From: Kiritimatiellia bacterium
Lineage (GTDB): Bacteria; Verrucomicrobiota; Kiritimatiellia; RFP12; UBA1067
Length of the DNA stretch: 64,000 bases
Assembly: GCA_017454745.1 (NCBI GenBank)
Contig: JAFTCL010000018.1
Coordinates: forward strand, 1 to 64,000
Reading direction: 5' to 3'
Position 1 is the first letter of the stretch; each line of letters opens with the position of its first letter. The notes beneath the pieces were generated by a model that was not told where the DNA came from, made no database searches, and worked only from the letters and a program-made list of their open reading frames with translations. The translations under genes and the position numbers were made by a program. Below are positions 1-64,000 of this stretch, piece by piece.

Positions 1-354
1 CCCCCCCCCCCCCCATAAAAACGGCTTGCTTTTTCCCGGAATGTTTGGTAGATTTATCTCGTCACGCTAAAGGCATGGTGTCTTTAGGTGGTGGGGTGGG
101 GGTTTTGCAATTACCTCAGCTGATAATCCGCAAACTTTCAAAGGCTACTACAATACCTTATAGAAAATCAAGCGGAAAACGGATTGGGCAAGAAAATGAA
201 TTAAAAATTCTCACACCGCAAACATCCGCCATCAGCCGCCAAAAAAAAACACTACGCCTGAACAAAGGCCGTGTATATTACCCCCCCCCCCCCCTATGTC
301 AAGCCGGAAATGCGAAAAAAGCGAAAAAAGTTTTCAACAGGGAAGAGGGAGATT

Positions 355-432
355 GGAAATGAAAAATGAAGAGATAAGAATGAAGAGCGAAAGGGGATGG
401 GAACCGTGTAGAACGGGTAGAAACGGGTAGAA
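355..432 (+). repeat. 78-bp direct repeat, copy A
   Basis: By-eye alignment gives 76 of 78 identical bases with 1894-1971, in the same orientation. The two copies flank the DUF4143 ATPase gene (612-1784). The unit begins GGAAATGAAAAATGAAG and ends in repeated GGGTAGAAAC words. Confidence 0.85.
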
Positions 433-471
433 AGGGGAAGGGAACCGGGTAGAACGGGTAGAAACGGGTAG
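390..471 (+). repeat. 41-bp tandem duplication
   Basis: Two adjacent 41-bp units (390-430 and 431-471) differ at two positions. Each contains the word GGGTAGAAC followed by GGGTAGAAAC. The distal copy of the dispersed repeat at 1894-1971 has only one unit, so copy number varies between loci. Confidence 0.8.
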
Positions 472-611
472 AATGAGGGGGGGGGGAAGTTACGAGTGAC
501 GGGTGACGAGTATATCTTTGCGATTCTATGTGTTTTTTGTGGCTAAAAAATTCTACACGATCTGCACGCTCTACACGGTTTTAATAATCGGTAACTGGGT
601 AGAAAGAGGGG

Positions 612-1784
612 TTAGATTAGGCCTGTAACAAACTCCACATAATTTTCCCTCGACACGCAATGCCATTTGGCGTTGGGGTAGGCCTCGGCAAACGCCTTAG
701 GGCATTTCGCCTTTGCCGCTTTTGCCGGGCTCCATTTGAACTCATAGGCGGCAAGCCCATTTTCGGCAGACTCCTCAACATAATCGATCTCGTTCGTGCC
801 GCTCCCGACCATTCGCCAGAAGAACGGCTGCACATCCAACTCTTTCAACCGGTTGTGCTTCATCCGTTCCGCTATCAGGTAGTTCTCAAAGAGGTGCCCA
901 GTGTCGTCTCGCGAATCGATCGGCAGGAAATTGCCTATTACCGCGTTTCTGATGCCGGTGTCGCAAAAGTAGATCTTCCTCGATTTTTTAAGCTCCTTTC
1001 TGGCGTTTCTTGAAAAGGCCGAAAGCCGGAACACCACGAAAGCGCGCTCCAGACGCTCGACATACGCGGCCACCGTCTCGTTGTCGACCCCGATCAACCC
1101 GCCGACCTCGTTGTACGACACCTCATCCCCGATTTGAAGCGCGAGAGCCTTAACCAGTTTCCCAAGCACATCGGAATTCTTCAGGTTTTGCCATTTCAGG
1201 ACATCTTTGAACAGGTATGCGGAACAGAGGCTCTTGAGCGTGCGTTTGCGCCGGGTGTCTGTCGGGTCTGTCACGACATCCGGGTACGAACCGTAAAGGA
1301 GCCTTGTCTCAAGCGAATTCCGCTCCGATACCGGATTTGCCGCCCCCGCCAATTCGGAAAACGAGAACGGCGAAAGGACGTACTCGTCCATACGCCCAGT
1401 CAGCGGCTCCCCGACCTCCTCGGAAAGCTCGAAAGAGGAAGACCCCGTGGCGACAATGCGAACATCCTTCAGCCGGTCGTGGATGATCTTGAGCGTCAGG
1501 CCGACGTCCCGTATCTTTTGCGCCTCGTCAACGAACAGCGTTTTGGCCTTCCCGATGATTGAGCGGGCTTTTTCCGGCGTCATGGTTTCGTAAGCGAGCA
1601 ATTCCCGCTCCCCCATGACGTCACCAGAAAGCGTTACGACGCCTTCTCTGCGGATGTCATTTGCCGACAGGATGTGCTCGATCAGCGTGGATTTTCCCGT
1701 CTGCCTCGACCCATAGAGAATCACGACTTTCTTATCCCGTACCGCCACGGCAAGCCTTTCCTCCAAATCGCGGGTGATATACAT
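612..1784 (-). CDS. DUF4143-family AAA ATPase
   Basis: Predicted 390-aa cytoplasmic ATPase of the AAA_14 plus DUF4143 type. The Walker A motif GSRQTGKST lies at residues 25-33 and a Walker B-like stretch ending FVDEAQ follows; the C-terminal half looks like the nuclease-like DUF4143 region (FEWKWSPAK-type motif near the end). The frame is open further upstream, but the start is set at 1784 because AGGAGG sits seven bases before that ATG and the extra N-terminus is hydrophobic nonsense. Members of this family are abundant and mobile in anaerobes, and their role is not settled. It lies between 78-bp direct repeats and has its own palindrome-bearing promoter, so it looks like a self-contained cassette. 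A second, distant relative lies at 10730-12085. Confidence 0.85.
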   Translation of the reverse strand: MYITRDLEERLAVAVRDKKVVILYGSRQTGKSTLIEHILSANDIRREGVVTLSGDVMGERELLAYETMTPEKARSIIGKAKTLFVDEAQKIRDVGLTLKIIHDRLKDVRIVATGSSSFELSEEVGEPLTGRMDEYVLSPFSFSELAGAANPVSERNSLETRLLYGSYPDVVTDPTDTRRKRTLKSLCSAYLFKDVLKWQNLKNSDVLGKLVKALALQIGDEVSYNEVGGLIGVDNETVAAYVERLERAFVVFRLSAFSRNARKELKKSRKIYFCDTGIRNAVIGNFLPIDSRDDTGHLFENYLIAERMKHNRLKELDVQPFFWRMVGSGTNEIDYVEESAENGLAAYEFKWSPAKAAKAKCPKAFAEAYPNAKWHCVSRENYVEFVTGLI

Positions 1785-1807
1785 ATTCCAACCTCCTTGT
1801 GCCGCAT

Positions 1808-1862
1808 AGTGTATAATAAACTTTTTGCGATTGCAATCGCAAAAAATACGTATTTTTTGCGA
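1808..1862 (-). promoter_or_regulatory. Promoter with two overlapping perfect palindromes (candidate operator)
   Basis: On the minus strand a TTGCAA (-35, 1831-1836), 17-nt spacer and TACACT (-10, 1808-1813) precede the ATPase gene. The -35 is the centre of a 24-bp perfect palindrome (1822-1845). A second, 26-bp perfect palindrome (1837-1862) shares its arm, giving three alternating copies of TTTTTGCGA and its complement. This geometry suggests a repressor operator over the -35. Confidence 0.65.
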
Positions 1863-1893
1863 AAAGAATAGTAGATGGAGGGGAGAGAGGGGA

Positions 1894-1971
1894 GGAAATG
1901 AAAAATGAAGAGATAAGAATGAAGAGCGAAAGGGGAGGGGAACCGTGTAGAACAGGTAGAAACGGGTAGAA
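1894..1971 (+). repeat. 78-bp direct repeat, copy B
   Basis: Second copy of the repeat at 355-432, with two mismatches, 1,539 bp apart, on the far side of the ATPase gene. The rest of the gap up to 2220 is non-coding and of low complexity, with GCAACA-type words (2047-2095) and a purine-rich tract; I see no gene in it. Confidence 0.85.
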
Positions 1972-2164
1972 CAACCGGGATTGTTGATGAACAAGGCAGA
2001 AAGAGCGCCAAAGGGGTTAATCCAAATGCAAAGTCCTAATTGGATATTGGCAACATTGGAACTGGCAACACTTCCACAATGGCAACATTCCACAGTCACG
2101 AACAAATCCGTTTGTTTTCGGCCGCAAAGGGCACAAAGTACACAAAGGAGGGGGGAGAGGGGGG

Positions 2165-2194
2165 AATGAAAAATGAAGAGATAAGAATGAAGAG
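2165..2194 (+). repeat. Partial third copy of the dispersed repeat
   Basis: Thirty bases are identical to 358-387, the 5' part of the 78-bp repeat, in the same orientation and directly downstream of the toxin-like gene's stop codon. The repeat family therefore brackets both the ATPase and the edge of the AbiEii locus. Confidence 0.8.
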
Positions 2195-2220
2195 ATAAGA
2201 GGGAAGAGGGGTATTATCCC

Positions 2221-2844
2221 TTAGTCAACCACCCCTTTTAAAGAAATGCGCGTCAATTCCATTCGAATGGCATCATCGGCAGGAGGGGACTCCATAAGAT
2301 ACTCCACTTTTTCCGTATAATCGACATCCGAGAAATAGGACAACTGTGCCCTAAACAATTTTTCGGAGAACATGTCACCGAATACTTCCAGTGCCTTGTT
2401 AACAACTTCTTCCAATGTGAAATGCCGCGTAAGAAGAAAATATAAATCGACGTAATCTTTCCATTTTGAGCGTCGCCCCAACGCGTAAGCTTTCATCGCC
2501 GCAAGAGTAAGGAGTGACGGTATCCGGAAAACATCATTGTATCCGGCATCTGGCAAGATGGTAAACGGATATTGGGAAAAAGTCAGTTTTACATCGTCTA
2601 CAATAAGGTTCATCTGCTCATGTACACGGCGCGTCACAATATAGTCAAACCCCGAAGCGGCGATTTTGTCCAAATTCTTTTTATGGTTGATTGCCGACTG
2701 CTTAAATAAGTCAAAGTCAACCGATCGGCGATGGCCAATATATAAAGCAATTGCCGTCCCCCCGACAAGATAGTATTCGCGGCGGAATTGTGCCATAAGT
2801 GGCAGGAGCGCGGTTTGGGCACGATTTAGTACTTCGTCATGCAT
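2221..2844 (-). CDS. AbiEii-type nucleotidyltransferase (toxin-like)
   Basis: The 207-aa product matches the nucleotidyltransferase fold of AbiEii/DUF1814 proteins. The active-site block reads GGTAIALYIGHRRSVDFDLF at about residues 28-47, with the two catalytic acidic residues in DFD, and a later WKDYVDLYFLL segment is typical of the family. AbiEii proteins are the toxin half of AbiE systems, which inhibit growth or abort phage infection by nucleotidyl transfer. The upstream partner overlaps it by 8 bp, implying translational coupling. The partner is not a classical AbiEi antitoxin, so this may be a variant pair. Length is somewhat shorter than the roughly 300-aa classical AbiEii. Confidence 0.8.
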   Translation of the reverse strand: MHDEVLNRAQTALLPLMAQFRREYYLVGGTAIALYIGHRRSVDFDLFKQSAINHKKNLDKIAASGFDYIVTRRVHEQMNLIVDDVKLTFSQYPFTILPDAGYNDVFRIPSLLTLAAMKAYALGRRSKWKDYVDLYFLLTRHFTLEEVVNKALEVFGDMFSEKLFRAQLSYFSDVDYTEKVEYLMESPPADDAIRMELTRISLKGVVD

Positions 2845-3103
2845 ATTTCTTCAGAACCAATGAAAAGAAGTTCCTGATTTCGGGATAATAGTTGCCGGCT
2901 TTACGGCCCGTCGCGGAAAAGAACACCCGCGCGAGATGTTCCGGCGTTATGGCGCGCATCAGTTCACGGAAATCGTCAAGTGTCCCGTAGTTCAAAACCG
3001 TCTCAACCAAAAGGTCATCGCTGATATCGAGCTTGGCATTCTCTGGCGTGTACCAAAAGAGCGCACGGTGCTCATTTATGAAGCTTTCTCGGCTCGTTGA
3101 CAT
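2837..3103 (-). CDS. Small partner protein of AbiEii (putative antitoxin)
   Basis: An 88-aa protein encoded just upstream of, and overlapping, the AbiEii-like gene. It contains an LFWYTPE segment and a VLNYGTLDDFRELM helix followed by RKAGNYYPEIRNFF. That arrangement resembles small proteins that often accompany AbiEii nucleotidyltransferases (I believe the DUF6922 type, from memory). A GAGGG Shine-Dalgarno precedes the ATG. Antitoxin function is inferred only from gene order and overlap; no DNA-binding helix-turn-helix is obvious. Confidence 0.65.
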   Translation of the reverse strand: MSTSRESFINEHRALFWYTPENAKLDISDDLLVETVLNYGTLDDFRELMRAITPEHLARVFFSATGRKAGNYYPEIRNFFSLVLKKYA

Positions 3104-3147
3104 AATTAAAGTCCCTCAAACCCACCCCATTACTAATGAAGTTTGGG

Positions 3148-3168
3148 AAACATTTTACCATAATGTTT
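3148..3168 (-). promoter_or_regulatory. Inverted repeat upstream of the AbiEii pair (candidate operator)
   Basis: AAACATT and AATGTTT arms are separated by 7 nt. On the minus strand the repeat overlaps a TAAAAT -10-like box, 45-65 bp upstream of the partner gene's start. Toxin-antitoxin operons are usually autoregulated through such sites; the assignment here is inference. Confidence 0.45.
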
Positions 3169-3179
3169 GGACAAAAGCA

Positions 3180-3252
3180 AATGAAGAATGAAGAGTGAAG
3201 AATGACGGGTTATGCAACAATTTTTCACTCTTAATTCTTAGCTTTTCATTTT
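3180..3252 (-). terminator. Long imperfect stem-loop after the mannose operon
   Basis: GAATGAAGAGTGAA-type sequence near 3186-3200 is nearly complementary to TTCACTCTTAATTC near 3225-3238, and AATGAA/TTCATT extend the arms. It lies directly after the isomerase stop codon, so it may end that transcript. The words resemble the dispersed repeats at 355 and 2165, so it may instead be a repeat remnant. There is no long T tract on the exit side. Confidence 0.35.
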
Positions 3253-3258
3253 TTTAGA

Positions 3259-5013
3259 TTAGCGGATGAAGGCTTTTATGGTGGCGTGGGGGTGGGTGGG
3301 ATTTGGGTCTAGGGGGCGGATGGTGTAAGGCCCAACCGACGCCGGAACGATAAAGGTTTCGGCGTAGTGGACAGTGAAAGGACCGAAAGCTCCGGTCGGG
3401 CTTTCCACCACCGCCGCCTCTCCTTCCACCAGATTCAACACATTTACACCGCCGGCGGTGTCGTGCCCCACCGATCGGGCGAACCAATGCCGCCGGGTCT
3501 CGATAAACTCGAAACCGTGCAAACCGGTGCGCTCTTCCTTAACGCCGGGCGTTTCCGATAGCGTTTCCACCCTACCGACCAAATTTCGGCGCGCCCATTC
3601 CGTGTCGCGGTCGAACCGGATGTTCGCCAGCGCGTGCCCGGTGTGGACCGGGCGCGGCCTACCATCCAGCCCAACCCGGCCCCAATCCCACATCTTAAAG
3701 GTAAAGATGTACGGGGTGGCGGAAATTTCCAGCACCATGCAGTTCGCCCCGGAACAGTGGACGGTGCCAGCCGGAATCAGGAAATGGTCGTGCTTCTTGG
3801 CGGGGAAGGCGTTCACGTACCGTTCGGCATCGAATCGCCCGCTCCGCTCGCTCTCGCGCAGCGCGGCGGCGAATTCGGCTTTGGACACGCCGGATTTAAC
3901 CCCCAGAAAAACGCGTGGGGCCGCCGCCGGGTCGGCGTCGAGCAGGTAATAGCTTTCGTCCTGGGTATAGTGCATCCCGAAGGTTTGCTGAATGTAATCC
4001 GTCAGCGGGTGGCACTGCAACGACAAATTGCCGCCGCGCATGGTGTCGAGCATATCGAAGCGGATCGGGAACTCGGCGCCGAAACGGGCGTAAACCTTAT
4101 CGCCAAGCAATTCGCGGGGCTGGCGGAAGACCAGATTGATCGCGGGGGTCTCCAGCGTGACGCCGCCCACCTCAAACAGGAGCGAGTTCTCTTCCGGCAC
4201 GCAATCGAAACTCCAGGCGAAATTCGGGGGATCGGGATCCAGCGCGAATTTCTCGCGCATCCACTGTCCGCCCCAAACCCCGGGATCGAAATAGGGCTTT
4301 ACCCGGAACGGGCGGGCGGCTGCCACCTCCAGCCCCCGGCGGAACGCGGAGCCGGTCATCATTTTCGGCCCGGCGGAATTGGTGTCGAGCAGATAGTCGA
4401 TGCGGTCGTAAAGTCCGCGCTTGTGGCGGTCCAACGCCCGCCAATCGACAAAGTATCCGCGCTTGTAGAGGCGCAGCGGGTCTTCCCCGGCGTTATCGTC
4501 CAACCAATTGGGGAGCCGTCCGGAACGGAACCGGAGCTGGATTTCCCACCGCGCCATGTCCGCGTAGATGAGCAGGTCGGGGTCGGGACAGCAGACCGAT
4601 GCCGCCACGCCGTAAACGAGAATGACGCCGGAAGGGATCGCGGCCAGCCGTTGCGAAAAGGCGGCTACCGCCTCCGGATCGAAGAAGTCCGACACCTCCC
4701 AGCGCGACATAAAGGCGAAAACGCGGTCGTCGCCAAGGTCGCGGGCGAGCATCGAGCGCACCGCGTCTTTGGATTTGTTGGCGGCGCGAGTCTCCAGAAC
4801 GGCATCCGGACGCAACTCCCTGCGCAAGGCGTCCAGCACCTCGGCCTCCCACACGCCGTGGTAGAGATCGACGCAGACCACGGTACGCCGTCCGGAACGG
4901 GCGGCGACCGCGCCGCGCAACTCCGCGCCGATTGCGTTCCAGCCGGCCACGGCGTAGTCGCGATCCGTGGCCGGCACCAAAACCGAGGGGAATTTATCGT
5001 AGGAAGTTGTCAT
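3259..5013 (-). CDS. Class I mannose-6-phosphate isomerase-like protein with extra N-terminal domain
   Basis: A 584-aa protein whose C-terminal part is a cupin of the type I phosphomannose isomerase family, which interconverts mannose 6-phosphate and fructose 6-phosphate. The metal-site motif is LSLQCHP (Q333, H335), and a second cupin motif is IPAGTVH (H419). The first 220 or so residues form an extra domain without a visible P-loop that I cannot assign; long isomerases with such an extension occur in Bacteroidetes and PVC bacteria. The start codon overlaps the GH92 stop in an ATGA arrangement, so translation is coupled. The context is mannose release (GH92) followed by entry into glycolysis; the kinase needed in between is not nearby. 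Confidence 0.75.
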   Translation of the reverse strand: MTTSYDKFPSVLVPATDRDYAVAGWNAIGAELRGAVAARSGRRTVVCVDLYHGVWEAEVLDALRRELRPDAVLETRAANKSKDAVRSMLARDLGDDRVFAFMSRWEVSDFFDPEAVAAFSQRLAAIPSGVILVYGVAASVCCPDPDLLIYADMARWEIQLRFRSGRLPNWLDDNAGEDPLRLYKRGYFVDWRALDRHKRGLYDRIDYLLDTNSAGPKMMTGSAFRRGLEVAAARPFRVKPYFDPGVWGGQWMREKFALDPDPPNFAWSFDCVPEENSLLFEVGGVTLETPAINLVFRQPRELLGDKVYARFGAEFPIRFDMLDTMRGGNLSLQCHPLTDYIQQTFGMHYTQDESYYLLDADPAAAPRVFLGVKSGVSKAEFAAALRESERSGRFDAERYVNAFPAKKHDHFLIPAGTVHCSGANCMVLEISATPYIFTFKMWDWGRVGLDGRPRPVHTGHALANIRFDRDTEWARRNLVGRVETLSETPGVKEERTGLHGFEFIETRRHWFARSVGHDTAGGVNVLNLVEGEAAVVESPTGAFGPFTVHYAETFIVPASVGPYTIRPLDPNPTHPHATIKAFIR

Positions 5014-8000
5014 AGTTTTTTCTCAAGGACGGCGGAAGGCGAACGAACGCGTCCAATTGCAATCGTCAAACCGCCAACTCCCCAGTTCTTGTTCGGCTCC
5101 GATCCCATCCAGAGTTCGAGCGTGCCGCCTTTCAAAACTTCCCTCGCGTCCACCAGGAAGGAGTTGAGCGGTTTGCCGTTCAGTTCCGCCCGCTGAACGT
5201 ACTTGTTCACGCGGGAGGCGCCGTGCGCGATGATGGTGAACTTGTCGCCGCGCCCGAAACGCTTGCCGAGATTGATCGACGCCTGCTCGTAAAGCGGGCT
5301 GGCGATTTCGTACACCGGATCCGCCCGGCAGCCGCCGTCGGTCTGGAACAGGCCCAGCGACGCCATAACCAGCCACGCGCTCATCTGGCCCTGGTCTTCG
5401 TCGCCAAGCCAGGCGGACGCGGTGCCATAGCCGTAGTAGCGTTCGAGAATCCGGCGCGCCCACTTCTGCGTCTCCCAAGGCTCGCCCGCCCAGTTGAAGA
5501 GGAACGCGAAGTGCATCGACTGCTGGTTGCCCTGCACCACGGGGTAAGCCGCGTAATTCTCGTTCGGCGAATTGAAGCGCACCAGATCGCTCCGCTCAAA
5601 GCCCCATTTCAACCGCTCCAGAAAGCGGTCCCGGCCGACCCGCGAGACGAGTCCCGGCACATCTTGCGGGACAAAGTAGGTGAGCTGCCAACCGTTGGCC
5701 TCCGTGTAGCCGGAACCATTGAAGGGGTTGAAGTCCGCTTTCCACGCGCCATTGGAGTCGCGGAGCTGGCAATATCCGGTTTCGGGATTGACGGCATTCC
5801 GCCACCAGCCGCCGCGGTCGTTGAATACCGCGTAGTCGTCCATCCGGCCGATGGCTTTGGCGAACTGGCCGACCGTCCAGTCGTCGTAACTGTATTCCAT
5901 GGAGTTGGAAAACTTTCCCTTGTCGCTCGGCACATAATGGAACTCAAGGTACGGCTGGAGATTGCGGTTTCCGGCGTATCCGCGCCCGACCTTCTGGGCG
6001 GGCGTGGTCTGCATCTTCCTGAACGCTGCCATCATTTTTTCCGGGTCGCACGGACGGATACCCATCTGCCAGGCGCTGACCATCTGGGGGATTTCGTGCT
6101 CCGCCACCATCACCGGCACATAGCGCATGCCGGCCGGGCCTTTGCCCAGCCAGCCGCCGGCGTCGTACAGCGCCATCTGCGACTTCACCCAACGGGCGCT
6201 CCACTCCGGCCCGACCAGATTCCACACCTGGTTCAGATTCCAGAACGTGTTCCAGAACGCATCGCACCCCAGCGCGCGAGAATCGGAATCGGCAAACTGC
6301 CGGATCTGGTCCAGCGGATCGTTCCAGCGACCGTCAACGTCGTTGAAAGTGTTGCGGCAGAACGAACGGTAGAGGTTGGTGTAGAAACGCATCTTTTCGC
6401 GGCAGTCGCCGGTGGAGATCTGGACGCGGCCCAGCAGATCATTCCAAGCCGCCTCGTTGGCCGCGCGCACTTTGGCGAAATCCCAGCCGAAGGGATCCTC
6501 GACCTCGCGCTTGAGGTTGTTCGACGCGCCGTTAACATCGACAAACGAGATGCCGGAACGCAGCTGCACCACGGTTTTGCCGGAATCCGGCGCGAACTCG
6601 ACGTAGCCGCCGAAAGCCGTCGGGTTCTGCGCGATCAAGCCGCTGCCGCTCCAAGTCGTATCCGACGACCATCCGCCGACGGCGGTGATGTCGCGGTCGA
6701 ACTCCAACACGAAATAAACCGTATAGAACTGGTCGGCGTCCCGACTCCAAACGCGCGGGGTTTCCTGTTTGGAATAACCCTCAATCCGGCGCGGGCCGGT
6801 CTTGCGCATCTCGCAATTGATGACGGAATAAGTATATTCGGTGGGGGTGAAAAGATCGATCATCACGCGCGGCGTCTGCCCGGCGGGATAGGTATAGCGC
6901 TGGAAGCCGCAGCGGTCGGTGGCGGTGAGTTCCGCGTAAATGTCATAATCGGTCAGGCGCACCGCATAGTAGCCCGCCTTGCAGATTTCCGATGCCTTGT
7001 CGATATAAGAGCGGTAACCGTCCGCATGGCCGGCCAGTTCGGAACTGCTGCCCATCTTCGTTTTGAGCTCCCCGGTCACCGGCATCGTGCCAAGCCCCGC
7101 CATGGTCCATTCGTGAATGTGGCTGAAGGTCCCGACGCTCTCGACCGTAGGATCGTATCCGCCCTGCCAAAGTCCCCTGCCGGGGGTACCCTCGTTGTCG
7201 GGGCTGAGCTTCACCATGCTGAAGGGCATCCAGGGGCCGGGCGCGAGCATCCAGCGCGAATGCGCCGTTCCCATGCGCGTGTCCACGTAACCGGCCACGC
7301 CGGCATCCCGCTGCGGGGAACGGGTGACAGTCCCTTCCTGGACGGGCTTGCCGTCAACTAGCACGCGATAGGTTGACCGGGTTTCCTCCGCGACGGCGGG
7401 CATGGGGGCCTCGAACACATACGCGCCCGATTCGACCGTTTGCGTCAGCACGGTATTGCCGTCCACCTCAACGCGCAGGACCGGCAAACCGGCGAGGTGC
7501 TCCACCCCCACCAGCAGCGGCTGGGTCCGCGTTCCGGGAATCAGGTAATCACCGGGACGGACGGACCGCACATAAGCGCCGGAATGCGCAAGGTTGACCT
7601 TTGCGCCGTCCGGGCCTTCCAGACGAATGGCATCGAAAATCGCCCAGCTCCCCTCCAGAGAGGTGATCGCCACCTCGTTCGCGCCAGCACGGATTTCATC
7701 CGCCGCGAGGTCGATCCGGATGGTATGGGGAACCGCCTTCGAGAAATCCCCCTTCAAGATCGACGCGTCTCCGCCGCCTTTGGGCAGCGCGAATTTCCGA
7801 GCCTTGCCGTTAACGGAAATCTTCACCAGCGGGGGTTTGGAACTGTGCACGTCGGCGAAATCAACAATCAGCGCCCAAGCGCCGGAATCACCGACGGACG
7901 AAACATCGAAAAGAATGTTCACCCATTGGGTACGGCGGCCCGCACCGCCGCTCGATCCCGCCCAATGGTCCGCCTCGCCGGGAAGAACGTAGGGGAAGGC

Positions 8001-8198
8001 TTTCTTGGGGTCGGAGTGGCCGACCAGAAAAAACTTGTCCTCCCAGCCGAAATCCTTTTCCAAAAAATCCGCGTAGCCGGTCGGCGCGAGCGCGAACTCG
8101 TTTCCCGTCCCGTCCTTGGCGCCGATCTGCCACAGCGTCTGCGACGCCGAGACATTGAGCGCGGCCACCGCCGCCGCAATCCACAAGCCATTATTCAT
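5010..8198 (-). CDS. Secreted GH92 alpha-mannosidase
   Basis: A 1,062-aa glycoside hydrolase family 92 exo-alpha-mannosidase. The start at 8198 gives an N-terminal signal peptide (MNNGLWIAAAVAALNVSAS). A beta-sandwich N-terminal region follows, then the GH92 core beginning VDTRMGTAHS near residue 320. Conserved blocks include GTFSHIHEWTMAGLG, FYTNLYRSF, GYTEANGWQL and GDEDQGQMSAW near residue 900; the acidic residues of the last block belong to the calcium-dependent active site. It acts outside the cytoplasm on mannose-containing glycans. The longer open frame would add 29 residues without a signal sequence, so that start was rejected. It is cotranscribed with the isomerase downstream. Confidence 0.92.
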   Translation of the reverse strand: MNNGLWIAAAVAALNVSASQTLWQIGAKDGTGNEFALAPTGYADFLEKDFGWEDKFFLVGHSDPKKAFPYVLPGEADHWAGSSGGAGRRTQWVNILFDVSSVGDSGAWALIVDFADVHSSKPPLVKISVNGKARKFALPKGGGDASILKGDFSKAVPHTIRIDLAADEIRAGANEVAITSLEGSWAIFDAIRLEGPDGAKVNLAHSGAYVRSVRPGDYLIPGTRTQPLLVGVEHLAGLPVLRVEVDGNTVLTQTVESGAYVFEAPMPAVAEETRSTYRVLVDGKPVQEGTVTRSPQRDAGVAGYVDTRMGTAHSRWMLAPGPWMPFSMVKLSPDNEGTPGRGLWQGGYDPTVESVGTFSHIHEWTMAGLGTMPVTGELKTKMGSSSELAGHADGYRSYIDKASEICKAGYYAVRLTDYDIYAELTATDRCGFQRYTYPAGQTPRVMIDLFTPTEYTYSVINCEMRKTGPRRIEGYSKQETPRVWSRDADQFYTVYFVLEFDRDITAVGGWSSDTTWSGSGLIAQNPTAFGGYVEFAPDSGKTVVQLRSGISFVDVNGASNNLKREVEDPFGWDFAKVRAANEAAWNDLLGRVQISTGDCREKMRFYTNLYRSFCRNTFNDVDGRWNDPLDQIRQFADSDSRALGCDAFWNTFWNLNQVWNLVGPEWSARWVKSQMALYDAGGWLGKGPAGMRYVPVMVAEHEIPQMVSAWQMGIRPCDPEKMMAAFRKMQTTPAQKVGRGYAGNRNLQPYLEFHYVPSDKGKFSNSMEYSYDDWTVGQFAKAIGRMDDYAVFNDRGGWWRNAVNPETGYCQLRDSNGAWKADFNPFNGSGYTEANGWQLTYFVPQDVPGLVSRVGRDRFLERLKWGFERSDLVRFNSPNENYAAYPVVQGNQQSMHFAFLFNWAGEPWETQKWARRILERYYGYGTASAWLGDEDQGQMSAWLVMASLGLFQTDGGCRADPVYEIASPLYEQASINLGKRFGRGDKFTIIAHGASRVNKYVQRAELNGKPLNSFLVDAREVLKGGTLELWMGSEPNKNWGVGGLTIAIGRVRSPSAVLEKKL

Positions 8199-8225
8199 AA
8201 ACTTAACCTTTCGATAAGCGCGCAC

Positions 8226-8247
8226 GGCGCGTTGAGGACAACGCGCC
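8226..8247. repeat. REP-like palindrome
   Basis: GGCGCGTTG and CAACGCGCC arms (9 bp) with loop AGGA lie in the 118-bp gap between the repeat-protein gene and GH92. Similar GGGCGCGTTG-type palindromes are, from memory, dispersed in some Verrucomicrobia-related genomes. It may shape the mRNA between the two genes. Confidence 0.5.
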
Positions 8248-8316
8248 CTACCAATTGTCATACCGACATTAACCATATCCATCACAATAACAGCATCTGC
8301 ATTAACCTCACCCCGG

Positions 8317-10611
8317 TTACCGGATCATGATAATGGTGGCAGGCACCGGACCGAAGACCGCGGTAAGCTCCGCGTGCGCGCCCACCTGAATGACGGGAGA
8401 CCTCTCGTCGCCAGCGAAGATGGCGTCGGTCCGCCCTTCCCACCGGTCCAACTGGACATAACGGTTTTCGGGGATGGCCGTCAGGGTGACCAGCCTATCC
8501 GCATTCGCGTAGGTAGTGATGGACGAAACGGCCTCGCCGTCGCCTAGCTTGACCTTCCCCTTTCCTTCCGCCGTCACTTGGACATTATAGCCGAACAGCC
8601 GTATCTCGGCCGCCTGCGGCCCCCAAGCGGGGAAGGCGGGATCCGGATTGTAGATGAACATGTAACGGTAGGCCTTGGACGAGGTCGAGCTGACCGTGTT
8701 CCACTGCCCCATGTCGGTGGGTGCGGTCGCCGTGGTGATGATCTCGAAGTTGTGGAACCAGTCGGGGTCGTTGGAGCCGCAGATAACCGATCCAGCGATA
8801 CGCGTGAAACCCTCCAATCCGTCCGCACGCCCAAGAATCTGCGCGTAGGAGAGGATACAGGAGCCGTTCTCGCCGAAATCCACCCCGTAGCCGGTTTGGG
8901 TGCCATCCGTCAGTTCCTCGTCAAAAGCAAGATTGCAAAAGGAATTGCAATTGCCGTCAAACGCGCAGGCCGGGACATTGGCTCTGTAAGGGAACCCGTT
9001 GGTGATGATGGACACGCCATACGCAAGGGCGGTTTGGTCGGACGGGACGCGTTCCAGCTGTCCCACCTCCTTACGCTCCGCCGTTGTGAAGACCGCCCGC
9101 AGTTCACCGGCACTCCCAATCAAAACAGACGCGTCCGCGCTGGAGCCGCCGACGATGGCAGCGACCCTTCCCTCCCACCTCAGGAACGAATACCCCTCGT
9201 CCGGGATGGCCGTCACGGCGACCGGGTCAGCGCGGCATCCATACGAGGTGATATAAGACGCGGCGGCATCATCCCCCGATTTCACACTGCCGCCAACACC
9301 CGCAGAGACGAAGACGTTGTAACCGAAAAACTTGATCTCGGCCGTTTCGGGGCCATACGTGACCGCCGTCGGATCCGGATTGTAGATGAAGAGATAACGG
9401 TAGGGTTTGGAAGATGTTGAGTCAAGCGTAATCCACTGATTGGGCCCCGTGTGGGTGGTCGGCGGGGTGATCTCCTCGAAATCGGAGAACCAGTTGGGGC
9501 TGTTGGAACCGCAAATCACCGCGCCTTTCGCCCGTTGCCAGCAGGTGCCGTGATTACGGGAAAGGACATGCGCCGCAGTCATAATGCAGGAGCCATCCGC
9601 GCCGAGGTTGAGGCCGTAGGCGGTCCGCGTCCCGTCCTTCCTATCCGCATCGAATGTCAGGTTGACAAAATTGCCGAGATTACCGTCAAAAGCTCCAATC
9701 GGGCCGCCATTGCCGGAATAGTTATATCCGCTTTGGATGGTTATAATACCGGGTGAAAGCGCCGCCTGATTGTCGGGATCACGTTCCAGCTGCCCGGGTT
9801 CTTTCTTCGCCGTCGTACTGAAAAGCGCCCGAAGCTCGCTGCGGGCGCCCACTTGAATGGTTGCGTTCGTACACGATCCTTCAATGATCGACTCCGTCCG
9901 CCCGGCCCATTTCGCAAACACATACCCCTCCGCCGGGATGGCCGTCAAGGTGACGGGGCTGTCCGACGTGACATACGCGGTAACGGATTGGGTTGCCTCG
10001 CCATCACCCATTTTCACGCTGCCGCCCATGCCCGCCGTCGCGACAACGTTGTAGCCGAAGAACTGGATCTCGGAGGTCTCAGGGCCGTACACCAGCGCCG
10101 TCGGGTCCGGATTGTAGATGAAAAGGTAGCGGTAGGCTCGGGTCGAGGTCGATACCACCTCGTTCCACTGCCCCGGTCCCGTATGGGTGGTCGGCGGGGT
10201 AATGATATCGAAATTGTGGAACCAATCCTGATCGTTTGAGCCGCAAATAACCGCACCCTGCGCCCTTTTCCAACAGGTGTTGTGATTTCTAGAAAGTATC
10301 TGCGCCGAAGTCAACACACAAGCGCCATATTCGCCGAAATCGACACCGTAGGCGGTATTGGTTCCGCTGTTTACGTCCCCGTCCCGGGCTACAAGATCGA
10401 CGAAATTGCCGACATTGCCGTCGAAGGCCCGTATCGGTGCATAAACCTCGAACACATACCCGGATTGAATGATAGACACCCCGTCGAGAAGCGCGGCCTG
10501 ATTGCCGGGATCACGCTCCAACTGCCCGGTAAGACCGACATTCTGCGCGTACAGCGACAACCCGACTACCGCCAACGCAACATTCATAATCGCCGCAATC
10601 ATTTTTTTCAT
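8317..10611 (-). CDS. Secreted three-repeat protein with discoidin-like and InlB-B-like modules
   Basis: A 764-aa exported protein with a signal peptide at MKKMIAAIMNVALAVVGLSL. It is built from three tandem copies of a roughly 240-residue unit, each starting GQLERxPxxQxAL (about residues 29, 271 and 515). Within each unit a domain of about 160 residues, with AFDGN, GVDFGE, ICGSN, YRYLFIYNPDP and FFGYNV motifs, resembles discoidin/F5/8C-like carbohydrate-binding folds. A 70-residue GSVKMGDGEA...FAKWAGRT segment follows that looks like the divergent InlB B-repeat. The start at 10611 is supported by AAAGGAG eight bases upstream. The gene leads the mannosidase operon, which suggests a role in binding glycan or cells; that role is inferred. 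Confidence 0.75.
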   Translation of the reverse strand: MKKMIAAIMNVALAVVGLSLYAQNVGLTGQLERDPGNQAALLDGVSIIQSGYVFEVYAPIRAFDGNVGNFVDLVARDGDVNSGTNTAYGVDFGEYGACVLTSAQILSRNHNTCWKRAQGAVICGSNDQDWFHNFDIITPPTTHTGPGQWNEVVSTSTRAYRYLFIYNPDPTALVYGPETSEIQFFGYNVVATAGMGGSVKMGDGEATQSVTAYVTSDSPVTLTAIPAEGYVFAKWAGRTESIIEGSCTNATIQVGARSELRALFSTTAKKEPGQLERDPDNQAALSPGIITIQSGYNYSGNGGPIGAFDGNLGNFVNLTFDADRKDGTRTAYGLNLGADGSCIMTAAHVLSRNHGTCWQRAKGAVICGSNSPNWFSDFEEITPPTTHTGPNQWITLDSTSSKPYRYLFIYNPDPTAVTYGPETAEIKFFGYNVFVSAGVGGSVKSGDDAAASYITSYGCRADPVAVTAIPDEGYSFLRWEGRVAAIVGGSSADASVLIGSAGELRAVFTTAERKEVGQLERVPSDQTALAYGVSIITNGFPYRANVPACAFDGNCNSFCNLAFDEELTDGTQTGYGVDFGENGSCILSYAQILGRADGLEGFTRIAGSVICGSNDPDWFHNFEIITTATAPTDMGQWNTVSSTSSKAYRYMFIYNPDPAFPAWGPQAAEIRLFGYNVQVTAEGKGKVKLGDGEAVSSITTYANADRLVTLTAIPENRYVQLDRWEGRTDAIFAGDERSPVIQVGAHAELTAVFGPVPATIIMIR

Positions 10612-10660
10612 AAGCGATACTCCTTTGCCGTTCAAACAATATACCAACTCATCGGGCAAT

Positions 10661-10690
10661 AGTTTACCCCAACCAATACAATATCGGCAA
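10661..10690 (-). promoter_or_regulatory. Putative promoter of the mannose operon
   Basis: TTGCCG (10685-10690), 18-nt spacer, TAAACT (10661-10666) on the minus strand, about 50 bp before the start of the three-repeat protein. The match to consensus is moderate. Confidence 0.45.
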
Positions 10691-10729
10691 TTGTAATATT
10701 TGCAAATTCGATTGCATTATTTAAAAGGC

Positions 10730-12085
10730 TCATTCGATAATGCAAGAGTCCATGAGCCTTTTGATAAGAAACGCCGTCCACTGCGGAAGCGTCAACACAC
10801 CATTAACGAATCCGACATTTCCCTTGATCAGCTTTATCCCCCATGTGATGTCCGGGTAACGGTCACTGTCAATTAGCGTCCTTAGCGACTTGGCCTTGGA
10901 GGAACCGGCCTTTACCTCGACCGGCACAAGGCTTTCCGCATCACGCAGGAAGAAATCCATTTCAAGCGACGAGTCATCGCGTTTGTAGTAAACGAGCGGG
11001 ACGCCGCTCTTTGCCAACGCCTCGCCGACAATATTCTCGAAAAGTCCGCCCTTGTATGTGCCAAGGTTGCGGTTTGCCCGGAAATCGCGCTGCGATTCGG
11101 CGTCAAGATGTCCTAGAAGGAGGCCGCTGTCGGCAAGGTATATCTTGAATTTGTCCTCGCACTGGTTACCACCTATCGGTAACTCCGGAAAGGACATTGC
11201 GTAACAGACGTTTATCACGCCAGCGTCCTTAAGCCAATCAACGCATCCCCGATAGTCCTTAAACCTCGCGTCCTTCGCCACCTTGGAGATCTGGAATTTT
11301 TTGTTCTCCTTTGCAAGCTGTTGCGCCACATGGTCCAGCACATTCAATATGCGAGTCTGGTCAACTCCCTCCGCGTACTTCCGCACATCATCCCGATACG
11401 CGCGGAACAATTCCCGCTGAAGCGCCAACGATCCCTCGAAGGTCCCTTTGTCAAAGTAGTTTCGCAAGATTTCGGGCATTCCGCCCAACGCGCAATAGTC
11501 AAGGAACCGGCTATCCATCAAGCCAAGCGTCATGTCGTCGAACGGACGCCGTTCCACCATGTGCGCGAAAAGTCCATCAACGAATACCGAATCGTAGCCG
11601 CATCCCCACAGAAATTCCTCAAAGTCCAGCGACGCGAGATCATAGTCGGTTTTGTATCCGACGGGAATGCTGGCAATCTGCTTGTAATTCACCCCAAGCA
11701 TCGAACCGCTTGAGATTATGTCAAAACGCCCATCCTCCTTGAAATCCTTGAACGTCGTCGCGACATCGGGGAACTCCTGAATCTCATCGAAAAACAAGAG
11801 CGTACGCCCGGGTATGAATCGTAGCGTAGGATCGAGCGCGGACATGCGCTTTATGACGCGATCGGCCTTGTAGCCGTCTGCCGTAATCTGCTTGAACTCC
11901 GGTTGGAAGACGAAGTTGACTTCAATGACATTGTCGTAATGGGAGTTTGCGAAATGCCGAATCGACTCCGTCTTGCCGACCTGGCGCGCCCCCTTGACAA
12001 GAAGGGGCTTGCGGCCTGGGTTTGATTTCCACGACGCCAACCAAGCATCGAATTTACGGCGCAAATATCTGGTTTCTTTCCTCAT
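10730..12085 (-). CDS. DUF4143-family AAA ATPase (second copy type)
   Basis: A 451-aa ATPase with Walker A GARQVGKTE at residues 32-40, Walker B FFDEIQ, and a C-terminal DUF4143 region carrying a PD-(D/E)XK-like SLVPVEVKAG motif. It has the full family length and shares only the general family architecture with the ATPase at 612-1784. No Shine-Dalgarno precedes the ATG; instead a -10 box ends 9 nt before it, which suggests a leaderless mRNA. Three 33-bp repeats lie just upstream of the promoter. It sits between the mannose operon and the AraC-type regulator and does not obviously belong to either. Confidence 0.85.
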   Translation of the reverse strand: MRKETRYLRRKFDAWLASWKSNPGRKPLLVKGARQVGKTESIRHFANSHYDNVIEVNFVFQPEFKQITADGYKADRVIKRMSALDPTLRFIPGRTLLFFDEIQEFPDVATTFKDFKEDGRFDIISSGSMLGVNYKQIASIPVGYKTDYDLASLDFEEFLWGCGYDSVFVDGLFAHMVERRPFDDMTLGLMDSRFLDYCALGGMPEILRNYFDKGTFEGSLALQRELFRAYRDDVRKYAEGVDQTRILNVLDHVAQQLAKENKKFQISKVAKDARFKDYRGCVDWLKDAGVINVCYAMSFPELPIGGNQCEDKFKIYLADSGLLLGHLDAESQRDFRANRNLGTYKGGLFENIVGEALAKSGVPLVYYKRDDSSLEMDFFLRDAESLVPVEVKAGSSKAKSLRTLIDSDRYPDITWGIKLIKGNVGFVNGVLTLPQWTAFLIKRLMDSCIIE

Positions 12086-12094
12086 GACGCAAGA

Positions 12095-12123
12095 ATATTA
12101 TCATATTTTGAATAATTCTGCAA
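12095..12123 (-). promoter_or_regulatory. Promoter placing the TSS at the ATPase start codon
   Basis: TTGCAG (12118-12123), 17-nt spacer, TAATAT (12095-12100) on the minus strand. The box ends 9 nt from the ATG at 12085, so transcription should begin at or 1-3 nt before the start codon. Confidence 0.6.
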
Positions 12124-12130
12124 TAGGCAT

Positions 12131-12215
12131 CCCGAAAAAATGAGCGAATATTGCCCACTAAATCCCGAAAAAATGAGCGAATATTACCAACTAAATCCCG
12201 AAAAAATGAGCGAAA
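12131..12215. repeat. 33-bp tandem repeats upstream of the ATPase promoter
   Basis: Copies begin at 12131, 12164 and 12197; the third is partial. Each starts CCCGAAAAAATGAGCGAA. The first two match at 31 of 33 positions. They lie within 10 bp upstream of the -35 box, as iterated operator sites would. Confidence 0.85.
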
Positions 12216-12287
12216 ATCTCCGTAACACCGTCCGCGCCTCGGTAAAAATGCCAGCAAAAACGGATTGAACAACCGCACAATGGCGGG

Positions 12288-13469
12288 TCAGGATTTGGAC
12301 GAGCGGCGGCGAAACTCTTCCGCCGTGACGCCAACCGCCGCCTTGAACGTGCGGCAAAAATATTGCGGGGACATAAACCCGGAACGGCGGGCAACGGTCT
12401 CCACCGGCAGCACGGTGCGGGACAACAGGCGTTTTGCCTCTTCGATACGCGAACGGGCAATCTCGCGCTGAATGGTTGAGCCAAGCAGACTCTTGAAGGC
12501 GTTTTCGACCGTGGTGTAGGAGTGTCTGGTGAAAGCCGTGACATCGCTGGCGGTCAGATTTTTGGAGACGTTGCGGGTGATGAAGACCAGCGCGTCGGAG
12601 ACCCATTTGGGGTTCAGCGCGTAGATTTCGGTAGAGGAACGCTGGTAAAGCCCGCCCGGCTTCACCCGGATGCGGGGCGGATCGCGCCGTACCGACGCCG
12701 ACCGCATCATTCGCGACAATACCGCCACCGCAGTCTCGCCGACCCGGTGCGCCGCATTGTCGATGGATGAAAGCGTCGGCGCGGTGAAGGAACAGACAAG
12801 CGGGTCGTTATCCACGCCCAGCACCGCCAGGCGGTCCGGCACGGGTATTCCCTCCTCCCGGCAAATCGCCACCACCTGCCAAGCGCGGGTATCCTGACAG
12901 CAAAAAACGGCGGTCTTCTCCGGCAGGCCGCGCAGCCAGATCGCCAACGCTTTAGCATCGGCACCCAACCCCACATGTTCCTGCCGCGTAACAGTCGCGG
13001 TAAAGGTGGCGAGCGCCTGGCGGGGCGTCTTGAACACCGAGCACCCGAAGCCCCTTCCGGCCAGTAAACCGGCGAACGCATCGCGGCGGATGTCGGAATA
13101 GGCGTGGCCCTCGTATCCGCAGTAGGCGAAGGAGGAAAAACGGAGCGAAAGGAAGTGCTCCGCCGCCATTTTCCCGATCGCCGCCTGGTCGCCGTCAACC
13201 GACCCGAACCCCAACGCGGGGTATTCGCGGGTACAGAAGACATCCACGACCGGCAGACCGCTCGCCGCCAACCGCCGCGCCATGCGGAGATCCGCCACGC
13301 GGGCGATGACCCCGGAAAAACCGTTAAGCCCGGCGGACTGGTTCAGCGTCGCGGCGGAGATAAACTCCAGCACCCAATCGTCCTCGCGCGGCGCAGCGGC
13401 GGCGATACCCTCGCACACCCCCCGCCCGTACGCGCGGTCCCGCTCGACCAAGATAGCGATTCTTTTCAT
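12288..13469 (-). CDS. AraC-family regulator with LacI-type sugar sensor (XylR-like)
   Basis: A 393-aa transcription factor. Residues 1-270 form a periplasmic-binding-protein-like sensor of the LacI/GalR type (IAILVERDRAYGRGVCEG, VLGVDNDPLVC). The last 100 residues carry the AraC double helix-turn-helix (RIEEAKRLL, then FMSPQYFCRTFK). This architecture is known from E. coli XylR and is common in PVC bacteria, where members sense a sugar and activate nearby glycosidase genes. The start at 13469 has AGGAAC upstream. It is the only regulator beside the GH92 operon, so control of mannose use is plausible but unproven. Confidence 0.85.
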   Translation of the reverse strand: MKRIAILVERDRAYGRGVCEGIAAAAPREDDWVLEFISAATLNQSAGLNGFSGVIARVADLRMARRLAASGLPVVDVFCTREYPALGFGSVDGDQAAIGKMAAEHFLSLRFSSFAYCGYEGHAYSDIRRDAFAGLLAGRGFGCSVFKTPRQALATFTATVTRQEHVGLGADAKALAIWLRGLPEKTAVFCCQDTRAWQVVAICREEGIPVPDRLAVLGVDNDPLVCSFTAPTLSSIDNAAHRVGETAVAVLSRMMRSASVRRDPPRIRVKPGGLYQRSSTEIYALNPKWVSDALVFITRNVSKNLTASDVTAFTRHSYTTVENAFKSLLGSTIQREIARSRIEEAKRLLSRTVLPVETVARRSGFMSPQYFCRTFKAAVGVTAEEFRRRSSKS

Positions 13470-13527
13470 ACCAGTTCCTGCTTGACGCAATAGAGGGCTA
13501 TTCCATCTTTGGAATCAATCAATTGAA

Positions 13528-13556
13528 ATTTAAACAAAAACCGTTTGAAAACGCAA
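13528..13556 (-). promoter_or_regulatory. Putative promoter of the AraC-type regulator
   Basis: TTGCGT (13551-13556), 17-nt spacer, TTAAAT (13528-13533) on the minus strand. Four of six bases match in each box. TTCCATCTTTGGAA at 13501-13514 is a small inverted repeat in the leader. Confidence 0.4.
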
Positions 13557-13742
13557 GGATAATTAGGGGGTAGGAAGAGTGACGAGATACGAGTGACGAG
13601 TTTGGAAATTAGGATAACGCGAGGCGGGAGGGGGTGAGGGTTGAGTAGCGGAGTCCGGAAGTCTGATGTCTGAAGTCCGAAGTCTGGTGGTTTGATTGCA
13701 AGTTATAAACCAATGGAAATGCCATTTTTATGAACAATGTGA
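13557..13742. other. Low-complexity intergenic tract
   Basis: Non-coding. It contains words such as GAGTGACGAG (13569-13600) and serial AGTCCGAAGTCTG / AAGTCTGATGTCTG variants (13650-13690). The first set recurs near 490-515. No open frame of interest on either strand. Confidence 0.6.
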
Positions 13743-13771
13743 TTGCGTATTATTTGCCGATCCGCTATAAT
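13743..13771 (+). promoter_or_regulatory. Promoter of the peroxidase gene, probably leaderless
   Basis: TTGCGT (13743-13748), 17-nt spacer, TATAAT (13766-13771). The ATG follows after 8 nt with no Shine-Dalgarno site. Confidence 0.65.
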
Positions 13772-13779
13772 TACGCGGC

Positions 13780-14442
13780 ATGAAAACGATGATCACTATC
13801 ATGCTGCTGGCGGTTGGGGTAATTGCGTCAATGGCGGCGGACAAGGCCGCTACGGACGTTCCCGCCAAAGATGTTTACGGATTCACGGTCAAAGATTGGC
13901 AGGACAAGGAGGTGGCGCTGGAGAAATACCGGGGCAAGGTGTTGTTAATCGTAAACACCGCGACCAAGTGCGGGTTCACCCCCCAATACAAGCAACTGGA
14001 GGAACTCTATCGCAAATACAAAGACAAGGGGTTCGAAGTGCTGGATTTCCCCTGCAACCAGTTTGGCAAACAGGCCCCGGGGACGGCAGAGGAGATTCAT
14101 ACCTTCTGCACCGGCAATTTTGACGTGACCTTCCCGCAGTTCGCCAAAATCGAGGTGAACGGCGAAAACGCGGCGCCGCTTTACCAGTTCCTGACCGGCG
14201 GAACAACATTCAAGGGGTTCGACAAGGATAACAAACTGACCCCGGTGCTTGACAATATGTTAAGCAAGAAGAATCCGGATTACGCCAAACGCGCGGACAT
14301 AAAGTGGAATTTCACCAAATTCCTCATCGGGAAGGACGGAAAAATCGTCCAACGTTTCGAGCCGACCGCAAAAATGGAAAGTGTCGATGCGGCAGTGGGA
14401 GAATTACTGAAGCAAAACGAGTCAAAGACCGCGACCCCTTGA
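13780..14442 (+). CDS. Exported glutathione peroxidase-family protein
   Basis: A 220-aa thiol peroxidase of the glutathione peroxidase family with an N-terminal signal peptide (about residues 1-20). The peroxidatic cysteine is C64 in NTATKCGFTPQY, followed by the family signature DFPCNQFGKQAPGT (89-102) and a later WNFTKFLI block carrying the catalytic tryptophan and asparagine. It is expected to reduce hydroperoxides outside the cytoplasm, probably with thioredoxin-like partners because bacterial cysteine forms rarely use glutathione. It has its own promoter and probably a leaderless transcript. The DUF2723 gene begins 17 bp downstream. Confidence 0.9.
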   Translation: MKTMITIMLLAVGVIASMAADKAATDVPAKDVYGFTVKDWQDKEVALEKYRGKVLLIVNTATKCGFTPQYKQLEELYRKYKDKGFEVLDFPCNQFGKQAPGTAEEIHTFCTGNFDVTFPQFAKIEVNGENAAPLYQFLTGGTTFKGFDKDNKLTPVLDNMLSKKNPDYAKRADIKWNFTKFLIGKDGKIVQRFEPTAKMESVDAAVGELLKQNESKTATP

Positions 14443-14459
14443 TGCAAAAAATTTGAAGA

Positions 14460-15962
14460 ATGAGACCGACTGGTGATTGTTGTTTTGCCGACCGACATTC
14501 CCGCTGCACAGTGGGGTTACTAGTCATCGGCTTTGGCACCCTTTATCTGTTGACTGCCCAGCACGGCATCTCGTGGGGCGATTCGGGATTCTTCCAGCGG
14601 CGGATTTTAGAGCATGACCTGGCGGGCGGAACGGAGCTGGGGCTGGCTATCGCACACCCGCTATTCATTTGGTCGGCGGGGCTGTTTTCACAGATGTTCC
14701 CGCCCGCGCTTAGAATTTGGGCGATGAACGCGATTTGCGGCGTATGGGCGGCGCTGGCAACGGGCATGATGTTTCTCTGCGCTAAAAGTTTTACGAAGTC
14801 CCGCTCCGCCGCCGTTCTGGCCGCGCTCACCCTTGGCTGCGCCCACATGTTCTGGTGGTTGTCCACGATGAGCGAGGTTTACACGCTTTCCGTGTTGCTG
14901 CTCGCCTGCGAAATGTATGCGTTGCTGGCCGCCGTCCAACGCAGGCAACCCTGGCTGATAGTGGCGGTTTTCTTCGCAAACGGGTTACACTTTAGCGACC
15001 ACAATTTCGCCCTGCTCTCTCTGCCCACCGAGGCAGTAGCGGCGCTTTGGCTGGTTTTCAAAGCCCCGCACGGCAAACGGAAACTCGCCCAACTCACGGG
15101 ACTCGGCACCGCCGCGTTAGCGGCATGGTGCATCGGGGCACTCCCGATTCTCACGCTGGCTTGCGGGCGATACAAGCTGCTTGGGTCGATTACCGCGACC
15201 GTACTAGACGTGCTGGTAGGCAAATTCGGCACTGCAGTCTCGGGCACCCAGATTATTTCACTGCGCCTCCTGCTATTCAATTACGTACTCGCCGGCATCA
15301 GCTTCGCCTTGCCCTGCTGGTTTCTCGCGGCCAAATCGCTTTGGGGATTGCGGCGCAACTTTACGGGATTGCGGCATTTGCGCCCGGAAACTTACTTTCT
15401 TACCGCGATTTTTCTTTTTCACTTTGTCTTTTGGATCCGTTACCAGGTGGGAGACCAAGCAACCTTTCTGCTGCCGACCCTCTTTATGGCCACGCTGTTG
15501 GCTTCTCCCGCGTTCGGGACTACGCACCGTCCGATAGTCTGGGGCGTAGCCACGGTGGCGACCTCCGTCGCGCTGCCTTTGCTAATTGTGGCCGCGCTTT
15601 CGCCGACTCCGGATCAGCTGATTAAAAAGCGCGGCAGACTTCCATTCCGCAACGATCTGATCTATTTTGCCCTCCCATGGAAGCACAATGAAGATTCCGC
15701 CGCCAGGTTCGCAGCCGCCGCGGTCAAGAAATTGCCGCACATGTCAATGGTTTACGTTGACAACACCGTCGGGAATCCCCTCGCCTGCGCGAAACGGCTG
15801 GGGCAACTCCCATCAGACGTCCAACTCACCGTTGACGGGACCTTCACATTCCCGCCGTCCTCGCGCTGGGAGGTCCGCCCATTCCCCGGTTACCGGCTGT
15901 CGCCGCCGGAAGCAACTGTGGTCCAACGCGATATTTTCTATGAAGTGATACTGCCCGATTGA
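14460..15962 (+). CDS. DUF2723 polytopic membrane protein (GT-C-like)
   Basis: A 500-aa integral membrane protein with about nine or ten hydrophobic segments. The N-terminal GISWGDSGFFQ block and the HPLF and MSEVYTLS motifs are typical of DUF2723/TMEM260-like proteins, which resemble protein O-mannosyltransferases (GT-C fold); the conserved aspartate in GDSG matches the expected catalytic position. No Shine-Dalgarno is clear; an internal GTG at 14511 would give a start directly before the first membrane helix and is a fair alternative. Substrate is unknown; transfer of a lipid-linked sugar to an exported acceptor is the family-based guess. Confidence 0.75.
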   Translation: MRPTGDCCFADRHSRCTVGLLVIGFGTLYLLTAQHGISWGDSGFFQRRILEHDLAGGTELGLAIAHPLFIWSAGLFSQMFPPALRIWAMNAICGVWAALATGMMFLCAKSFTKSRSAAVLAALTLGCAHMFWWLSTMSEVYTLSVLLLACEMYALLAAVQRRQPWLIVAVFFANGLHFSDHNFALLSLPTEAVAALWLVFKAPHGKRKLAQLTGLGTAALAAWCIGALPILTLACGRYKLLGSITATVLDVLVGKFGTAVSGTQIISLRLLLFNYVLAGISFALPCWFLAAKSLWGLRRNFTGLRHLRPETYFLTAIFLFHFVFWIRYQVGDQATFLLPTLFMATLLASPAFGTTHRPIVWGVATVATSVALPLLIVAALSPTPDQLIKKRGRLPFRNDLIYFALPWKHNEDSAARFAAAAVKKLPHMSMVYVDNTVGNPLACAKRLGQLPSDVQLTVDGTFTFPPSSRWEVRPFPGYRLSPPEATVVQRDIFYEVILPD

Positions 15963-15992
15963 TATTTATTCCGGAACCTGGCGAGATCGGAT

Positions 15993-17234
15993 TTATTTCG
16001 CATTTACCAACAGGGTTTCACCGTCGGCGCGTTCGACCCGAACCGTAACCAAAGCGCCGACCGGCAGGACGCCGGAAATTTTAACCGGCAGATATTCGCC
16101 GGTCCAACCGGTTGAAACGCGGTTCCGGTTCCGTTCCACCAAAACCTCCACCTCGCGGCCAACCCATGACGCGGCAAAGGCCGCCCGTTTGTCTTTCCGC
16201 AATTCAATCAACTCGGCGGCGCGCCGTTTGCGTTCCGAAACCGGGAGCTGGCCGGGAAACTCCGCCGCCGGAGTGCCGGGGCGCTCGCTGTAAGGGAAAA
16301 CGTGCAGATTACTGAAGGGGTAATCCTCAACCAACCGGCGGGTCTTGGCGAAATCTTCGTCCGTCTCGCCGGGAAAACCGGTAATCAGGTCCGCGCCCAG
16401 CCCGATGCGCGGCACGGCGGCGCAAATTTCGTCCAGACGCCGCCGAAGCTCGCCGGCGGTGTAACGGCGGCCCATCCGTTTCAAAACCTCCGTCGCGCCG
16501 CTTTGGACCGGCAAGTGCAGGAAACGGCACAACTTCGGGCTGCCGGGCATCGACCGCGCGATTTCCACCTCGTTAATCCCCGGCTCCAGCGAACCGATGC
16601 GGAGACGGCCCAAGCCGGGCAGCTTCTGCAGTTCGGCGAGCAAACCGGGCAGGCGGCAGCCGCCATCGGCGTAACAGGCAAGATTGCACCCGGTAACCAC
16701 CAATTCCCGGTGCCCGGCGGCCACCAACCGCGCCGCCTCGTCCAAGCATTCGTCAAGGGGGCGGCTGACCGGCGCGCCGCGGGTGTGCGGCACGATGCAG
16801 TATGAACAGAAAAACGAACAGCCGTCCTGCACTTTCAGCGGCGGGCGCACCGGCAACGGAGGCGGGGGCGGTTCCTCCGAAACGGCAGCCGCCGGAAACT
16901 TCTCCAGCACCAGCCGGGGAAGTTCACCGCGATCAGGGTGCGCCACGACCAGCGAAGCCCCGAGCCGGAGCAAACGTTCGACGGCTCCCGCCTCCACCGC
17001 GCAACCGGTCACCACGATAAAAGCGCCGGGCTGTCTGGCGCGGGCAAGGCGAATGGCGCGAAGGCACTCCTTTTCCGCGTTGGCGGTTACCGCGCAAGTG
17101 TGCAGGATGCAAACCTCCGCCGGTTCGCCGAACGGGACCTCAGTCCATCCGGCCGAAGCCAAAGCCGCCTGAAACCCGGCGCTTTCCGCGCGGTTCAGGC
17201 GGCAACCAAAGGTTTTTATCGCGAAACTCGGCAC
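15993..17234 (-). CDS. mtaB: tRNA threonylcarbamoyladenosine methylthiotransferase MtaB
   Basis: A 413-aa radical-SAM methylthiotransferase that converts t6A37 to ms2t6A37 in tRNAs. The N-terminal auxiliary [4Fe-4S] ligands are C11, C47 and C78, and the radical-SAM cluster CxxxCxxC is C139, C143 and C146. GLGADLITGFPGETDEDF is the usual core motif, and the last 65 residues form a TRAM domain. MtaB rather than MiaB is favoured by the short KTFGCRLN start and overall length. The start codon is GTG, 9 bp downstream of the rhamnosidase stop, so the two genes are probably cotranscribed. Confidence 0.9.
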   Translation of the reverse strand: MPSFAIKTFGCRLNRAESAGFQAALASAGWTEVPFGEPAEVCILHTCAVTANAEKECLRAIRLARARQPGAFIVVTGCAVEAGAVERLLRLGASLVVAHPDRGELPRLVLEKFPAAAVSEEPPPPPLPVRPPLKVQDGCSFFCSYCIVPHTRGAPVSRPLDECLDEAARLVAAGHRELVVTGCNLACYADGGCRLPGLLAELQKLPGLGRLRIGSLEPGINEVEIARSMPGSPKLCRFLHLPVQSGATEVLKRMGRRYTAGELRRRLDEICAAVPRIGLGADLITGFPGETDEDFAKTRRLVEDYPFSNLHVFPYSERPGTPAAEFPGQLPVSERKRRAAELIELRKDKRAAFAASWVGREVEVLVERNRNRVSTGWTGEYLPVKISGVLPVGALVTVRVERADGETLLVNAK

Positions 17235-17243
17235 GACCGGCTT

Positions 17244-20117
17244 TTACTTGGCAATGGCGTTAACCCGCCCAGCCACCATCTTGAAGGTGGCCTTGCCGTT
17301 GATGTCGCCCAAGAATTTGATGCCATCCTTGGCCAGACGCAACTCGGCGGGGGCTTTGCCGTTGACGGTCAGTTTCGCCGCCGGGACGGGCAGGATGACA
17401 TCGGCGGTGGTATTGGCCGGAATTTCGGCGCTGAACTTCCAGACATCGCCATCGTAACGCCATGCGCTGGAGATCCGCCCGTAGGGGGAAGCGTAAACGG
17501 CCGAAACGTTTTCAATACGGTGGTCGGGAGTGGGGGCGAGCCGGATGTTCTTAAAACCGGGATTGGCGAAATCGTAACCGATACCCGCCATGGTGCCGTA
17601 CATCCAGGACGCGACCGCTCCGTAGGCGTAATGGTTGAAGGAGTTCATTCCGGCATCGCCGAAACCGCGCTCCAGCGTATAGGAGTTCCACCGCTCCCAA
17701 ATGGTGGTGGCGCCCTGATCCACCGAGTAGAGCCACGAGGGGTTCTGCCGCTGGAGAAGCAGAGCGTAGGCCGTATCCGGGCAACCGATCTTGGTAAGGG
17801 TTTCCATCAAGATCGAGGTGCCAAGGAACCCGGTCTGGAGGCGATTGCCGTGCCGCCGGATGTTGTCCAGCAGATACTGCCGGGTGGAAAGGTAAGCGGC
17901 GTCGGAAACGTGCAAATCGAGAAACAGCGAGAAGAGCGCCGCGCATTGGCAGCGGTACTTGTCCTTGATGGTGCCGTCGGGATTGAGGTAAGTCGCGGTA
18001 AAGAACTCGCGGGCTTCCTTTTCCATCTGGCCGTATTTCGCCGCATCGGCGGAGTTGCCGAGCGCCTGGGCGATCTCGGTCATCATGCGGCAGTCCCAAA
18101 CCCAGTAACAGGCAGCAAGGTAGATCTTGATGTCGCCGTCGTTGCGCTCGTAGGCAAGCCAATCGCCGTAGTTCTGGCGGGGCGGACCCTTGTGGCGGGC
18201 GATGAAATCCACATAACGGCACATGGCGCGGTAATTGTCGGTCAAGATCGACTTATCGCCGTACATCCGGTACATGTTGTAAGGCACGATGACCCCGGCG
18301 TCCGCCCAACCGGTGACACCGGTGTTGTTGCCGTAGCACCCAAGCGGGGCGACCGAACGGAACGCGCCCTCCTCATCCTGAGAATCGCGCATATCCGCCA
18401 TCCACTTCGAGAGAAAACCGTAAACGTTGGCGTTGTAGGCGGCGGCGGTGGAGAACACCTGGGTGTCGGCCGTCCAGCCGCAACGCTCGTTGCGCTGGGG
18501 GCAATCGGTGGGAACGCTCAAGTAGTTGCTGTACTGACCCCAAAAGACATTTTTGAACAGCCGGTTGACCAATTCGTTGGAAGTGGTCAGCATACCGACT
18601 TCGTTACTCTTCGGGATGGAGGTAACCACCTCGCCGCGCAGCTTTTTGAAAGTCACCGGGGCGGTGGCGGTCACGGCGATATAGCGGAAACCAAAGAAGG
18701 AAAACTGCGGGCGATAGAACTCCTCGCCCTGCCCGGAAAGGGTGTATTTGATACCGGCGAAGATGTTCCGCAGGTTGCGCAGGTAAACGCTGCCCTCCGG
18801 CCCGTCGTTACCGCGGGACTTCAACCCCATCTGGTCGTTCAGCATTTCGGCGTGGCGGACGGTAACCTGAGTGCCGGCCTTGCCGGAGACGGCGAAACTC
18901 GGCCAGCCGGAAGCGTTTTGCGCGAAATCCACCAGCAGCGTCTCGCCGGGGTTCAACGCGATTTTATCGCCGTCGCGGTAGGTGCGGAGCGTCTTAACCT
19001 TGCCATACTGCTGGTCGGTTGCGCCTTCGGCGCCACTGTAAACCGAAATCGCGGCAGGCAGACGGACCAAATCCTCGCGGACCGTAACCGGCGGCCCCTG
19101 CAACGGGCGCAACTCGCCGGTAAAATCGGAAGTAACGCGGGACTTCGCCCAAACCGGGGTAAGCTGGCCGCCGCGCATCCAATCGGCGGTGATGCGGGCG
19201 TCATACTCTTCGCCGTCGAAAATCGAGGCGTTCACCACCGGACCGACGTAAGCGGCCATCCAAGAAGTGTCGGTGCCGAAACGAGACTCGCTGCCATCCT
19301 CGTAACGAACCACCAGCATCCCGCGAAAGCCGCTTTCGGTGCGTTTGCCGGTGTTGACAATCTGGTCGCGCCACCAGCCGCGGGTGACCAGCGCGGAGAA
19401 ACAGTTGGACTGCCCGGTTTCGGTCTTCAGCAGATGGGTGATATCGTACGAAAAATAATGGCGGCACTTCAGTACGTGGGTGAATCCGGGTTTCAGCACG
19501 TCACGGTAAAGCTTACCGGTGGCACCGCACCGGTTGGAAACCGGTTTCCCGTTCACATACGCCTCGAAAACGCCCATACCGGAGACGAACCACTGCGCGG
19601 ACGCCACAGGTTTTTGGTTGGCGATGATCTTGCGGAACGCGGCGGTCTCAATGCCGTTTTTGGCGGTGGCGGGGGTAATCCACTGCGAACCCGCCCAGCC
19701 TTCGGCGGACAACAGGCCGGTGGAGAACACGGCGCGTTTCGCGGCCAGCCAGGCGCCGTTTTCGTCCTGCACCGCCACCTCCCACGCATAACGGGTGGCG
19801 GGTTTCAGCGCGGGGCCGCGATAAACCACGCCGATCGACCCGGAGTCGGCGACCACGCCGGAATCCCAGACCGGCAGGTCGGGGGCGGCGGTCTCAAAAA
19901 CGCGAAGCCGGTAAGCCTTTTGTGCGGCGCCGGTGCGCTTGGACACCATCTGCCAGCTGAACGCGGGGGCGGAGTCAACACCGACCGCGACCGGAGACCA
20001 GTTGGTACGCAGCTCGGTTACGGCGGCGCTTTTGCCGGCAACGCCGGCCAGTTTGCAGCCGCCGACCAAGCCGGCGGCGGCGCAAAGCGCCAACACGGGG
20101 ACGCAAATCTTTTTCAT
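17244..20117 (-). CDS. GH78 alpha-L-rhamnosidase, predicted lipoprotein
   Basis: A 957-aa family 78 glycoside hydrolase that releases terminal alpha-L-rhamnose. The signal peptide ends in a lipobox-like VGGC (C21), so it is probably anchored to a membrane. N-terminal beta domains (ELRTNWSPVAV, FSWQMVS) precede the (alpha/alpha)6 barrel; the catalytic block is TDCPQRNERCGWTADTQ, with E544 the likely general acid. The C-terminal beta domain holds GYDFANPGFKNIRLAP. It lies between recA and mtaB on the same strand, 30 bp after recA, an odd mixture that looks like simple collinearity and not a functional unit. Confidence 0.92.
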   Translation of the reverse strand: MKKICVPVLALCAAAGLVGGCKLAGVAGKSAAVTELRTNWSPVAVGVDSAPAFSWQMVSKRTGAAQKAYRLRVFETAAPDLPVWDSGVVADSGSIGVVYRGPALKPATRYAWEVAVQDENGAWLAAKRAVFSTGLLSAEGWAGSQWITPATAKNGIETAAFRKIIANQKPVASAQWFVSGMGVFEAYVNGKPVSNRCGATGKLYRDVLKPGFTHVLKCRHYFSYDITHLLKTETGQSNCFSALVTRGWWRDQIVNTGKRTESGFRGMLVVRYEDGSESRFGTDTSWMAAYVGPVVNASIFDGEEYDARITADWMRGGQLTPVWAKSRVTSDFTGELRPLQGPPVTVREDLVRLPAAISVYSGAEGATDQQYGKVKTLRTYRDGDKIALNPGETLLVDFAQNASGWPSFAVSGKAGTQVTVRHAEMLNDQMGLKSRGNDGPEGSVYLRNLRNIFAGIKYTLSGQGEEFYRPQFSFFGFRYIAVTATAPVTFKKLRGEVVTSIPKSNEVGMLTTSNELVNRLFKNVFWGQYSNYLSVPTDCPQRNERCGWTADTQVFSTAAAYNANVYGFLSKWMADMRDSQDEEGAFRSVAPLGCYGNNTGVTGWADAGVIVPYNMYRMYGDKSILTDNYRAMCRYVDFIARHKGPPRQNYGDWLAYERNDGDIKIYLAACYWVWDCRMMTEIAQALGNSADAAKYGQMEKEAREFFTATYLNPDGTIKDKYRCQCAALFSLFLDLHVSDAAYLSTRQYLLDNIRRHGNRLQTGFLGTSILMETLTKIGCPDTAYALLLQRQNPSWLYSVDQGATTIWERWNSYTLERGFGDAGMNSFNHYAYGAVASWMYGTMAGIGYDFANPGFKNIRLAPTPDHRIENVSAVYASPYGRISSAWRYDGDVWKFSAEIPANTTADVILPVPAAKLTVNGKAPAELRLAKDGIKFLGDINGKATFKMVAGRVNAIAK

Positions 20118-20147
20118 CGCGGAATCCTTCTTCAGGGGGTAATGGGG

Positions 20148-21152
20148 TTATTTTATCGCCGGGGCCGGCTCGGCCTTGATTTTTTCGATAATCTCGGCGA
20201 CCGTGTCGGGATGGTTGCGCAAGAATTCGGTGGCCGCGATCGCGCCCTGGCCGATCTGCTCGGCACCGTAGCTGAGCCAAGAACCGCGCTTGTTGACGAT
20301 GCCGCGGGCCAGCGCCGCATCCAGCACCGAACCCTCCCAGGAAATGCCGCGGGAATAAAGAATGTCAAACTCCGCCTCGGTGAAGGGCGGCGCGACTTTG
20401 TTTTTGACCACCTTCACGCGGGTGCGGTTGCCGATTACCGTGCCGGAGGGGTCTTTGATCGCTCCAATGCGCTGGACGTTCAACCGCACCGAGGCGTAGA
20501 ACTTCAGGGCTTTGCCGCCGGGGGTGGTTTCGGGGTTGCCAAACATCACGCCGATCTTCTCGCGAACCTGGTTGGTGAAGATGCAGAGCGTCTTGGTCTG
20601 CGCAATGGAACTGGTGAGCTTACGCATCGCCTGAGACATCAGGCGGGCCTGCAATCCCATGTGGGAATCGCCCATGTTGCCGTCGATCTCCGCCTGCGGG
20701 GTCAAGGCCGCAACGGAATCCACCACAATCACGTCCAACGCGCCGCTCTTGACCAGCTGTTCGGTGATGGTGAGCGCCTCTTCGCCGGAATTCGGCTGGG
20801 ACACCAGCAGGTTGTCCAAATCCACGCCGATGCGGCGGGCGTATGCGGGGTCCAAAGCATGCTCGGCATCGACAAACGCCGCCAATCCGCCATCCTTCTG
20901 AGCGTTGGCGATCACGTGCAGCGCAAGCGTGGTCTTGCCGGACGACTCCTGCCCGTAAACCTCCACGATGCGCCCGCGCGGCAAACCGCCCACTCCAAGC
21001 GCCAAGTCAAGCGACAGCGCGGCGGTGGAAATCACCGGAATGTCTTTGGCGCCCTCCGCGCCAAGGCGCATGATGGCACTGTCTCCAAACTCTTTGCGGA
21101 TCTGACTCAACACCGCGTCCAACTGCGTGTTTGCCGTCTTCTTTTCAGCCAT
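20148..21152 (-). CDS. recA: Recombinase RecA
   Basis: A 334-aa RecA with Walker [10 protein letters not shown] at residues 67-75, the Walker B region [12 protein letters not shown], the L1 loop [18 protein letters not shown] and the L2 region [19 protein letters not shown]. It polymerises on single-stranded DNA for homologous recombination and DNA-damage signalling. A strong GGGGG Shine-Dalgarno precedes the ATG. The C-terminal tail is short and ends in an Ala/Pro-rich stretch. No classical LexA box (GAAC-N4-GTTC or CTG-N10-CAG) was seen upstream, but the box of this lineage is unknown to me. Confidence 0.97.
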
Positions 21153-21189
21153 AGGAACCCCCTTTTGGAAAGATTAAAAAACCAAGATA

Positions 21190-21218
21190 AGGATACGGCA
21201 AAAAGGGCGGAAAATCAA
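21190..21218 (-). promoter_or_regulatory. recA: Putative recA promoter
   Basis: TTGATT (21213-21218), 17-nt spacer, TATCCT (21190-21195) on the minus strand, about 40 bp upstream of the start codon. Confidence 0.45.
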
Positions 21219-21257
21219 GCCGCAAATGGAACGGTCCGGAATATTTTTGCCGCTAGA

Positions 21258-22172
21258 CTACTTCTCGCCGAAAACCAACTTTATGAAGGCAGGGTTTTCA
21301 TAACACGCGCCGCCGTGTTTTTTACCCTCGACTTCGGCGAAAACGAGATGCCCTTTCAACTGCGGGAAACCCTCAACGTGTTTGCGGAAATTCAAAAACC
21401 GCTCGTACCGGTTTGCGCCCTGGGTCATCGCCGACGATTGCATGTCGAGCCACTCCCTCGCCCGGTCTTCCGTCCCGCAGAAACAAAGGCAGTAGCGCGA
21501 GGCGAGCCGGTTCAAAACCGAATCCCGCGTCGCGCCGGCCGCATACCGGTTCCGTTCCGCCAGCCCGTAGTGCCAGGGCTGGGCTTCTTCCAGAAACAGC
21601 CACGAAGAGGGCGCACCGGCCGCAAAATTCAACTCCAGACCCGCCCTCGGCTTAATGTCCGTAGTGGCAACATAGCGGCTGACGACTTGTCCGCCGGCCG
21701 AATAACCGCAAATGAGTACGGTTTTAAGCGCGGGATAAAGCGACTGGTCGTTAAGCTTTTCAAAAATCCGGTCGATTACGTCATACGACGAAAAATCCTT
21801 CGCCACCGGCGAATCCGACCCGCTCTGCCAGGAATCCCGCCCCCAATACACTTGTTTCTTCTTCTGCCCGTCGTCGAGCATGTGTTCAACCACGATGCAC
21901 GGTGCGACAAAATAGACAGACGAGATGTCGCGGTAGTTTTCGAGAATCGGGCGTATCTTATCCGCGCCATCCTTCATCCCCCCGTTAACGCCATGGATGA
22001 TGACCACCGCGTGTTCGCTCTTATCGTCCTTTTGGTCAAGCGGATGTTCGGCGAAATAGCGGAGCCCGCGCCCCTCCGAACCCGCCACCGGAAACATAAA
22101 CGCCTTGCCTTCATCGGCCCAAGCCGCGGAAACCACACCCAGTGCCGCCATGATTAATGTTATCGCTTTCAT
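21258..22172 (-). CDS. Secreted alpha/beta-hydrolase-like protein
   Basis: A 304-aa exported protein (signal peptide MKAITLIMAALGVVSAAWA). HAVVIIHGVNGG supplies the oxyanion-side motif and GYSAGG (nucleophile serine) the elbow of an alpha/beta hydrolase; KHGGACYEN near the C-terminus could supply the histidine. Substrate is unknown; an esterase or deacetylase acting on plant or host glycans is the contextual guess. AAGGA precedes the ATG at a good distance. It follows the second hydrolase gene by 21 bp, and the pair probably forms a two-gene operon ahead of the recA promoter. Confidence 0.75.
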   Translation of the reverse strand: MKAITLIMAALGVVSAAWADEGKAFMFPVAGSEGRGLRYFAEHPLDQKDDKSEHAVVIIHGVNGGMKDGADKIRPILENYRDISSVYFVAPCIVVEHMLDDGQKKKQVYWGRDSWQSGSDSPVAKDFSSYDVIDRIFEKLNDQSLYPALKTVLICGYSAGGQVVSRYVATTDIKPRAGLELNFAAGAPSSWLFLEEAQPWHYGLAERNRYAAGATRDSVLNRLASRYCLCFCGTEDRAREWLDMQSSAMTQGANRYERFLNFRKHVEGFPQLKGHLVFAEVEGKKHGGACYENPAFIKLVFGEK

Positions 22173-22193
22173 CTGTTGTCATCCTTTTGCGCT

Positions 22194-23411
22194 TTAAGGC
22201 AGTTCCACCACAAGCCGCGCGGTGTAGTCCCGGGAATCTTTAAGTGGTTCAGGGTTGACGGTCAGGCTCTTTCCTCCAATCTCCACGGTGAAGGGCTTTG
22301 ACAAATCACCCATTTGCGGAGCGAGAAGTATCGCGAACCGCTTTACGTTTTCGGCCTCAACCTTGAAGCGGTTACCACCGAGATTCTCCGCAACGATGCG
22401 GGCGGAATCTATCTGAAGGCGTTTCTCGATTTTGTAGGTTTGCGCCTTTAGGTCTTCCTCTTTCTCCGCAATCTGCGGCCCGAGCAGAATTATCGTGTCC
22501 AGCTCAATGGTCCCGTCGGTTTTTTCGATCAGTTCAAGCCAACGGGCTTTCGTCAAACGCTCGATATCCGGATGCAGCGAACCGCACGGTGTGATCAGCG
22601 CGGTTTTACGGGCGTAGGGGTTGCGCCGCCTGTTCAGCGTCCACTCAAAAAAGCGTTTTGTCGATTCTTTGGCGGCTGGACACGCGAGCGAGTGCCCCTC
22701 CGCGTGCTCATCGTAAACGTGTTCGACCCCGTTGCTACTCATCAGCGCGTCCGCCGCGCGGGCGTAGGAGACCCCGGTCCAGTTATGCGGGCGGGCGTGC
22801 TTCGGCATGGCGTACGGCGGTTCCGGCGAACAATCCCGGCGACCGTGCTCGATGTAAACCGGCGTCCCCAAGAGCGACCGAAAATCCGACCGGCACCACG
22901 CACCGGCGCTCATCCAAATGCCGGCGAAACGGTCGGCCATCACCTGTCCCAAATGGTACGTCCCGAATCCACCCATCGAATGTCCGCCGAGAAACACCCG
23001 GTCCGGGTCGATCTTATATTTGGCGGAAGCGGCGGCAATCGCGGCATCGATGTATTTGGTAACGCCTTCCCGGTTCCAGCGCGAACCTCTCCATTTTTCT
23101 TTTTCCCCGACCGGAGGCGCCGAGGGCGCGGCAACGATAAACGGGGCTTTTTTGAATTCCGGCATCATGTAGCCCGTCTCCTCGTTCAGGTATTTTTCCG
23201 GGGCGGTATCCGGGGTGTTGCCGTTGCCGCCGTGCAGGAAAATCAGCAGCGCGGAGGGTTTTGAAAGGTCGGTCCCCTCCGGAACGTAATAATAGATGCG
23301 TCCGGAATCCCGGCCGGGGGCCGGCGAGTCAAAAGAAAGCCGCGGCCCGGCGTTTTCCGCCAAACACCCCGCACCTACCGCAACCGTTAATGCAAACACC
23401 GCAATTTTCAT
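22194..23411 (-). CDS. Secreted esterase-like hydrolase
   Basis: A 405-aa exported alpha/beta hydrolase. The start at 23411 (GGAGG at 7-8 nt) gives a signal peptide MKIAVFALTVAVGAGCLA; the upstream in-frame codons lack one. LLIFLHGGNGN and GGHSMGG, with the nucleophile serine, match polyhydroxybutyrate-depolymerase/feruloyl-esterase-like proteins, and HAEGHSLACP may hold the catalytic histidine. An extra C-terminal domain of about 130 residues, with a LDTIILLGPQIAEKEEDLKAQ stretch and beta-rich tail, is unassigned. It probably attacks ester substituents on polysaccharides. Confidence 0.75.
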   Translation of the reverse strand: MKIAVFALTVAVGAGCLAENAGPRLSFDSPAPGRDSGRIYYYVPEGTDLSKPSALLIFLHGGNGNTPDTAPEKYLNEETGYMMPEFKKAPFIVAAPSAPPVGEKEKWRGSRWNREGVTKYIDAAIAAASAKYKIDPDRVFLGGHSMGGFGTYHLGQVMADRFAGIWMSAGAWCRSDFRSLLGTPVYIEHGRRDCSPEPPYAMPKHARPHNWTGVSYARAADALMSSNGVEHVYDEHAEGHSLACPAAKESTKRFFEWTLNRRRNPYARKTALITPCGSLHPDIERLTKARWLELIEKTDGTIELDTIILLGPQIAEKEEDLKAQTYKIEKRLQIDSARIVAENLGGNRFKVEAENVKRFAILLAPQMGDLSKPFTVEIGGKSLTVNPEPLKDSRDYTARLVVELP

Positions 23412-23544
23412 ATATCCTCCACTATAAAACCTCCGCTTACCGGAGAAGTTGTATTTTCGCAAAAATTGCCCTTGCCGTCAACGGCGAAAATTCCGGTTTT
23501 TAAGTTTTTCGGCATTACCGCTTTTTTCTCCCGTCACTTCGCTA

Positions 23545-23573
23545 TTGACTTGCCGGACGACAGCGGATAAGAT
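23545..23573 (+). promoter_or_regulatory. priA: Promoter of priA, probably leaderless
   Basis: TTGACT (23545-23550), 17-nt spacer, TAAGAT (23568-23573). The ATG at 23582 comes 8 nt after the -10 box, with no Shine-Dalgarno between. Confidence 0.6.
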
Positions 23574-23581
23574 TTGCCGCC

Positions 23582-25888
23582 ATGAATCAAAAGCAGAACC
23601 ATAGCTTTCGCGAAAAACCGCAACCGCCCGCTACACCGACCGTGGCGCGGGTGGCGACCGAGTTTGCCGCCGACCGTTTTTTCGACTACGCCGTGCCGCC
23701 GGAACTGGCGGGACGGATCCGGATCGGACAGCAGGTGCGGGCGGAATTCGGCAACCGCGTTGTGGAGGCGTATGTTGTGGAACTGCCCCAAACGGCGGAA
23801 CCGGCCGCGAACGCGCCGGCGGAATCCGACCTTTTCGGAGAAATCCCGGCGGCGGCGAAACGGCGTCTGAAGCCGATTCTGGAAATCGTGGACGACACCC
23901 CGTTTCTTTCCCGGCCGCTGCTTGAACTCGCGCGATGGATGGCTGATTACACCTGCTCGCCGTTTGAGATCGTGTTGCGCAACATCCTGCCGTCCGTCAT
24001 CCGCCGCCACGAAGTCCGCGAAAAAGAACTGTTCTTCGTTACCCCGCAATCCGGCGACTTCGAATTGACCAAACGGCAGGGCGAACTGTTGGATAACCTG
24101 CGCCGGGTGGACGGCGGATGGCTGCATCTGCTGGCCAAAGAGTTCTCCTGCTCTCCGGGCACGCTGCGCAAACTGGAGGAGCGCGGCGCGGTTAAAATCG
24201 AAAAGAAAAACCTCCGCCGCAACCCGATGGCCAACCGGCGCATCTTGCCGACCCGGCCGAAACCGCTGATGGCGGAGCAGGAGACCGCGCTGCGGCAGAT
24301 TATCGAGTTGCTGGATACGGACGGCAAAAAACTGCCGCTGCTGCTTTTCGGGGTGACCGGTTCCGGCAAAACCGAGGTTTATCTGCAAGCCATCGCCCAT
24401 GCGCTGGAACGGGGCAAAGGGGCGATTGTGCTGGTGCCGGAAATCGCCCTCACGCCGCAGACCGTGCACCGTTTCGCGTCCCGCTTCGGGGACAAGGTGG
24501 CGGTACTGCACAGCGCGTTGGGAGCCGGAGAGCGTTACGACGAGTGGCACCGCATCCGCACCGGCGAAGCGTCGGTGGTAGTGGGCCCGCGTTCTGCGGT
24601 GTTCGCCCCGGTGCGCGATTTGGGATTGATTGTGGTGGATGAGGAGCACGAACCCTCCTACAAACAGGACGAAACCCCGCATTACCACGCCCGCGACATC
24701 GCGGTGATGCGGGCGCATCTGGAGAAATGCGCCGTGGTTCTGGGCAGCGCCACCCCGTCAATGGAGAGCTGGAACAACGTCAACTGCGGCAAATACCGCC
24801 TCGCCACGATGGCCGCGAGGGTGGAGAACCGCCCGATGCCGGCGGTGCAGATCGTGGATATGCGCCTCGAAACCGCCCGCGCCGGACACGCCCAGATTTT
24901 TTCCGAATCGCTGCTGGACGCGTTGAGGCTTCGGCTCGACCGCGGGGAACAGTCGATCCTGTTCCTAAATCGGCGCGGCTATTCGAGGTCGCTGGTTTGC
25001 CCGAGCTGCGGATACACGGCAACTTGCGAGGCATGCGCGCTCGCTTACACCTACCATCAGGCGGATTCCTGTTTGCGTTGCCACATCTGCGGCGACTGGA
25101 AACCGCTGCCGGAGCGTTGCCCGGAATGCGGTGACCCGGCGTTCAAGTATCAGGGGGTTGGAACCCAGCGGGTGGAACTTTTGCTCAAGAAATGTTTCCC
25201 GCAGGCGCGGGTGCTGCGCATGGACGCGGACGTGACTTCGCGAAAGCACAGCCACGACGAAATTCTGTCGGTTTTCAGGAGCGGGCAGGCGGACATTCTG
25301 ATCGGCACCCAAATGATAGCCAAGGGGTTGGACTTCCCGAATGTCACGCTGGTGGGGGTGCTGTCCGCCGACACCAGTCTGCAAATGCCGGATTTCCGGG
25401 CGGCGGAACGCACCTATCAGCTGTTGGCGCAGGTTTCTGGCCGGGCGGGTCGGGCGGAGCTGCCCGGCGAAGTGTACATACAAACCTACCTGCCCGACCA
25501 CCCGGCAATCCGCGCGGCGGCTTCGGATTCGGGGTTCGCCGCGTTTGCCGACCGTGAACTGGCGGAACGCCGCCAAGGCAACTATCCGCCGTTTTCGCAT
25601 CTGGTGTGCCTCACCTTCAAGGGTACGGCGGAAGACGCGGTTCGGATAGCGGCCGAGAAATTTGCCGAGGCGATGCGCGGTGAAAAAAACGCATTTCCAA
25701 AGTTGCGCGTTTCCGCAGCCTGCCCCGCCCCGCTGGCAAAGGCAAAGGGATTTTTCCGCTACCAGCTGCTGCTCTTCGCCCCATCCGCCGGGCAAGCGGT
25801 GCGCCCGTTGCGCGAGGTGTGCCGAAATTTCGCGCTGCCAACCGGGGTAACAATGTCCATAGACGTCGATGCCGTAAACATCTGCTAA
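23582..25888 (+). CDS. priA: Primosomal protein N' (replication restart helicase PriA)
   Basis: A 768-aa superfamily 2 helicase that reloads the replisome at stalled forks. The N-terminal DNA-binding domain is followed by Walker A GVTGSGKTE (about residue 258), the DEEH box, and a cysteine-rich zinc module. Its CPSCGY, CEACAL, CHICGD and CPECGD pairs give the expected eight ligands for two zinc ions. The helicase C motifs IGTQMIAKGLDFP and QVSGRAGRA follow. The length is typical of the family. It stands alone on the plus strand with its own promoter. Confidence 0.96.
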   Translation: MNQKQNHSFREKPQPPATPTVARVATEFAADRFFDYAVPPELAGRIRIGQQVRAEFGNRVVEAYVVELPQTAEPAANAPAESDLFGEIPAAAKRRLKPILEIVDDTPFLSRPLLELARWMADYTCSPFEIVLRNILPSVIRRHEVREKELFFVTPQSGDFELTKRQGELLDNLRRVDGGWLHLLAKEFSCSPGTLRKLEERGAVKIEKKNLRRNPMANRRILPTRPKPLMAEQETALRQIIELLDTDGKKLPLLLFGVTGSGKTEVYLQAIAHALERGKGAIVLVPEIALTPQTVHRFASRFGDKVAVLHSALGAGERYDEWHRIRTGEASVVVGPRSAVFAPVRDLGLIVVDEEHEPSYKQDETPHYHARDIAVMRAHLEKCAVVLGSATPSMESWNNVNCGKYRLATMAARVENRPMPAVQIVDMRLETARAGHAQIFSESLLDALRLRLDRGEQSILFLNRRGYSRSLVCPSCGYTATCEACALAYTYHQADSCLRCHICGDWKPLPERCPECGDPAFKYQGVGTQRVELLLKKCFPQARVLRMDADVTSRKHSHDEILSVFRSGQADILIGTQMIAKGLDFPNVTLVGVLSADTSLQMPDFRAAERTYQLLAQVSGRAGRAELPGEVYIQTYLPDHPAIRAAASDSGFAAFADRELAERRQGNYPPFSHLVCLTFKGTAEDAVRIAAEKFAEAMRGEKNAFPKLRVSAACPAPLAKAKGFFRYQLLLFAPSAGQAVRPLREVCRNFALPTGVTMSIDVDAVNIC

Positions 25889-25901
25889 CAAACACCGGGA
25901 A

Positions 25902-26249
25902 TTATATTTTACGGAGCAGGGTATCGAGAAGACCGCCGGGGGCAATGTCGCCAACCCAGATTTCGGCGGCGTGACGCAAAACGTATTCGTTACACCAGGT
26001 AGCGACTTTTTTGTTGAGGCGCGATCCGGGCGGTTGCGGCGAGATTATCAAAGCGCGACCCACACGGCAGGCTTCGAGAATTTGCGGGTTGAAACCTGCT
26101 GCCTCAATATCGGTACAGGCGGCTTAAGCCGGCACTCCCAATGGGCATACCTGCACCACTTGGCGACCCTTGGCGAGTGCACGGCGTAACGCCTCGCGTT
26201 CATGTGTTGCCTTTAAAACATAATGCAATGTTAGCAAAAAAACACTTTG
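25902..26249 (-). pseudogene. Broken DprA-like (Rossmann-fold) gene remnant
   Basis: Reading the minus strand from 26249 to the TAA at 25902-25904 gives one continuous frame of 116 codons interrupted only by a TAA at 26124-26126. The first part reads HYVLKATHEREALRRALAKG and RQVVQVCPLGVP. The second part contains ACRVGRALIISPQPPGSRLN and the segment AAEIWVGDIAPGGLLDTLL. These blocks follow the order of DprA/SMF-type Rossmann proteins (beta strand, PPG loop, RN-like helix, VG...GGLL). The frame is preserved on both sides of the stop, so the lesion looks recent; the N-terminus also appears to be missing. No start codon with a Shine-Dalgarno is seen. Confidence 0.6.
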
Positions 26250-26335
26250 TCATGCAAGCCGATACACAAACATCGCATACTTTAAAACCGGCGGCAATAA
26301 TCTTCAGATCATTGCCGTTTACATAATTTATGAGT

Positions 26336-27937
26336 ATGAAACCTTTTACTTCGATATTGGCTTTATTTTTGGCGATGGCGGCGGCTTCCGGGTGGGCGGA
26401 GCTGGATTTTGGACGGGCCAGCGACTATCCGGCGGCGGGGCTGGCGTTCCCGATTTTGTCCCGCGGCTACGGCGACCCGCTGCCAATGCCCAAAGCGCAC
26501 ACCTTTCTGCCGGTCAACACTTCCGACACGCTGACCCGCGAAGACCGTTTCGCGCCATACGAGCTGTGGTACAATTCCCAGTGTTGCGGACGCTGGCGCG
26601 ACGACAGCGGGCGCGTAATGACTCTGGGCCGCATGACCAGCAAATTCCCGCAGTTTGCCGAAGAAACCGTTTCCCGCGAACGGTACAGTCTCGAAGTAGC
26701 CCGGACCTCGCTTGCCCCGGACCCGAAAGACAGCAACGGGCTGGACCGGTGGGTGGCCACCTTCGTCGGCATTACCGTTTACCCCCCTGAGAAGTTGGAT
26801 TTAAACAGCTTTGCCCTAGACAAAGTGCTGGCGTATCCCACGCAACGAGACGACTTGCTGGTTTACGCGTTCCTCCCGCGCCGGTCGGGAAGCGGCTCCC
26901 GGCAAAATTGGTATTGCGTGACGGTAAAACTGGCAACCGGCGACAGCCGCGACAATGCGGTGGTGCGAATGGAAAAGGATTTTATCGGGCAACTGAAGAT
27001 AATCGGCAATACCGCCAAAACGTCGGCATCCAAAGCGGAAGAACTGGATTTGACCGATTCGAAAAAGCGGCCATCGGCCAAGGTTTCCCCGAACCCGATA
27101 CGAGACGAAGTGCGCAAATCGGTGGAGAATTACTCCAACTGGTGGGTGGCCGAAACCGAGAACTTCATGGTGATTTCCGACGTTTACTCCGAGATCGGCA
27201 AATCGCTGGTGCGCCAATTGCTCAAGGAGCTGCCGCCGCTGTACAAAGCGTGCCGAAAAATCCTGCCGCCGCTGGCCGAGCTGGACAACGAGCTGTGGCT
27301 GGTGCGGTTGTTCCAGCGCCAGGACGATTACGTCCGCTACCTGGGCAAGGAAATGGAATGGTCCGGCGGGGCCTGGACCCCTTCGCGCCGGGAGCTGGTG
27401 CTGTTCATGAAAGGTGGGTTCGAAGAGCTTATGCCCACGATCCGCCACGAGGCGTTCCACCAGTACCTCTCCTACGCTTACGCCATGCTGCCCGCCGCGC
27501 CGTGGCTGAACGAAGGCCACGCCTGCTTTTTCGAGCCCGCCTGGCTGGGCAGCAAAGGCCAAATGCTGTTTGAGGAGGACGAAGACCGCGAACGCATACT
27601 CACCTCCAACCTTGACACCGCCACCGCGCTGTTGCCGCTGCTACTGGAAATGTCGTACAGCGAATTCTATGACGGCACGGCCAGCGAAAAACAGCTCAAG
27701 TACGCGATGGCGTGGGGACTGGCCTACTATCTGCAGAAGGGACTGCCGGTTAACGGCGATTCCAAAACGTTCCGTCAGATTTTGCCCAAATACGCCGCCG
27801 CGCTCAAGAAAACCCGCGATGACGAAAAGGCCACCAAACTAGCGTTCGAAGGTATAGAAATGGAGCGGTTCCAAGAGGCTTTCAAAAACTTTTGGTCATC
27901 CGACCGCTCCAATGCCCTCAAGCACGACATCAACTGA
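26336..27937 (+). CDS. Secreted gluzincin-like zinc peptidase, hypothetical
   Basis: An exported protein of about 533 aa. The zinc motif HEAFH lies at about residues 371-375 of this start and is followed about 20 residues later by NEGHACFFE, the pattern of peptidase-MA/DUF1570-type gluzincins. A beta-rich N-terminal half has no recognised domain. The ATG at 26330 opens the frame, but 26336 gives a typical MKPFTS signal peptide and lies 8 nt after a CATAAT box, like other apparently leaderless genes here. No Shine-Dalgarno supports either start. It is convergent with the VIT-domain gene, 9 bp away. Confidence 0.7.
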   Translation: MKPFTSILALFLAMAAASGWAELDFGRASDYPAAGLAFPILSRGYGDPLPMPKAHTFLPVNTSDTLTREDRFAPYELWYNSQCCGRWRDDSGRVMTLGRMTSKFPQFAEETVSRERYSLEVARTSLAPDPKDSNGLDRWVATFVGITVYPPEKLDLNSFALDKVLAYPTQRDDLLVYAFLPRRSGSGSRQNWYCVTVKLATGDSRDNAVVRMEKDFIGQLKIIGNTAKTSASKAEELDLTDSKKRPSAKVSPNPIRDEVRKSVENYSNWWVAETENFMVISDVYSEIGKSLVRQLLKELPPLYKACRKILPPLAELDNELWLVRLFQRQDDYVRYLGKEMEWSGGAWTPSRRELVLFMKGGFEELMPTIRHEAFHQYLSYAYAMLPAAPWLNEGHACFFEPAWLGSKGQMLFEEDEDRERILTSNLDTATALLPLLLEMSYSEFYDGTASEKQLKYAMAWGLAYYLQKGLPVNGDSKTFRQILPKYAAALKKTRDDEKATKLAFEGIEMERFQEAFKNFWSSDRSNALKHDIN

Positions 27938-27946
27938 ACGTCGAAA

Positions 27947-30900
27947 TCACTGGACAATCACATTAACGATTCCGCCGGGCAGGCGTTCCTCGGCTTTCAG
28001 CAATTTGCCGTTCTTGCCGTCAAACACCAGCGTAAAGTTGCGTCTGCCGTTTAGGTAAGTCCATTCGCCTACGTTTATTCCGTCGGGTTCGCCCATCAAC
28101 CCGCGCACTTCATCCTGCGTCATACCCGCCTTGAGCCGCTTAAAATCATCGGCGGTATGCGGTTCGTCACCGGCGTTGCCGAACAGAATAGACCCAATGT
28201 CAACCATATCCTTAACTTTGTCCAGGCGCAGCGACATCGTGCGCTGCTGCTCCTCCCGGCGCCCCCAGTTGGTGAACACCGTCGCCGTGACGGTGGCAGG
28301 ACCGACCACGGTTTGCTGCCGCGACCCGTAGTATTTGGCCCGCACCGTGTATTTACCGTGCGGCGCTTTGCGGATCATGTACTCTTCCGGACCATATCCG
28401 TCGGTAATGTCGCGGGAAACGTAACCGCCCCTGGAGGTGCGGTTGTGGCCGTAAAACGCCTCTTCCTTGCTCGGTTCTATCACGTGCAAATCGATGTCTG
28501 TGGCATCGGCATCCCATGACATAACGATACGCACATCGGTGTCGATCTTCTGGCGGAATTTCTCGTCGTACTCCGGCACTACCGGCTTTTCGCCGTCTTT
28601 CCAGTCCTGCGCGTCAATCCATGCCACCAGCGCGTTCAACTCTTCCAACGCAAAAATCGGCAGAATGTCGGCGTGGCGGTTCCACGGGGTCATCGCCACC
28701 TTTACCAACAGCCGCATCGCCTCTTCCAGATCCGCCTTGCTGCGGTTCTGCTTGCCGCGCTCCATCAGCGTGACCGCCAAATCGCGGAAGGACTGGCCCT
28801 CCTCGCCGCGCAACTTCGCCACCCGGCGGAAAATCATCACCGCCCGATCGTAGGCTTTGGCCTCGCGCAACCGCCATGCAAGCACCCGCAGCAACGCCGA
28901 ATCCTCAATTTTCATCTCGGAAAGGTTGGAGATCACCCGAACGCCGGTGGCGGTGTCGCCGGACGCGAAAAAGTGCCCCGCGCAATCGAGGTAGAAAGCC
29001 GGACTTTTCGCCCATTCCGCCCGTTGAGAAGCGTAAACCGCGTAAGCGTCGGAGGCGGCTGCCGCCTTCAACTGTTTGAGGTACGGCGTGTCAGGGGACC
29101 AAGCCTTGATTTCGATTGCCGCCGTTCGACCGGTATTTTCCGGCGACTTGGCTTTTTGAGCGCCACCGGGAGCCCGGGCCGCCATCATTCTGCCGGGTTC
29201 TCTGGCAGGTTCAGCTTCCCGAACTTCCATCATCACCGCGGCTCCGGCAGCAGGCGCGGCGGCAGCTTCCATACGTCCTTCATCGCCAACAACCGCATCC
29301 CTAACCGCATTCATCATCCTGCGCGCCAAACCTGGTTTGTCCGAAGCCGGTTTTGGTAACGGGTTTTTCTCATAATCCCGCTCCCACCAAGCCAGATGCG
29401 CTTTCCAGTGCTCTTCGAGCTGTTTAAGATGCCGCGCCAGTTTGTCGGTGTCTGTGATACCGCGCTGTTTCATCGCCGCGCGCCATTGCTCGCGCAGTTC
29501 GGGCTGGCTGGCCGGGGGCTCGATTTTGTGGCGCAGCCACTGGTCTAGCGTTTCCAGCACCAACAGCGAAGTAACCGGGCTGACCACGCCGTATTCGCGG
29601 CCCAGCGCGAGCAAGTCGTCGGCGAAATCTTCAGCGTGCGGGGCAAGCTGACTGACCCGCGCCGATGCCCAAGCCGTGGCCAACACCCGGCCATCGCGCG
29701 CGGCGGCGCTTTTAAGCGTAACCTTGTTTTTCACCCCCAGATGGAAGTCTATTTCGGTTTCCGCGGCGGTAAGCCGTCCCAGCACCGACACCCGGCCCTG
29801 CGCCAACTGGCCCAAACCCTGCACATCCGCGATGCCTTTGCCGGACACATTGTCCAGCCGCGCTGGCATGCAGAAAGCGGTATTCACCGCATCCGGAACC
29901 GCCATGGTCTGCAAATCGATCACCGCGCCGAAACAGGCTTGGCGCAATCCCTCGCGGTCGCCCACCGGAGAAGAAATCACCGCCGTGATTTTCTTACCGT
30001 TGAAGTCCGGGGTTTCGCCGGACATGGTGTCCAGCCCGTCGGTAAACATCAGCCGATACTCCGTCTGCTCCGGCAATGCCTTGAGCAGCGTATCGAAATC
30101 GGTCGCTCCGTCGTACACTACGGATTTAAGCGCCTCGACGAGTTTCTCGGCGGAATCGAACTCCCTAACCGCCTCGGGCTGGTCACGGAAAACCGTCAAC
30201 CGGAATTTCGAAATTTCCTTCGGCAGCGCCGCGACGAACGCCAGATCCAACGCCAAGGACTCCCCGTTGCGGCTGCCCGAAGCGTCCCAAAGCACGTCCA
30301 GCACTTGCGGCACTTGCGGTGCGCGCTTTACCGTCGGGGCGATCGTCCAGGCGTTGAACCACACCGTCCCGTCAGAATCCTTTTCCAGCAAAGCGAAATC
30401 ATCCGGCAATTTCGGCATCGCCACCATCACGTCATCGCCAGGGGTGACATCGCCGTCGGTGGAAGCCACCCGCCAGAAACTCTCCGCCTTGGAAAACCGA
30501 GTATCGCCCAGTCCGCCGATTTGCGGCGGCTGGCCGTTAAGATCCGCCACCTCCACCTTCACCTCGCGCTTGCCAATCTTTTCGCGCGGCATCGGCAGCC
30601 ACAGCGCGGCATCGCCGTTAGGCGCCGTGGCGAGCGGGGTAGTGTAAACCAGCTTAATCGAGCGGGTGCCGCCTGCAGGCAGCGGATAAATCCGGGTACG
30701 GTAAACGTTGCCCTTGACGTGTTCCACCAGTCCAGGGTCGACATTGCGGCGGGTTTCGGTCTCGAACGCCACGCGGGCCTGCTCTTTCGGCACCACCACG
30801 CCATCCACCAGCACGCCGTTTATGTCCAGCGCGTAACCGCAGACCGTGGCGCGGTCGGGCAACGGGAACTCCAGTTCACCCTCCAACTGGCTGCCTTTGT

Positions 30901-31117
30901 TGGGGTTCAGGAACACCATCTCGGTTTCCACCGTGGCGTAAAGTCCGCGCACCGCAGCGTTAATCTTCAATTCCTGCAACTGCATAGGCTCGGTAGCGCC
31001 CTGCTGCACCACCAGACGCGGCGGCAGCGGGCGGGGAAAGGGTATCACGGCATTCTGCGCCATCGAGATTTCACTCACGGGCAATAAAACAGATATAAGT
31101 GTGGCAAGTTTTTTCAT
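27947..31117 (-). CDS. Exported VIT/VWA protein with DUF2135 and BamE-like tail
   Basis: A 1,056-aa protein with an N-terminal signal sequence, a VIT-like beta domain (about 30-170), and a von Willebrand A-like region with a DASGS MIDAS motif near residue 280. Glycine/proline-rich and helical TPR-like stretches follow (about 600-850). Next comes a DUF2135 domain (DVRIVMSWDADATDIDLHV, GYGPEEYMI), and last a tail LKAGMTQDEVRGLMGEPDG resembling SmpA/BamE modules. VIT/VWA proteins in PVC bacteria are thought to take part in envelope or social functions, without a defined role. The start at 31117 is backed by GGGAG eight bases upstream and by the signal peptide. Confidence 0.8.
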   Translation of the reverse strand: MKKLATLISVLLPVSEISMAQNAVIPFPRPLPPRLVVQQGATEPMQLQELKINAAVRGLYATVETEMVFLNPNKGSQLEGELEFPLPDRATVCGYALDINGVLVDGVVVPKEQARVAFETETRRNVDPGLVEHVKGNVYRTRIYPLPAGGTRSIKLVYTTPLATAPNGDAALWLPMPREKIGKREVKVEVADLNGQPPQIGGLGDTRFSKAESFWRVASTDGDVTPGDDVMVAMPKLPDDFALLEKDSDGTVWFNAWTIAPTVKRAPQVPQVLDVLWDASGSRNGESLALDLAFVAALPKEISKFRLTVFRDQPEAVREFDSAEKLVEALKSVVYDGATDFDTLLKALPEQTEYRLMFTDGLDTMSGETPDFNGKKITAVISSPVGDREGLRQACFGAVIDLQTMAVPDAVNTAFCMPARLDNVSGKGIADVQGLGQLAQGRVSVLGRLTAAETEIDFHLGVKNKVTLKSAAARDGRVLATAWASARVSQLAPHAEDFADDLLALGREYGVVSPVTSLLVLETLDQWLRHKIEPPASQPELREQWRAAMKQRGITDTDKLARHLKQLEEHWKAHLAWWERDYEKNPLPKPASDKPGLARRMMNAVRDAVVGDEGRMEAAAAPAAGAAVMMEVREAEPAREPGRMMAARAPGGAQKAKSPENTGRTAAIEIKAWSPDTPYLKQLKAAAASDAYAVYASQRAEWAKSPAFYLDCAGHFFASGDTATGVRVISNLSEMKIEDSALLRVLAWRLREAKAYDRAVMIFRRVAKLRGEEGQSFRDLAVTLMERGKQNRSKADLEEAMRLLVKVAMTPWNRHADILPIFALEELNALVAWIDAQDWKDGEKPVVPEYDEKFRQKIDTDVRIVMSWDADATDIDLHVIEPSKEEAFYGHNRTSRGGYVSRDITDGYGPEEYMIRKAPHGKYTVRAKYYGSRQQTVVGPATVTATVFTNWGRREEQQRTMSLRLDKVKDMVDIGSILFGNAGDEPHTADDFKRLKAGMTQDEVRGLMGEPDGINVGEWTYLNGRRNFTLVFDGKNGKLLKAEERLPGGIVNVIVQ

Positions 31118-31196
31118 GTTAACATCTCCCAATGTGATTTAAAAAACGGGTGTTAATTAAATACACTTTTAACGAAAAGTCAAGCCCAAAGCTATA

Positions 31197-32543
31197 TTAA
31201 CCGTGAAAAATGGCGGAAACGGTTTCCCGGAGACTGCGGTACAGCCGCATTCGCCAGCGAAAATTCAATCGGGACGCCAGCGACGGCCGAGAGTGGCGAA
31301 TTTTCTTCTGCAGCTTTCGGAGCAGGTAACCATTGATTGCCAAATTCCACTCATGCGCGGAATAACCGGAGTTACGGACCAGTTCGGCAAAAGCGCGGTT
31401 CAATTTGCGGAAGCGGGCGAATTCGTGCCACTTGAAATGCTCGGCGCCGCTGATGGCGTAGCGGACCAGATCCTCGGCGGGATAACCGAAACGCAGCTCC
31501 TCGATGTCGATAAAGCCCGGCACTTCGCCGTCGCGGAAATGGAGGTTGCCGAAATTCAGGTCGCCGTGGATAACCCGGACCCGGGCGGGATCGCGCACCA
31601 GATCCTCCTGCCCCATCGCCGCCAGCTCCTGCGCGATTTCCGGCGCGGCGCGGCTGTCCAAACGCTCAAGCAACCGCAAGCGGACGGACGACAAATCCCG
31701 TTCCGGCTGGATTTCGCCGTCGTCGGACATTGCCGACAGGAATTCGGCGTATGAACGGAGCAGGGAGAAGATTTCGCCGGAGGACAGCCGATCCAACGTT
31801 TTTCGCTCGCCCTCGATCCACTTAAGCGCGAATACGGTATAATCGCCAAAGGCGGCGGTCCGGTTGCCGAACAGCATGGTCGGCGCAAAGGGGAAACGGA
31901 TCGATTTCGCATGGGCAATAATCCGCCGCAAAGTAAGGTCGTTGGCGCCTTTGATACACTTAACCGCGAAAGGCTGGCCGGAAAAATCACGGGCAAAAAA
32001 ATTGAGCGAATGGGAATTGCCGGGCAGACGGGAGAGTTTGCGCAACCGGACGCCAAACTCCGCCTCAAGGAAAGACTTCAACCGCGCCGTCGAAAACTGC
32101 TGGAGCATCGGCCATTTTTTGCGAGTGAAGAGTTCAACGGCGACCCAGACCGTCCAAACGGCGAAAACCAGATACGCCGGAAGTTCCAGACCCTTAACAG
32201 CCGCAAATATGAACAACGGCAGAATCCGAAGCCCGATTCCCAGCGACAGCAACGGCCAGGCTTTGGAACAGCGAACCGCCTCTAACCCGGAACGGAAGGT
32301 TTCGCGTTCCCACATCAGCGCCGTGAAAACGCCGACGGCAACGACCAACAGAAGCAGACTCACCCCTCGGTCGAAAAAAGTTCCGGAGACCGCGCCAGTC
32401 TCCACGGCAGCCAACACCGCGAACAGCCAAGCGATGAACGACAGCCCGCCGCGAAACTCCTTTTTGCGCCATGCGCACACCGCCAACGCCAGCGAAATCA
32501 GCAAAGCGGCGACCGGCGGCACCCATTCAATACACGGGTTCAT
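31197..32543 (-). CDS. Membrane protein fused to an APH-like kinase domain
   Basis: A 448-aa protein with about four membrane helices in residues 8-140 and a cytoplasmic kinase-like domain after residue 160. The ATP-site lysine is in AVKCIKG (K195), the catalytic loop is HGDLNFGN (D328, N333), and the metal-binding aspartate is in GFIDIEE (D346), all as in aminoglycoside/choline-kinase-like phosphotransferases. It sits 8 bp after lpxA in an lptF/G-lpxA-kinase run, so phosphorylation of lipid A, LPS core or another envelope lipid is a reasonable inference. I do not know this membrane fusion as a characterised enzyme. Confidence 0.7.
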   Translation of the reverse strand: MNPCIEWVPPVAALLISLALAVCAWRKKEFRGGLSFIAWLFAVLAAVETGAVSGTFFDRGVSLLLLVVAVGVFTALMWERETFRSGLEAVRCSKAWPLLSLGIGLRILPLFIFAAVKGLELPAYLVFAVWTVWVAVELFTRKKWPMLQQFSTARLKSFLEAEFGVRLRKLSRLPGNSHSLNFFARDFSGQPFAVKCIKGANDLTLRRIIAHAKSIRFPFAPTMLFGNRTAAFGDYTVFALKWIEGERKTLDRLSSGEIFSLLRSYAEFLSAMSDDGEIQPERDLSSVRLRLLERLDSRAAPEIAQELAAMGQEDLVRDPARVRVIHGDLNFGNLHFRDGEVPGFIDIEELRFGYPAEDLVRYAISGAEHFKWHEFARFRKLNRAFAELVRNSGYSAHEWNLAINGYLLRKLQKKIRHSRPSLASRLNFRWRMRLYRSLRETVSAIFHG

Positions 32544-32551
32544 TTCCGACG

Positions 32552-33334
32552 TTAGTGGACGCCGCGGCTGCTGGTGCGATAAAATTCCACTAGATGCTTG
32601 ATTTCCGGCAGATCCGGCACTTCGTAAGTAATGCGCTCAATGGCCTGCGAACGGTTAAGCCCCTCGCGGTAAAGCAGCCGGAAAGCATCTTTGAGCGCCC
32701 GGACCGTATCCAACGTGAAACCGCGCCGCTGCAAACCGACAATGTTCGGCCCGCGAACGCGGATACCCTCGCCATCGCTGCCCTCGGTAATCATGTAGGG
32801 CGGACAATCTTGGCGGATCGCGGACATACCGCCCACCATCGCATGCTGGCCGATACGGCAAAACTGGTGCACTCCGGCCATGCCGCCGATAATCGCGTGG
32901 TCGGCCACCTTGACCTCGCCGGCCAAAGAAGCGACGTTCGACATAATCACTTGGTTCCCGACTTCGCAACCGTGGGCAATGTGGCAATAGGCCATAATCA
33001 GACAGTTCGACCCCACGCGGGTAACCTCGCCCGCCTTGGTGCCGAGATGCAGGGTGGAGAATTCGCGCAACACGGTATCGTTGCCAACCTCAACGTAAGT
33101 AATGTCACCATCGTGATACTTGAGATCCTGGGTTTTCATGCCCACGCAGGCGAACGGGAAAATCTGGCAACGCTCCCCGATCGTGGTGTGGCCGCTGAGG
33201 TAGGCATGGGCCTGAACCACGGTTCCGGCGCCAATCTTAACGTCCGGACCGATAATCGCGTAAGGACCGACCTCGACAGTCGCGTCCAACTCGGCCTTGG
33301 AATCAACAATTGCGGTGGGATGGATGTTTGCCAT
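32552..33334 (-). CDS. lpxA: UDP-N-acetylglucosamine acyltransferase LpxA
   Basis: A 260-aa left-handed beta-helix acyltransferase, the first enzyme of lipid A synthesis, which moves a 3-hydroxyacyl chain from ACP to UDP-GlcNAc. It starts IHPTAIVDSKAELDATVEVG, the typical LpxA N-terminus. The catalytic histidine is in MAYCHIAHGCEVG, and the C-terminal helical domain carries GLQRRGF. Length matches E. coli LpxA (262 aa). AGGA precedes the ATG. It lies 15 bp downstream of the LptF/LptG gene. No lpxD, fabZ or lpxB is beside it, so the usual lpx cluster is dispersed. Confidence 0.95.
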   Translation of the reverse strand: MANIHPTAIVDSKAELDATVEVGPYAIIGPDVKIGAGTVVQAHAYLSGHTTIGERCQIFPFACVGMKTQDLKYHDGDITYVEVGNDTVLREFSTLHLGTKAGEVTRVGSNCLIMAYCHIAHGCEVGNQVIMSNVASLAGEVKVADHAIIGGMAGVHQFCRIGQHAMVGGMSAIRQDCPPYMITEGSDGEGIRVRGPNIVGLQRRGFTLDTVRALKDAFRLLYREGLNRSQAIERITYEVPDLPEIKHLVEFYRTSSRGVH

Positions 33335-33349
33335 TTGATGGTTCCTTTC

Positions 33350-34441
33350 TTAAAGGTTCTTGGGAATCAGGTAAGCGGACAGCGCCAGACAAACGGCGAC
33401 CGGCAGCCAAATCAAAAGGTAAGGATGGAAAGCGTCGTGCTTGTCCATCGATTTAACCAGTATCACGCAGACGTAATAACTCAGCGCTACCGCCAAGCTC
33501 ACCGCCATGCCGACGGTGGATTCTTTGCGCTGGGTACGGATGCCGAGCGGAACCCCCACCAGCACGAAGCAGATTGACGCCAGCGCGTAAACAAAGCGCA
33601 AATGGTATTCGGTGCGGAAAATGCTCAGGTTTTTGCGAACCGCCTTCTTGGGCAGGTTGGCGGCGTTGCGGCGGATTTCCCCTATCCGGTCCCGCAACTC
33701 GAAAAAGCGCAAATCCTTCTCCTTGCGCTTGAACTCGCGGCGTTTCATGGCCTGCGGCACGGTTTGGCGGAACCGGTCCGCCTGAGCCACGCCGGGTCGG
33801 CCAATCTCCACCGGATCGACCCGGACTTTGTACATATCCAGCACCAGATCGGTCTCGTTGGTGGTGATCAACGCCTTTTCGGCGCGAATCTCGCGGGTCC
33901 CGTTGGTGTCGGAACCGTCAAAAATCAACAGGTCGTAAACCCAGTTGCCTTCGCGGCGCTGGAAAAAAAGCCTATAGTCATCGAAATCGTCGATAATCCG
34001 TCCCGGCTCCAGCAGAGTCAACCCGGCATCCACGCTGATTTCCGATTTCAGATTCCGGCTCACCTCGTGGGAACGGGGGACGATTTCGTGGTTGACGTAA
34101 AAACCGAGCAGGGTCATCGCCACCGCGAAGACCGCCGGCCACTTGATTATCGAAAGCAGGTTGACCCCGCAAGCCCGCATGGCGGCGATCTCGCTGTCGG
34201 CGGAGAGCCGGCTGAACACCAGCAGAGAACTGACCAGCAACGCGATGGGAATCGTCAGGGTAAGCGTGCCGGGGAAGCCCACCAACATAAAAAGCCCCAC
34301 CGCGTGGGCGGGGAGCCCCTGGATAATCAGCTGGATAATCCGAACCAGCAGACCCACCGTCAGCACAAACGAGAGAATAAGCCAAGCCAAGCCAAACGCG
34401 GCCAAGAAAGAGCTTAAGACATATCGCTCGAGGATTTTCAT
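33350..34441 (-). CDS. LptF/LptG-family LPS-export permease
   Basis: A 363-aa permease of the YjgP/YjgQ family, the membrane half of the ABC transporter that extracts LPS from the inner membrane. Three membrane helices precede a large beta-jellyroll periplasmic domain (about residues 130-260), and three helices follow. The N-terminus ERYVLSSFLAAFGLAWL and the internal SADSEIAAMRACGV are family signatures. Which of the two paralogues it is cannot be decided by eye. It begins an envelope operon with lpxA and the kinase fusion. The Shine-Dalgarno is weak. Confidence 0.88.
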   Translation of the reverse strand: MKILERYVLSSFLAAFGLAWLILSFVLTVGLLVRIIQLIIQGLPAHAVGLFMLVGFPGTLTLTIPIALLVSSLLVFSRLSADSEIAAMRACGVNLLSIIKWPAVFAVAMTLLGFYVNHEIVPRSHEVSRNLKSEISVDAGLTLLEPGRIIDDFDDYRLFFQRREGNWVYDLLIFDGSDTNGTREIRAEKALITTNETDLVLDMYKVRVDPVEIGRPGVAQADRFRQTVPQAMKRREFKRKEKDLRFFELRDRIGEIRRNAANLPKKAVRKNLSIFRTEYHLRFVYALASICFVLVGVPLGIRTQRKESTVGMAVSLAVALSYYVCVILVKSMDKHDAFHPYLLIWLPVAVCLALSAYLIPKNL

Positions 34442-34463
34442 CTGGGGTGCGGACCCGGTCGGT

Positions 34464-34497
34464 TCAATAAAAAAATTGGGGCGGAACGCCCCAATTC
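34464..34497 (-). terminator. Rho-independent terminator of the ompA-like gene
   Basis: On the minus strand GAATTGGGGCG, loop TTC, CGCCCCAATT is followed by a run of seven T. The stem is 10 bp and GC-rich at the base. It lies between the OmpA-like gene and lptF/G and isolates their transcripts. Confidence 0.8.
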
Positions 34498-34536
34498 AAA
34501 TTCTAATTCACGGAACGACTCGAATTAGAGCAGAAT

Positions 34537-34566
34537 GGTTTGCGGCCGGAAAACCGGCCGCAAACC
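34537..34566. repeat. Perfect 13-bp-arm palindrome (REP-like)
   Basis: GGTTTGCGGCCGG and CCGGCCGCAAACC arms flank a 4-nt AAAA loop, 20 bp after the OmpA-like stop codon. No T run follows on the minus strand, so it is more likely an mRNA 3'-end stabiliser or REP element than a terminator. A further weak inverted repeat (CTAATTC/GAATTAG, 34503-34528) lies between it and the terminator. Confidence 0.7.
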
Positions 34567-34585
34567 CGTTCGTCAACCAAAAGGA

Positions 34586-35935
34586 TTAGTTGGCGTATTT
34601 GCCCTTGTCGGCGTTGGTGCCGGCGCCCTTGATGTAAATCTCGACGCGGCGGTTTTCAGGATTGCCGTTGATCAGATCCGGCTGGACTTTCGGCTTGTTG
34701 AAGCCGTAGCCGATCGCCGTCATCTTGTTGTTGGCGGCACCGTGGAGCGACAGGTAGTTCATGACCGCCTTGGCACGCTTCTCGGAGAGATCCTGGTTGT
34801 ACTTGGCCCCGGAGCCTTTCCGGCGGTCGGCGTGACCTTCGATCAGGGCGGTTGCGCCAGGATTGCGGTTCAAAGCGCGGGCCACCATGTCCAGCTCCTT
34901 GAAGTACTGCGGCTGGATAACGGTGCTGTCGTAGGTGAAGTTGATGTTGATCTCGAACAGCATCAGGTCATCGGAACCGTCCAGCGGGTTGGTGCCGTCA
35001 ACCTTGACTTCGTGACCGTCCGAAACTCCGCCCTTGTCGGTGTCGCGGTCGAGCGGGTTGGTCTTGTAGGTCTTAACCTCTTCGCCGTCCGTCAAACCGT
35101 CGAAATCGGTGTCGGCGTTGAGCGGGTCGGTCTTGTAGGTCTTGACCTCTTCGCCGTCCGTCAGGCCATCGCCGTCGGTATCGGGATTGCGCGGGTTGGT
35201 GCCAAGCCGGGCCTCTTCGGCGTCGGTCAGGCCGTCACCGTCGGAATCCAGCTCGGTCGTGGTTTGGACCACCGGGATAATCTCGGCCGGGCCGTCACTG
35301 GCAGAGGAAGAAGAATTACCGCTGCCGCCGAAACGGTAAACCACGCCGGCGTCGGCGGTGTAAATCATTTCGCAGGTCTGATCCCAAGCCATGTGGGTGC
35401 GGAAGTCGGCGCGCAGCGACCAGTCGTCGTTCAGGTGGTACATGGCGCCAACGCCCAGCCGGGGACCGAACGCGTCATTCTCGGAACCTTCGCACAGCAC
35501 GTCGCGATGGGCGCGATAGTAGCCCAAACCGGCGGCGATGTACGGATCGAAACGCTCATAGCGGTCGAAATGGAAGAGTCCGTCAATAAATACGCCGCGC
35601 ACGTTCTGCCCGCCATAGTTCCAGCAGGCTTCGTCGTCGCCGCCGCCACCGCAAGAAGAGCATCCGCCGCCGCTACCATCGGAATCGCCGTGGCGGTTGC
35701 CGGTGATGTTCGGGGCGCTGGAAACGCCGCCTTCAACCGAGAAATGGTCCGTTGCGTCCCAACCGAGCCGGAGCACCAGGTTCAGGCCCTCGTCAACGCA
35801 CTGATTGCCTTCAAAAAACATCATGCCCACGCCGGGGCTGACATACCACCGCGGGGAGTCGGTAAGCTCGCCCTCGGCGAAAGCCGTAGCAAAACCCGCT
35901 ACGCAAAGCGCTGCCGCAAAAATAATCCGCTTCAT
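34586..35935 (-). CDS. OmpA-family outer-membrane protein with TSP3 calcium repeats
   Basis: A 449-aa outer-membrane protein. A signal peptide (1-20) is followed by an eight-stranded-barrel-like domain (about 21-200) holding an unusual Gly/Ser/Cys-rich loop ([16 protein letters not shown]). Four thrombospondin type 3-like repeats come next ([19 protein letters not shown], two EEVKTYKT units, [13 protein letters not shown]), and then a peptidoglycan-binding OmpA C-terminal domain ([11 protein letters not shown]-type motif and NRRVEIYI). The TSP3 linker is expected to bind calcium and act as a spacer. The repeats are also visible as about 72-bp direct repeats in the DNA (35055-35210). It has its own promoter and terminator. 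Confidence 0.9.
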
Positions 35936-36003
35936 CTCTTTTACCTCTTTTCCTTAACAACTTCGGAACAAAAACCCATTTCTTTCGAAAAGAAAACAAT
36001 GCT

Positions 36004-36032
36004 AGTGTAACCCAAATTTTCCGAAAACGCAA
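36004..36032 (-). promoter_or_regulatory. Promoter of the OmpA-like gene
   Basis: TTGCGT (36027-36032), 17-nt spacer, TACACT (36004-36009) on the minus strand. A 65-nt leader with AAGAGG precedes the start codon. Confidence 0.55.
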
Positions 36033-36124
36033 CCCCAAAAATGAAATATTACAAAAAATTTATTTTCGTAAGGTTTTGGCCGGTCAAACGCCCTCTTTTT
36101 TAAAGAAACGCTTGCCGCCAAAAG

Positions 36125-36154
36125 TTGACATCCATCCGCCTGAAATGTTATTAT
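36125..36154 (+). promoter_or_regulatory. Strong promoter of the 36-42 kb island
   Basis: A perfect TTGACA (36125-36130), 18-nt spacer and TATTAT (36149-36154). The first downstream ATG lies 9 nt after the -10 box. This is the only convincing promoter before the secreted metallopeptidase and duplicated genes. Confidence 0.65.
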
Positions 36155-36163
36155 ATTCATATT

Positions 36164-36289
36164 ATGAATGTGTTTTTTACAAATTCATTATTTGGATGTA
36201 TTGGTTTGTTCTCACACCTCACTGGAATAGGTGGTGGATTTTTATTTGGCTCTGAAATAATGACGATGAAGGAGTCTGGTTTTGCATAG
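36164..36289 (+). CDS. Possible 41-aa leaderless leader peptide
   Basis: The ATG at 36164 begins a 41-codon frame that ends at TAG 36287-36289. The product is hydrophobic and glycine-rich in the middle (SLFGCIGLFSHLTGIGGGF). The predicted transcription start is within a few bases of the ATG, so translation would be leaderless. Its end overlaps the TTG start of the next gene by 8 bp and contains that gene's AAGGAG site, which would allow coupling. It may equally be an untranslated leader; no homologue is known to me. Confidence 0.35.
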   Translation: MNVFFTNSLFGCIGLFSHLTGIGGGFLFGSEIMTMKESGFA

Positions 36290-39200
36290 GAACGATTTGT
36301 TAAAAAAATTGTTAAGGCAATTGATTTTGTGGACAATGACTGGAATGCTAGTCATCTACGCTGTTGATAAGCCTTCAAGGGGCGATAGTGGTGAACCCAG
36401 CCTACAGCCTCTTGCGGAAGGCGACACCAACAATGTTTCGCAAGAGGTGCGGGAGCTGACGGACTGCGAATACCTCGCCGGGGTGGCATGGCTGAATTGT
36501 GTGGCGGCGAATATAGCTTTGTTATCCGCGCCGACAAATGCGGCAGTGCGCGAACAATGGCGGATCCGTGGCGCCATGGACGAGAGTTTTGTGTTCACCA
36601 ACGCTGTCGTGCCGGGCGCGTGGGGCGGTAGGGCGCGGGTGTTTTCTTCAGGATCGGTCCGTACTTCCGGAGGGGCTAAATTTTCACCGCTGAACCATCC
36701 ACTTGGATTTGTGCCGGAAGTCAATTGGTATGCCGCCGGCGTAACAAGTTATTGGTGGGCGGCGGAATCGCCGACAAACCTGACCATGTGCTGGGAGAAC
36801 GCGCTTCCGGATTGGGACACCAACCGTGCGGTCACGGCGCAGTGCGGCTTTGGCACAAGTGGGCAATTCTTCTACCGTTATGACCTTCGGAATGTTCCCG
36901 CCGCCGAACGGGCGGGGTGGGCAAAACCGGTCGTCACATGCGTCAGCAACGCCCCCGCGTTGGACGGATATTTTCTGCCGGGTAATTTTTCAGCTCTGTT
37001 GGAGGAAACGGGCGCGGCTGAGCTGCGCGGTGTGGCGTTCGGCGACCTGCTGACCGGCGCAAGGGCTAACCGCGATTTTGACGGCGACGGGCTGTCGGAC
37101 TCTGAAGAACTGTTCCGGTTTGGCACCGACCCCCGTAACCCTGACACTGACGGGGATGGGCTGCTTGACGGGGAAGAGACCGACGCAGGAACGGATCCTT
37201 TGGCGTGGTTCAGTTTGGGAGCCACCAATGACCTAGTGGCGGTTCGCGGGTTCAGTGCCGACGGCGCGGTTCCGTCAGAGGTTCCCGGACGCGGCCGTCT
37301 GGTGGTTACTGCGCGTCTCTGCGGATCCGGCTTTAACGGCTGCGCAGCAATCCGCATCGGCGACGCCGTCATTCCAGTTATGCCGGAAACCAACACGACA
37401 TTTGGGGTCTCCATACCTTGTGACACCGACGTTGACATGATGCTTGTGACTGTCACGACGTTGTCGGAAGAGGCTTACGCCGATGTGCGGATCGACGCGC
37501 TCGATCCTTTGCTGATACGTGACCCGGACGAAAAGTTTGTCCGCCATGAAAACACCTACGGCCTGATCCCGGCGCATGGGCTGCTGAACAGTTGGGGGGA
37601 CTCGTGGACGTTGCGCATGCCAGCCTACCGCGTCACCCCGAATCACCTTTGCCGACACGAAGCTGGTACACTGCGGGTGGAGAGTAAAGATAATATGGTG
37701 CGATTCGCTTGGCCATTTGGTGAGACGGAGTACACTCCACAGATTGAATATGTGGCTACCGCCGGTAGTCGCGGCGCTGACATCGCGGTGGACTGTTTAC
37801 TTTCAGCGTACCCGCCGGAAGGGTGGATTGAAGTCTCTGCCCCTTATTACACCCATGCGCACGATTGCAACCCCGGCGATAAAACTCAAACGCCGGTTGC
37901 TCCGAAAGAACCTCCACTCATGGTGTGCGGATGCGCTGCCGGCTGTAACGGCGGTTGCAGTTGTCCGGAACCCAACTGCAATTGTGGAGATATGGAATGG
38001 CTGCCGGAGACCTATGTTGATTCCAGTGGGGCGACCAACAGTTTCGTTATTGTTGATTTGCCAGCTACCAACTTGATTGTAAATGGCGCAATAATGGTTG
38101 AGCCGATTACCCGCAGTGCTGACAATCCGGACAACTGTCAGCTGTGCGGCTGCCCGCGTGGGGGGAGTGGCGGCATTGGGGCATCGATTTACCGAGTTAC
38201 GCCGGGAATCAGTGTCGCGGCGGCGAACGGCGATGAGGGATGGAGCTTTGAGGTTTCCGGCGTCTCGGGAAGCACCAACGTCAATAGTGATGTGTTCGTC
38301 TATTACCGGGGGGGCGTTTTCTACCGCCGGCATGTCTCCGTGCTGGGAGGAGATATTTCGTTTGTAGAGACTATACCTGATGGTTCGGCAACCAATGTGC
38401 TGTGCTATGCCAATGTGCCGGTGCGTATAGGCACCGGAAACCTTCGTTTGCCGACTGGTTCTGTGGAGTTTGAGTTTAGCGGCTTTGGATGTTCGCTCGC
38501 GGTCTCCAACCGGGTAACCGGAATCTTTGACACATTTTTGGACGGAAGCAACACGCTTTTTGCGGTCAAAAGTATCGGCGAGTGGACAGACAATTATTGC
38601 GACACCAACGGAGTGGCAAGTGCAGAATTGTTACCGTTGGTCGGTGGACAGATGTCGCTGACGATGGGTTTCCAGCCGGATTCGGGGAATCCGGTTGTTC
38701 TGGACAAACTGGAGTTCACTGCGGTGTCGGTAGTGTTCGAGGCGGTAAATTGTTCGACCAACCGCAACGGTTTAGTGTACAATCCAGCGGCTGTGAAGAC
38801 TGGCGGGTACGGTGTGTTTCGGATTGAGTATTGGCCGGACGATACCGACATTGGCATATCGTGGTCAACATCCAGCACTGTCGCGGAGGTGTCGACTCAC
38901 TACCGTGGCCTAGGGGCGGATTATGCCGTGGTGCGCGGCAGGCATACCGGCGATTTTACTCTGACGGCGACACTTTCCAATATGCTTGGCGTGCCGGAAC
39001 ACCCACACATTAGAGCCGAAGTCCTGCCGGTAACGCAAACACCATTGCACTTTTACGTTATGCGGGATAATAGAGTGCCGATTGCCGATCCCACGACAAT
39101 TAGCAACATGGTTGCAGGTGTGAATCTAATTTATGCTCAAGCGGCAATGGAATTTTACGTGGCGGATATTTATGATATGGATGAGAATTTCTGCACCCGT

Positions 39201-39710
39201 TGGCCGCAGAAACCTAAAAGGCAAGATGTGTTAGAATTGTTCTCATCTACAAATGTTGTTGACGGATTGGAAATTTATGTAGTTACATCATTGCATGATA
39301 ATGTAGAAGGGTATGGAGCGCGAATTACATTGCCATCCGACAATAATGACAAATTAGGATTAGCGATAAAAATAACTGCGCGAGATTTAACGCAAGTGTT
39401 AGCTCATGAGATAGGACATAGTTGCGGACTTAACGATATTTATATTGGTACATCTGTAGAAATGTTGAAACGCCCTACACCAGCAACTATACAAAATGAA
39501 AATTGGACAGGAGGTTTCTCACGAGGGTATCTTCCAGAAGACCTTTGCCATCATAGTGTAGTGATGAGGTTGTTGATGCACGGCATCCATATAGGAAATC
39601 ATTGTGATATTCCGGTTATTGGTTTGAAAGGCGCTGAAAGTTATACAAGTGGTTTGTTCGGTTTGATATCGGTAGGCTTGGACAGCATGAACAGGAATCC
39701 GCACCATTAA
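36282..39710 (+). CDS. Large secreted protein with TSP3 repeats and C-terminal HEIGH metallopeptidase
   Basis: A 1,142-aa protein starting at TTG 36282, supported by AAGGAG seven bases upstream. An N-terminal hydrophobic segment (LLRQLILWTMTGMLVIYAV) should export it. TSP3-like calcium repeats lie at about 263-310 (DFDGDGLSDSEEL, DTDGDGLLDGEE). Two cysteine clusters follow, CGCAAGCNGGCSCPEPNCNC near 548-567 and CQLCGCPRG near 620, then beta-rich regions of unknown type. The C-terminus holds LAHEIGHSCGLND (zinc ligands H1042, H1046 and perhaps D1052), a metzincin-like peptidase site. From about 39050 the DNA becomes AT-rich while the first three quarters are GC-rich, so the peptidase domain may be a separate acquisition. 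Function is unknown. Confidence 0.75.
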   Translation: MHRNDLLKKLLRQLILWTMTGMLVIYAVDKPSRGDSGEPSLQPLAEGDTNNVSQEVRELTDCEYLAGVAWLNCVAANIALLSAPTNAAVREQWRIRGAMDESFVFTNAVVPGAWGGRARVFSSGSVRTSGGAKFSPLNHPLGFVPEVNWYAAGVTSYWWAAESPTNLTMCWENALPDWDTNRAVTAQCGFGTSGQFFYRYDLRNVPAAERAGWAKPVVTCVSNAPALDGYFLPGNFSALLEETGAAELRGVAFGDLLTGARANRDFDGDGLSDSEELFRFGTDPRNPDTDGDGLLDGEETDAGTDPLAWFSLGATNDLVAVRGFSADGAVPSEVPGRGRLVVTARLCGSGFNGCAAIRIGDAVIPVMPETNTTFGVSIPCDTDVDMMLVTVTTLSEEAYADVRIDALDPLLIRDPDEKFVRHENTYGLIPAHGLLNSWGDSWTLRMPAYRVTPNHLCRHEAGTLRVESKDNMVRFAWPFGETEYTPQIEYVATAGSRGADIAVDCLLSAYPPEGWIEVSAPYYTHAHDCNPGDKTQTPVAPKEPPLMVCGCAAGCNGGCSCPEPNCNCGDMEWLPETYVDSSGATNSFVIVDLPATNLIVNGAIMVEPITRSADNPDNCQLCGCPRGGSGGIGASIYRVTPGISVAAANGDEGWSFEVSGVSGSTNVNSDVFVYYRGGVFYRRHVSVLGGDISFVETIPDGSATNVLCYANVPVRIGTGNLRLPTGSVEFEFSGFGCSLAVSNRVTGIFDTFLDGSNTLFAVKSIGEWTDNYCDTNGVASAELLPLVGGQMSLTMGFQPDSGNPVVLDKLEFTAVSVVFEAVNCSTNRNGLVYNPAAVKTGGYGVFRIEYWPDDTDIGISWSTSSTVAEVSTHYRGLGADYAVVRGRHTGDFTLTATLSNMLGVPEHPHIRAEVLPVTQTPLHFYVMRDNRVPIADPTTISNMVAGVNLIYAQAAMEFYVADIYDMDENFCTRWPQKPKRQDVLELFSSTNVVDGLEIYVVTSLHDNVEGYGARITLPSDNNDKLGLAIKITARDLTQVLAHEIGHSCGLNDIYIGTSVEMLKRPTPATIQNENWTGGFSRGYLPEDLCHHSVVMRLLMHGIHIGNHCDIPVIGLKGAESYTSGLFGLISVGLDSMNRNPHH

Positions 39711-39717
39711 GGAGGCG
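39674..39717 (+). repeat. 44-bp direct repeat, copy 1 (duplication scar)
   Basis: It covers the last 12 codons and stop of the metallopeptidase gene and the GGAGG of the next gene. Forty-two of 44 bases are repeated at 40764-40807 before the paralogue. Confidence 0.9.
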
Positions 39718-39721
39718 TATC

Positions 39722-40744
39722 ATGACAAAATTATTTTTTTTAACGATAACTTATTTATCAGTAACGATTGGAATTGTTGATGCCGAATGTTCTTTTGAAT
39801 CTCTGGTTTCTCACATATCTAGCGGGATTGGCACGATTGATGATACAGAGTCGTTTGAGGGACATATAGTTTGGCTTTCGGAAAATCAGATCGATCGCGC
39901 AATGTTAAGGAAAGCTGCATGGCAGATTTTTGAAGAAAGCACGAAATTAATAAATAATCCTAATACTACAGATTATCTTCGTTATGCCGGTGAGACTGGA
40001 CAATCAATTGCGATTGATTATTTGGCACTTTGTTCTGACGAGACCGATTGTAAGAAATTAGAAAAAATATATCGGAACAATAAATGTAATGATAATAGTA
40101 GGATTGATGCTTTTTTTGCGCATCTTTTTTCTGTAGGGGAGGATGATGCGGAACAGGTGGTCGATCAGTTGTCGGACTATGAGGTGTTCCCCCGCCAATT
40201 GCGACTGGCATTTTATAACAGTGGTGTCCGGCTGGCGTACGAATGGGCAACGCCGCAAAAAAAGGCGGCAATCGCCAGTGCATTCAAAAGAGTAATTGCT
40301 GGGGAGAACGATTACCGCATGTTTATCACCTGCGACAGTTTGATGAAGTCGTTTTTTAAAGACTACGCCAAGTCGAGGTTCCGATTGGAGTTTATCCAGC
40401 AGTTTGATCCACCCGCAGACAACGAAGCACTGCGCCAAGCGTTAAATCGAGCGATTGCGGAGTGTACCAACCCCAAAGTAAAAGTGGAACCGCCGGTTAT
40501 CACAATCCATAACTATCCGCCATACATAAGCTATGAGGAGACGGTGCTGGCCGGGAAGGGTATTCCTGAAATTAAGAAAATCGCTGATATGTTTGTTCAA
40601 TTCGAAAAAGGAGCGGTCGGTGCGACGCAGACAACAGAGAAAACACATTCTGATCGTCATTGGTTTCTTTGGGTTGCAGCAACTGGGGTTGGGACTGTGG
40701 CTATTTGCGTGATTGTATCCTTGTTCACTCGGAAGGGGAAATAA
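39722..40744 (+). CDS. Membrane-anchored hypothetical protein, paralogue A
   Basis: A 340-aa protein of unknown family. It has an N-terminal signal peptide (MTKLFFLTITYLSVTIGIVDA), a helical, extracytoplasmic body and a single C-terminal membrane helix (WVAATGVGTVAICVIVSLF) ending in a basic RKGK tail. Shared blocks with the next gene include ID..LLR.AAW, GETGQSI, FFAHLFS, AIAECTNPKVKV and YPPYISYEET.LAGKGIPEI; identity is roughly 40-45% by eye. The DNA is AT-rich in the first half compared with the surroundings. The strong GGAGG site is shared with its duplicate. Genetic linkage to the secreted peptidase suggests a partner or substrate, not more. Confidence 0.75.
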   Translation: MTKLFFLTITYLSVTIGIVDAECSFESLVSHISSGIGTIDDTESFEGHIVWLSENQIDRAMLRKAAWQIFEESTKLINNPNTTDYLRYAGETGQSIAIDYLALCSDETDCKKLEKIYRNNKCNDNSRIDAFFAHLFSVGEDDAEQVVDQLSDYEVFPRQLRLAFYNSGVRLAYEWATPQKKAAIASAFKRVIAGENDYRMFITCDSLMKSFFKDYAKSRFRLEFIQQFDPPADNEALRQALNRAIAECTNPKVKVEPPVITIHNYPPYISYEETVLAGKGIPEIKKIADMFVQFEKGAVGATQTTEKTHSDRHWFLWVAATGVGTVAICVIVSLFTRKGK

Positions 40745-40763
40745 TCCACTCTGTCGTATGTAT

Positions 40764-40807
40764 AGGCTTGGACAGTATGAACCGGAATCCGCACCATTAA
40801 GGAGGCG
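40764..40807 (+). repeat. 44-bp direct repeat, copy 2 (orphan gene tail)
   Basis: This intergenic stretch repeats the end of the metallopeptidase gene, stop codon and ribosome-binding site, with two mismatches. There is no gene reading into it, so it is the scar of a tandem duplication. Confidence 0.9.
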
Positions 40808-40809
40808 AA

Positions 40810-41838
40810 ATGAAAAAACTACTATTTATAATATCATTTGTCGCAATCACCTTGTCTCGTGCTATTGGCTACGAAGGTGATTTTGATGATGTTGTTTCCC
40901 GTTTAAGCGCAATGCGTGGGATGATTGACGCAAGTTTCATTGAAGACAGAATAATTTGGCTTTCAGATAATAAGATTGACCGCAATTTGTTGCGTATGGC
41001 GGCATGGAAGGTTTTTAACGACAGCACCCAATTACGCCAGAAAGTTAATGCAACGGATTCAGAATTGTATTGTGGAGAAACCGGGCAATCGATAATGCTT
41101 AACATATTAGCGTCTTGCGCCGTTCCTAGCGATTGGACAATTTTTGAATCCATGTATTTAAATCATTCTGAAGATAAAAATGTCCGCTTTAACGCTTTTT
41201 TTGCGCATCTCTTTTCTACAAATGCAGACAATGTTGAATCGGTGATTATGCGGCTGTCGAATCATGAAGTATTTCCAATTTCGTTACGACAATATTTGTA
41301 TAGTAGTGGGATATGCCTAGTGTACCAATGGTCTGTCCCTGATAAAAGAAAAGCCATTGCGGCTGCATTTAAGAATGTAATCAAGTATGAGGGTGATGAT
41401 AAGTGGATGTTTCTTATTTGCGACGATATGCTAAAATTCCTTTACGAGGATTATGCCCGGTCTGAATATCGGCGGGATTTTATCGGACAGTTTCTAAAGA
41501 CTCCTTTTAATGAGAATGAATCCAAACGTCTAAAACCATATTTTGAACAGGCCATCGCCGAATGCACCAATCCAAAAGTTAAAGTTAAACCATCTTTGGA
41601 AAAGGACTACCTTTATCCACCATACATCAGCTATGAGGAGACGATACTGGCTGGCAAAGGGATTCCGGAGATTAAGAAAATGGTTGATGAGTTCCGAAAC
41701 GGCGGCGACGTGCTGCAGGAAACAGAAAAAACCAAGCAAACTTTGTCTGCGTGGACTATTTCAACAACGACGGCTTTCGTTATTGTTGTCGTGGTTGGGG
41801 TGATAGCTGTTTGGAGGAAGATACGAAAAAGGGAATAG
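40810..41838 (+). CDS. Membrane-anchored hypothetical protein, paralogue B
   Basis: A 342-aa tandem paralogue of the preceding gene with the same layout: signal peptide (MKKLLFIISFVAITLSRAIG), helical body, C-terminal helix (TTTAFVIVVVVGVIAVW) and a basic tail RKIRKRE. The gene is AT-rich throughout. The two proteins keep a strongly conserved segment near residue 265-285 (YPPYISYEET, LAGKGIPEIKK), the best candidate for a functional site. Sequence between is well diverged, so the duplication is old or under diversifying change. Function unknown. Confidence 0.75.
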   Translation: MKKLLFIISFVAITLSRAIGYEGDFDDVVSRLSAMRGMIDASFIEDRIIWLSDNKIDRNLLRMAAWKVFNDSTQLRQKVNATDSELYCGETGQSIMLNILASCAVPSDWTIFESMYLNHSEDKNVRFNAFFAHLFSTNADNVESVIMRLSNHEVFPISLRQYLYSSGICLVYQWSVPDKRKAIAAAFKNVIKYEGDDKWMFLICDDMLKFLYEDYARSEYRRDFIGQFLKTPFNENESKRLKPYFEQAIAECTNPKVKVKPSLEKDYLYPPYISYEETILAGKGIPEIKKMVDEFRNGGDVLQETEKTKQTLSAWTISTTTAFVIVVVVGVIAVWRKIRKRE

Positions 41839-42692
41839 TTTGCATTTGCCTCAGCACGTTGGGGTTTTCGCTGATGGCCATGTTCGTGCGGATGGCGGAT
41901 AATTGCGGCGAGCCGCTTCCCGCCATACAAAAGGCGTTTTTCCGCAATTTGGTCGCCTGCGCCATTGCCTGTTCCGTTCTTTTCCGTAACAAAGCCGGTT
42001 TGTCCGGTCTTAGTTTCGGGCTGCAACCCCGGCAATGGATGGATCTGGTTCTGCGCTCGTCTTTCGGCACGGCCGGGATTTTCGCCAACTTCTACGCCAT
42101 TTCCCATATCCCGATTGCGGACGCGATCGCGCTCAACAAAACCGCGCCGTTTTTCACGCTGGTGTTCAGCTGGCTGCTGGTCGGCGAACGGATGGGAATG
42201 CGGCAGACCTTGTGCGTGCTGGGGGCTTTTGCCGGGGCGTTGTTCGTTATCAAACCCGGACTGTCGGGAAGTCTCACCCTGCCGTCGGCGGTGGGTCTGC
42301 TCAGCGGGTTCTGCGCCGGGGCGGCGTACGCTTTCCTTCACCGGTTGGGAAAGGCGGGGGTCAACGGGGCTTTCATCATCCTGTTCTTCTCGGCATTTTC
42401 CTGCGCCGCCTGCGTCCCGTTCATCGCGGCCGATTACCATGCCATGAATCCGGCGCAACTGCTAGCCTTAACCGGCGCCGGCGCCTGCGCGGCAATCGGG
42501 CAGTTCGGCATCACCTGGGCGTACCGGTTGGCGGAACCCCGGCAGGTGGCGGTGTTCGATTATTCCGGCATCATCTTTTCGGCGATTCTCGGATTCGCGG
42601 CGTTCGGACAAATCCCGGACGGCTGGAGTTTCCTCGGTTTTGCCGTAATCATCGCGATGGCGGCGGTGCTGAACCGGCGCAAAACGAAATGA
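41811..42692 (+). CDS. EamA/DMT-superfamily transporter
   Basis: A 293-aa integral membrane protein with ten hydrophobic helices in two EamA repeats, of the drug/metabolite transporter family. Substrate is unknown. The start is placed at TTG 41811, preceded by GGGGTGAT, because it directly precedes the first helix (GIVCICLSTLGFSLMAMFVR) and gives the usual length; the ATG at 41751 would add 20 polar residues inside the upstream gene. It overlaps paralogue B by 28 bp, which implies coupling, but the return to GC-rich sequence suggests it belongs to the core genome. Confidence 0.85.
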   Translation: MEEDTKKGIVCICLSTLGFSLMAMFVRMADNCGEPLPAIQKAFFRNLVACAIACSVLFRNKAGLSGLSFGLQPRQWMDLVLRSSFGTAGIFANFYAISHIPIADAIALNKTAPFFTLVFSWLLVGERMGMRQTLCVLGAFAGALFVIKPGLSGSLTLPSAVGLLSGFCAGAAYAFLHRLGKAGVNGAFIILFFSAFSCAACVPFIAADYHAMNPAQLLALTGAGACAAIGQFGITWAYRLAEPRQVAVFDYSGIIFSAILGFAAFGQIPDGWSFLGFAVIIAMAAVLNRRKTK

Positions 42693-42716
42693 ATACGCCG
42701 CATGCCGCTTTGAATT

Positions 42717-42746
42717 TTGACAAATTCCGAACGGATCTTGTATAAT
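42717..42746 (+). promoter_or_regulatory. Perfect consensus sigma-70 promoter
   Basis: TTGACA (42717-42722), 18-nt spacer, TATAAT (42741-42746), both perfect matches. It drives a truncated gene (42775-42963). Confidence 0.8.
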
Positions 42747-42774
42747 GCCTGCGTTTTTGGAAGGACAGACGTTT

Positions 42775-42963
42775 ATGAGGTTTTTAGGGATTTTAATGGC
42801 GATGGCGGCTTGCTTTACGACTGCGCTCGGGGCGGAAAATCACGCCGATCAGGTGGTGGCTGAAATACTGGGCAACGTGGTGAAACTCAAGGCGGCTCGA
42901 CCCGACGCGGTGCCGATGGCGTTTTGGGATTTCGACGGCACGATTTTGGTGGTGCCGCGGTAA
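42775..42963 (+). pseudogene. Truncated secreted HAD-family phosphatase gene
   Basis: A 62-codon frame with AAGGA nine bases before the ATG, a signal peptide (MRFLGILMAMAACFTTALGA) and then a helix leading to AFWDFDGTIL, the DxDGT nucleophile motif of haloacid-dehalogenase phosphatases. The frame stops three codons later and nothing of the remaining HAD fold (cap, motifs II-IV) follows; metH ends 8 bp beyond on the other strand. Expression signals are intact, so the loss of the rest looks like a deletion. Confidence 0.75.
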
Positions 42964-42970
42964 GGCGGCC

Positions 42971-45427
42971 TCACGTTCCGTAAATCTGTTTGGCGGCAGC
43001 CACCGTGGCCATGGCGTCCTTGGAATAGCGGTCCGCTCCAATCTGGCGGGCGAACTCTTCGGTCAAAACCGCGCCGCCCACCACCACCTCGAATTTGAGT
43101 CCGGTCCGGGCCTCCGCCTCGCGCAACAGCTTGATGGTGCGCTCCATCCCCACCACGGTGGTGGTCATCAACGCGCTCAAACCGACCATCCGGATTTTCC
43201 GGTCCACCGCCACCTGCACAATCTGCTCCGCCGGAACGTTCTTGCCCAGGTCAACCACCGTGAAGCCGTAGTTTTCCAGCATCGCGGTCACAATGTTTTT
43301 GCCGATGTCGTGGATATCGCCCTCGACGGTGGCCATCAGCACCGTACCCTTGGATTCCTGCCGTTCGCCGGAAGCGTCCAGATGACGCTTGATCACCTCA
43401 AACGCCTTGGAAACGGTCTGCGCACTCAACAGCAGCTGGGGCAGGAATTTCCGTCCGCTCTCAAAATCGCGCCCCACCTGGTCCAGCGCGGGGATGATGT
43501 GGCCGTCCACAATCTCGATCGGGAGTTTTCCGGCTTGCAGCAGTTCCGAAACCGCCGCCGTGGCGGCATCGGCGAAACCTTTCACGATCGCCGATTGCAG
43601 CGGCGACATCGTTTCGCCCGGTCCCGGCGCGGCGGCAACCGCCGGTTTATCGCCCGACGGACCGACCGCGGCAACGGTTTTCGGCAGGGCATCGGCGAAC
43701 TGGATGTATTCCAGACAGTTTTCATCGAACGCCGCCACCGCCCGGTAAACCCGGAACGCGGTCATCATCTCGACCGACAGCGGATTGATGATGCCCGCGT
43801 CCAATCCGGCGAAAAGCGCCATGCCGAAAAAGTGCGAGTTGATCAAGCCCCGGTTCGGCAACCCGAAGGAGATGTTCGAGACGCCAAGCACCGTTTTCAG
43901 TCCGGCGTCGCGATACTCGGACTTCAGTTGCGAAATCGCACGGAGGGTGGCCATCGCCTCGCGCTGCTGCGAACTGATGGTCAGGGTAAGCGTGTCAACA
44001 AGAATGTCGTGCGGCTTAATACCGTATTTCGCCGCCTCGGCGATGATTTTGCGGCCGATCGCCACCCGCCCCTCGGCGGTAGGCGGAATGCCGTCCTCGT
44101 CCAAACACAGCGCCACCACCGTGCCGCCGTACCGCGCCACCAGCGGGAACACCGCATCCATCACCGCCTGTTTGCCGTTAACCGAGTTAACCAGCGGCTT
44201 GCCGTTAACCACCCGCAAGGCCCGCTCCAGCACCGCCGGTTCGCTGGAGTCGATTTGCAACGGCGTGTCAAAAGTCTGCTGCAACAGTTTCACGGTGTTG
44301 ACCATCGTGGCGGCTTCATCGATACCCGGCACCCCCACGTTAACGTCAAGAATATGCGCGCCGGCGTTGATTTGGGTTTCCGCCTCGTTCAGCACGAACC
44401 CAGTGTCGCCCGCCCGCAACGCGGCCTGGCAACGTTTCTTGCCGGTGGGATTGATCCGCTCCCCGATTACCACCGGCCCCGCCCCGCCGGGCACGTTGCC
44501 GATTTCAACCGTCCGGCGGGAAGAGCAAACCCGGGTTACCGGACGTTGGACCGGGCAGGGCGGCAACTCCTTCGGCATAGCCCGAATCATCGCGGCGATG
44601 TGTTCCGGCGTGGTGCCGCAACAGCCGCCGAGAATCCGCACCCCGGCCATGGCGTTCGCAACCTGCTGCCGGGCGAACTCTTCTGGGCCGACCTTGAAAA
44701 CGGTACGCCCGTTTTCAACCACCGGAAGCCCGGCGTTGGGTTCCGCCAGCACCGGCAGCGAAGTGGCCGCGCAAAAGGCTTTGGCCAACTTGCCCGAATC
44801 TTCAAGCGACCCGCCGCAGTTGAACCCCAGCGCATCCACCCGGAGGGATTCCAAAAGCGTTGCGATTGCCAGCGGGTCGGATCCGGTCAACGTCCGAAGG
44901 TCCGGCTCAAAAGCCATCGAGGCGAAAAGCGGGAGTTTGGTGTTTTCCCGCACCGCGAGCACCGCCGCCTTCATTTCGTACAGGTCGGTCATGGTCTCGA
45001 TGAAAATGAGGTCCGCGCCCGCCTGCTCCGCCGCGATTGCGGAGGTTTTGAACGCCTCGTAGGCTTCCTCAAAGGGTAGCTTGCCCAGCGGTTGCAGCAA
45101 CTGCCCCACCGGACCGATATCCGCCGCCGCCAGACATTTGCGGCCGACCTCGCGAATGGCGCGGCGCACGCATTCAACGCCGGAACGGTACACCGCGTAG
45201 GTATCCAGTCCGAAAGCCGCGAGCTTCAAAGGGTTCGCGCCGAAAGTGCAAGCGGTCACGATGTCCGACCCCGCCTCGACATAACGGCGGTGTAGTCCGA
45301 CCAAAAAATCCGGTTGGGTCAGCGTCAGCTCTTCTGGAACGCTGAACCCGGTTATTCCGGCGGCCTGGATTAAGGTGCCTTGCCCGCCGTCAAGATAAAC
45401 GGGCCGGTTTAATTCGGGAAATAACAT
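42971..45427 (-). CDS. metH: Cobalamin-dependent methionine synthase, lacking the activation domain
   Basis: An 818-aa MetH. The homocysteine-binding domain (1-300) has the zinc cysteines C204 (GFNCGG) and C269-C270 (GGCCGTTPEH). The pterin-binding domain begins VIGERINPTGKKR near 320. The cap and B12-binding modules end the protein, with the cobalt-ligating histidine H706 in GDIHDIGKN. The C-terminal AdoMet-activation domain of E. coli MetH is absent, as in many anaerobes that carry a separate reactivation protein; none is seen in this window. The ATG at 45427 is preferred to an in-frame TTG seven codons upstream. No B12 riboswitch fits the short leader. Confidence 0.93.
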   Translation of the reverse strand: MLFPELNRPVYLDGGQGTLIQAAGITGFSVPEELTLTQPDFLVGLHRRYVEAGSDIVTACTFGANPLKLAAFGLDTYAVYRSGVECVRRAIREVGRKCLAAADIGPVGQLLQPLGKLPFEEAYEAFKTSAIAAEQAGADLIFIETMTDLYEMKAAVLAVRENTKLPLFASMAFEPDLRTLTGSDPLAIATLLESLRVDALGFNCGGSLEDSGKLAKAFCAATSLPVLAEPNAGLPVVENGRTVFKVGPEEFARQQVANAMAGVRILGGCCGTTPEHIAAMIRAMPKELPPCPVQRPVTRVCSSRRTVEIGNVPGGAGPVVIGERINPTGKKRCQAALRAGDTGFVLNEAETQINAGAHILDVNVGVPGIDEAATMVNTVKLLQQTFDTPLQIDSSEPAVLERALRVVNGKPLVNSVNGKQAVMDAVFPLVARYGGTVVALCLDEDGIPPTAEGRVAIGRKIIAEAAKYGIKPHDILVDTLTLTISSQQREAMATLRAISQLKSEYRDAGLKTVLGVSNISFGLPNRGLINSHFFGMALFAGLDAGIINPLSVEMMTAFRVYRAVAAFDENCLEYIQFADALPKTVAAVGPSGDKPAVAAAPGPGETMSPLQSAIVKGFADAATAAVSELLQAGKLPIEIVDGHIIPALDQVGRDFESGRKFLPQLLLSAQTVSKAFEVIKRHLDASGERQESKGTVLMATVEGDIHDIGKNIVTAMLENYGFTVVDLGKNVPAEQIVQVAVDRKIRMVGLSALMTTTVVGMERTIKLLREAEARTGLKFEVVVGGAVLTEEFARQIGADRYSKDAMATVAAAKQIYGT

Positions 45428-45461
45428 GGCAACTCGCTTTCTTCGCAATCGCGTGAAATGA

Positions 45462-45490
45462 ATTTAATCAAAAACCGCCCCGAAAATCAA
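45462..45490 (-). promoter_or_regulatory. metH: Putative metH promoter
   Basis: TTGATT (45485-45490), 17-nt spacer, TTAAAT (45462-45467) on the minus strand. It is divergent from the promoter at 45521. Confidence 0.45.
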
Positions 45491-45520
45491 GGTCAATAAC
45501 GCCAAAAGCGCGGTTGGCTA

Positions 45521-45549
45521 TTGCCGTAAGGGCGCGGCTTTGCTATAAT
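45521..45549 (+). promoter_or_regulatory. Promoter of the glycosyltransferase operon
   Basis: TTGCCG (45521-45526), 17-nt spacer, TATAAT (45544-45549), giving a leader of about 45 nt to the ATG at 45601. Confidence 0.6.
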
Positions 45550-45600
45550 TGCGGGCATTCGAAACAAATGCGGGTTGTTCTGCCCGCCGCGGGAGCAAGG

Positions 45601-48057
45601 ATGAAACGGAAAATTGGTTGGCCGGCCGGGTTGGTCGGGACGCTTTTTGCGCTGGAGATGCTGCTGGTGTTCGGCAAGACCCTATTGCCGGATTGGGTGA
45701 CCTTCTCGCCCGACTGCACGAAATTTTTCACCCCGGACTGGTTCATCAGCTGGTGGGACGGGGTGTTGACCGGATGCGACTCGCTGCACCCGTTCACGCT
45801 GATGAATTTTCTCGGCCACCCGTTGTGGCGGCGCGAACTGCTGTTTATCCTCAGCACGCTCGGCGGCGGACTCGGTGTCGCCTATTATCTGCGTACCCAG
45901 AAGCTCGACCCGCTGGCGGCTTTGGGCGGCGGGCTTTTCTTTTCTCTCTGCGGCTACTCCTTCACCCTGTTTTGCGCGGGCCACGCCGGATATTTTGAAC
46001 TTATCTCCTGCGGAATGTTCGCGTTCGGTTTGCTGGCGAAATGCTTTGACGGCGGCAAACCCATCCACTATGTTATTTTGGGCGCGGTAATGGCGTGGTC
46101 GGAGGTTCGTCAGCCAGATGTCTGGTTCATATTCATGCTGCTGCTCGGTGCCTACGGGTTGTGGCGCACTTTCCGCTGGTGGCGCGAACGGCACGATTGC
46201 GGATGTTTTAAAACCGTTTACCCGAAACTGCTGCTCACCGCGTTGACGGTGGCGGTGATTGGCGGGGAACAGATCCGGACCGCGCTCACCGCCCAGCTCG
46301 ACGCGCGCAAACAGCAAATGTCCGTGGCGCAGAAATCCGAAGCCGCCACCCAAAAAACCAGCGAGGAGAACTGGATTTTCGCGACCAACTGGAGTCTGCC
46401 GCCGGAGGATATTCTGGAATTCGCCGCACCCGGCGTTTTCGGCGATTGCTCTGCCCACCTTCCTAACCCGTACTGGGGACGGCTCGGGCGCCCGGTGGAT
46501 TATAAACCCGGCAGTCAAATGCCGAACTACCGCCAGCACACCGTGTACCTCGGCATTGCCACCATTCTGCTGGCGCTGGCGGCATTCCGGAGAAAAAAAT
46601 CCGTCCGCGACCCCGAGTGCGGCGAATCCGCGCCGTGTTTTGCCGATGTGCCGTTCTGGGCGGGCGCGGCGGTGGTTGCCACCTTGTTCGCGCTGGGACG
46701 CTTCACCCCGGTTTACCGGCTGTTCTACTCGCTTCCATACATGAACTTCATCCGCTGCCCGGTGAAGTTCCACCACCTCACCGAACTTGCGGTTTGCGTG
46801 TTGGCGGGATTCGGACTGCAACGGTATTTCGCCGCAGCCAAAGCCGACGCGCCGGAACGCGCGGCGTTCGCGAAACGTCTGCTCGCCATTGCCTGCGGGC
46901 TTGCAGTTGTGCTGCTGGCTGGATCAATAGTAGGCGGAGCGGCAGAAAAAACCTTCGCCGGGAAAATCTCCCAACTGGGCATCACCAACGACAGCGCGGC
47001 GCTCGCAAAGTGCTTTCCGGCAAACTGCGCGCGGTCGCTCGCTTTTTTGGGTGCGGTGTTCGCCGCCATGTGGTTTGGGTTGCGCCGTCAGGGGAAAGCC
47101 GCCGCAACGATCTGCCTGTGCATGCCGGTGGTTCTCGGTTCGCTGGATCTCGCGCTGGTGGCCAAACGCTACGTCCAGCCCAGAAACGTAGCGCAGCATT
47201 ACAGCGAAAACGTTCTGATCGCCAAAATGCATGAAATCACCAAGGGCAAGCCCGCCAAAATCGCCAATTTCGTAACCGGAGGCGGTTTCGATAATGACTG
47301 GTTCGGCGCGTCGCTGTTCATCAACGGATACGATAACGTTCTGATGCCGAACGAAGAAACCCAAAAGACCGTTTTAAGCCTTTACCAAAAATTCCAGAGC
47401 AATCCCGCCGCGCTCTGTTCCGCCCTGGGCGCGGAGTTGGCTCTGTTCCCGGTAAAAGCCGGATTTTTCCAGATCAACGCGAATGTGGAGCCGCTGTTCT
47501 TCTTCAATATCCGCCGCGGCCGGGACGGGTTCAAGATCGACGAAGCGAAAGCGCCCGCGCAGGATACGCTGGCACTGGGCAGGCCAAAGCCGAACACTTC
47601 CCTGCCCGCCCTTTATCCGGTTTGGCACGGCGCGGTCGAACCCGATCGGCAACTTGACGACATGATTTCCGGATTTGACGGTCGGCCTTATTCAAACGCG
47701 CCGGCAAGTTCCGGCGAATCGTCGGGAGGGGGCGTGGCGGTTGAATTGGATGCCTACCGCGGACAAACCGGGGTTCGCACCACCCGGGGTACGGTAAATA
47801 ACACCGGCAACTCCGACCGGCTGCTAGTGTTCGGCGACCGTTACTCATCTAAACTGGCCGCTACCGTGGACGGAAAACCCACCACGGTTTACCTCGCCAA
47901 CAACCTTTGGGCGGCTATAACGGTACCGCCTGGCAAACACCAGATAGCCTTAGCGCCGCGCATCGCGCCGCTGGCCGTGGCCGGGGCGGTGGTCAGCGCA
48001 CTGTTGATGGCGGTAATGGTCGGACTGGGAATCAGAAAGGTTCTGCGCCATGAGTGA
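45601..48057 (+). CDS. YfhO-like polytopic membrane protein (GT-C-like)
   Basis: An 818-aa membrane protein with about 12 hydrophobic segments and a C-terminal extracytoplasmic beta domain (LLVFGDRYSSKLAATVDGKP). The pattern matches bacterial YfhO proteins, which are GT-C-type glycosyltransferases acting on lipid-linked sugars; the PYMNFIRCPVKFHHL block is typical. ATG 45601 follows GGGAGCAAGG and begins directly before the first helix; the earlier in-frame ATGs would add a non-hydrophobic extension, partly upstream of the predicted transcription start. The next gene overlaps by 8 bp. The three-gene run probably decorates a surface glycan. Confidence 0.75.
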   Translation: MKRKIGWPAGLVGTLFALEMLLVFGKTLLPDWVTFSPDCTKFFTPDWFISWWDGVLTGCDSLHPFTLMNFLGHPLWRRELLFILSTLGGGLGVAYYLRTQKLDPLAALGGGLFFSLCGYSFTLFCAGHAGYFELISCGMFAFGLLAKCFDGGKPIHYVILGAVMAWSEVRQPDVWFIFMLLLGAYGLWRTFRWWRERHDCGCFKTVYPKLLLTALTVAVIGGEQIRTALTAQLDARKQQMSVAQKSEAATQKTSEENWIFATNWSLPPEDILEFAAPGVFGDCSAHLPNPYWGRLGRPVDYKPGSQMPNYRQHTVYLGIATILLALAAFRRKKSVRDPECGESAPCFADVPFWAGAAVVATLFALGRFTPVYRLFYSLPYMNFIRCPVKFHHLTELAVCVLAGFGLQRYFAAAKADAPERAAFAKRLLAIACGLAVVLLAGSIVGGAAEKTFAGKISQLGITNDSAALAKCFPANCARSLAFLGAVFAAMWFGLRRQGKAAATICLCMPVVLGSLDLALVAKRYVQPRNVAQHYSENVLIAKMHEITKGKPAKIANFVTGGGFDNDWFGASLFINGYDNVLMPNEETQKTVLSLYQKFQSNPAALCSALGAELALFPVKAGFFQINANVEPLFFFNIRRGRDGFKIDEAKAPAQDTLALGRPKPNTSLPALYPVWHGAVEPDRQLDDMISGFDGRPYSNAPASSGESSGGGVAVELDAYRGQTGVRTTRGTVNNTGNSDRLLVFGDRYSSKLAATVDGKPTTVYLANNLWAAITVPPGKHQIALAPRIAPLAVAGAVVSALLMAVMVGLGIRKVLRHE

Positions 48058-48844
48058 GGAAAAACATCCCGACATCACCGTGCTGGTTGCGTCCTGCGAT
48101 AAATACTCCGACGTTTGGGAGCCGTTTTCCGCATTGTGGCGAAAGTACTGGCCGGATTGCCCATACGAGGTGGCGCTCGCCACCGAAAGCCCTTGCGACA
48201 CCCGGCCCGAACTGTGTTTCAACCGGATAATTCCCTGCACCCGCGAAATGAACTGGGGAAAATTCATCTCCACCGCGCTCAAGGAAATCCGCACCTCGCA
48301 CGTGATCCTGTTGTGCGACGATTATTTTCTTTGCGACCGTGTTGACACCGGGCGTATCGCCTCGCTGCTCGAATCGGCGGAAAAGAACCGCATCGGGTAC
48401 CTGCCGATGATTCAGGCGGCGGAGTACCGTCCGGTGTTCGAACCCGATCCGCGGCTGGCGCTTTACGAAAAAGGACAAGCCTACTGCATCGCGCTTCAGG
48501 CGGGCATCTGGAATCTGGAGTTCCTGAAATTTTTGGCCGGGCAGTATTTTCCCAGCATTTGGGCGTTCGAGCGCAAAGGTTCGTTCAAGGCGGCAGAGTC
48601 GGACTTTGTGCTGGCTGGGACGCGGCAATCGGCATTCCCGTTCGAGGATTGCGTGCACAAGGGTCGCTGGGAACCGGTTGGGGTGCGGCTTTGCGAGCGT
48701 AACGGCATCAAGCTCGATTTCGACCGGCGGGGCCGGCTGAGCGAATGGCAGCAGGCGAAAAAGCATTTGAAGGGCGCGATTTTGAATCTCAACCCCACGC
48801 TGGTGGTTAAACTGCAAAACCTGTTGCACCTCGGCAAACAGTGA
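48050..48844 (+). CDS. Putative glycosyltransferase (GT-A-like)
   Basis: A 264-aa soluble protein without signal or membrane helices. ITVLVASCDKYSDVW at the start and VILLCDDYFLCD near residue 85, with a DD pair in the DxD position, suggest a GT-A nucleotide-sugar transferase. A later WEPVGVRLCERNGIKLDFDR region is unassigned. The 8-bp overlap with the YfhO-like gene and 7-bp gap to the next gene make a tight operon. Donor and acceptor are unknown. Confidence 0.65.
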   Translation: MSEEKHPDITVLVASCDKYSDVWEPFSALWRKYWPDCPYEVALATESPCDTRPELCFNRIIPCTREMNWGKFISTALKEIRTSHVILLCDDYFLCDRVDTGRIASLLESAEKNRIGYLPMIQAAEYRPVFEPDPRLALYEKGQAYCIALQAGIWNLEFLKFLAGQYFPSIWAFERKGSFKAAESDFVLAGTRQSAFPFEDCVHKGRWEPVGVRLCERNGIKLDFDRRGRLSEWQQAKKHLKGAILNLNPTLVVKLQNLLHLGKQ

Positions 48845-48851
48845 GGCGAAC

Positions 48852-49631
48852 GTGACGTTAAAAGAGTGGCAGCAAAAGAATTTGCCGCAACTGCGGAAAA
48901 CCCGGTTCGAGCCCGCCAAACACGCCGGGGTTACGCTGGTTTGCTATCTTTTTCCGCCGACGGAACGGGAACGGGAATATCTGGAAGGCATCGAATGCGC
49001 ATTGCTGCAAAGCTGGAAGGTACTGGGACAACTGCCCGCCGTGCTGGTGGCCAGCCACCGTTTCCCGGAACTGGACGAACTGGTGGCGGCCCGGCCGCAA
49101 ATCGGGCTTCAAGTCGAACCGGCGCTCACGCCGGGCAGCATCCGCTCCATGTCGCTGGACTGCATCACCAAACTTGCGGACCGTTTCAGCACCGAATACT
49201 GCCTGGTCATCCAAAACGACGGTTTCCCGTTGCGCGACACGCTGGCGGATTTTCTCGGCAAATGGGATTACATCGGGGCTCCGGCGAACGTCGGCTGGCG
49301 GCGAAGATTTTTGTTCAAGCCTTTTGGCGTTCAAACCTTCAACGGCGGGTTTTCGCTGCGTTCGCGCAAAATCTGCCGGGCGGCGGCGGCGGCGTGGCGG
49401 CTTTGGGGCCGCTGGCTGATCGGCCCGCGGGGACGGCTTTTCGCGGAAGACGTTTTTTACACCACCACCGCGAAGTTTTTCTGCCCGCGCTACCGGTTCG
49501 CGCACCGGTTCCCCGACACTGCGGAAGCCCGGCGGTTCGCCTACGACGATCTTTCGCGCCACATGGATCTCCCGCCGTCGGAGACCCCGTTCGGTTTCCA
49601 CGGCACCACCACCGCCGAACATTATCTGTAA
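48852..49631 (+). CDS. DUF5672-like glycosyltransferase
   Basis: A 259-aa protein starting at GTG 48852. The block QNDGFPLRD (about 119-127), then WDYIGAP, FNGGFSLRSRK and EDVFYTT are the hallmarks of DUF5672 proteins, which are glycosyltransferase-like and found in surface-polysaccharide loci. It is the last gene of the operon; a small hairpin (CAGTCG/CGACTG near 49655) follows without a T run. Its substrate is unknown. Confidence 0.75.
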   Translation: MTLKEWQQKNLPQLRKTRFEPAKHAGVTLVCYLFPPTEREREYLEGIECALLQSWKVLGQLPAVLVASHRFPELDELVAARPQIGLQVEPALTPGSIRSMSLDCITKLADRFSTEYCLVIQNDGFPLRDTLADFLGKWDYIGAPANVGWRRRFLFKPFGVQTFNGGFSLRSRKICRAAAAAWRLWGRWLIGPRGRLFAEDVFYTTTAKFFCPRYRFAHRFPDTAEARRFAYDDLSRHMDLPPSETPFGFHGTTTAEHYL

Positions 49632-49680
49632 ATGGATCAGACTCGCCAGTCGCATCCGACTGCTGCGGCTCACTAAAACG

Positions 49681-49908
49681 TCAGCGGGGCAACGCGATGC
49701 GCTCGATCAGCGAGTCGAGCCAGTCGCTGACAAAGGGGGCGAATGCCAACAGCAGTAGGATTGCGAGCACCAGCACCGCGCCCACCCAAACCTCCCAGGG
49801 GCTGTCCCAGCCGCGGGAGCTGTTGACGTATATGTATGCGCGAGGGTAATCGGCGGGCATCCCCGACGGGAGTTCGCAGTTTTCGGGATGGTCTTTGCCG
49901 TTATTCAT
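49681..49908 (-). CDS. Small single-pass membrane protein
   Basis: A 75-aa protein with a soluble, proline-rich N-terminus (HPENCELPSGMPADYPRAYI) and one membrane helix (WVGAVLVLAILLLLAFAPFV) followed by an amphipathic tail. GAGGAAA eight bases before the ATG supports translation. Family not recognised. Its start overlaps the beginning of the open frame of the divergent ATPase remnant by 21 bp. Confidence 0.6.
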   Translation of the reverse strand: MNNGKDHPENCELPSGMPADYPRAYIYVNSSRGWDSPWEVWVGAVLVLAILLLLAFAPFVSDWLDSLIERIALPR

Positions 49909-50718
49909 GTGAATGTTTCCTCTTTGTCGGTTGACGAATCACTTCGGCGCTCGTGTTTCTCTCCTAGCGGGTATCTTTTCCGCGACTTCGATTTGATGTT
50001 CGACGAACTTTACGACAGCGGTGCGGGAGAGCGCAAGAATGTTCTCGAAACCCTTTCCGAAGGAGCGATGACAGTAAGCGAAATCGCGAAAAAACTGGGA
50101 CGAAGCCGTAACGGACATCTTGCCGAGGTTCTGAAAGACCTCTCTCAAGGCGGCTTTGTGGCGGCGGAAAGGGGAATAAATCCGGAAACCGGCGAACTGC
50201 GGCAAGAGATAAGGTATCGAATATGCGACAATTATGCCCGTTTCTACCTGCGGACAATTTTACCAAGACGCGACATGATAGAAAACGGCGCTTACCGTTT
50301 CGAATCGTTGGAACAGCTGCCCGGCTGGAATTCCATTCTCGGACTCCAGTTCGAAAACATGGTATTGGGGGCATTACCCGCGCTGGTACATAAACTACAC
50401 CTAGAAAAAACGCGTATTGTGTCGATGTCGCCGTTCAGGAGATTTCCGCATGACCATGTGCGTGGATGTCAAATCGACTGCCTCATCCAAACCAAACGTT
50501 CGCTTTACGTGGTGGAAATCAAGCGGCGGATGGAAATCGGAATGGAGGTGGTGGCTGAGGTTGAACGTAAAATTGAAGCCCTGCCGCACAATGAACGGCT
50601 TTCGGTAAGACCAGTCCTTGTCTATGACGGACACCTCTCGCCGCTGGTAACGGACGAAAACTTTTTTGCAGCCATCATCTCCGCCGAAGAGCTTTTCGGC
50701 CTCAGCAACGACGATTAG
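49888..50718 (+). pseudogene. 5'-truncated AAA-ATPase (C-terminal DUF234-like part only)
   Basis: The frame encodes about 276 aa matching the part of a bacterial AAA ATPase that follows the ATPase core. A SGYLFRDFDLMFDELY linker leads to a winged helix (MTVSEIAKKLGRSRNGHLAEVL). The RYRICDNYARFYLR segment follows, and last a PD-(D/E)XK-like end (QIDCLIQ, LYVVEIKRR). The P-loop half that should come first is absent, no Shine-Dalgarno lies at 49888, and the frame begins inside the start region of the small divergent gene. It is therefore probably a decayed copy, although an internal ATG at 49996 could still give a DNA-binding/nuclease fragment. Confidence 0.6.
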
Positions 50719-50739
50719 GCACAAAAATTTCCGCATTCG

Positions 50740-52221
50740 TTAGCGGAACTCGATTTGGCCCAGTTTGTAACGGCGCTTGCCGTCGTCATTGGGCAACGGC
50801 AGCTCGTAAACCGGGGTACCGTCGCGTCGGCCGACCGAAACGTAAACGTCAAAAACCCCGGTGGGGCAATACGGAGCCGCCCAACCTTCGGGAAAAGCGG
50901 GGCCGCCTTTGCCCAAAATGCACTCGAAACCGTGTTCTTTGGCCATGGCCTGTCCGGACGGCGCTACCGCCAGCTGACGCAAATTAAACCCTTCGTCTGA
51001 CAACACCGCCAAAATCCCGCCATCCGCGTTTTTCACGGTCAACGCCGGAAACGCGTCGGCATAACACGGCGCGACCCCCGCGTTGGCCCACGACCAGTTG
51101 ACCGTAAACGGTACGGCGGCCTGTTTCGGTTTGCCGACCGTGATTACTTTCGGATAACGCAACTCGCGCAACTGGAAACGATAGCCGAGTCGAGTGTTTA
51201 TTTTGGCGATGGTTTCGCGGTTTTCTTCCAAAAGTACTTTGGGATCCCAGTGGATGGACATATAGCTGGCGTGATAATCCTCAACCGATTTAATCAGCAA
51301 TTCCGGCACCCATGCGCCGCGGTCTTTGGACGGGACGTAGTGCTCGTGTTCAAGTATCACCGGCATGGTTCGCCAATACCGTTCCGCCTGGTCGGCGTGG
51401 AACCAGGACTTAGGCGGGGCCTGCACCAAAATACTGTCGTCGCGCAAAGAAACACCGCGGGAACGGGCGTAGTCAAGCAACGGATAATCGCCGCTGCGGT
51501 TTTCCGGCCCGGAAACATCGTCACTTATGCACAGCTGCGTATGCGGAAAATACTTCACATGAAGATCGATATGGCGCTTGACGTCAATGTCCATCTTCTC
51601 CTGCGGGATGCGGCTGGTGACATGGGTGTGCCCCTCGCCCCACAGACCGTAGGTGCCGATATCAATGAACGCCACTTCCGGACGACCGTCGTATCTAGCG
51701 GAAAACGCCCGGAGAAAATTCTCCAGCTTTTCCAAAAACACCGGATCCACAAAATCCGGGTCCCAGTAGTCGCCCTTTACATCCGGCCCGTACTCCGGTT
51801 TGCCCCAAGACCAGAAAACCCCCTTCGCTCCGGCTTTTTTGACCCATTCCGGGGTAGCGTAGCGCATCCAGCTCTCGGAACAGGTGATGCGGAACGCCAC
51901 CTGCCCGCCGCGCTCAATCCAACGCTGCGCCGGGGTGTCTAACACCGACCAGTTGAACTTGCCCTCTTCCGGCTCCAAGAACGCCCACGGGATGCGCAAG
52001 TAAACCACGGAACACCCCGGAAACCACTCCGCAGAGTCGCCAGGCTTCAAATGTGACCCGTAATTTTTCGGGATATTGGAATAGTAGTGCATGGTCCACC
52101 CCATACCGGGGTTTATCAACGCCCGACCGTCGTCCGTCGGCCGCACCACCACAGTATCCTGCCCCAACGCTAACGCCGCCGCAAAGGCGGCAGCCGCCAT
52201 ACCGAAAAACATTTTACGCAT
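50740..52221 (-). CDS. Secreted DUF4832 glycosidase-like protein
   Basis: A 493-aa exported protein (signal peptide MRKMFFGMAAAAFAAALALG). The N-terminal TIM-barrel part resembles GH42/GH-A-type beta-galactosidase-like proteins (INPGMGWTMHY, VYLRIPWAFLEPEEGKFNW, IDIGTYGLWGEG), and the C-terminal beta domain matches DUF4832. In GH-A enzymes the acidic residues at the ends of strands 4 and 7 are catalytic; E in GLWGEGH is a candidate. Activity is undefined. It is the last gene of an eight-gene operon, 27 bp after the GH5 gene. Confidence 0.75.
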   Translation of the reverse strand: MRKMFFGMAAAAFAAALALGQDTVVVRPTDDGRALINPGMGWTMHYYSNIPKNYGSHLKPGDSAEWFPGCSVVYLRIPWAFLEPEEGKFNWSVLDTPAQRWIERGGQVAFRITCSESWMRYATPEWVKKAGAKGVFWSWGKPEYGPDVKGDYWDPDFVDPVFLEKLENFLRAFSARYDGRPEVAFIDIGTYGLWGEGHTHVTSRIPQEKMDIDVKRHIDLHVKYFPHTQLCISDDVSGPENRSGDYPLLDYARSRGVSLRDDSILVQAPPKSWFHADQAERYWRTMPVILEHEHYVPSKDRGAWVPELLIKSVEDYHASYMSIHWDPKVLLEENRETIAKINTRLGYRFQLRELRYPKVITVGKPKQAAVPFTVNWSWANAGVAPCYADAFPALTVKNADGGILAVLSDEGFNLRQLAVAPSGQAMAKEHGFECILGKGGPAFPEGWAAPYCPTGVFDVYVSVGRRDGTPVYELPLPNDDGKRRYKLGQIEFR

Positions 52222-52248
52222 TTCAAAGCTCCTCCGCGCGATGGCTTG

Positions 52249-53493
52249 TCATTGTTTCGGAACCCGCAACCCCACCGCCTCCAGATATTTGCCGTCCACG
52301 CGGCAGTTTTTGAACCGGCAGTTTTCCGCATATTTGCGCAAGGCTTGCGCGGCCTTTTTCATGTCGGGGCGGTTTTTCTGGATTTCGGCGTAACTGCTGC
52401 GGTTCGCGGCGGCAAAGTTTTTGACCAAATCCCAGTCTTCCGGATAGTCAAACGCCAGCCAACCGCCGTTTTTGGGCATTTTCACCGGCCAATAGGTGTA
52501 GCCGATGTCATTGGCGACCATCGTTTCGGTGAAGGTTTTGTACCACTCGTAATTGTTGTGGCCGGTTTCGCCCATGAACATCGGCAGACCGGTTTTGTCG
52601 CGGAAGGCGACGAAATCGGAAATATGTTTCGGATCGGTCCAATAGCGGTGGCAGGTGTACATCATGTTTGAATCGAATTTCCAATCCTTAAACGGCGCGA
52701 AATTCGAGTTCCACTGCGCCCCCGCCAATATCACGATGTGTTTGGTGTCCACGGTACGGATGGCGGCAACCGCAGCCTTCTGGACCGACTCAAGTTTGGT
52801 GTTGAGCCAATCCTTGTCGTTGAGGCGACTGGAAATCGGCTCGTTCATCAGGTCGTAACCGAGGATGACCGGATTCGCGGCGTAATGCTCGGCGATGCGC
52901 CGCCAGATTTCGCAGTAGATCCGCTGTTCGCGCTCGCTGGTGAAGAGCCAAGGGTAACCGTAGCTGTCGTCGATATTGTCGCCGGTCTGGCCGCCGGGGC
53001 AGTCGTGCATATCCAGCACCACGCGAAGGTTGTGTTTGCCGCACCACGCTACCACCGGATCGATCAGCTCGAAACCGTCGTTAGCGGAGTACCCGCCAAG
53101 GTATTCCTCGCGGGTGAACAGCTTGTAGTGGAAGGGGATGCGCACCGTGTTGGAACCGGTTGCGGCGATAAAACGGATATCATCCTCGGTAACATAGTTG
53201 GCTTTGAACGCCCGCCAGAAATTGTCGGTCTCCTCCGGACCGACCAGCTGGCGCAGGGCCTCGTCGATGAAATGGGCGGAATTCACCTCCTTAAAACCGA
53301 ACATATAGCCTTCGGGGTTCAGCCAGTTCCCAAGATTGGTGCCGCGTATGAAAAACTTCTCTCCGGCGGCATTGACGATAATTTTTCCGTTAACCCGCAG
53401 AAAATCGTTTTTCTCAACTTCGGCGAAGGCGGATGCCGCAACGCAAACCGCTAACGCCGCGCATAGGAACCGCTCAACATTAAGTTTGATCAT
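52249..53493 (-). CDS. Secreted GH5-type glycoside hydrolase
   Basis: A 414-aa exported enzyme (signal peptide about 1-24) of the cellulase-fold family 5. The sequence RGTNLGNWLNPEGYMFG at about 50-66 is the usual first strand. The acid/base glutamate is E218 in DLMNEPI and the nucleophile E309 in MFMGETGHN. The substrate is a beta-linked glucan, mannan or glycoside; the exo-glucanase-like GNWLNPEG start favours small beta-glucosides but does not decide it. AAGGAG precedes the ATG. It lies 31 bp after the uxaA-like gene. Confidence 0.88.
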   Translation of the reverse strand: MIKLNVERFLCAALAVCVAASAFAEVEKNDFLRVNGKIIVNAAGEKFFIRGTNLGNWLNPEGYMFGFKEVNSAHFIDEALRQLVGPEETDNFWRAFKANYVTEDDIRFIAATGSNTVRIPFHYKLFTREEYLGGYSANDGFELIDPVVAWCGKHNLRVVLDMHDCPGGQTGDNIDDSYGYPWLFTSEREQRIYCEIWRRIAEHYAANPVILGYDLMNEPISSRLNDKDWLNTKLESVQKAAVAAIRTVDTKHIVILAGAQWNSNFAPFKDWKFDSNMMYTCHRYWTDPKHISDFVAFRDKTGLPMFMGETGHNNYEWYKTFTETMVANDIGYTYWPVKMPKNGGWLAFDYPEDWDLVKNFAAANRSSYAEIQKNRPDMKKAAQALRKYAENCRFKNCRVDGKYLEAVGLRVPKQ

Positions 53494-53524
53494 AATTTTT
53501 CTCCTTGTTGATAAAAGTGCAGGG

Positions 53525-54982
53525 TCACAAGGTAACCCCGTCCTTGAAAATCGCTATGCCCCGGGCGCCGGTTCGTTCGGCGCAGGTACGCTCGCCGGAC
53601 GCCACCAGCAGGACATACGCAAAAAGCCGTCGGCTAACCTCGTCTAGCGTCTCTTTACCGTCCGCGATGGTTCCGGCGTTAAAATCGATCCAGTTGCGCT
53701 TCTTTTCAAAAAGCGGCGTGTTTGAGGAAATCTTCACCGTCGGCGCGGGCGCACCGAATGGAGTACCGCGGCCAGTAGTGAAAAGTATCAGCTGCGCGCC
53801 CGCCGCCGTGAGCGCCGTCGCGGACACTAAATCGTTGCCGGGACCGGACATCAGGTTCAGCCCCGGCGCGACAACCGGGTCGGCGTAACCGACCGCATCC
53901 GCGACTTGGGCGCAACCGCCTTTCTGCACACAACCGCAGCTTTTGTCCTCCAGCGTGGTTATCCCGCCCGCTTTGTTGCCGGGGCTGGGGTTTTCGTACA
54001 CGGTTTCGCCGTGCGACGTGAAGTAACGTTTGAAATCCAACACCATCCGGACCGAGCGGTTGAACACCTCGCGCGAGACAGCGCGGTTGAACAGCATCGG
54101 TTCCGCGCCGAACATCTCCGGCACCTCGGTAAGCACGGTAGAGCCACCGGCGGCGATAAGCAAGTCGCTGAAACGCCCCACCGCCGGATTCGCGGTAATC
54201 CCGGAAAGTCCGTCCGACCCGCCGCACTTCATGCCCACAACCAGTTTGGAGACCGGCAACGATACTCGCCGGTCATACTTCATCGTGTTTGCAAGCTCGC
54301 GGATAAGCCTTGCGCCTTCCGCCAACTCGTCAGCTACATCCTGACAGACCAGAAATTTGACGCGGTTTCCATCCACCGGACCCAACGCCTCGCGAAACTG
54401 CGCGGCGGTAAGGTTTTCGCAGCCGAGCGAAAGAACCAGCACGCCGCCGGCGTTCGGATGACGGCACAAAGCCGCCAGAAGCTTCCGGGTGCGGGCATGA
54501 TCCGCGCCGGTTTGCGAACATCCGTAAGGGTGGGGAAACGCGAAAATCCCCTCAACCGCGCCGCCGACTAACGCTTGGCAATCGACTGCAAGCTTGGCCG
54601 CAACGGAGTTGACGCAACCCACCGTCGGGATGATCCAGATTTCGTTTCTCACTCCAGCCCTGCCGTCGGCACGGAGATAACCGCTGAACTCGGACAGGTT
54701 GCCAGCGGTTTTTAACCGGGGTGAATCGCAATCATCCGCATCTGGCGCCGGATCATACCGGTATTCGGCGGTTTCGTCAAGCGCGGTTTTAACGTTGTGG
54801 GTGTGAACCCACTCTCCCGCTTTGATGTCGCGGGTCGCGACACCGACCGGAAAACCGTATTTGACAATCTTCTCGCCGGCTTTGATGTCGCGAAGCGCCA
54901 ATTTATGTCCGGCGGGAATATCCCCGCACGGCTTAAGCAGAACCTCAACGTTGTCCAGCGGATGAATCTGAATCGCCGTCAT
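53525..54982 (-). CDS. uxaA: UxaA-family altronate/hexonate dehydratase
   Basis: A 485-aa protein with the full UxaA layout: an N-terminal SAF domain (IPAGHKLALRDIKAGE) and a long C-terminal domain with GYLRADGRAGVRNE, YGCSQTGADHART and MKCGGSDGLSGITANPAVG. E. coli UxaA is an iron-dependent altronate dehydratase that gives 2-keto-3-deoxygluconate. Relatives dehydrate galactarate or other sugar acids, so the exact substrate is not fixed. The start at ATG 54982 is preferred to TTG 54991. Its presence points to an oxidative sugar-acid route, fed by the oxidoreductase gene just upstream. Confidence 0.85.
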   Translation of the reverse strand: MTAIQIHPLDNVEVLLKPCGDIPAGHKLALRDIKAGEKIVKYGFPVGVATRDIKAGEWVHTHNVKTALDETAEYRYDPAPDADDCDSPRLKTAGNLSEFSGYLRADGRAGVRNEIWIIPTVGCVNSVAAKLAVDCQALVGGAVEGIFAFPHPYGCSQTGADHARTRKLLAALCRHPNAGGVLVLSLGCENLTAAQFREALGPVDGNRVKFLVCQDVADELAEGARLIRELANTMKYDRRVSLPVSKLVVGMKCGGSDGLSGITANPAVGRFSDLLIAAGGSTVLTEVPEMFGAEPMLFNRAVSREVFNRSVRMVLDFKRYFTSHGETVYENPSPGNKAGGITTLEDKSCGCVQKGGCAQVADAVGYADPVVAPGLNLMSGPGNDLVSATALTAAGAQLILFTTGRGTPFGAPAPTVKISSNTPLFEKKRNWIDFNAGTIADGKETLDEVSRRLFAYVLLVASGERTCAERTGARGIAIFKDGVTL

Positions 54983-55015
54983 ATCAACCAATTGGAAACC
55001 GGCGGCGATTTGCGG

Positions 55016-56398
55016 TTAAAACTCCCAACCCGGACGGATAAATGGCTTGATCAGCTTATTCGCGGCTTCGTTGTCGGTAATGCACTTTTTAGCGTCCCAG
55101 GAGATTTTACCGGGCACGCGCTGCGCGAGACAGCCGACCTGCATCGCCTCCACCAGAGGGATGGAGTTGTCGATATCGGAAAAAGCCTTCGTCTCGCCGA
55201 AGCAGGCGGCCACAAATTCGTCGTAGTGCTTGCTGTGCACGCGCGGAAGGGTTACGGGAATGTCTTTGCAGGCGGGATGCTGGTCCTGCCCTTTCAGCTT
55301 ATCCTCGCCTTTCAGCGCAAGATAACTCTGCTCGCCGTAGTCGTTCGTGCTACAAAGGATGCCGTTATCGCCGATAACCGCGCATCCGGTTGTCGGAATT
55401 TTCCCCATCGTGTTGACCACCTGAGGCATAATTTCCGCCACCGGTTTGCGGTAGCCGTCATACCAGTAGATATCCACGTTAGGCTTCTTTCCGCCCGCCG
55501 CCTCGCAGGTGATCCGCACCTTGCTCCACAGCGGATAAGTCTCCGGGTAGGGCGGCGTGATCTCCACCGCCTCGCCGGAAATCACCCGGCCCAGCTCCAA
55601 CCCGCGGAAGGGAAGGTTCATCGTATGGCAGGCCATGTCGCCGAACGCGCCCGTGCCGAAGTCGAACCACGCGCGCCATTCAATCGGCTCGTAAACGGAT
55701 TTTTTGTAGGGGCGGAAAGGAGCGGTGCCCAGCCAGCAGTCCCAGTCCAGATTCGGCGGTACCGGATCTTCCGTTTGGGGACGGAACAGCGGTTGGTGCC
55801 ACCCCCATTTGCAACCCGGCTCGATTTCCGGACGGTTTGTCCACACATGCACCTCGCGAACCTTCCCCAAAATCCCGGAGCGCAGGATTTCCACGCCGCG
55901 CCGCATTCCGTCGGTAGAGGAACCTTGGTTGCCCATCTGCGTGACGACCCCTTTTTCCAACGCCGTCTTCTTGAAGTATTCGGCCTCCCAAAGCGTGCGC
56001 ACGAGCGGCTTTTGGACATAGACATTCGCGCCGCGCTTCATCGCCTCGATTGCCGCGCGCGCATGAGTATGGTCCGGCGTGGAGACGGTTACAATATCCA
56101 GCCCTTTCACCTCATCGAACATCTTGCGGTAGTCGGTGTAGAACTTCGCGTCCTTAACCTCCTTTTTCGCCTGATCGATTTTGTCGCGGTTGGTGTCGCA
56201 CATGGCAACGATCCGGCAACGTTTGGTGTCCAGCAGCCCGTGCCAATCGCTCCAACCTTTCCCGCCGATACCGATCACGCCCACATTCATCAACTCGCCC
56301 GGCTTACGGTTGCTTCTCGCGAAACCGTTCACCGCCATCATTCCGGCGGCTGCCCCGACATTACCCAAAAAAGCCCTTCTCGAAACATTCCCCTTCAT
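55016..56398 (-). CDS. Tat-exported Gfo/Idh/MocA-family oxidoreductase
   Basis: A 460-aa NAD(P)-dependent sugar dehydrogenase-like protein. A twin-arginine signal (SRRAFLGNVG) is followed by a Rossmann domain (NVGVIGIGGKGWSDW) and the usual KP motif (VQKPLVRTLWEAE), then the C-terminal alpha/beta domain with KWGWHQPLF and DWDCWLG. Exported members are plentiful in Lentisphaerota, Planctomycetes and Kiritimatiellota and probably carry a tightly bound cofactor. It lies 5 bp after the TIM-barrel gene. Oxidation or epimerisation of a sugar released by the operon's glycosidases is the family-based role. Confidence 0.88.
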   Translation of the reverse strand: MKGNVSRRAFLGNVGAAAGMMAVNGFARSNRKPGELMNVGVIGIGGKGWSDWHGLLDTKRCRIVAMCDTNRDKIDQAKKEVKDAKFYTDYRKMFDEVKGLDIVTVSTPDHTHARAAIEAMKRGANVYVQKPLVRTLWEAEYFKKTALEKGVVTQMGNQGSSTDGMRRGVEILRSGILGKVREVHVWTNRPEIEPGCKWGWHQPLFRPQTEDPVPPNLDWDCWLGTAPFRPYKKSVYEPIEWRAWFDFGTGAFGDMACHTMNLPFRGLELGRVISGEAVEITPPYPETYPLWSKVRITCEAAGGKKPNVDIYWYDGYRKPVAEIMPQVVNTMGKIPTTGCAVIGDNGILCSTNDYGEQSYLALKGEDKLKGQDQHPACKDIPVTLPRVHSKHYDEFVAACFGETKAFSDIDNSIPLVEAMQVGCLAQRVPGKISWDAKKCITDNEAANKLIKPFIRPGWEF

Positions 56399-56403
56399 TT
56401 CGT

Positions 56404-57219
56404 TTACTCCTTATTGTGCGCGTTGAACCAATCAACACAAGCCTTAACATTCGCCTCGGTTTTCTCGTCCCATTGTTCGTACTCGACAATGAGGTCGGGA
56501 TAGACATTCGCCTTGCGCATTTCCTTCAACAGGGTGTCAAGCTGCGACAATCCCTTTCCAAACGGAACCGGGTGCGCGTTTTCATCGACATCGACAAAAT
56601 GCAGCGAAAAAACCCGGCTCTTCAGCAACGTCCGGATTCCCTGCGCCGCATCGATTTTTGCCAGCCGCCAGTGCCCCACGTCCGCGCCCGAGCCTACCCA
56701 CTCGCTGCGCTTGTTGATTTCCGCCGATGCGAATTCCGGATCGCACCAGGAGGTTGACCAATTTACCTGCGGCCCGTGGTTGTGGATCGCGATCCGGATT
56801 TTGAACTCCTGCGCCAGCTTGTCCAACAGCGGCAACACCTCGACCCGCGGCTCCACCAGCAACCGCGCAATCCCCAAATCGCGCGCGAATTCAAACACTT
56901 CGCGCCACCCTTTCTCGTCGCTCGCGCCGATTACCCCGTAGCTGACCACCTTTACCCCGCAAGCGTCAAGATACGCCTTCACCGCCGGACGGATTTCCCG
57001 CTGCATCTCCCACGGAGTCACCTTGCCCTTGAACGGACCGCCGATCTGCTGCACGTTAGTCAACTCGATCGCCCGGAAACCTAACCGCTTGGCCACCTCA
57101 ATGGTCTCAACCATTGAGCGGTCCTTAAAGGTGTACGCCTGCAACGCCAATGTAAAAGATTCGGCGCGAAGCGTTCCCGCCGCGTACACGGCGGCAAGCA
57201 ATAATAACATTTTTTTCAT
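56404..57219 (-). CDS. Exported sugar-phosphate isomerase/epimerase-like TIM barrel
   Basis: A 271-aa protein of the xylose-isomerase-like TIM-barrel (AP_endonuc_2) family with a signal peptide (MKKMLLLLAAVYAAGTLRA). LQAYTFKDRSMVETIEVA, RAIELTNVQQ, IHNHGPQVNW and DVGHWRLAK hold the residues that bind a divalent metal in this family. The ATG at 57219 was chosen over an in-frame TTG two codons upstream because GGAG lies at a suitable distance and MKK starts the signal peptide. Such proteins are often paired with exported Gfo/Idh/MocA enzymes, as here. Confidence 0.82.
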   Translation of the reverse strand: MKKMLLLLAAVYAAGTLRAESFTLALQAYTFKDRSMVETIEVAKRLGFRAIELTNVQQIGGPFKGKVTPWEMQREIRPAVKAYLDACGVKVVSYGVIGASDEKGWREVFEFARDLGIARLLVEPRVEVLPLLDKLAQEFKIRIAIHNHGPQVNWSTSWCDPEFASAEINKRSEWVGSGADVGHWRLAKIDAAQGIRTLLKSRVFSLHFVDVDENAHPVPFGKGLSQLDTLLKEMRKANVYPDLIVEYEQWDEKTEANVKACVDWFNAHNKE

Positions 57220-57274
57220 CGGCAACTACTCCAGATTCGTATTGGCAAACTCCACATCGGCGTAACAGGTTGCG

Positions 57275-58201
57275 TCAACCATTCCGATTTTCTCCAACCT
57301 CCGGCATGGGGAAACACAGCGCCGCCGCCCCCAACAGCGAGGCATTGTAGCCTAGGCGGGACGGCAGAATCTCCACGGCGGAACATTGCGGAAGCACCTC
57401 CCGCGAAAATGCCTCCCGAATCCCGGGCAACAGCAACGGTAGCGAACGCGCCACTCCGCCGCCGACATAAACCGCACTCGGGTTGACGGCACAAGACACT
57501 GATGCCAATGCCCGGCCGATGTACATTCCGGCGCGATGCCAAATGCGGAGCGCCGCGGCATTCCCGCTTAACGCTTCCGCCGCACAGGCCGCAGCGTCTT
57601 CCCCGGTTCCCGCCGCCTGGGATTCCCGGCCAATCGCGGTTCCGGAAGCATGCGCTTCCAAGCATCCCTTTCCGCCGCAACCGCAAGGAGCGGGGATGTC
57701 AAACTCAACCTTTACGTGGCCAATCTCTCCCGCGCAAGACGTAGCGCCGCGCAACAACCTGCCGTCGGAAACCACCGCCCCGCCAATGCCCGTGCTGACG
57801 GTCAGCCAGATAAAATCGTCTCCGGCGGCGGCGAACCGCCGTTCAGCCAGCGCGCACGCGTTGACATCGTTTTCCAGCCGGATGTCGATTTTCGAATCAG
57901 GAAACAGCGGACGCAACAGCGGAAAAACGGAAAATCCGCCCCATCCGGCAGAAGGCGACCCCAACACCCGGTCGGTTCCATCCGTCATCCCGGGAATACT
58001 GACGCCGACGCGGGAAAGCGATTCGAAAGGGAATCCGTGCGCCCGGCACGATTCGCGCAGCAGGGCGACCGAATCCGCGAAGTATCGCGACTTGTCTCTG
58101 GTCGGCAACGACGCGCAGCAGGGCGCGTAAATCGTCCCTTTCTCATCCACCAGCGCGGCAAGGACCTTCGTGCCGCCGCAATCTATCGCACCAGCTAACA
58201 T
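57275..58201 (-). CDS. ROK-family sugar kinase
   Basis: A 308-aa ROK protein. The ATP site is AIDCGGTKV (residues 5-13), the catalytic aspartate is D112 in ENDVNA, and the zinc site is H162 with C173, C175 and C180 (CGCGGKGC). It lacks the N-terminal helix-turn-helix of ROK regulators, so it is a kinase, of glucose, N-acetylmannosamine or a related sugar. The start at 58201 overlaps the SIS gene by 7 bp, implying coupling; the 40 extra codons of the longer frame lie inside that gene. Confidence 0.88.
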   Translation of the reverse strand: MLAGAIDCGGTKVLAALVDEKGTIYAPCCASLPTRDKSRYFADSVALLRESCRAHGFPFESLSRVGVSIPGMTDGTDRVLGSPSAGWGGFSVFPLLRPLFPDSKIDIRLENDVNACALAERRFAAAGDDFIWLTVSTGIGGAVVSDGRLLRGATSCAGEIGHVKVEFDIPAPCGCGGKGCLEAHASGTAIGRESQAAGTGEDAAACAAEALSGNAAALRIWHRAGMYIGRALASVSCAVNPSAVYVGGGVARSLPLLLPGIREAFSREVLPQCSAVEILPSRLGYNASLLGAAALCFPMPEVGENRNG

Positions 58202-58776
58202 GAACCGGCGATCCCTCCGAGCGCTTCGCGCAGAGAACATACAAGATCGTGCCAGTAAACCAGATGCAGATCTTCCAGCATCTCCATCGAATCCGTCGGC
58301 GCGATCAGGCAAATATCGCAAAGCGGTTTCATTTTACCGCCGTCTCGGCCGCCGAACCCGATGCAGGTCATCCCCATTTCTCGCGCCTTTTCGATGGCGC
58401 GCAGGACATTCGGGGAATTACCGCTGCCGCTGAACGCGATCAAAATATCGCCCGGTCGTGCATACGTCTCCAGCAGGATGGCGAAAACATCCGCATAGGA
58501 AAAATCATTCGCAAGGCAGGTGAGCAGAGTGGAAGAATCGTTCAGGCAAACAGCCCGAAATCCGGAGCAGTCCCCTACCCGGCAACCCTTGACCAAATCG
58601 TTCGTGACGTGCGATGCGGTCGCCGACGATCCGCCGTTGCCGATCAGAAAAATCGTGCGGCCGTCCTTTTTCGCCGACAAAAGCAGATTACCAATCCGGT
58701 CCAACGCCGCGAAATCGCTCTGTATCAGACTCGACGACAACGCCTCAGCGTACAATCTCAAACTCTGCTCACTCAT
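58195..58776 (-). CDS. SIS-domain phosphosugar isomerase (GmhA-like)
   Basis: A 193-aa single SIS domain protein. FLIGNGGSSATASHVTNDL (about 43-61) and FSGSGNSPNVLRA (about 115-127) form the phosphosugar-binding site, the same layout as sedoheptulose-7-phosphate isomerase GmhA and DiaA. Residues near EMLEDLHLVYWHDL match the C-terminal GmhA helix with its metal or catalytic histidine. In this operon with a ROK kinase and a permease it more likely isomerises a catabolic sugar phosphate than makes heptose. It follows the permease by 11 bp. Confidence 0.8.
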   Translation of the reverse strand: MSEQSLRLYAEALSSSLIQSDFAALDRIGNLLLSAKKDGRTIFLIGNGGSSATASHVTNDLVKGCRVGDCSGFRAVCLNDSSTLLTCLANDFSYADVFAILLETYARPGDILIAFSGSGNSPNVLRAIEKAREMGMTCIGFGGRDGGKMKPLCDICLIAPTDSMEMLEDLHLVYWHDLVCSLREALGGIAGSC

Positions 58777-58787
58777 AACCGCCCCGA

Positions 58788-60257
58788 CTATTCCGCCTGG
58801 TTTTCAGCCTGAGGATACGGCAAAATACGGCTCTGGCACTTGGAGAGCAACGCGTAAATCACCGCGCCCGCAAAGAAGGCGAAAATCAGGCTCAGCGGCA
58901 GCGGCTTGCCGAGCGGAACGCCCCAAGCAACCAGTTGCGGCTGCGCACCGATTACGAAACCGACCGCCCAAGCGATCCATCCGGCGGGATTGAAACCCGC
59001 GCGCGGACCCGTCCACCGGCCCTTGTTCAAGAAATACTCGGCAACCATCGCGCCGCAGATCGGACCGAACGAAGCTCCGAAGAAACCGAAGATTGCGCCC
59101 AGCTTGCCGGCCACGCCTAACATCGCCAGAATCTCGGCAATCACGCAACCGATTCCGCAGGAGACCCACGGATTAATTTTCGGAAGCGTCGTCTTAATCG
59201 AGTTCGCCGCGATCAACGAGGAGAAGCAACAGCTCGGAAAAGCGCAAATCGCGAGCAGGAACGCCACGATTTCACCGGTACGGTCGTTTTTCAGAATCTT
59301 GCCGGTCAAGGCAACCGGATCGAGAATCACCTGATTCTGTGCCAGCAACGCCTGACCATCGGCAGTGCCGTAGAAGCCAGCCACGATCATGATCGAAAGT
59401 CCCGCCGTCAGAAGAATCGCCAACAGCACCCCGGCGAATCCGCCGAGCACCACATCCTTTTTATCCCGCGCACTGGTACCGAAATCGACACCCGCCGCAC
59501 CGGCCGTCGCTGTGAAACCAACAATATAGGTAATCAAAAGAAAGATAATCGCGGTGGAACCCATTGCGGCGCCTTTAACCCCGCCGGCCGTGGCGGCTTT
59601 CACGAAAGCGGCCGCGTCAAACGAGCCAAGCCCGCCAGCCGTTTTTGCCACCAGAACAATCAGCGTCAACGCCGGGATCAGCGGCATCCAGGTCGAAATC
59701 ATCGCGACATACTTGATACCCTTGAGCGCCATCACCACCGCGCTGACACCCCACACCAGCATAATCACGTAAATCAACGGCGAAACCGCGCCGCCATCGC
59801 CGCCGAACAGGCTGCCCGCCGGCAGTTTGAACATCATGTTCAACGCGGCCGTAGCACCGAAAATGTTTACCGCAACCCAGCCAAACTGCAACAGACCCAT
59901 GAAGAATCCGGGGAGAATGAACCCGCCAGTCGCGCCAAAGGTCGATGAACCGACAATGTAAAGCGGCAAACCGGTCTTCTGGCCCAGCCGACCGAACACA
60001 AGGTAGAAAAGCACATAACAGATCGCCGCGCCCAGTAAGACGCCCAAAAGCGCCGTTCCCCAGCCTTTGGCGAGAATGCCTCCGGCGGCATCGCTCCCGC
60101 CGCACGTCGCGGCTCCGCTCCAAAAGACAAACCAAAGAAAGATACCCGCGTACGACGGCGCGATGTTCTTATACCATGGCGCCCGGTTTGAGGCCGGATT
60201 CGGTTGCGCACACTCCAAATAGGACGGCACCGACTGTTTCGCTTCTTTATCCATCAT
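58788..60257 (-). CDS. NCS1-type (cytosine permease-like) transporter
   Basis: A 489-aa transporter with about 12 membrane helices, of the nucleobase:cation symporter-1 family (CodB-like). PWYKNIAPSYAGIFLWFVFW holds the first helix, and GFTATAGAAGVDFGTSARDKKD the loop between central helices. NCS1 proteins usually carry cytosine, purines, allantoin or hydantoins, so its position as first gene of a sugar operon is unexpected; a branch specific for a sugar or glycoside is possible. AAGGAG precedes ATG 60257 by ten bases. The downstream SIS and ROK genes are tightly packed behind it. Confidence 0.85.
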   Translation of the reverse strand: MMDKEAKQSVPSYLECAQPNPASNRAPWYKNIAPSYAGIFLWFVFWSGAATCGGSDAAGGILAKGWGTALLGVLLGAAICYVLFYLVFGRLGQKTGLPLYIVGSSTFGATGGFILPGFFMGLLQFGWVAVNIFGATAALNMMFKLPAGSLFGGDGGAVSPLIYVIMLVWGVSAVVMALKGIKYVAMISTWMPLIPALTLIVLVAKTAGGLGSFDAAAFVKAATAGGVKGAAMGSTAIIFLLITYIVGFTATAGAAGVDFGTSARDKKDVVLGGFAGVLLAILLTAGLSIMIVAGFYGTADGQALLAQNQVILDPVALTGKILKNDRTGEIVAFLLAICAFPSCCFSSLIAANSIKTTLPKINPWVSCGIGCVIAEILAMLGVAGKLGAIFGFFGASFGPICGAMVAEYFLNKGRWTGPRAGFNPAGWIAWAVGFVIGAQPQLVAWGVPLGKPLPLSLIFAFFAGAVIYALLSKCQSRILPYPQAENQAE

Positions 60258-60313
60258 GTTTTTCTCTCCTTTTTTAATGATAACCAACAGAAAAAACGGA
60301 AACCGGATTCTTC

Positions 60314-61099
60314 CTACAGCCCGATAACCTGGGTTTCGATCTTCACCCCGGTTGTACCCGCCGCACCGGCGGCCTCTTCGGAAAGTTCGCTGATATTGTC
60401 CAACCCGCTCGGCATGGTGCAGTCAATAATATTAGACACCGCGTCGTGTACCACCTCCACATCGTTACCGCTATAACCGAGTTCCTTGGCCATTTGACGC
60501 ATTAGAAGAGAACGTTCCTCCTTGGCAACCGGAGCCATTTCGATTCCCAGTTCCACCAACTCTTTAATCGCCCCGACATCAGGGAAACCGCCTTTCATCT
60601 TGGCGTTGATTGCCTCGCGCTTGGCCAGCAATTCCTGAAACTTGGCGTGGGTCTTCCGCTCTTTGTCAGTCATCCCGCGGGTGTCAATAGAAGCCAAAAA
60701 TTCCAGCTTGCTCTTGTTTCGGTTGGCAAGCCGCTCGCGCAACTCGGAAAAGGCGTTTGAAACCTGATTTAACTGGTCGGCGGAAAGTTTGTCCTTGAGC
60801 TTGCCCATGATGTCGTCACCATTAACAATCGACACTACTTCTTCTGGCTCAATATCTTCTTTTTTATCTGCATTCACTTTCTTCTCATCATACTTCCGGC
60901 GCAAAGTGGCAAGTTCTCGCTCCAGCTCAAGGATGCGTTTTTGAGCCTGCTCAAGCGACTCTTCGCCATTCGTTTTTTTCTCCGCCGCTTCAGCCGGTTC
61001 CGCCTCGGCAGCCTCCGGACGGGCATTCTGCATTTTTCCGCAGATAAATCCGCCGACGATACCTGCCAACAACAAGGCAACGCCCAACACTTTCTTCAT
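60314..61099 (-). CDS. Exported coiled-coil protein, hypothetical
   Basis: A 261-aa protein with an N-terminal hydrophobic segment (VLGVALLLAGIVGGFICG), an Ala/Glu-rich linker and a coiled coil (about 45-80: LEQAQKRILELERELATLRR). A helical domain follows, with DKLSADQLNQVSNAFSELRE and RGMTDKERKTHAKFQELLA. The helical part slightly recalls Spy/CpxP-type periplasmic proteins, but no signature decides it. The start at 61099 (AAGGA upstream) is chosen over one ten codons earlier. A hairpin, GTGCAAAA-CCG-TTTTGCAC (61124-61142), lies in its leader. The permease operon begins 56 bp downstream, so the two may share a transcript. Confidence 0.65.
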   Translation of the reverse strand: MKKVLGVALLLAGIVGGFICGKMQNARPEAAEAEPAEAAEKKTNGEESLEQAQKRILELERELATLRRKYDEKKVNADKKEDIEPEEVVSIVNGDDIMGKLKDKLSADQLNQVSNAFSELRERLANRNKSKLEFLASIDTRGMTDKERKTHAKFQELLAKREAINAKMKGGFPDVGAIKELVELGIEMAPVAKEERSLLMRQMAKELGYSGNDVEVVHDAVSNIIDCTMPSGLDNISELSEEAAGAAGTTGVKIETQVIGL

Positions 61100-61123
61100 C
61101 GTGATTATCCTTTCCATCAGCCC

Positions 61124-61142
61124 GTGCAAAACCGTTTTGCAC
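61124..61142. promoter_or_regulatory. 8-bp-arm hairpin in the leader of the coiled-coil gene
   Basis: GTGCAAAA and TTTTGCAC are separated by 3 nt. Upstream on the minus strand lies TTGTGC-17 nt-TAAACT, a moderate promoter. The palindrome could be an operator or an attenuator; no T run follows. Confidence 0.4.
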
Positions 61143-61258
61143 CGTCAACGCAAACAAAGCTTTCTTACGAACGGAAGACAGTTTAACATATTCCTGCGGA
61201 CGGCACAAGGTGAATTTTGGATAACCTTGCAACGCACCATTGCCACCTCTCCCGGAAT

Positions 61259-62236
61259 TCACTTCCGCCCGGCGGTACCGAACAACAAAACCCGCGCTTT
61301 GTCGAAAACCGTGGTAAGGTTTACCTTGTTGTCGGCGTAACCGAGTTTTCCGTCAAAAACGTGCACCGCGTTGCGCCGTTCAAGATCGTTCACGAACCGG
61401 GCGAATTTCGAGGCGCCGTCTTTAAGGTTCATCAGCACCTCCACCTGCGAATGGCCGCAGGTCACTGCCTCGCTAATCATTCCGGTGGAATCCGCGGTCA
61501 CGAACAGCCGCTCGCAGAGGGATACAAACGCGGGAATGGGGTTGAAATGGTCCTGGCTGAACAGCAACTGGTACTCGAACGGATATCCGGCAATCAGCGA
61601 CTCCACTTCCGGCGGGGTACGCCTGGAAGTGGTTACCCAGTGTTCCTGGCCCGGCGTGGCGGCGAAAAGGCTGTCCAGCAACGGCTTCATCTGTTTTACC
61701 GTCATCTCCGCGAAACCGTTCGGGCCGCCGACAATCACCCCAATCGCCGGTTTGACCTTGCCGTCCTTGTCCCAACCTTGCGGAAAGCGTTCGCGGAACT
61801 GCCGCACCCCGTTTTCGTAGAACGCCGGATCCGGCACGGTCAGGTTCACCGGAACCGAAACAAGATTCGGACGCGGCGCGGGACGGTCGAATTCCGGAGC
61901 AAGAATGCAGTCGAAATCCAGCCGGTAGCCCTTGGGATAGAGGATAGCCGCCACCGGAACGCCCAAACGGCGGGCGATTACCTTTCCGGGGTAAAACGCG
62001 GTCGATCCGGTGCAAACCACCGCCGCTATTCCATCGGCATTTGGCAGCGGTCCGGAATTAAACACGCAACCGGTTTTTATTCCCAGCCGGTCGAAAAAAT
62101 AGGCCAAACCCTTTATCGCCGGGGAACGGTACTCAACCTTCAACAATTCGTAATCATATCCCAAAGCTCGGCAAAACGCTTTAGACTGATTTTCGTGCCC
62201 CGCTTTACCATCCGTAATTATCAGAAATTTACCCAT
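61259..62236 (-). CDS. ELM1-like (mitochondrial-fission ELM1 family) protein
   Basis: A 325-aa protein of the ELM1/DUF1022 family, which has a GT-B-like fold. FLIITDGKAGHENQSKAF at the N-terminus, the central VIVGGPNGFAE motif, and a C-terminal VTADSTGMISEAV block are the family's hallmarks. Bacterial members are often found with LPS or lipid A genes and may be nucleotide-sugar transferases; the plant ELM1 acts in mitochondrial fission. GGGGG precedes the ATG. It lies 18 bp after the XRE/zinc-ribbon gene, so they form an operon. Confidence 0.85.
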   Translation of the reverse strand: MGKFLIITDGKAGHENQSKAFCRALGYDYELLKVEYRSPAIKGLAYFFDRLGIKTGCVFNSGPLPNADGIAAVVCTGSTAFYPGKVIARRLGVPVAAILYPKGYRLDFDCILAPEFDRPAPRPNLVSVPVNLTVPDPAFYENGVRQFRERFPQGWDKDGKVKPAIGVIVGGPNGFAEMTVKQMKPLLDSLFAATPGQEHWVTTSRRTPPEVESLIAGYPFEYQLLFSQDHFNPIPAFVSLCERLFVTADSTGMISEAVTCGHSQVEVLMNLKDGASKFARFVNDLERRNAVHVFDGKLGYADNKVNLTTVFDKARVLLFGTAGRK

Positions 62237-62254
62237 TTTAAATCCCCCTGCCGG

Positions 62255-62782
62255 TTATTTTTTTGTCAATTGCCGCCATTCCGCCAATTCCGCGCGTCGT
62301 TCTGCCGCCCAACGGATAAAATCCGTTTCCGGCGACAGGGTATTTACCACCTTTGGTTCGCCGCACGCCGGACAGCACGCCCCGTCAACCAGCGGAGCCC
62401 CGCAGTTCGGACAATTGTGTTCCAACACCTCGCCGCAATAAACGCAACGGTCACCCTGCTGTTCCACCGGCCAAAAATAAAGTACCCCGCCTGACACATA
62501 AGGCACGTTGGAATGGCATTCCGCGTTCGGACAAAACCCTATTCGGCGAGTGTCTTTGAATTCTGTAACCGAACTTTCGGAAACCGTTCCCAACTTCACT
62601 TCAAGCAGTTCGGCTATTTTGGCCACTTTGTCGGCGGCGAGCTTTCCCGACTGCCCGCCTTCCAGCATGCAAATCGCGGACTGCCGACACCCCACCGCCG
62701 CCGCAACGGCGCTTTGGGTCATGCCTTTCCGCCGCCTAGCGTCTGCCAGCCGTTTACAGTCCGCCTTAGAAATGTCTGCCAT
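62255..62782 (-). CDS. XRE-family HTH protein with C-terminal zinc ribbons
   Basis: A 175-aa protein. Residues 1-75 are an XRE/Cro-type helix-turn-helix (RRRKGMTQSAVAAAVGC, SAICMLEGGQ). The rest holds four cysteine pairs or knuckles (CPNAEC, CVYCG, CPNCG, CCPACG), arranged like two zinc ribbons. A WPVEQQGDR segment separates them. The start at 62782 has CGGAG upstream; the open frame extends further but without a site. It may regulate its own operon or the divergent HzsA-related gene; the zinc ribbons may bind nucleic acid or a partner protein. Confidence 0.75.
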   Translation of the reverse strand: MADISKADCKRLADARRRKGMTQSAVAAAVGCRQSAICMLEGGQSGKLAADKVAKIAELLEVKLGTVSESSVTEFKDTRRIGFCPNAECHSNVPYVSGGVLYFWPVEQQGDRCVYCGEVLEHNCPNCGAPLVDGACCPACGEPKVVNTLSPETDFIRWAAERRAELAEWRQLTKK

Positions 62783-62870
62783 AAAAATCTCCGTAAGCGG
62801 AAAACCCGCCCGCCGCGAGGCTCCTGAATCCCGCAAAAAACGGCAAAAAGTATGCCTTAATTCGCAAAAA

Positions 62871-62994
62871 TTATCAAGTACAATATATCAACAAGTTATT
62901 AACCAATTATCAATATTTTAAGCCTTAATTTCAGTTATTAACAAAGTTATTATCACCTGTTTATAACTTTTATAACCAAATTATTACTTGATAA
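62871..62994. promoter_or_regulatory. AT-rich divergent region with inverted and TTATNAAC-like repeats
   Basis: Between the divergent XRE and HzsA-related genes, TTATCAAGTA (62871-62880) is repeated inverted as TACTTGATAA (62985-62994). Between them lie two copies of GTTATTAAC (62895-62903, 62934-62942) and several TTATAAC variants. The region is strikingly AT-rich for this genome. It may bind the neighbouring HTH protein; a DnaA-box cluster is less likely as no TTATCCACA is present. Confidence 0.45.
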
Positions 62995-63049
62995 GATTTG
63001 GAAGATTCATAAGAGCAGAAAATAGCTGGTGACTCATTATTTTTTTTCG

Positions 63050-63079
63050 TTGATTTTTCAGACTAAAAAAGGTTATTAT
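63050..63079 (+). promoter_or_regulatory. Putative promoter of the HzsA-related gene
   Basis: TTGATT (63050-63055), 18-nt spacer, TATTAT (63074-63079), about 27 nt upstream of the ATG, with AGGGGG as the ribosome-binding site. Confidence 0.5.
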
Positions 63080-63105
63080 TCCAAATGTTAATTAGGGGGT
63101 TAAGT

Positions 63106-64000
63106 ATGCTTATTTATCTGCTATTCTGTTTATTGGCCGGTTCCGCCTCGGCGCAATCCGACGAATTGGTGTCCGATTGGTTGGATCAGGATAAAAAACC
63201 GGAAAATGAAAACGTATCCGAAGATTATAAAAAGTCGTGCCTTGAACGCCGGGCGTTACGTTTGAAACCCGTGGTGGCTACCGCCACGAAATGGGTTTAC
63301 TGTCGCCATTATGTGATGGGAGGTTCGCATTACGCTTATACCGAGGCGCTTTCGGACGCCCAAGCCGAGCGGACTTTTATGACCCCAGGATCAGGACTTT
63401 ACCTAGCTGAATACAAACCTGACGGTCTTTGGACCGAAACCGCTCTGTTAGAAAGCAAAACCGGATGTTTCCGAGATGTTGACGTTTCGCCAGACGGAAC
63501 GAAAATCCTTTACTCCTTCAAAGCCAGCGACCGTGGGGACGATTTTCATCTTTATGAAATGGATTTGGCCAGTCGTGAGGTTCGGCAGTTGACTTTTGGG
63601 GAAGGGGTTGCCGATTATGAAGGTTGCTATCTTCCCGACGGGCATATTTTTTTCAATTCAACCCGTTGTATGCAGATTGTGGACTGCTGGTGGACCGAAG
63701 TCAGCAACATTTATCGGTGCGACAGCGACGGAAAAAACATCACCAGAATAACTTTCGATCAGGTTCATGACAACTACCCTACCCTAACGGATGACGGAAA
63801 AGTTCTATATACCCGTTGGGAGTACAACGACCGCTCCCAAATGTATCCGCAGCCGCTTTTCGGAATGAACGTTGACGGCACCAGCCAGCGCGCGGTTTAT
63901 GGCGGCAATTCTTGGTTTCCCACCACCTTGATCCATGCCAGAGGTGTTCCAAACTCTACGTTATTCTTCGGAATCGCCACCGGGCATCATTCTTTCCAAC
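63106..64000 (+). CDS. HzsA-related secreted protein (partial, runs off the end)
   Basis: The frame from ATG 63106 is open for 298 codons to the window edge, so the C-terminus is missing. A signal peptide (MLIYLLFCLLAGSASA) is followed by beta-propeller-like sequence with DVDVSPDGTKILYSF, then INIYRCDxDG- and TRWEYNDRSQMYPQPLF-like motifs, and ATGHHSFQ at the edge. These match the propeller domain shared with the hydrazine-synthase alpha-subunit (HzsA) family of uncharacterised PVC proteins. True hydrazine synthesis is very unlikely here, because these relatives are common in non-anammox bacteria. The function is unknown. Confidence 0.75.
   Translation, partial: MLIYLLFCLLAGSASAQSDELVSDWLDQDKKPENENVSEDYKKSCLERRALRLKPVVATATKWVYCRHYVMGGSHYAYTEALSDAQAERTFMTPGSGLYLAEYKPDGLWTETALLESKTGCFRDVDVSPDGTKILYSFKASDRGDDFHLYEMDLASREVRQLTFGEGVADYEGCYLPDGHIFFNSTRCMQIVDCWWTEVSNIYRCDSDGKNITRITFDQVHDNYPTLTDDGKVLYTRWEYNDRSQMYPQPLFGMNVDGTSQRAVYGGNSWFPTTLIHARGVPNSTLFFGIATGHHSFQ

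Follow-up and report, generated by a model that had tools for sequence, protein, structure and literature searches.

PDC-S01, a PADLOC candidate that combines the Pfam domains AAA_14 and DUF4143, is given in the available text of the literature as one of the most abundant defence candidates reported: one report ranks it fourth by frequency among prokaryotic defences and describes frequent transfer (PMC12988326), and another places it first among individual loci in the cattle rumen (PMC13356809). The same text treats PDC-S01 as functionally unvalidated, and the antiviral activity of phage-defence candidates of this type as mostly so. In the available text of the literature searched, we found no description of direct repeats around PDC-S01 or of the route by which single copies move.

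Several described arrangements resemble parts of what we report here. Integron gene cassettes are alike in that one array of the congener discussed below (G001 C6) consists of single genes, separated by repeats and sharing one reading orientation; however, the repeats of the other loci are mutually unrelated, the repeats of the locus analysed here do not fold as an attC hairpin, and the genes carry their own promoters. Transposon target-site duplications are likewise direct copies of the target on both sides of an insert, with the ends of host genes included, but the repeats reported here range from 30 to 290 bp instead of having a fixed length, and the unit between them has neither a transposase nor terminal inverted repeats. 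Short intergenic heptamers such as TAACTGA form direct repeats in Beggiatoaceae, Cyanobacteria, and Bacteroidetes, where their patchy distribution suggests horizontal transfer (PMC4679880). Those heptamers lie upstream of start codons and show no functional pattern in the genes downstream (PMC4679880), whereas in the present case the phrases are longer and composite, and lie on either side of ATPase and toxin-antitoxin genes.

We analysed a stretch of 64,000 nucleotides from a Kiritimatiellia bacterium (contig JAFTCL010000018.1), here called the window, in which a PDC-S01 ATPase gene is enclosed by direct repeats. A target-derived bracket of this kind would define a mobile unit with an operator, a gene, and an end near the stop codon. 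It also offers a means of detecting gains and losses, and it makes the recombinase-free movement of single defence genes directly testable.

The ATPase gene of the window and its repeats

A preliminary description of the window had reported near-identical repeats in the same orientation around a DUF4143 ATPase gene, a third partial copy, and a promoter and operator belonging to the gene between the repeats. Each of these features was recovered (Table 1). A repeat search returned the ungapped direct pair 355-432 / 1894-1971, which is 97% identical over a 78 bp core, and the gapped pair 339-432 / 1879-1971, which is 92.6% identical over 95 columns. The pair scored 134 bits compared to a maximum of 25.6 bits in 200 Markov shuffles of region 1-3400, which rules out chance similarity. 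The third copy, which the repeat search placed at around 2150-2204, comprises only one half of the repeat, and the promoter and operator lie between the full copies. The ATPase is the sole gene between the repeats, and no transposase was found there.

Table 1. Positions and strands of repeats, genes, and flanking DNA near the start of the window
Feature	Position	Strand
Direct repeat copy 1, ATPase downstream side; AATGAAG-type heptamers and then GTAGAACGG-type phrases	339..432	+
Extra copy, GTAGAACGG-type half only, directly after repeat copy 1	430..473	+
Inverted GTAGAACGG-type piece, adjoining the ATPase stop codon on its downstream side	551..580	-
AAA_14-DUF4143 ATPase, 390 aa, PADLOC PDC-S01	612..1784	-
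ATPase promoter (TATAAT-like) and palindromic operator TCGCAAAAA..TTTTTGCGATTGCAATCGCAAAAA	about 1806..1862	-
Direct repeat copy 2, ATPase upstream side	1879..1971	+
Intergenic phrase of TTGGCAACATT type, also in C82, C15, and the congener's C6 array	2028..2098	.
Partial third copy, AATGAAG half only	2147..2211	+
AbiEii-like nucleotidyltransferase, second accessory gene in the non-conserved 3.2 kb	2221..2844	-
DUF6922-like small protein, probable partner of the nucleotidyltransferase	2837..3103	-
AATGAAG phrase, hairpin form, ending at the border with conserved DNA	3180..3253	.
Conserved flank, 94% identical to congener G001 C21:40097-45039	3256..8198	.

The window repeat combines two families of short phrases in a mosaic, one a run of heptamers (AATGAAR) and the other a run of roughly 10-mers (GTAGAACGG type), and its two copies do not fold (-3.5 and -2.0 kcal/mol). 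The GC content of the accessory stretch is 44-58%, compared to about 60-64% in the conserved flank. A second DUF4143 ATPase gene within the window, at 10730-12085, has no repeat bracket. Near the contig start, positions 1-14 and 281-294 are poly-C runs of 14 C each, and an 18-G run ends another contig of the source genome (G000 C15:64869-64886). Such homopolymer tracts are otherwise nearly absent in the 0.7 Mb examined and are possibly phase-variable tracts or assembly ends.

The ATPase matches the PADLOC PDC-S01 profile over its whole length (E=1e-136), and its Pfam scores are 126 bits for DUF4143 and 92 bits for AAA_14. Its Walker A motif is GSRQTGKS. The AAA+ motifs are invariant, as are D334 and E348xK350 in the C-terminal part, a motif consistent with a PD-(D/E)XK-like nuclease domain. 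The AlphaFold2 model of the ATPase is confident (pLDDT 91, pTM 0.90), and a fold search of the PDB matched only generic AAA+ proteins of the ORC/STAND type; a sequence search of the PDB gave no match. The operator and the TATAAT-like box that follows it are kept in six orthologues, 72-81% identical, from rumen Kiritimatiellae and Victivallales MAGs. Inspection by eye of the DNA surrounding three of the six showed none of the phrases of the window repeat, which implies that the conserved unit is the gene with its operator and that the repeats belong to the site. We infer that phage defence would be the trait for which this module is selected.

Direct brackets around DUF4143 genes and the origin of the repeats

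A gene was scored as bracketed when a repeat of at least 50 bits was common to the 700 bp beside both of its ends. Direct brackets were present at 7 of the 25 DUF4143 genes of the source genome (G000), at 6/15 of those in its congener (G001; about 95% nucleotide identity), at 17/48 in G009 and G018 together, and at 6 of 32 orthologues in a wider set of MAGs (Kiritimatiellae, Bacteroidota, Ignavibacteria, and others). By contrast, brackets were found at 0/85 random genes in the G000/G001 test, at 2/82 neighbour genes in G009 and G018, and at 2/136 neighbour genes in the wider set, from which DUF4143 genes had been removed; control genes shorter than 120 aa were left out. The pooled counts are 36/120 for DUF4143 genes and 4/303 for controls (p=9e-18), and direct brackets outnumber inverted ones by 36 to 4 (p=2e-7), where both p-values are too small because orthologous pairs are not fully independent. 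The contrast in bracketing between DUF4143 and control genes is not in doubt.

Most of the loci tested come from MAGs. An assembly artefact is nevertheless an unlikely source of the brackets, since most of the repeat copies are 3-20% divergent and two separate assemblies contain one and the same pair. About two thirds of the DUF4143 genes are without a bracket, and no convincing direct bracket was seen at 12 complete-plasmid loci of isolates, save one ambiguous case in Collinsella. That about one third of the rumen relatives are bracketed, each by a different local sequence, suggests that one-gene units come and go. We favour, as somewhat probable, the reading that the ATPase gene is a single-gene accessory module, gained and lost by recombination at direct repeats derived from its target.

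The bracket repeats are locus-specific. Their sequences are unrelated between loci, the best match of a copy is in most cases its partner, and pairs differ in length and identity (110 bp and 100% at C50; 79 bp and 98.7% at C57; 69 bp and 95.7% at C38; 143 bp and 96.5% at G001 C40). Often they are copies of target or local sequence, such as the 3' end of a neighbouring gene. The repeat at C38 consists of the final 69 bp of a methylase-like gene, which was named from its translation alone, and the second copy lies behind the ATPase gene. Likewise, the repeat is the 3' end of a glutathione peroxidase gene at L231 in an Ignavibacteria MAG, and of a methylmalonyl-CoA mutase gene at L250 in a Bacteroidetes MAG. 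On its 3' side the unit often ends no more than about 20 nt from the stop codon. Its 5' limit is tens to a few hundred bases upstream, with the operator included.

In some tandem arrays, paralogues could account for the repeats. Four tandem DUF4143 genes, 47-66% identical, occupy G009 C67 (L332, 2824-9505), and each is followed by a spacer fragment, 82-94% identical to the others, that is apparently the 5' end of the next gene. Tandem gene duplication is unlikely here, because the genes resemble one another less than the spacer fragments do, and the array looks like the product of serial insertion at one site.

Target-derived repeats that vary by locus, a 3' boundary so close to the stop codon, and invariant AAA+ and nuclease motifs would also be expected if DUF4143 were a self-mobilising one-gene element, whose ATPase and PD-(D/E)XK-like domain cut and insert their own gene, operator included, with a long and variable target duplication. 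If true, self-insertion by a DUF4143 ATPase-nuclease would explain the recombinase-free spread of one of the most common defence candidates. We consider this quite improbable, given that the duplications span 30-290 bp, that no terminal inverted repeats were seen, that the bracket is mostly missing on the plasmids of isolates, and that genes for RhuM, an acetyltransferase, a 23S rRNA IVP, and HipA occur in the same type of array.

Distribution of the window repeat

A whole-genome search returned 47 matches of the window repeat in about 25 contigs. The best match outside the window, C82:15652-15728, lies directly upstream of another DUF4143 gene and is 95% identical to the window copy, which is almost as similar to it as to its partner. 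In 260 kb of random sequence (13 stretches from long contigs), a pattern scan found 0 heptamer sites of the AATGAAG type and three weak 10-mer sites. On its own, the heptamer half is also present between large genes of ordinary type, and G001 has it at corresponding positions. The composite form clusters at accessory genes, namely those for DUF4143 ATPases, a HipA toxin, an ATPase_2-type protein, and other AAA ATPases, and in G001 also at an AAA-ATPase_like/PDDEXK_9 gene. A site lies within 600 bp of 9 of the 25 DUF4143 genes of the source genome, compared to 7/165 controls. The composite repeat shows a strong association with cargo of the ATPase and toxin-antitoxin kinds. The preliminary description had set a repeat found throughout intergenic regions, and with no link to ATPase or mobile cargo, against its own proposal of a cassette. 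We reject such a cargo-free dispersed repeat for the composite form and retain it for the AATGAAG half alone.

These distributions bear on the possibility that the bracket arises as a by-product at accessory junctions dense in repeats, in which dispersed AATGAAG and GTAGAACGG phrases build up beside foreign genes, flank the ATPase gene by happenstance, and have no role in its movement. The many genome-wide matches, the AATGAAG half between ordinary genes at orthologous positions in the congener, and the closeness of the window copy to the C82 copy are what such a by-product would give, whereas the lack of AATGAAG sites in 260 kb of random sequence and the brackets at C38, L231, L250, and C22, which contain no such phrase, are not. 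Moreover, the 36:4 excess of direct orientation is unexpected for random flanking repeats, and the neighbours at the same loci are rarely bracketed. We regard a by-product as rather unlikely, and prefer a module that recombines at its repeats.

At many intergenic sites of both species, the AATGAAG phrase also takes the form of an imperfect but complete hairpin, about 75 bp long, which is possibly a terminator or a REP-like element.

Relocation and proposed gain and loss between two species

Synteny between the window and G001 stops at 3256, and the window ATPase is absent from G001. In G001, one GTAGAACGG phrase lies beside the conserved gene. Because the contig does not extend to the left flank of the window, this junction does not count as a clean empty site, and the left neighbour in G001 matches G000 C45 at only 78%. 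Of the three sites that allowed comparison, none proved to be a clean empty site holding exactly one repeat; at the pair G001 C40 / G000 C23, the species without the gene is also without the repeat.

Two DUF4143 units have relocated between the species. The gene at C57 is at G001 C65 (98% aa identity) and the gene at C37:27543 is at G001 C6 (93% aa identity), in both cases between different flanks, and homology of both units ends near the stop codon and 225-300 bp upstream. The finding of one unit at different loci rests on these two pairs rather than on the window's own copy. Exchange at a single locus was also seen: at C58/C53, unrelated DUF4143 genes (23% aa identity) lie between common flanks in the two species, and at C50/C16, where the right flank is common, different DUF4143 genes lie between related repeats. 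An insert of about 3 kb with HipA and HicBA-like genes, between SpoIIE and ATPase genes at C82, is absent from G001 C33, where the junction holds a cluster of phrases. The preliminary description had proposed a cassette that could move or be deleted, and had pointed to relatives that lack the ATPase and keep one repeat. The mobility of such units is borne out in part by the recurrent and mostly direct bracket, the two relocations, and the absence of the ATPase from the congener; the single repeat left at a clean empty site was not found.

Under the reading that we favour, whose mechanism is moderately supported, the ATPase gene, together with the operator and promoter that belong to it, would constitute a single-gene PDC-S01 module at an accessory junction, bracketed by a direct duplication of target-site sequence. 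Modules of this kind would be gained, lost, and added serially via recombination at the direct repeats, where a unit of one gene and one repeat copy would pass between repeat copies, either within a site or from one site to another. Recombination between repeats would be the route, presumably by way of a circular or transforming intermediate. The repeats themselves may have originated by homology-mediated integration, or by insertion with a long target duplication.

An array at G001 C6 (L147, 5257-9082) raises the alternative that integron-like or other site-specific recombination is at work, with each repeat serving as the att site of a dedicated integrase. Six repeat copies in the same orientation, 90-97% identical, separate four single genes there, which encode a hexapeptide acetyltransferase, a RhuM-like protein, a DUF4143 protein, and a 23S rRNA IVP, and the repeat folds strongly (z -6.2), so that this locus does resemble a cassette array. 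The absence of folding in the window repeats and the unrelated repeats of different loci speak against this, and we hold a dedicated integrase to be highly improbable.

As for the rate of recombination between repeats, the pair C22:41920-42008 / 43479-43568 and its counterpart at G001 C49 are informative. Each copy is 100% conserved between the species, and the two copies differ by 9%. The copies have thus been distinct since the species split, which implies that recombination there is infrequent, and homogenisation by gene conversion was not seen at this locus. The repeat, which carries a hairpin with 13-bp arms in genomes that otherwise differ by about 5%, may be under selection.

A different kind of change was observed in a DUF4143 gene that is full-length in G000 C37. 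Its 5' end has been lost in G001 C62 (L186) at 7650-7700, where the gene and a CGCGACGGAGCGCG phrase share a short homology.

What the first reader, a model, noticed from the sequence alone, without database searches (positions are those of the whole stretch)
36125..41838. Uncharacterised island: secreted metallopeptidase plus duplicated membrane-anchored proteins
One strong promoter drives a 1,142-aa secreted protein with TSP3 repeats, two cysteine clusters and a HEIGH site, followed by two paralogous proteins with a signal peptide, helical body, C-terminal helix and basic tail. I recognise none of the pair, and they conserve a YPPYISYEET...LAGKGIPEI block. The unit behaves as one operon and is compositionally different from its neighbours. 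It could be a surface protease with dedicated anchors or a contact-dependent system.
Basis: partly seen in the sequence, partly recalled or inferred. Interest (0 to 1): 0.75.

Follow-up and report, generated by a model that had tools for sequence, protein, structure and literature searches.

The report
Toxin–immunity cassette on conserved trunk
This stretch most likely encodes a modular bacterial toxin whose removable tip is a zinc protease, followed by two duplicated periplasmic proteins that probably protect the cell from it; related bacteria carry the same kind of trunk with other toxin tips.

Summary
In detail: a 1,142-aa exported protein with TSP3 repeats, Cys clusters and a HEIGH site, followed by two paralogues (signal peptide, helical body, C-terminal helix, basic tail). 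The "anchor" reading is not supported. The evidence fits a polymorphic-toxin locus: a trunk with a metzincin tip. In genome G037 three proteins share about 930 residues of this trunk family, then end in different tips; elsewhere the trunk domain precedes Rhs repeats, a Tae4 amidase or an alpha/beta hydrolase. The paralogues behave as immunity proteins. A tip or tip remnant lies upstream at 18 of 20 testable loci; tandem copies are separated by tip remnants (here a 44-nt scar); the closest held relative keeps one after losing the toxin; 8 of 25 lack the anchor. G+C drops inside the gene at the tip. A secreted accessory gene of about 200 aa, without a convincing Pfam match, precedes 29 of 43 testable trunk genes. 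T6SS VipB was found in 0 of 8 genomes, so delivery is unknown. The window's trunk is a diverged family member, and no other tip was seen in its own genome. Toxicity and protection are inferred. New variant (trunk, accessory, immunity family) of a known kind.

The parts
36125..36154 (+). sigma-70-like promoter (TTGACA-18-TATTAT); the region is shared with the sister genome, where it precedes EamA
   Evidence: 11 of 12 match; G001 aligned up to 36150
36151..41822 (+). extent of the island, by comparison with sister genome G001, which has 38 bp here between the OmpA-like and EamA genes
36282..38681 (+). trunk of the toxin (residues 1-800): N-terminal transmembrane segment, trunk-N domain, TSP3 repeats, Cys clusters
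   Evidence: trunk-N profile A3 found in 88 of 345 class genomes
36321..36365 (+). hydrophobic segment (residues 14-28), signal anchor or signal peptide
   Evidence: sequence
36450..37031 (+). trunk-N domain used as a row of profile A3
37074..37208 (+). TSP3 repeat region (residues 265-309)
37866..38153 (+). two cysteine clusters (residues 529-570 and 619-624), part of the trunk
38682..39707 (+). tip (residues 801-1142): Ig-like domain then metzincin peptidase; a trunk-less copy in the same genome (C59) starts at residue 808
39405..39437 (+). zinc-binding motif HEIGHSCGLND; candidate Met-turn LMHGI at 39573-39587
39674..39717 (+). 3' end of the toxin gene plus ribosome-binding site, first copy of the 44-nt repeat
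   Evidence: 42 of 44 identical to 40764-40807
39722..40744 (+). immunity-like paralogue 1 (340 aa): signal peptide, helical body, C-terminal TM helix (40667-40723), basic tail
40764..40807 (+). tandem-duplication scar: copy of the last codons of the toxin tip and its ribosome-binding site in front of paralogue 2
40810..41838 (+). immunity-like paralogue 2 (342 aa), predicted all-helical solenoid, TM helix (41755-41811); stop overlaps the EamA 5' region

Best explanation
The locus is a polymorphic toxin-immunity unit. The large protein is an exported trunk (N-terminal transmembrane segment, trunk-N domain, TSP3 repeats, Cys clusters) carrying an exchangeable C-terminal tip: an Ig-like domain plus a metzincin-type zinc peptidase. 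The tip is predicted to enter the envelope of a neighbouring cell and cleave proteins there. The two downstream paralogues are cognate, periplasm-facing immunity proteins. They would bind and block the peptidase on the producer's own side; in this subfamily they are held at the inner membrane by a C-terminal helix. The pair arose by tandem duplication of 'last codons of the tip + immunity gene', giving a small immunity array that can cover incoming or replaced tips. Shown by sequence: the modular architecture, tip swapping in relatives, the adjacent gene, orphan cassettes, tandem scars, toxin loss with immunity retention; by prediction: the metzincin fold. Inferred: toxicity, target compartment, inhibition of the peptidase, delivery.
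For: Tip swapping: in genome G037 L137, L138 and L142 share 48-100% per 50-residue block to about residue 930, then 2-22% (a final two-residue block aside), with different tips. In G064, L033 (this peptidase tip) and L093 (hydrolase-like tip, by eye) share an 87%-identical trunk-N domain. Known toxin modules behind the same trunk domain: RHS repeats (L094; L149) and a Tae4 amidase tip (L149, PF14113 1e-20). Variable tip: C74 against C19 in this genome, N domain 61%, TSP3 85%, middle 56%, tip 38%. G+C falls at the tip. Tip or tip remnant directly upstream of the paralogue family at 18 of 20 testable loci. At 20 further tip loci from 20 other genomes, 18 of 18 complete downstream genes have ATG, a hydrophobic N-terminus and at least 200 aa, against 28 of 111 control genes, at least five of which are trunk or tip genes themselves. 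Orphan tip with paralogue (L022) and arrays tip-immunity-tip remnant(-immunity) (L078, L079, L101); 42-of-44-nt scar here, a like scar at C19 by eye. Sister genome G001 keeps one intact paralogue at the C19 site while its toxin is internally deleted and its accessory gene has a stop. Tip and paralogue distances correlate (n=15, r=0.795, p=0.0001). Metzincin fold: VIA Z 15.8 to 1wni, 15.7 to ulilysin.
Against: No experiment shows toxicity or protection. The window's trunk-N domain is only about 20% identical to the trunks on which tip swapping is seen (direct BLAST support down to 9e-9), and in its own genome both trunk copies found carry the metzincin tip. In the L033/L093 pair similarity already falls from residue ~350, well before the tip. 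C74 against C19 also dips in the Cys-cluster region (40-46%). The distance correlation is expected from common descent too. The strict paralogue profile reaches 9 of 345 genomes against 54 of 345 with the tip; elsewhere the downstream genes match it weakly (1e-8 to 1e-3) or not at all. Two of 20 testable paralogue loci have no tip beside them (L077, L087). No delivery machine was identified: VipB in 0 of 8; SprA search uninformative. The trunk's N-terminal segment could leave the protein tethered in the producer's own membrane. L033 shows no G+C drop at the tip.
Confidence: 0.85

Rival explanations
1. A secreted or surface metallopeptidase with dedicated membrane anchors or chaperones: the paralogues hold or fold the enzyme at the membrane for nutrient use or surface processing.
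For: Fixed gene order and C-terminal TM helices in 17 of 25 testable members; membrane-bound helical foldases for secreted enzymes are known (recalled).
Against: 8 of 25 lack the anchor; two to three diverged copies per toxin at several loci; intact copy kept without a toxin in G001; trunk domain shared with RHS, Tae4 and hydrolase proteins; tip remnants between copies.
Confidence: 0.07
2. A self-directed defence or suicide device: the trunk stays tethered in the producer's own periplasm and the paralogues hold the peptidase inactive until stress or phage attack releases it.
For: N-terminal TM segment and no exporter identified; the inhibitors face the same compartment.
Against: No PADLOC match for the window's three proteins; tip polymorphism, orphan cassettes and immunity arrays are the pattern of between-cell conflict; the Tae4 tip is an interbacterial effector type by name.
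Confidence: 0.05
3. A host-directed or nutrient protease (fragilysin-like) whose neighbours merely prevent self-digestion.
For: Tip resembles adamalysins and fragilysin by profile and fold; relatives are thought to live in animal guts (recalled).
Against: The trunk family also carries a cell-wall amidase and a hydrolase tip; tip diverges faster than trunk.
Confidence: 0.03

Closest known systems
Polymorphic toxin systems (Zhang et al. 2012, PMC3482391; abstract, passages and section 17 seen)
   Same: Trunk with exchangeable C-terminal toxin, immunity gene downstream, tandem immunity arrays; metallopeptidase tips and HEAT-repeat immunity proteins are both listed there.
   Different: The trunk-N domain, accessory gene and this immunity family have no convincing Pfam match; the metzincin tip was not compared with that paper's Tox-MPTase1-5 alignments; delivery route unknown.
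Rhs toxins
   Same: Some trunk relatives (L094, L149) carry RHS repeats before the tip.
   Different: The window protein has no RHS repeat by Pfam.
CDI (CdiA/CdiI)
   Same: Large exported protein, variable tip, small immunity gene, orphan tip-immunity modules (last point recalled; only abstract starts seen).
   Different: No two-partner secretion domain found by Pfam; the immunity-like proteins have signal peptides.
Metzincin peptidases: adamalysin, ulilysin, mirolysin, fragilysin
   Same: Predicted fold, HExxHxxGxxD, downstream Met.
   Different: 9-17% identity in the aligned rows; Pfam reprolysin matches stay below the gathering score; here a tip behind an Ig-like domain.
HEAT-like alpha-solenoids
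   Same: Predicted all-helical solenoid body, Z up to 9.1.
   Different: No Pfam HEAT match for the window paralogues; the scores are within the range the tool gives for unrelated helical repeats.

Membership tests
Polymorphic toxin system | Same trunk with different C-terminal tips | tested here: met
   L137/L138/L142 in one genome; L033/L093 share the trunk-N domain. Shown in relatives; both trunk copies in G000 carry the same kind of tip
Polymorphic toxin system | Dedicated small gene directly downstream of the tip | tested here: met
   18 of 20 testable loci; 18 of 18 complete downstream genes at 20 further loci, control 28 of 111
Polymorphic toxin system | Orphan tip-immunity cassettes and immunity arrays | tested here: met
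   L022, L076, L078, L079, L101; scars
Polymorphic toxin system | Recognised toxin domains on the same trunk | tested here: met
   Tae4 PF14113 1e-20; RHS
Polymorphic toxin system | Tip is toxic and its neighbour neutralises it | not testable with these tools
   needs bench work
T6SS effector | T6SS sheath protein in the genome | tested here: not met
   VipB PF05943: 0 of 8 genomes (incomplete assemblies), E. coli control positive
T9SS substrate | SprA translocon in the genome | tested here: inconclusive
   0 of 8, but no control rang
CDI (CdiA) | Two-partner secretion domain in the protein | tested here: not met
   Pfam scan of the window protein
Rhs | RHS repeats in the window protein | tested here: not met
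   present in trunk relatives
Metzincin | HExxHxxGxxD, downstream Met, metzincin fold | tested here: met
   (prediction)
Reprolysin/M12B | Pfam gathering score | tested here: not met
   24.2 bits against 27 (PF13688), 21 against 22.4 (PF13582)
HEAT-repeat immunity proteins | HEAT solenoid fold | tested here: inconclusive
   Z up to 9.1; no significant match
Tox-MPTase1-5 | Match to these published families | not tested
   alignments not held; text read only

The most novel reading that the evidence does not exclude
This bacterial class carries its own polymorphic-toxin delivery system, independent of T6SS and two-partner secretion: a secreted accessory gene of about 200 aa plus a membrane-tethered trunk, onto which peptidase, amidase, hydrolase and Rhs tips are plugged, with periplasm-facing helical immunity proteins.
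Probability: 0.4. Interest if true: 0.8.

Novelty: new variant of a known kind. Interest (0 to 1): 0.62.

Why it matters
It gives a testable reading of a gene pair that matches no named family, and points to a class-wide arsenal: trunk in 88 and accessory in 88 of 345 class genomes, 76 shared. If the accessory and the trunk's membrane segment form a delivery route, it would be one for which no machine has been found in the genomes tested. Metzincin tips paired with periplasm-facing, partly membrane-anchored solenoid inhibitors would be an unusual toxin-inhibitor pairing.

Tried and rejected
Dedicated anchors: not supported, since the C-terminal helix is missing in 8 of 25 testable members (a hydropathy scan of 26 strict-family rows; L083 dropped because the contig ends; fragments L030, L077, L081 and L088 not examined; L080, counted as lacking it, has an in-frame stop before that region). 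Known family for the paralogues: none convincing; no PDB sequence relative of note (best E 0.1), no Foldseek PDB match at E<=0.001. T6SS delivery: VipB in 0 of 8. T9SS: uninformative. Plasmid-borne relatives of the toxin: no match. Insertion against deletion at the window locus: not resolved; the sister's 38 bp may keep a trace of the paralogue end, which would favour loss there, but this is an eye comparison. Literature: searches listed no paper on this trunk in these organisms; they cover open-licence full texts, and I saw only the listed rows.

Limits: the class searches score at most 6 to 9 candidates per genome, so copy counts are lower bounds. Profiles A1, A3, A5 and A6 contain some of the loci they then find. 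Many genomes are fragmented MAGs. The class name Kiritimatiellae is recalled; NCBI places the named relative UBA1200 only in Verrucomicrobiota, unclassified. NCBIfam and PADLOC were run on one accessory protein each. In one search the start codon was chosen by a score that favours a hydrophobic N-terminus, hence control 100, which holds one region twice (L020 and L030). Of 54 genomes with the tip, 20 were sampled; 21 were never looked at.
Full report
What is there. The 1,142-aa protein has TSP3 repeats (Pfam 2.4e-12), weak reprolysin matches below the gathering score, Cys clusters at residues 529-570 and 619-624, and HEIGHSCGLND at 1042-1052. The two paralogues match nothing significant in Pfam, NCBIfam or PADLOC. 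The genome is a 3.86-Mb assembly in 83 contigs. A named close relative is the Verrucomicrobia MAG UBA1200.

Three copies in one genome. G000 holds three such loci. C74 is the window. C19 has a full toxin and three paralogues plus a 192-aa gene. C59 has only the last 335 residues of the toxin, starting at residue 808, followed by one paralogue. Between C74 and C19 the N domain is 61% identical, TSP3 85%, the middle 56% and the tip 38%. In 50-residue blocks identity is 50-82% up to residue 550, 40-58% from 551 to 750 and 20-45% beyond, so the fall begins in the Cys-cluster region. G+C is 56.8% in the window's trunk but 40.8% in its catalytic domain and 43.0 and 40.2% in the paralogues; C19 is similar (54.1, 36.2, 39.7-42.8). 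L083 and L076 also drop; L033 does not.

The sister genome. In G001, of the same genus, the site between the OmpA-like and EamA genes holds 38 bp instead of the island (window 36150 and 41823 against L089 6398 and 6437). At the C19 equivalent G001 has lost most of the toxin; the remnant and the accessory gene carry stops, yet a 336-aa paralogue is intact. At the C59 equivalent only fragments remain.

Family-wide order. A profile of 11 paralogues finds 31 matches in 9 of 345 class genomes, at 24 loci. A tip or tip remnant lies directly upstream in 18 (the two in G001 are remnants); 4 are cut by contig ends there (L032, which has a tip fragment downstream instead, L075, L081, L086); 2 have none (L077, L087). 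So 18 of 20 testable. Copies are separated by tip remnants of varied length: a 44-nt repeat here (42 identical), a similar scar at C19 by eye, 87 aa in L078 and, after its paralogue, 235 aa in L079; in L101 a 217-aa tip piece lies between two similar-looking genes. L076 has three paralogues in a row, and L087 a 617-aa protein with two paralogue domains.

Other tips on the trunk. The trunk-N profile is in 88 of 345 class genomes, far wider than the paralogue. In G037, L137, L138 and L142 are alike to about residue 930 and then drop to background, with different tips and different downstream genes. In G064, L033 and L093 share an 87%-identical trunk-N domain but end in the peptidase and in a hydrolase-like tip (the latter by eye); their similarity already fades from residue ~350. 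L094 and L149 carry RHS repeats, and L149 ends in a Tae4 amidase (1e-20). L150 has an alpha/beta hydrolase tip (1e-5, just above the Pfam cut-off). The trunk proteins with a complete end are each followed closely by a gene that looks exported, except L140, which has 193 nt left on its contig. The window's own trunk-N is a distant member (about 20% identical to L033; BLAST to 9e-9), and no other tip was seen on it in G000.

The metzincin tip in general. The tip profile is in 54 of 345 genomes. I took the best tip of each of 20 further genomes in rank order, skipping the nine paralogue genomes and four already seen; that gave 21 tip genes. All 21 are followed, with the start -1 to 26 nt after the last sense codon, by an ATG gene with a hydrophobic N-terminus; three are cut by the contig end and the 18 complete ones have 206-480 aa. 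All 18 meet the rule that 28 of 111 control genes meet, at least five of those being trunk or tip genes. Some of these downstream genes match the wider paralogue profile weakly (1e-8 to 1e-3), so one superfamily is likely but not proven.

Structure. Paralogue 2 is predicted with mean pLDDT 90.6 as a helical solenoid with a signal helix and a C-terminal membrane helix. PDB comparison gives only HEAT-like and other solenoids at Z up to 9.1, which is not decisive. The tip (pLDDT 88.5, pTM 0.88) is an Ig-like domain plus a metzincin: Z 15.8 to 1wni and 15.7 to ulilysin, 39 Foldseek matches at E<=0.001, most of them metzincins. In 23 aligned tips, some partial, E243, H246, D252 and M299 are invariant and H242 nearly so. 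The C-terminal membrane helix is present in 17 of 25 testable paralogues.

Accessory gene. A gene of about 200 aa with a signal-like N-terminus lies directly upstream of the trunk gene in 29 of 43 testable trunk ORFs; 14 lack it there, including the window, and 10 were untestable. It is in 88 of 345 class genomes, 76 shared with the trunk (Fisher p 5e-50, not corrected for phylogeny). None of 18 members reaches a convincing Pfam family (best E 0.0022). All 20 positives in a 387-genome phylum sample belong to the same class; how many of the 387 lie outside it is not listed. In G000 the only copy found is at C19, so the window unit would depend on it in trans.

Mechanism. The simplest account is a polymorphic toxin: an exported trunk presents a metzincin tip that attacks envelope proteins of a rival, while the paralogues inhibit the peptidase in the producer's periplasm. 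Their membrane helix would place them beside the trunk's own membrane segment but is dispensable in relatives. Duplicated paralogues can serve as a reserve against changed tips, as proposed for polyimmunity loci (PMC3482391, passages seen). Toxicity, inhibition and delivery remain inferred. VipB was found in 0 of 8 genomes.

Comparison with print. PMC3482391 (passages and section 17 read) lists several zincin-like toxin tips, HEAT-repeat immunity proteins and an immunity protein with a signal peptide, so the kind is known. For orphan tip-immunity modules and orphan immunity I saw only listings with abstract starts (PMC3150448, PMC10539506). My searches listed no report of this trunk, accessory or immunity family; that covers open-licence papers only.

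Noticed in passing
window 34586-35935 (-): OmpA-like protein with its own TSP3 repeats next to the island; part of its TSP3 DNA is 74% identical, on the opposite strand, to the toxin's TSP3 stretch.
   Followed up: no
window 41751-42692 (+): EamA transporter gene whose 5' region overlaps the stop of paralogue 2; by eye its start codon is unclear both here and in sister G001.
   Followed up: partly
L021:3208-3783 (-): Accessory gene family (~200 aa, signal-like N-terminus), directly upstream of trunk toxin genes in 29 of 43 testable cases, without a convincing Pfam match.
   Followed up: yes
L087:6808-8658 (-): 617-aa protein made of two paralogue domains with one C-terminal membrane helix and no tip nearby: a candidate polyimmunity protein.
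   Followed up: partly
L142:890-1660 (-): Gene after a trunk toxin encodes an SNase-like domain (1.9e-7) with a hydrophobic C-terminal stretch; a 171-aa gene in L100 looks similar by eye. Odd as an immunity protein.
   Followed up: no
L093, L150, L152 and L154: Hydrolase-like tips are each followed by an exported-looking gene; of the three scanned, L093 and L150 give weak CarboxypepD_reg matches (5.6e-5, 2.5e-5) and L154 0.065, all below the cut-off: possibly a second recurrent toxin-immunity pair.
   Followed up: partly
G000:C74:73888-74064, outside the window: TSP3 match inside a 3,516-aa ORF on the same contig, with a 3,514-aa counterpart in G001; not examined.
   Followed up: no
L137:3248-4747 (-): Tip with NGHG and NTCDSA stretches that look caspase- or gingipain-like by eye (recalled motif; no Pfam match).
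   Followed up: no
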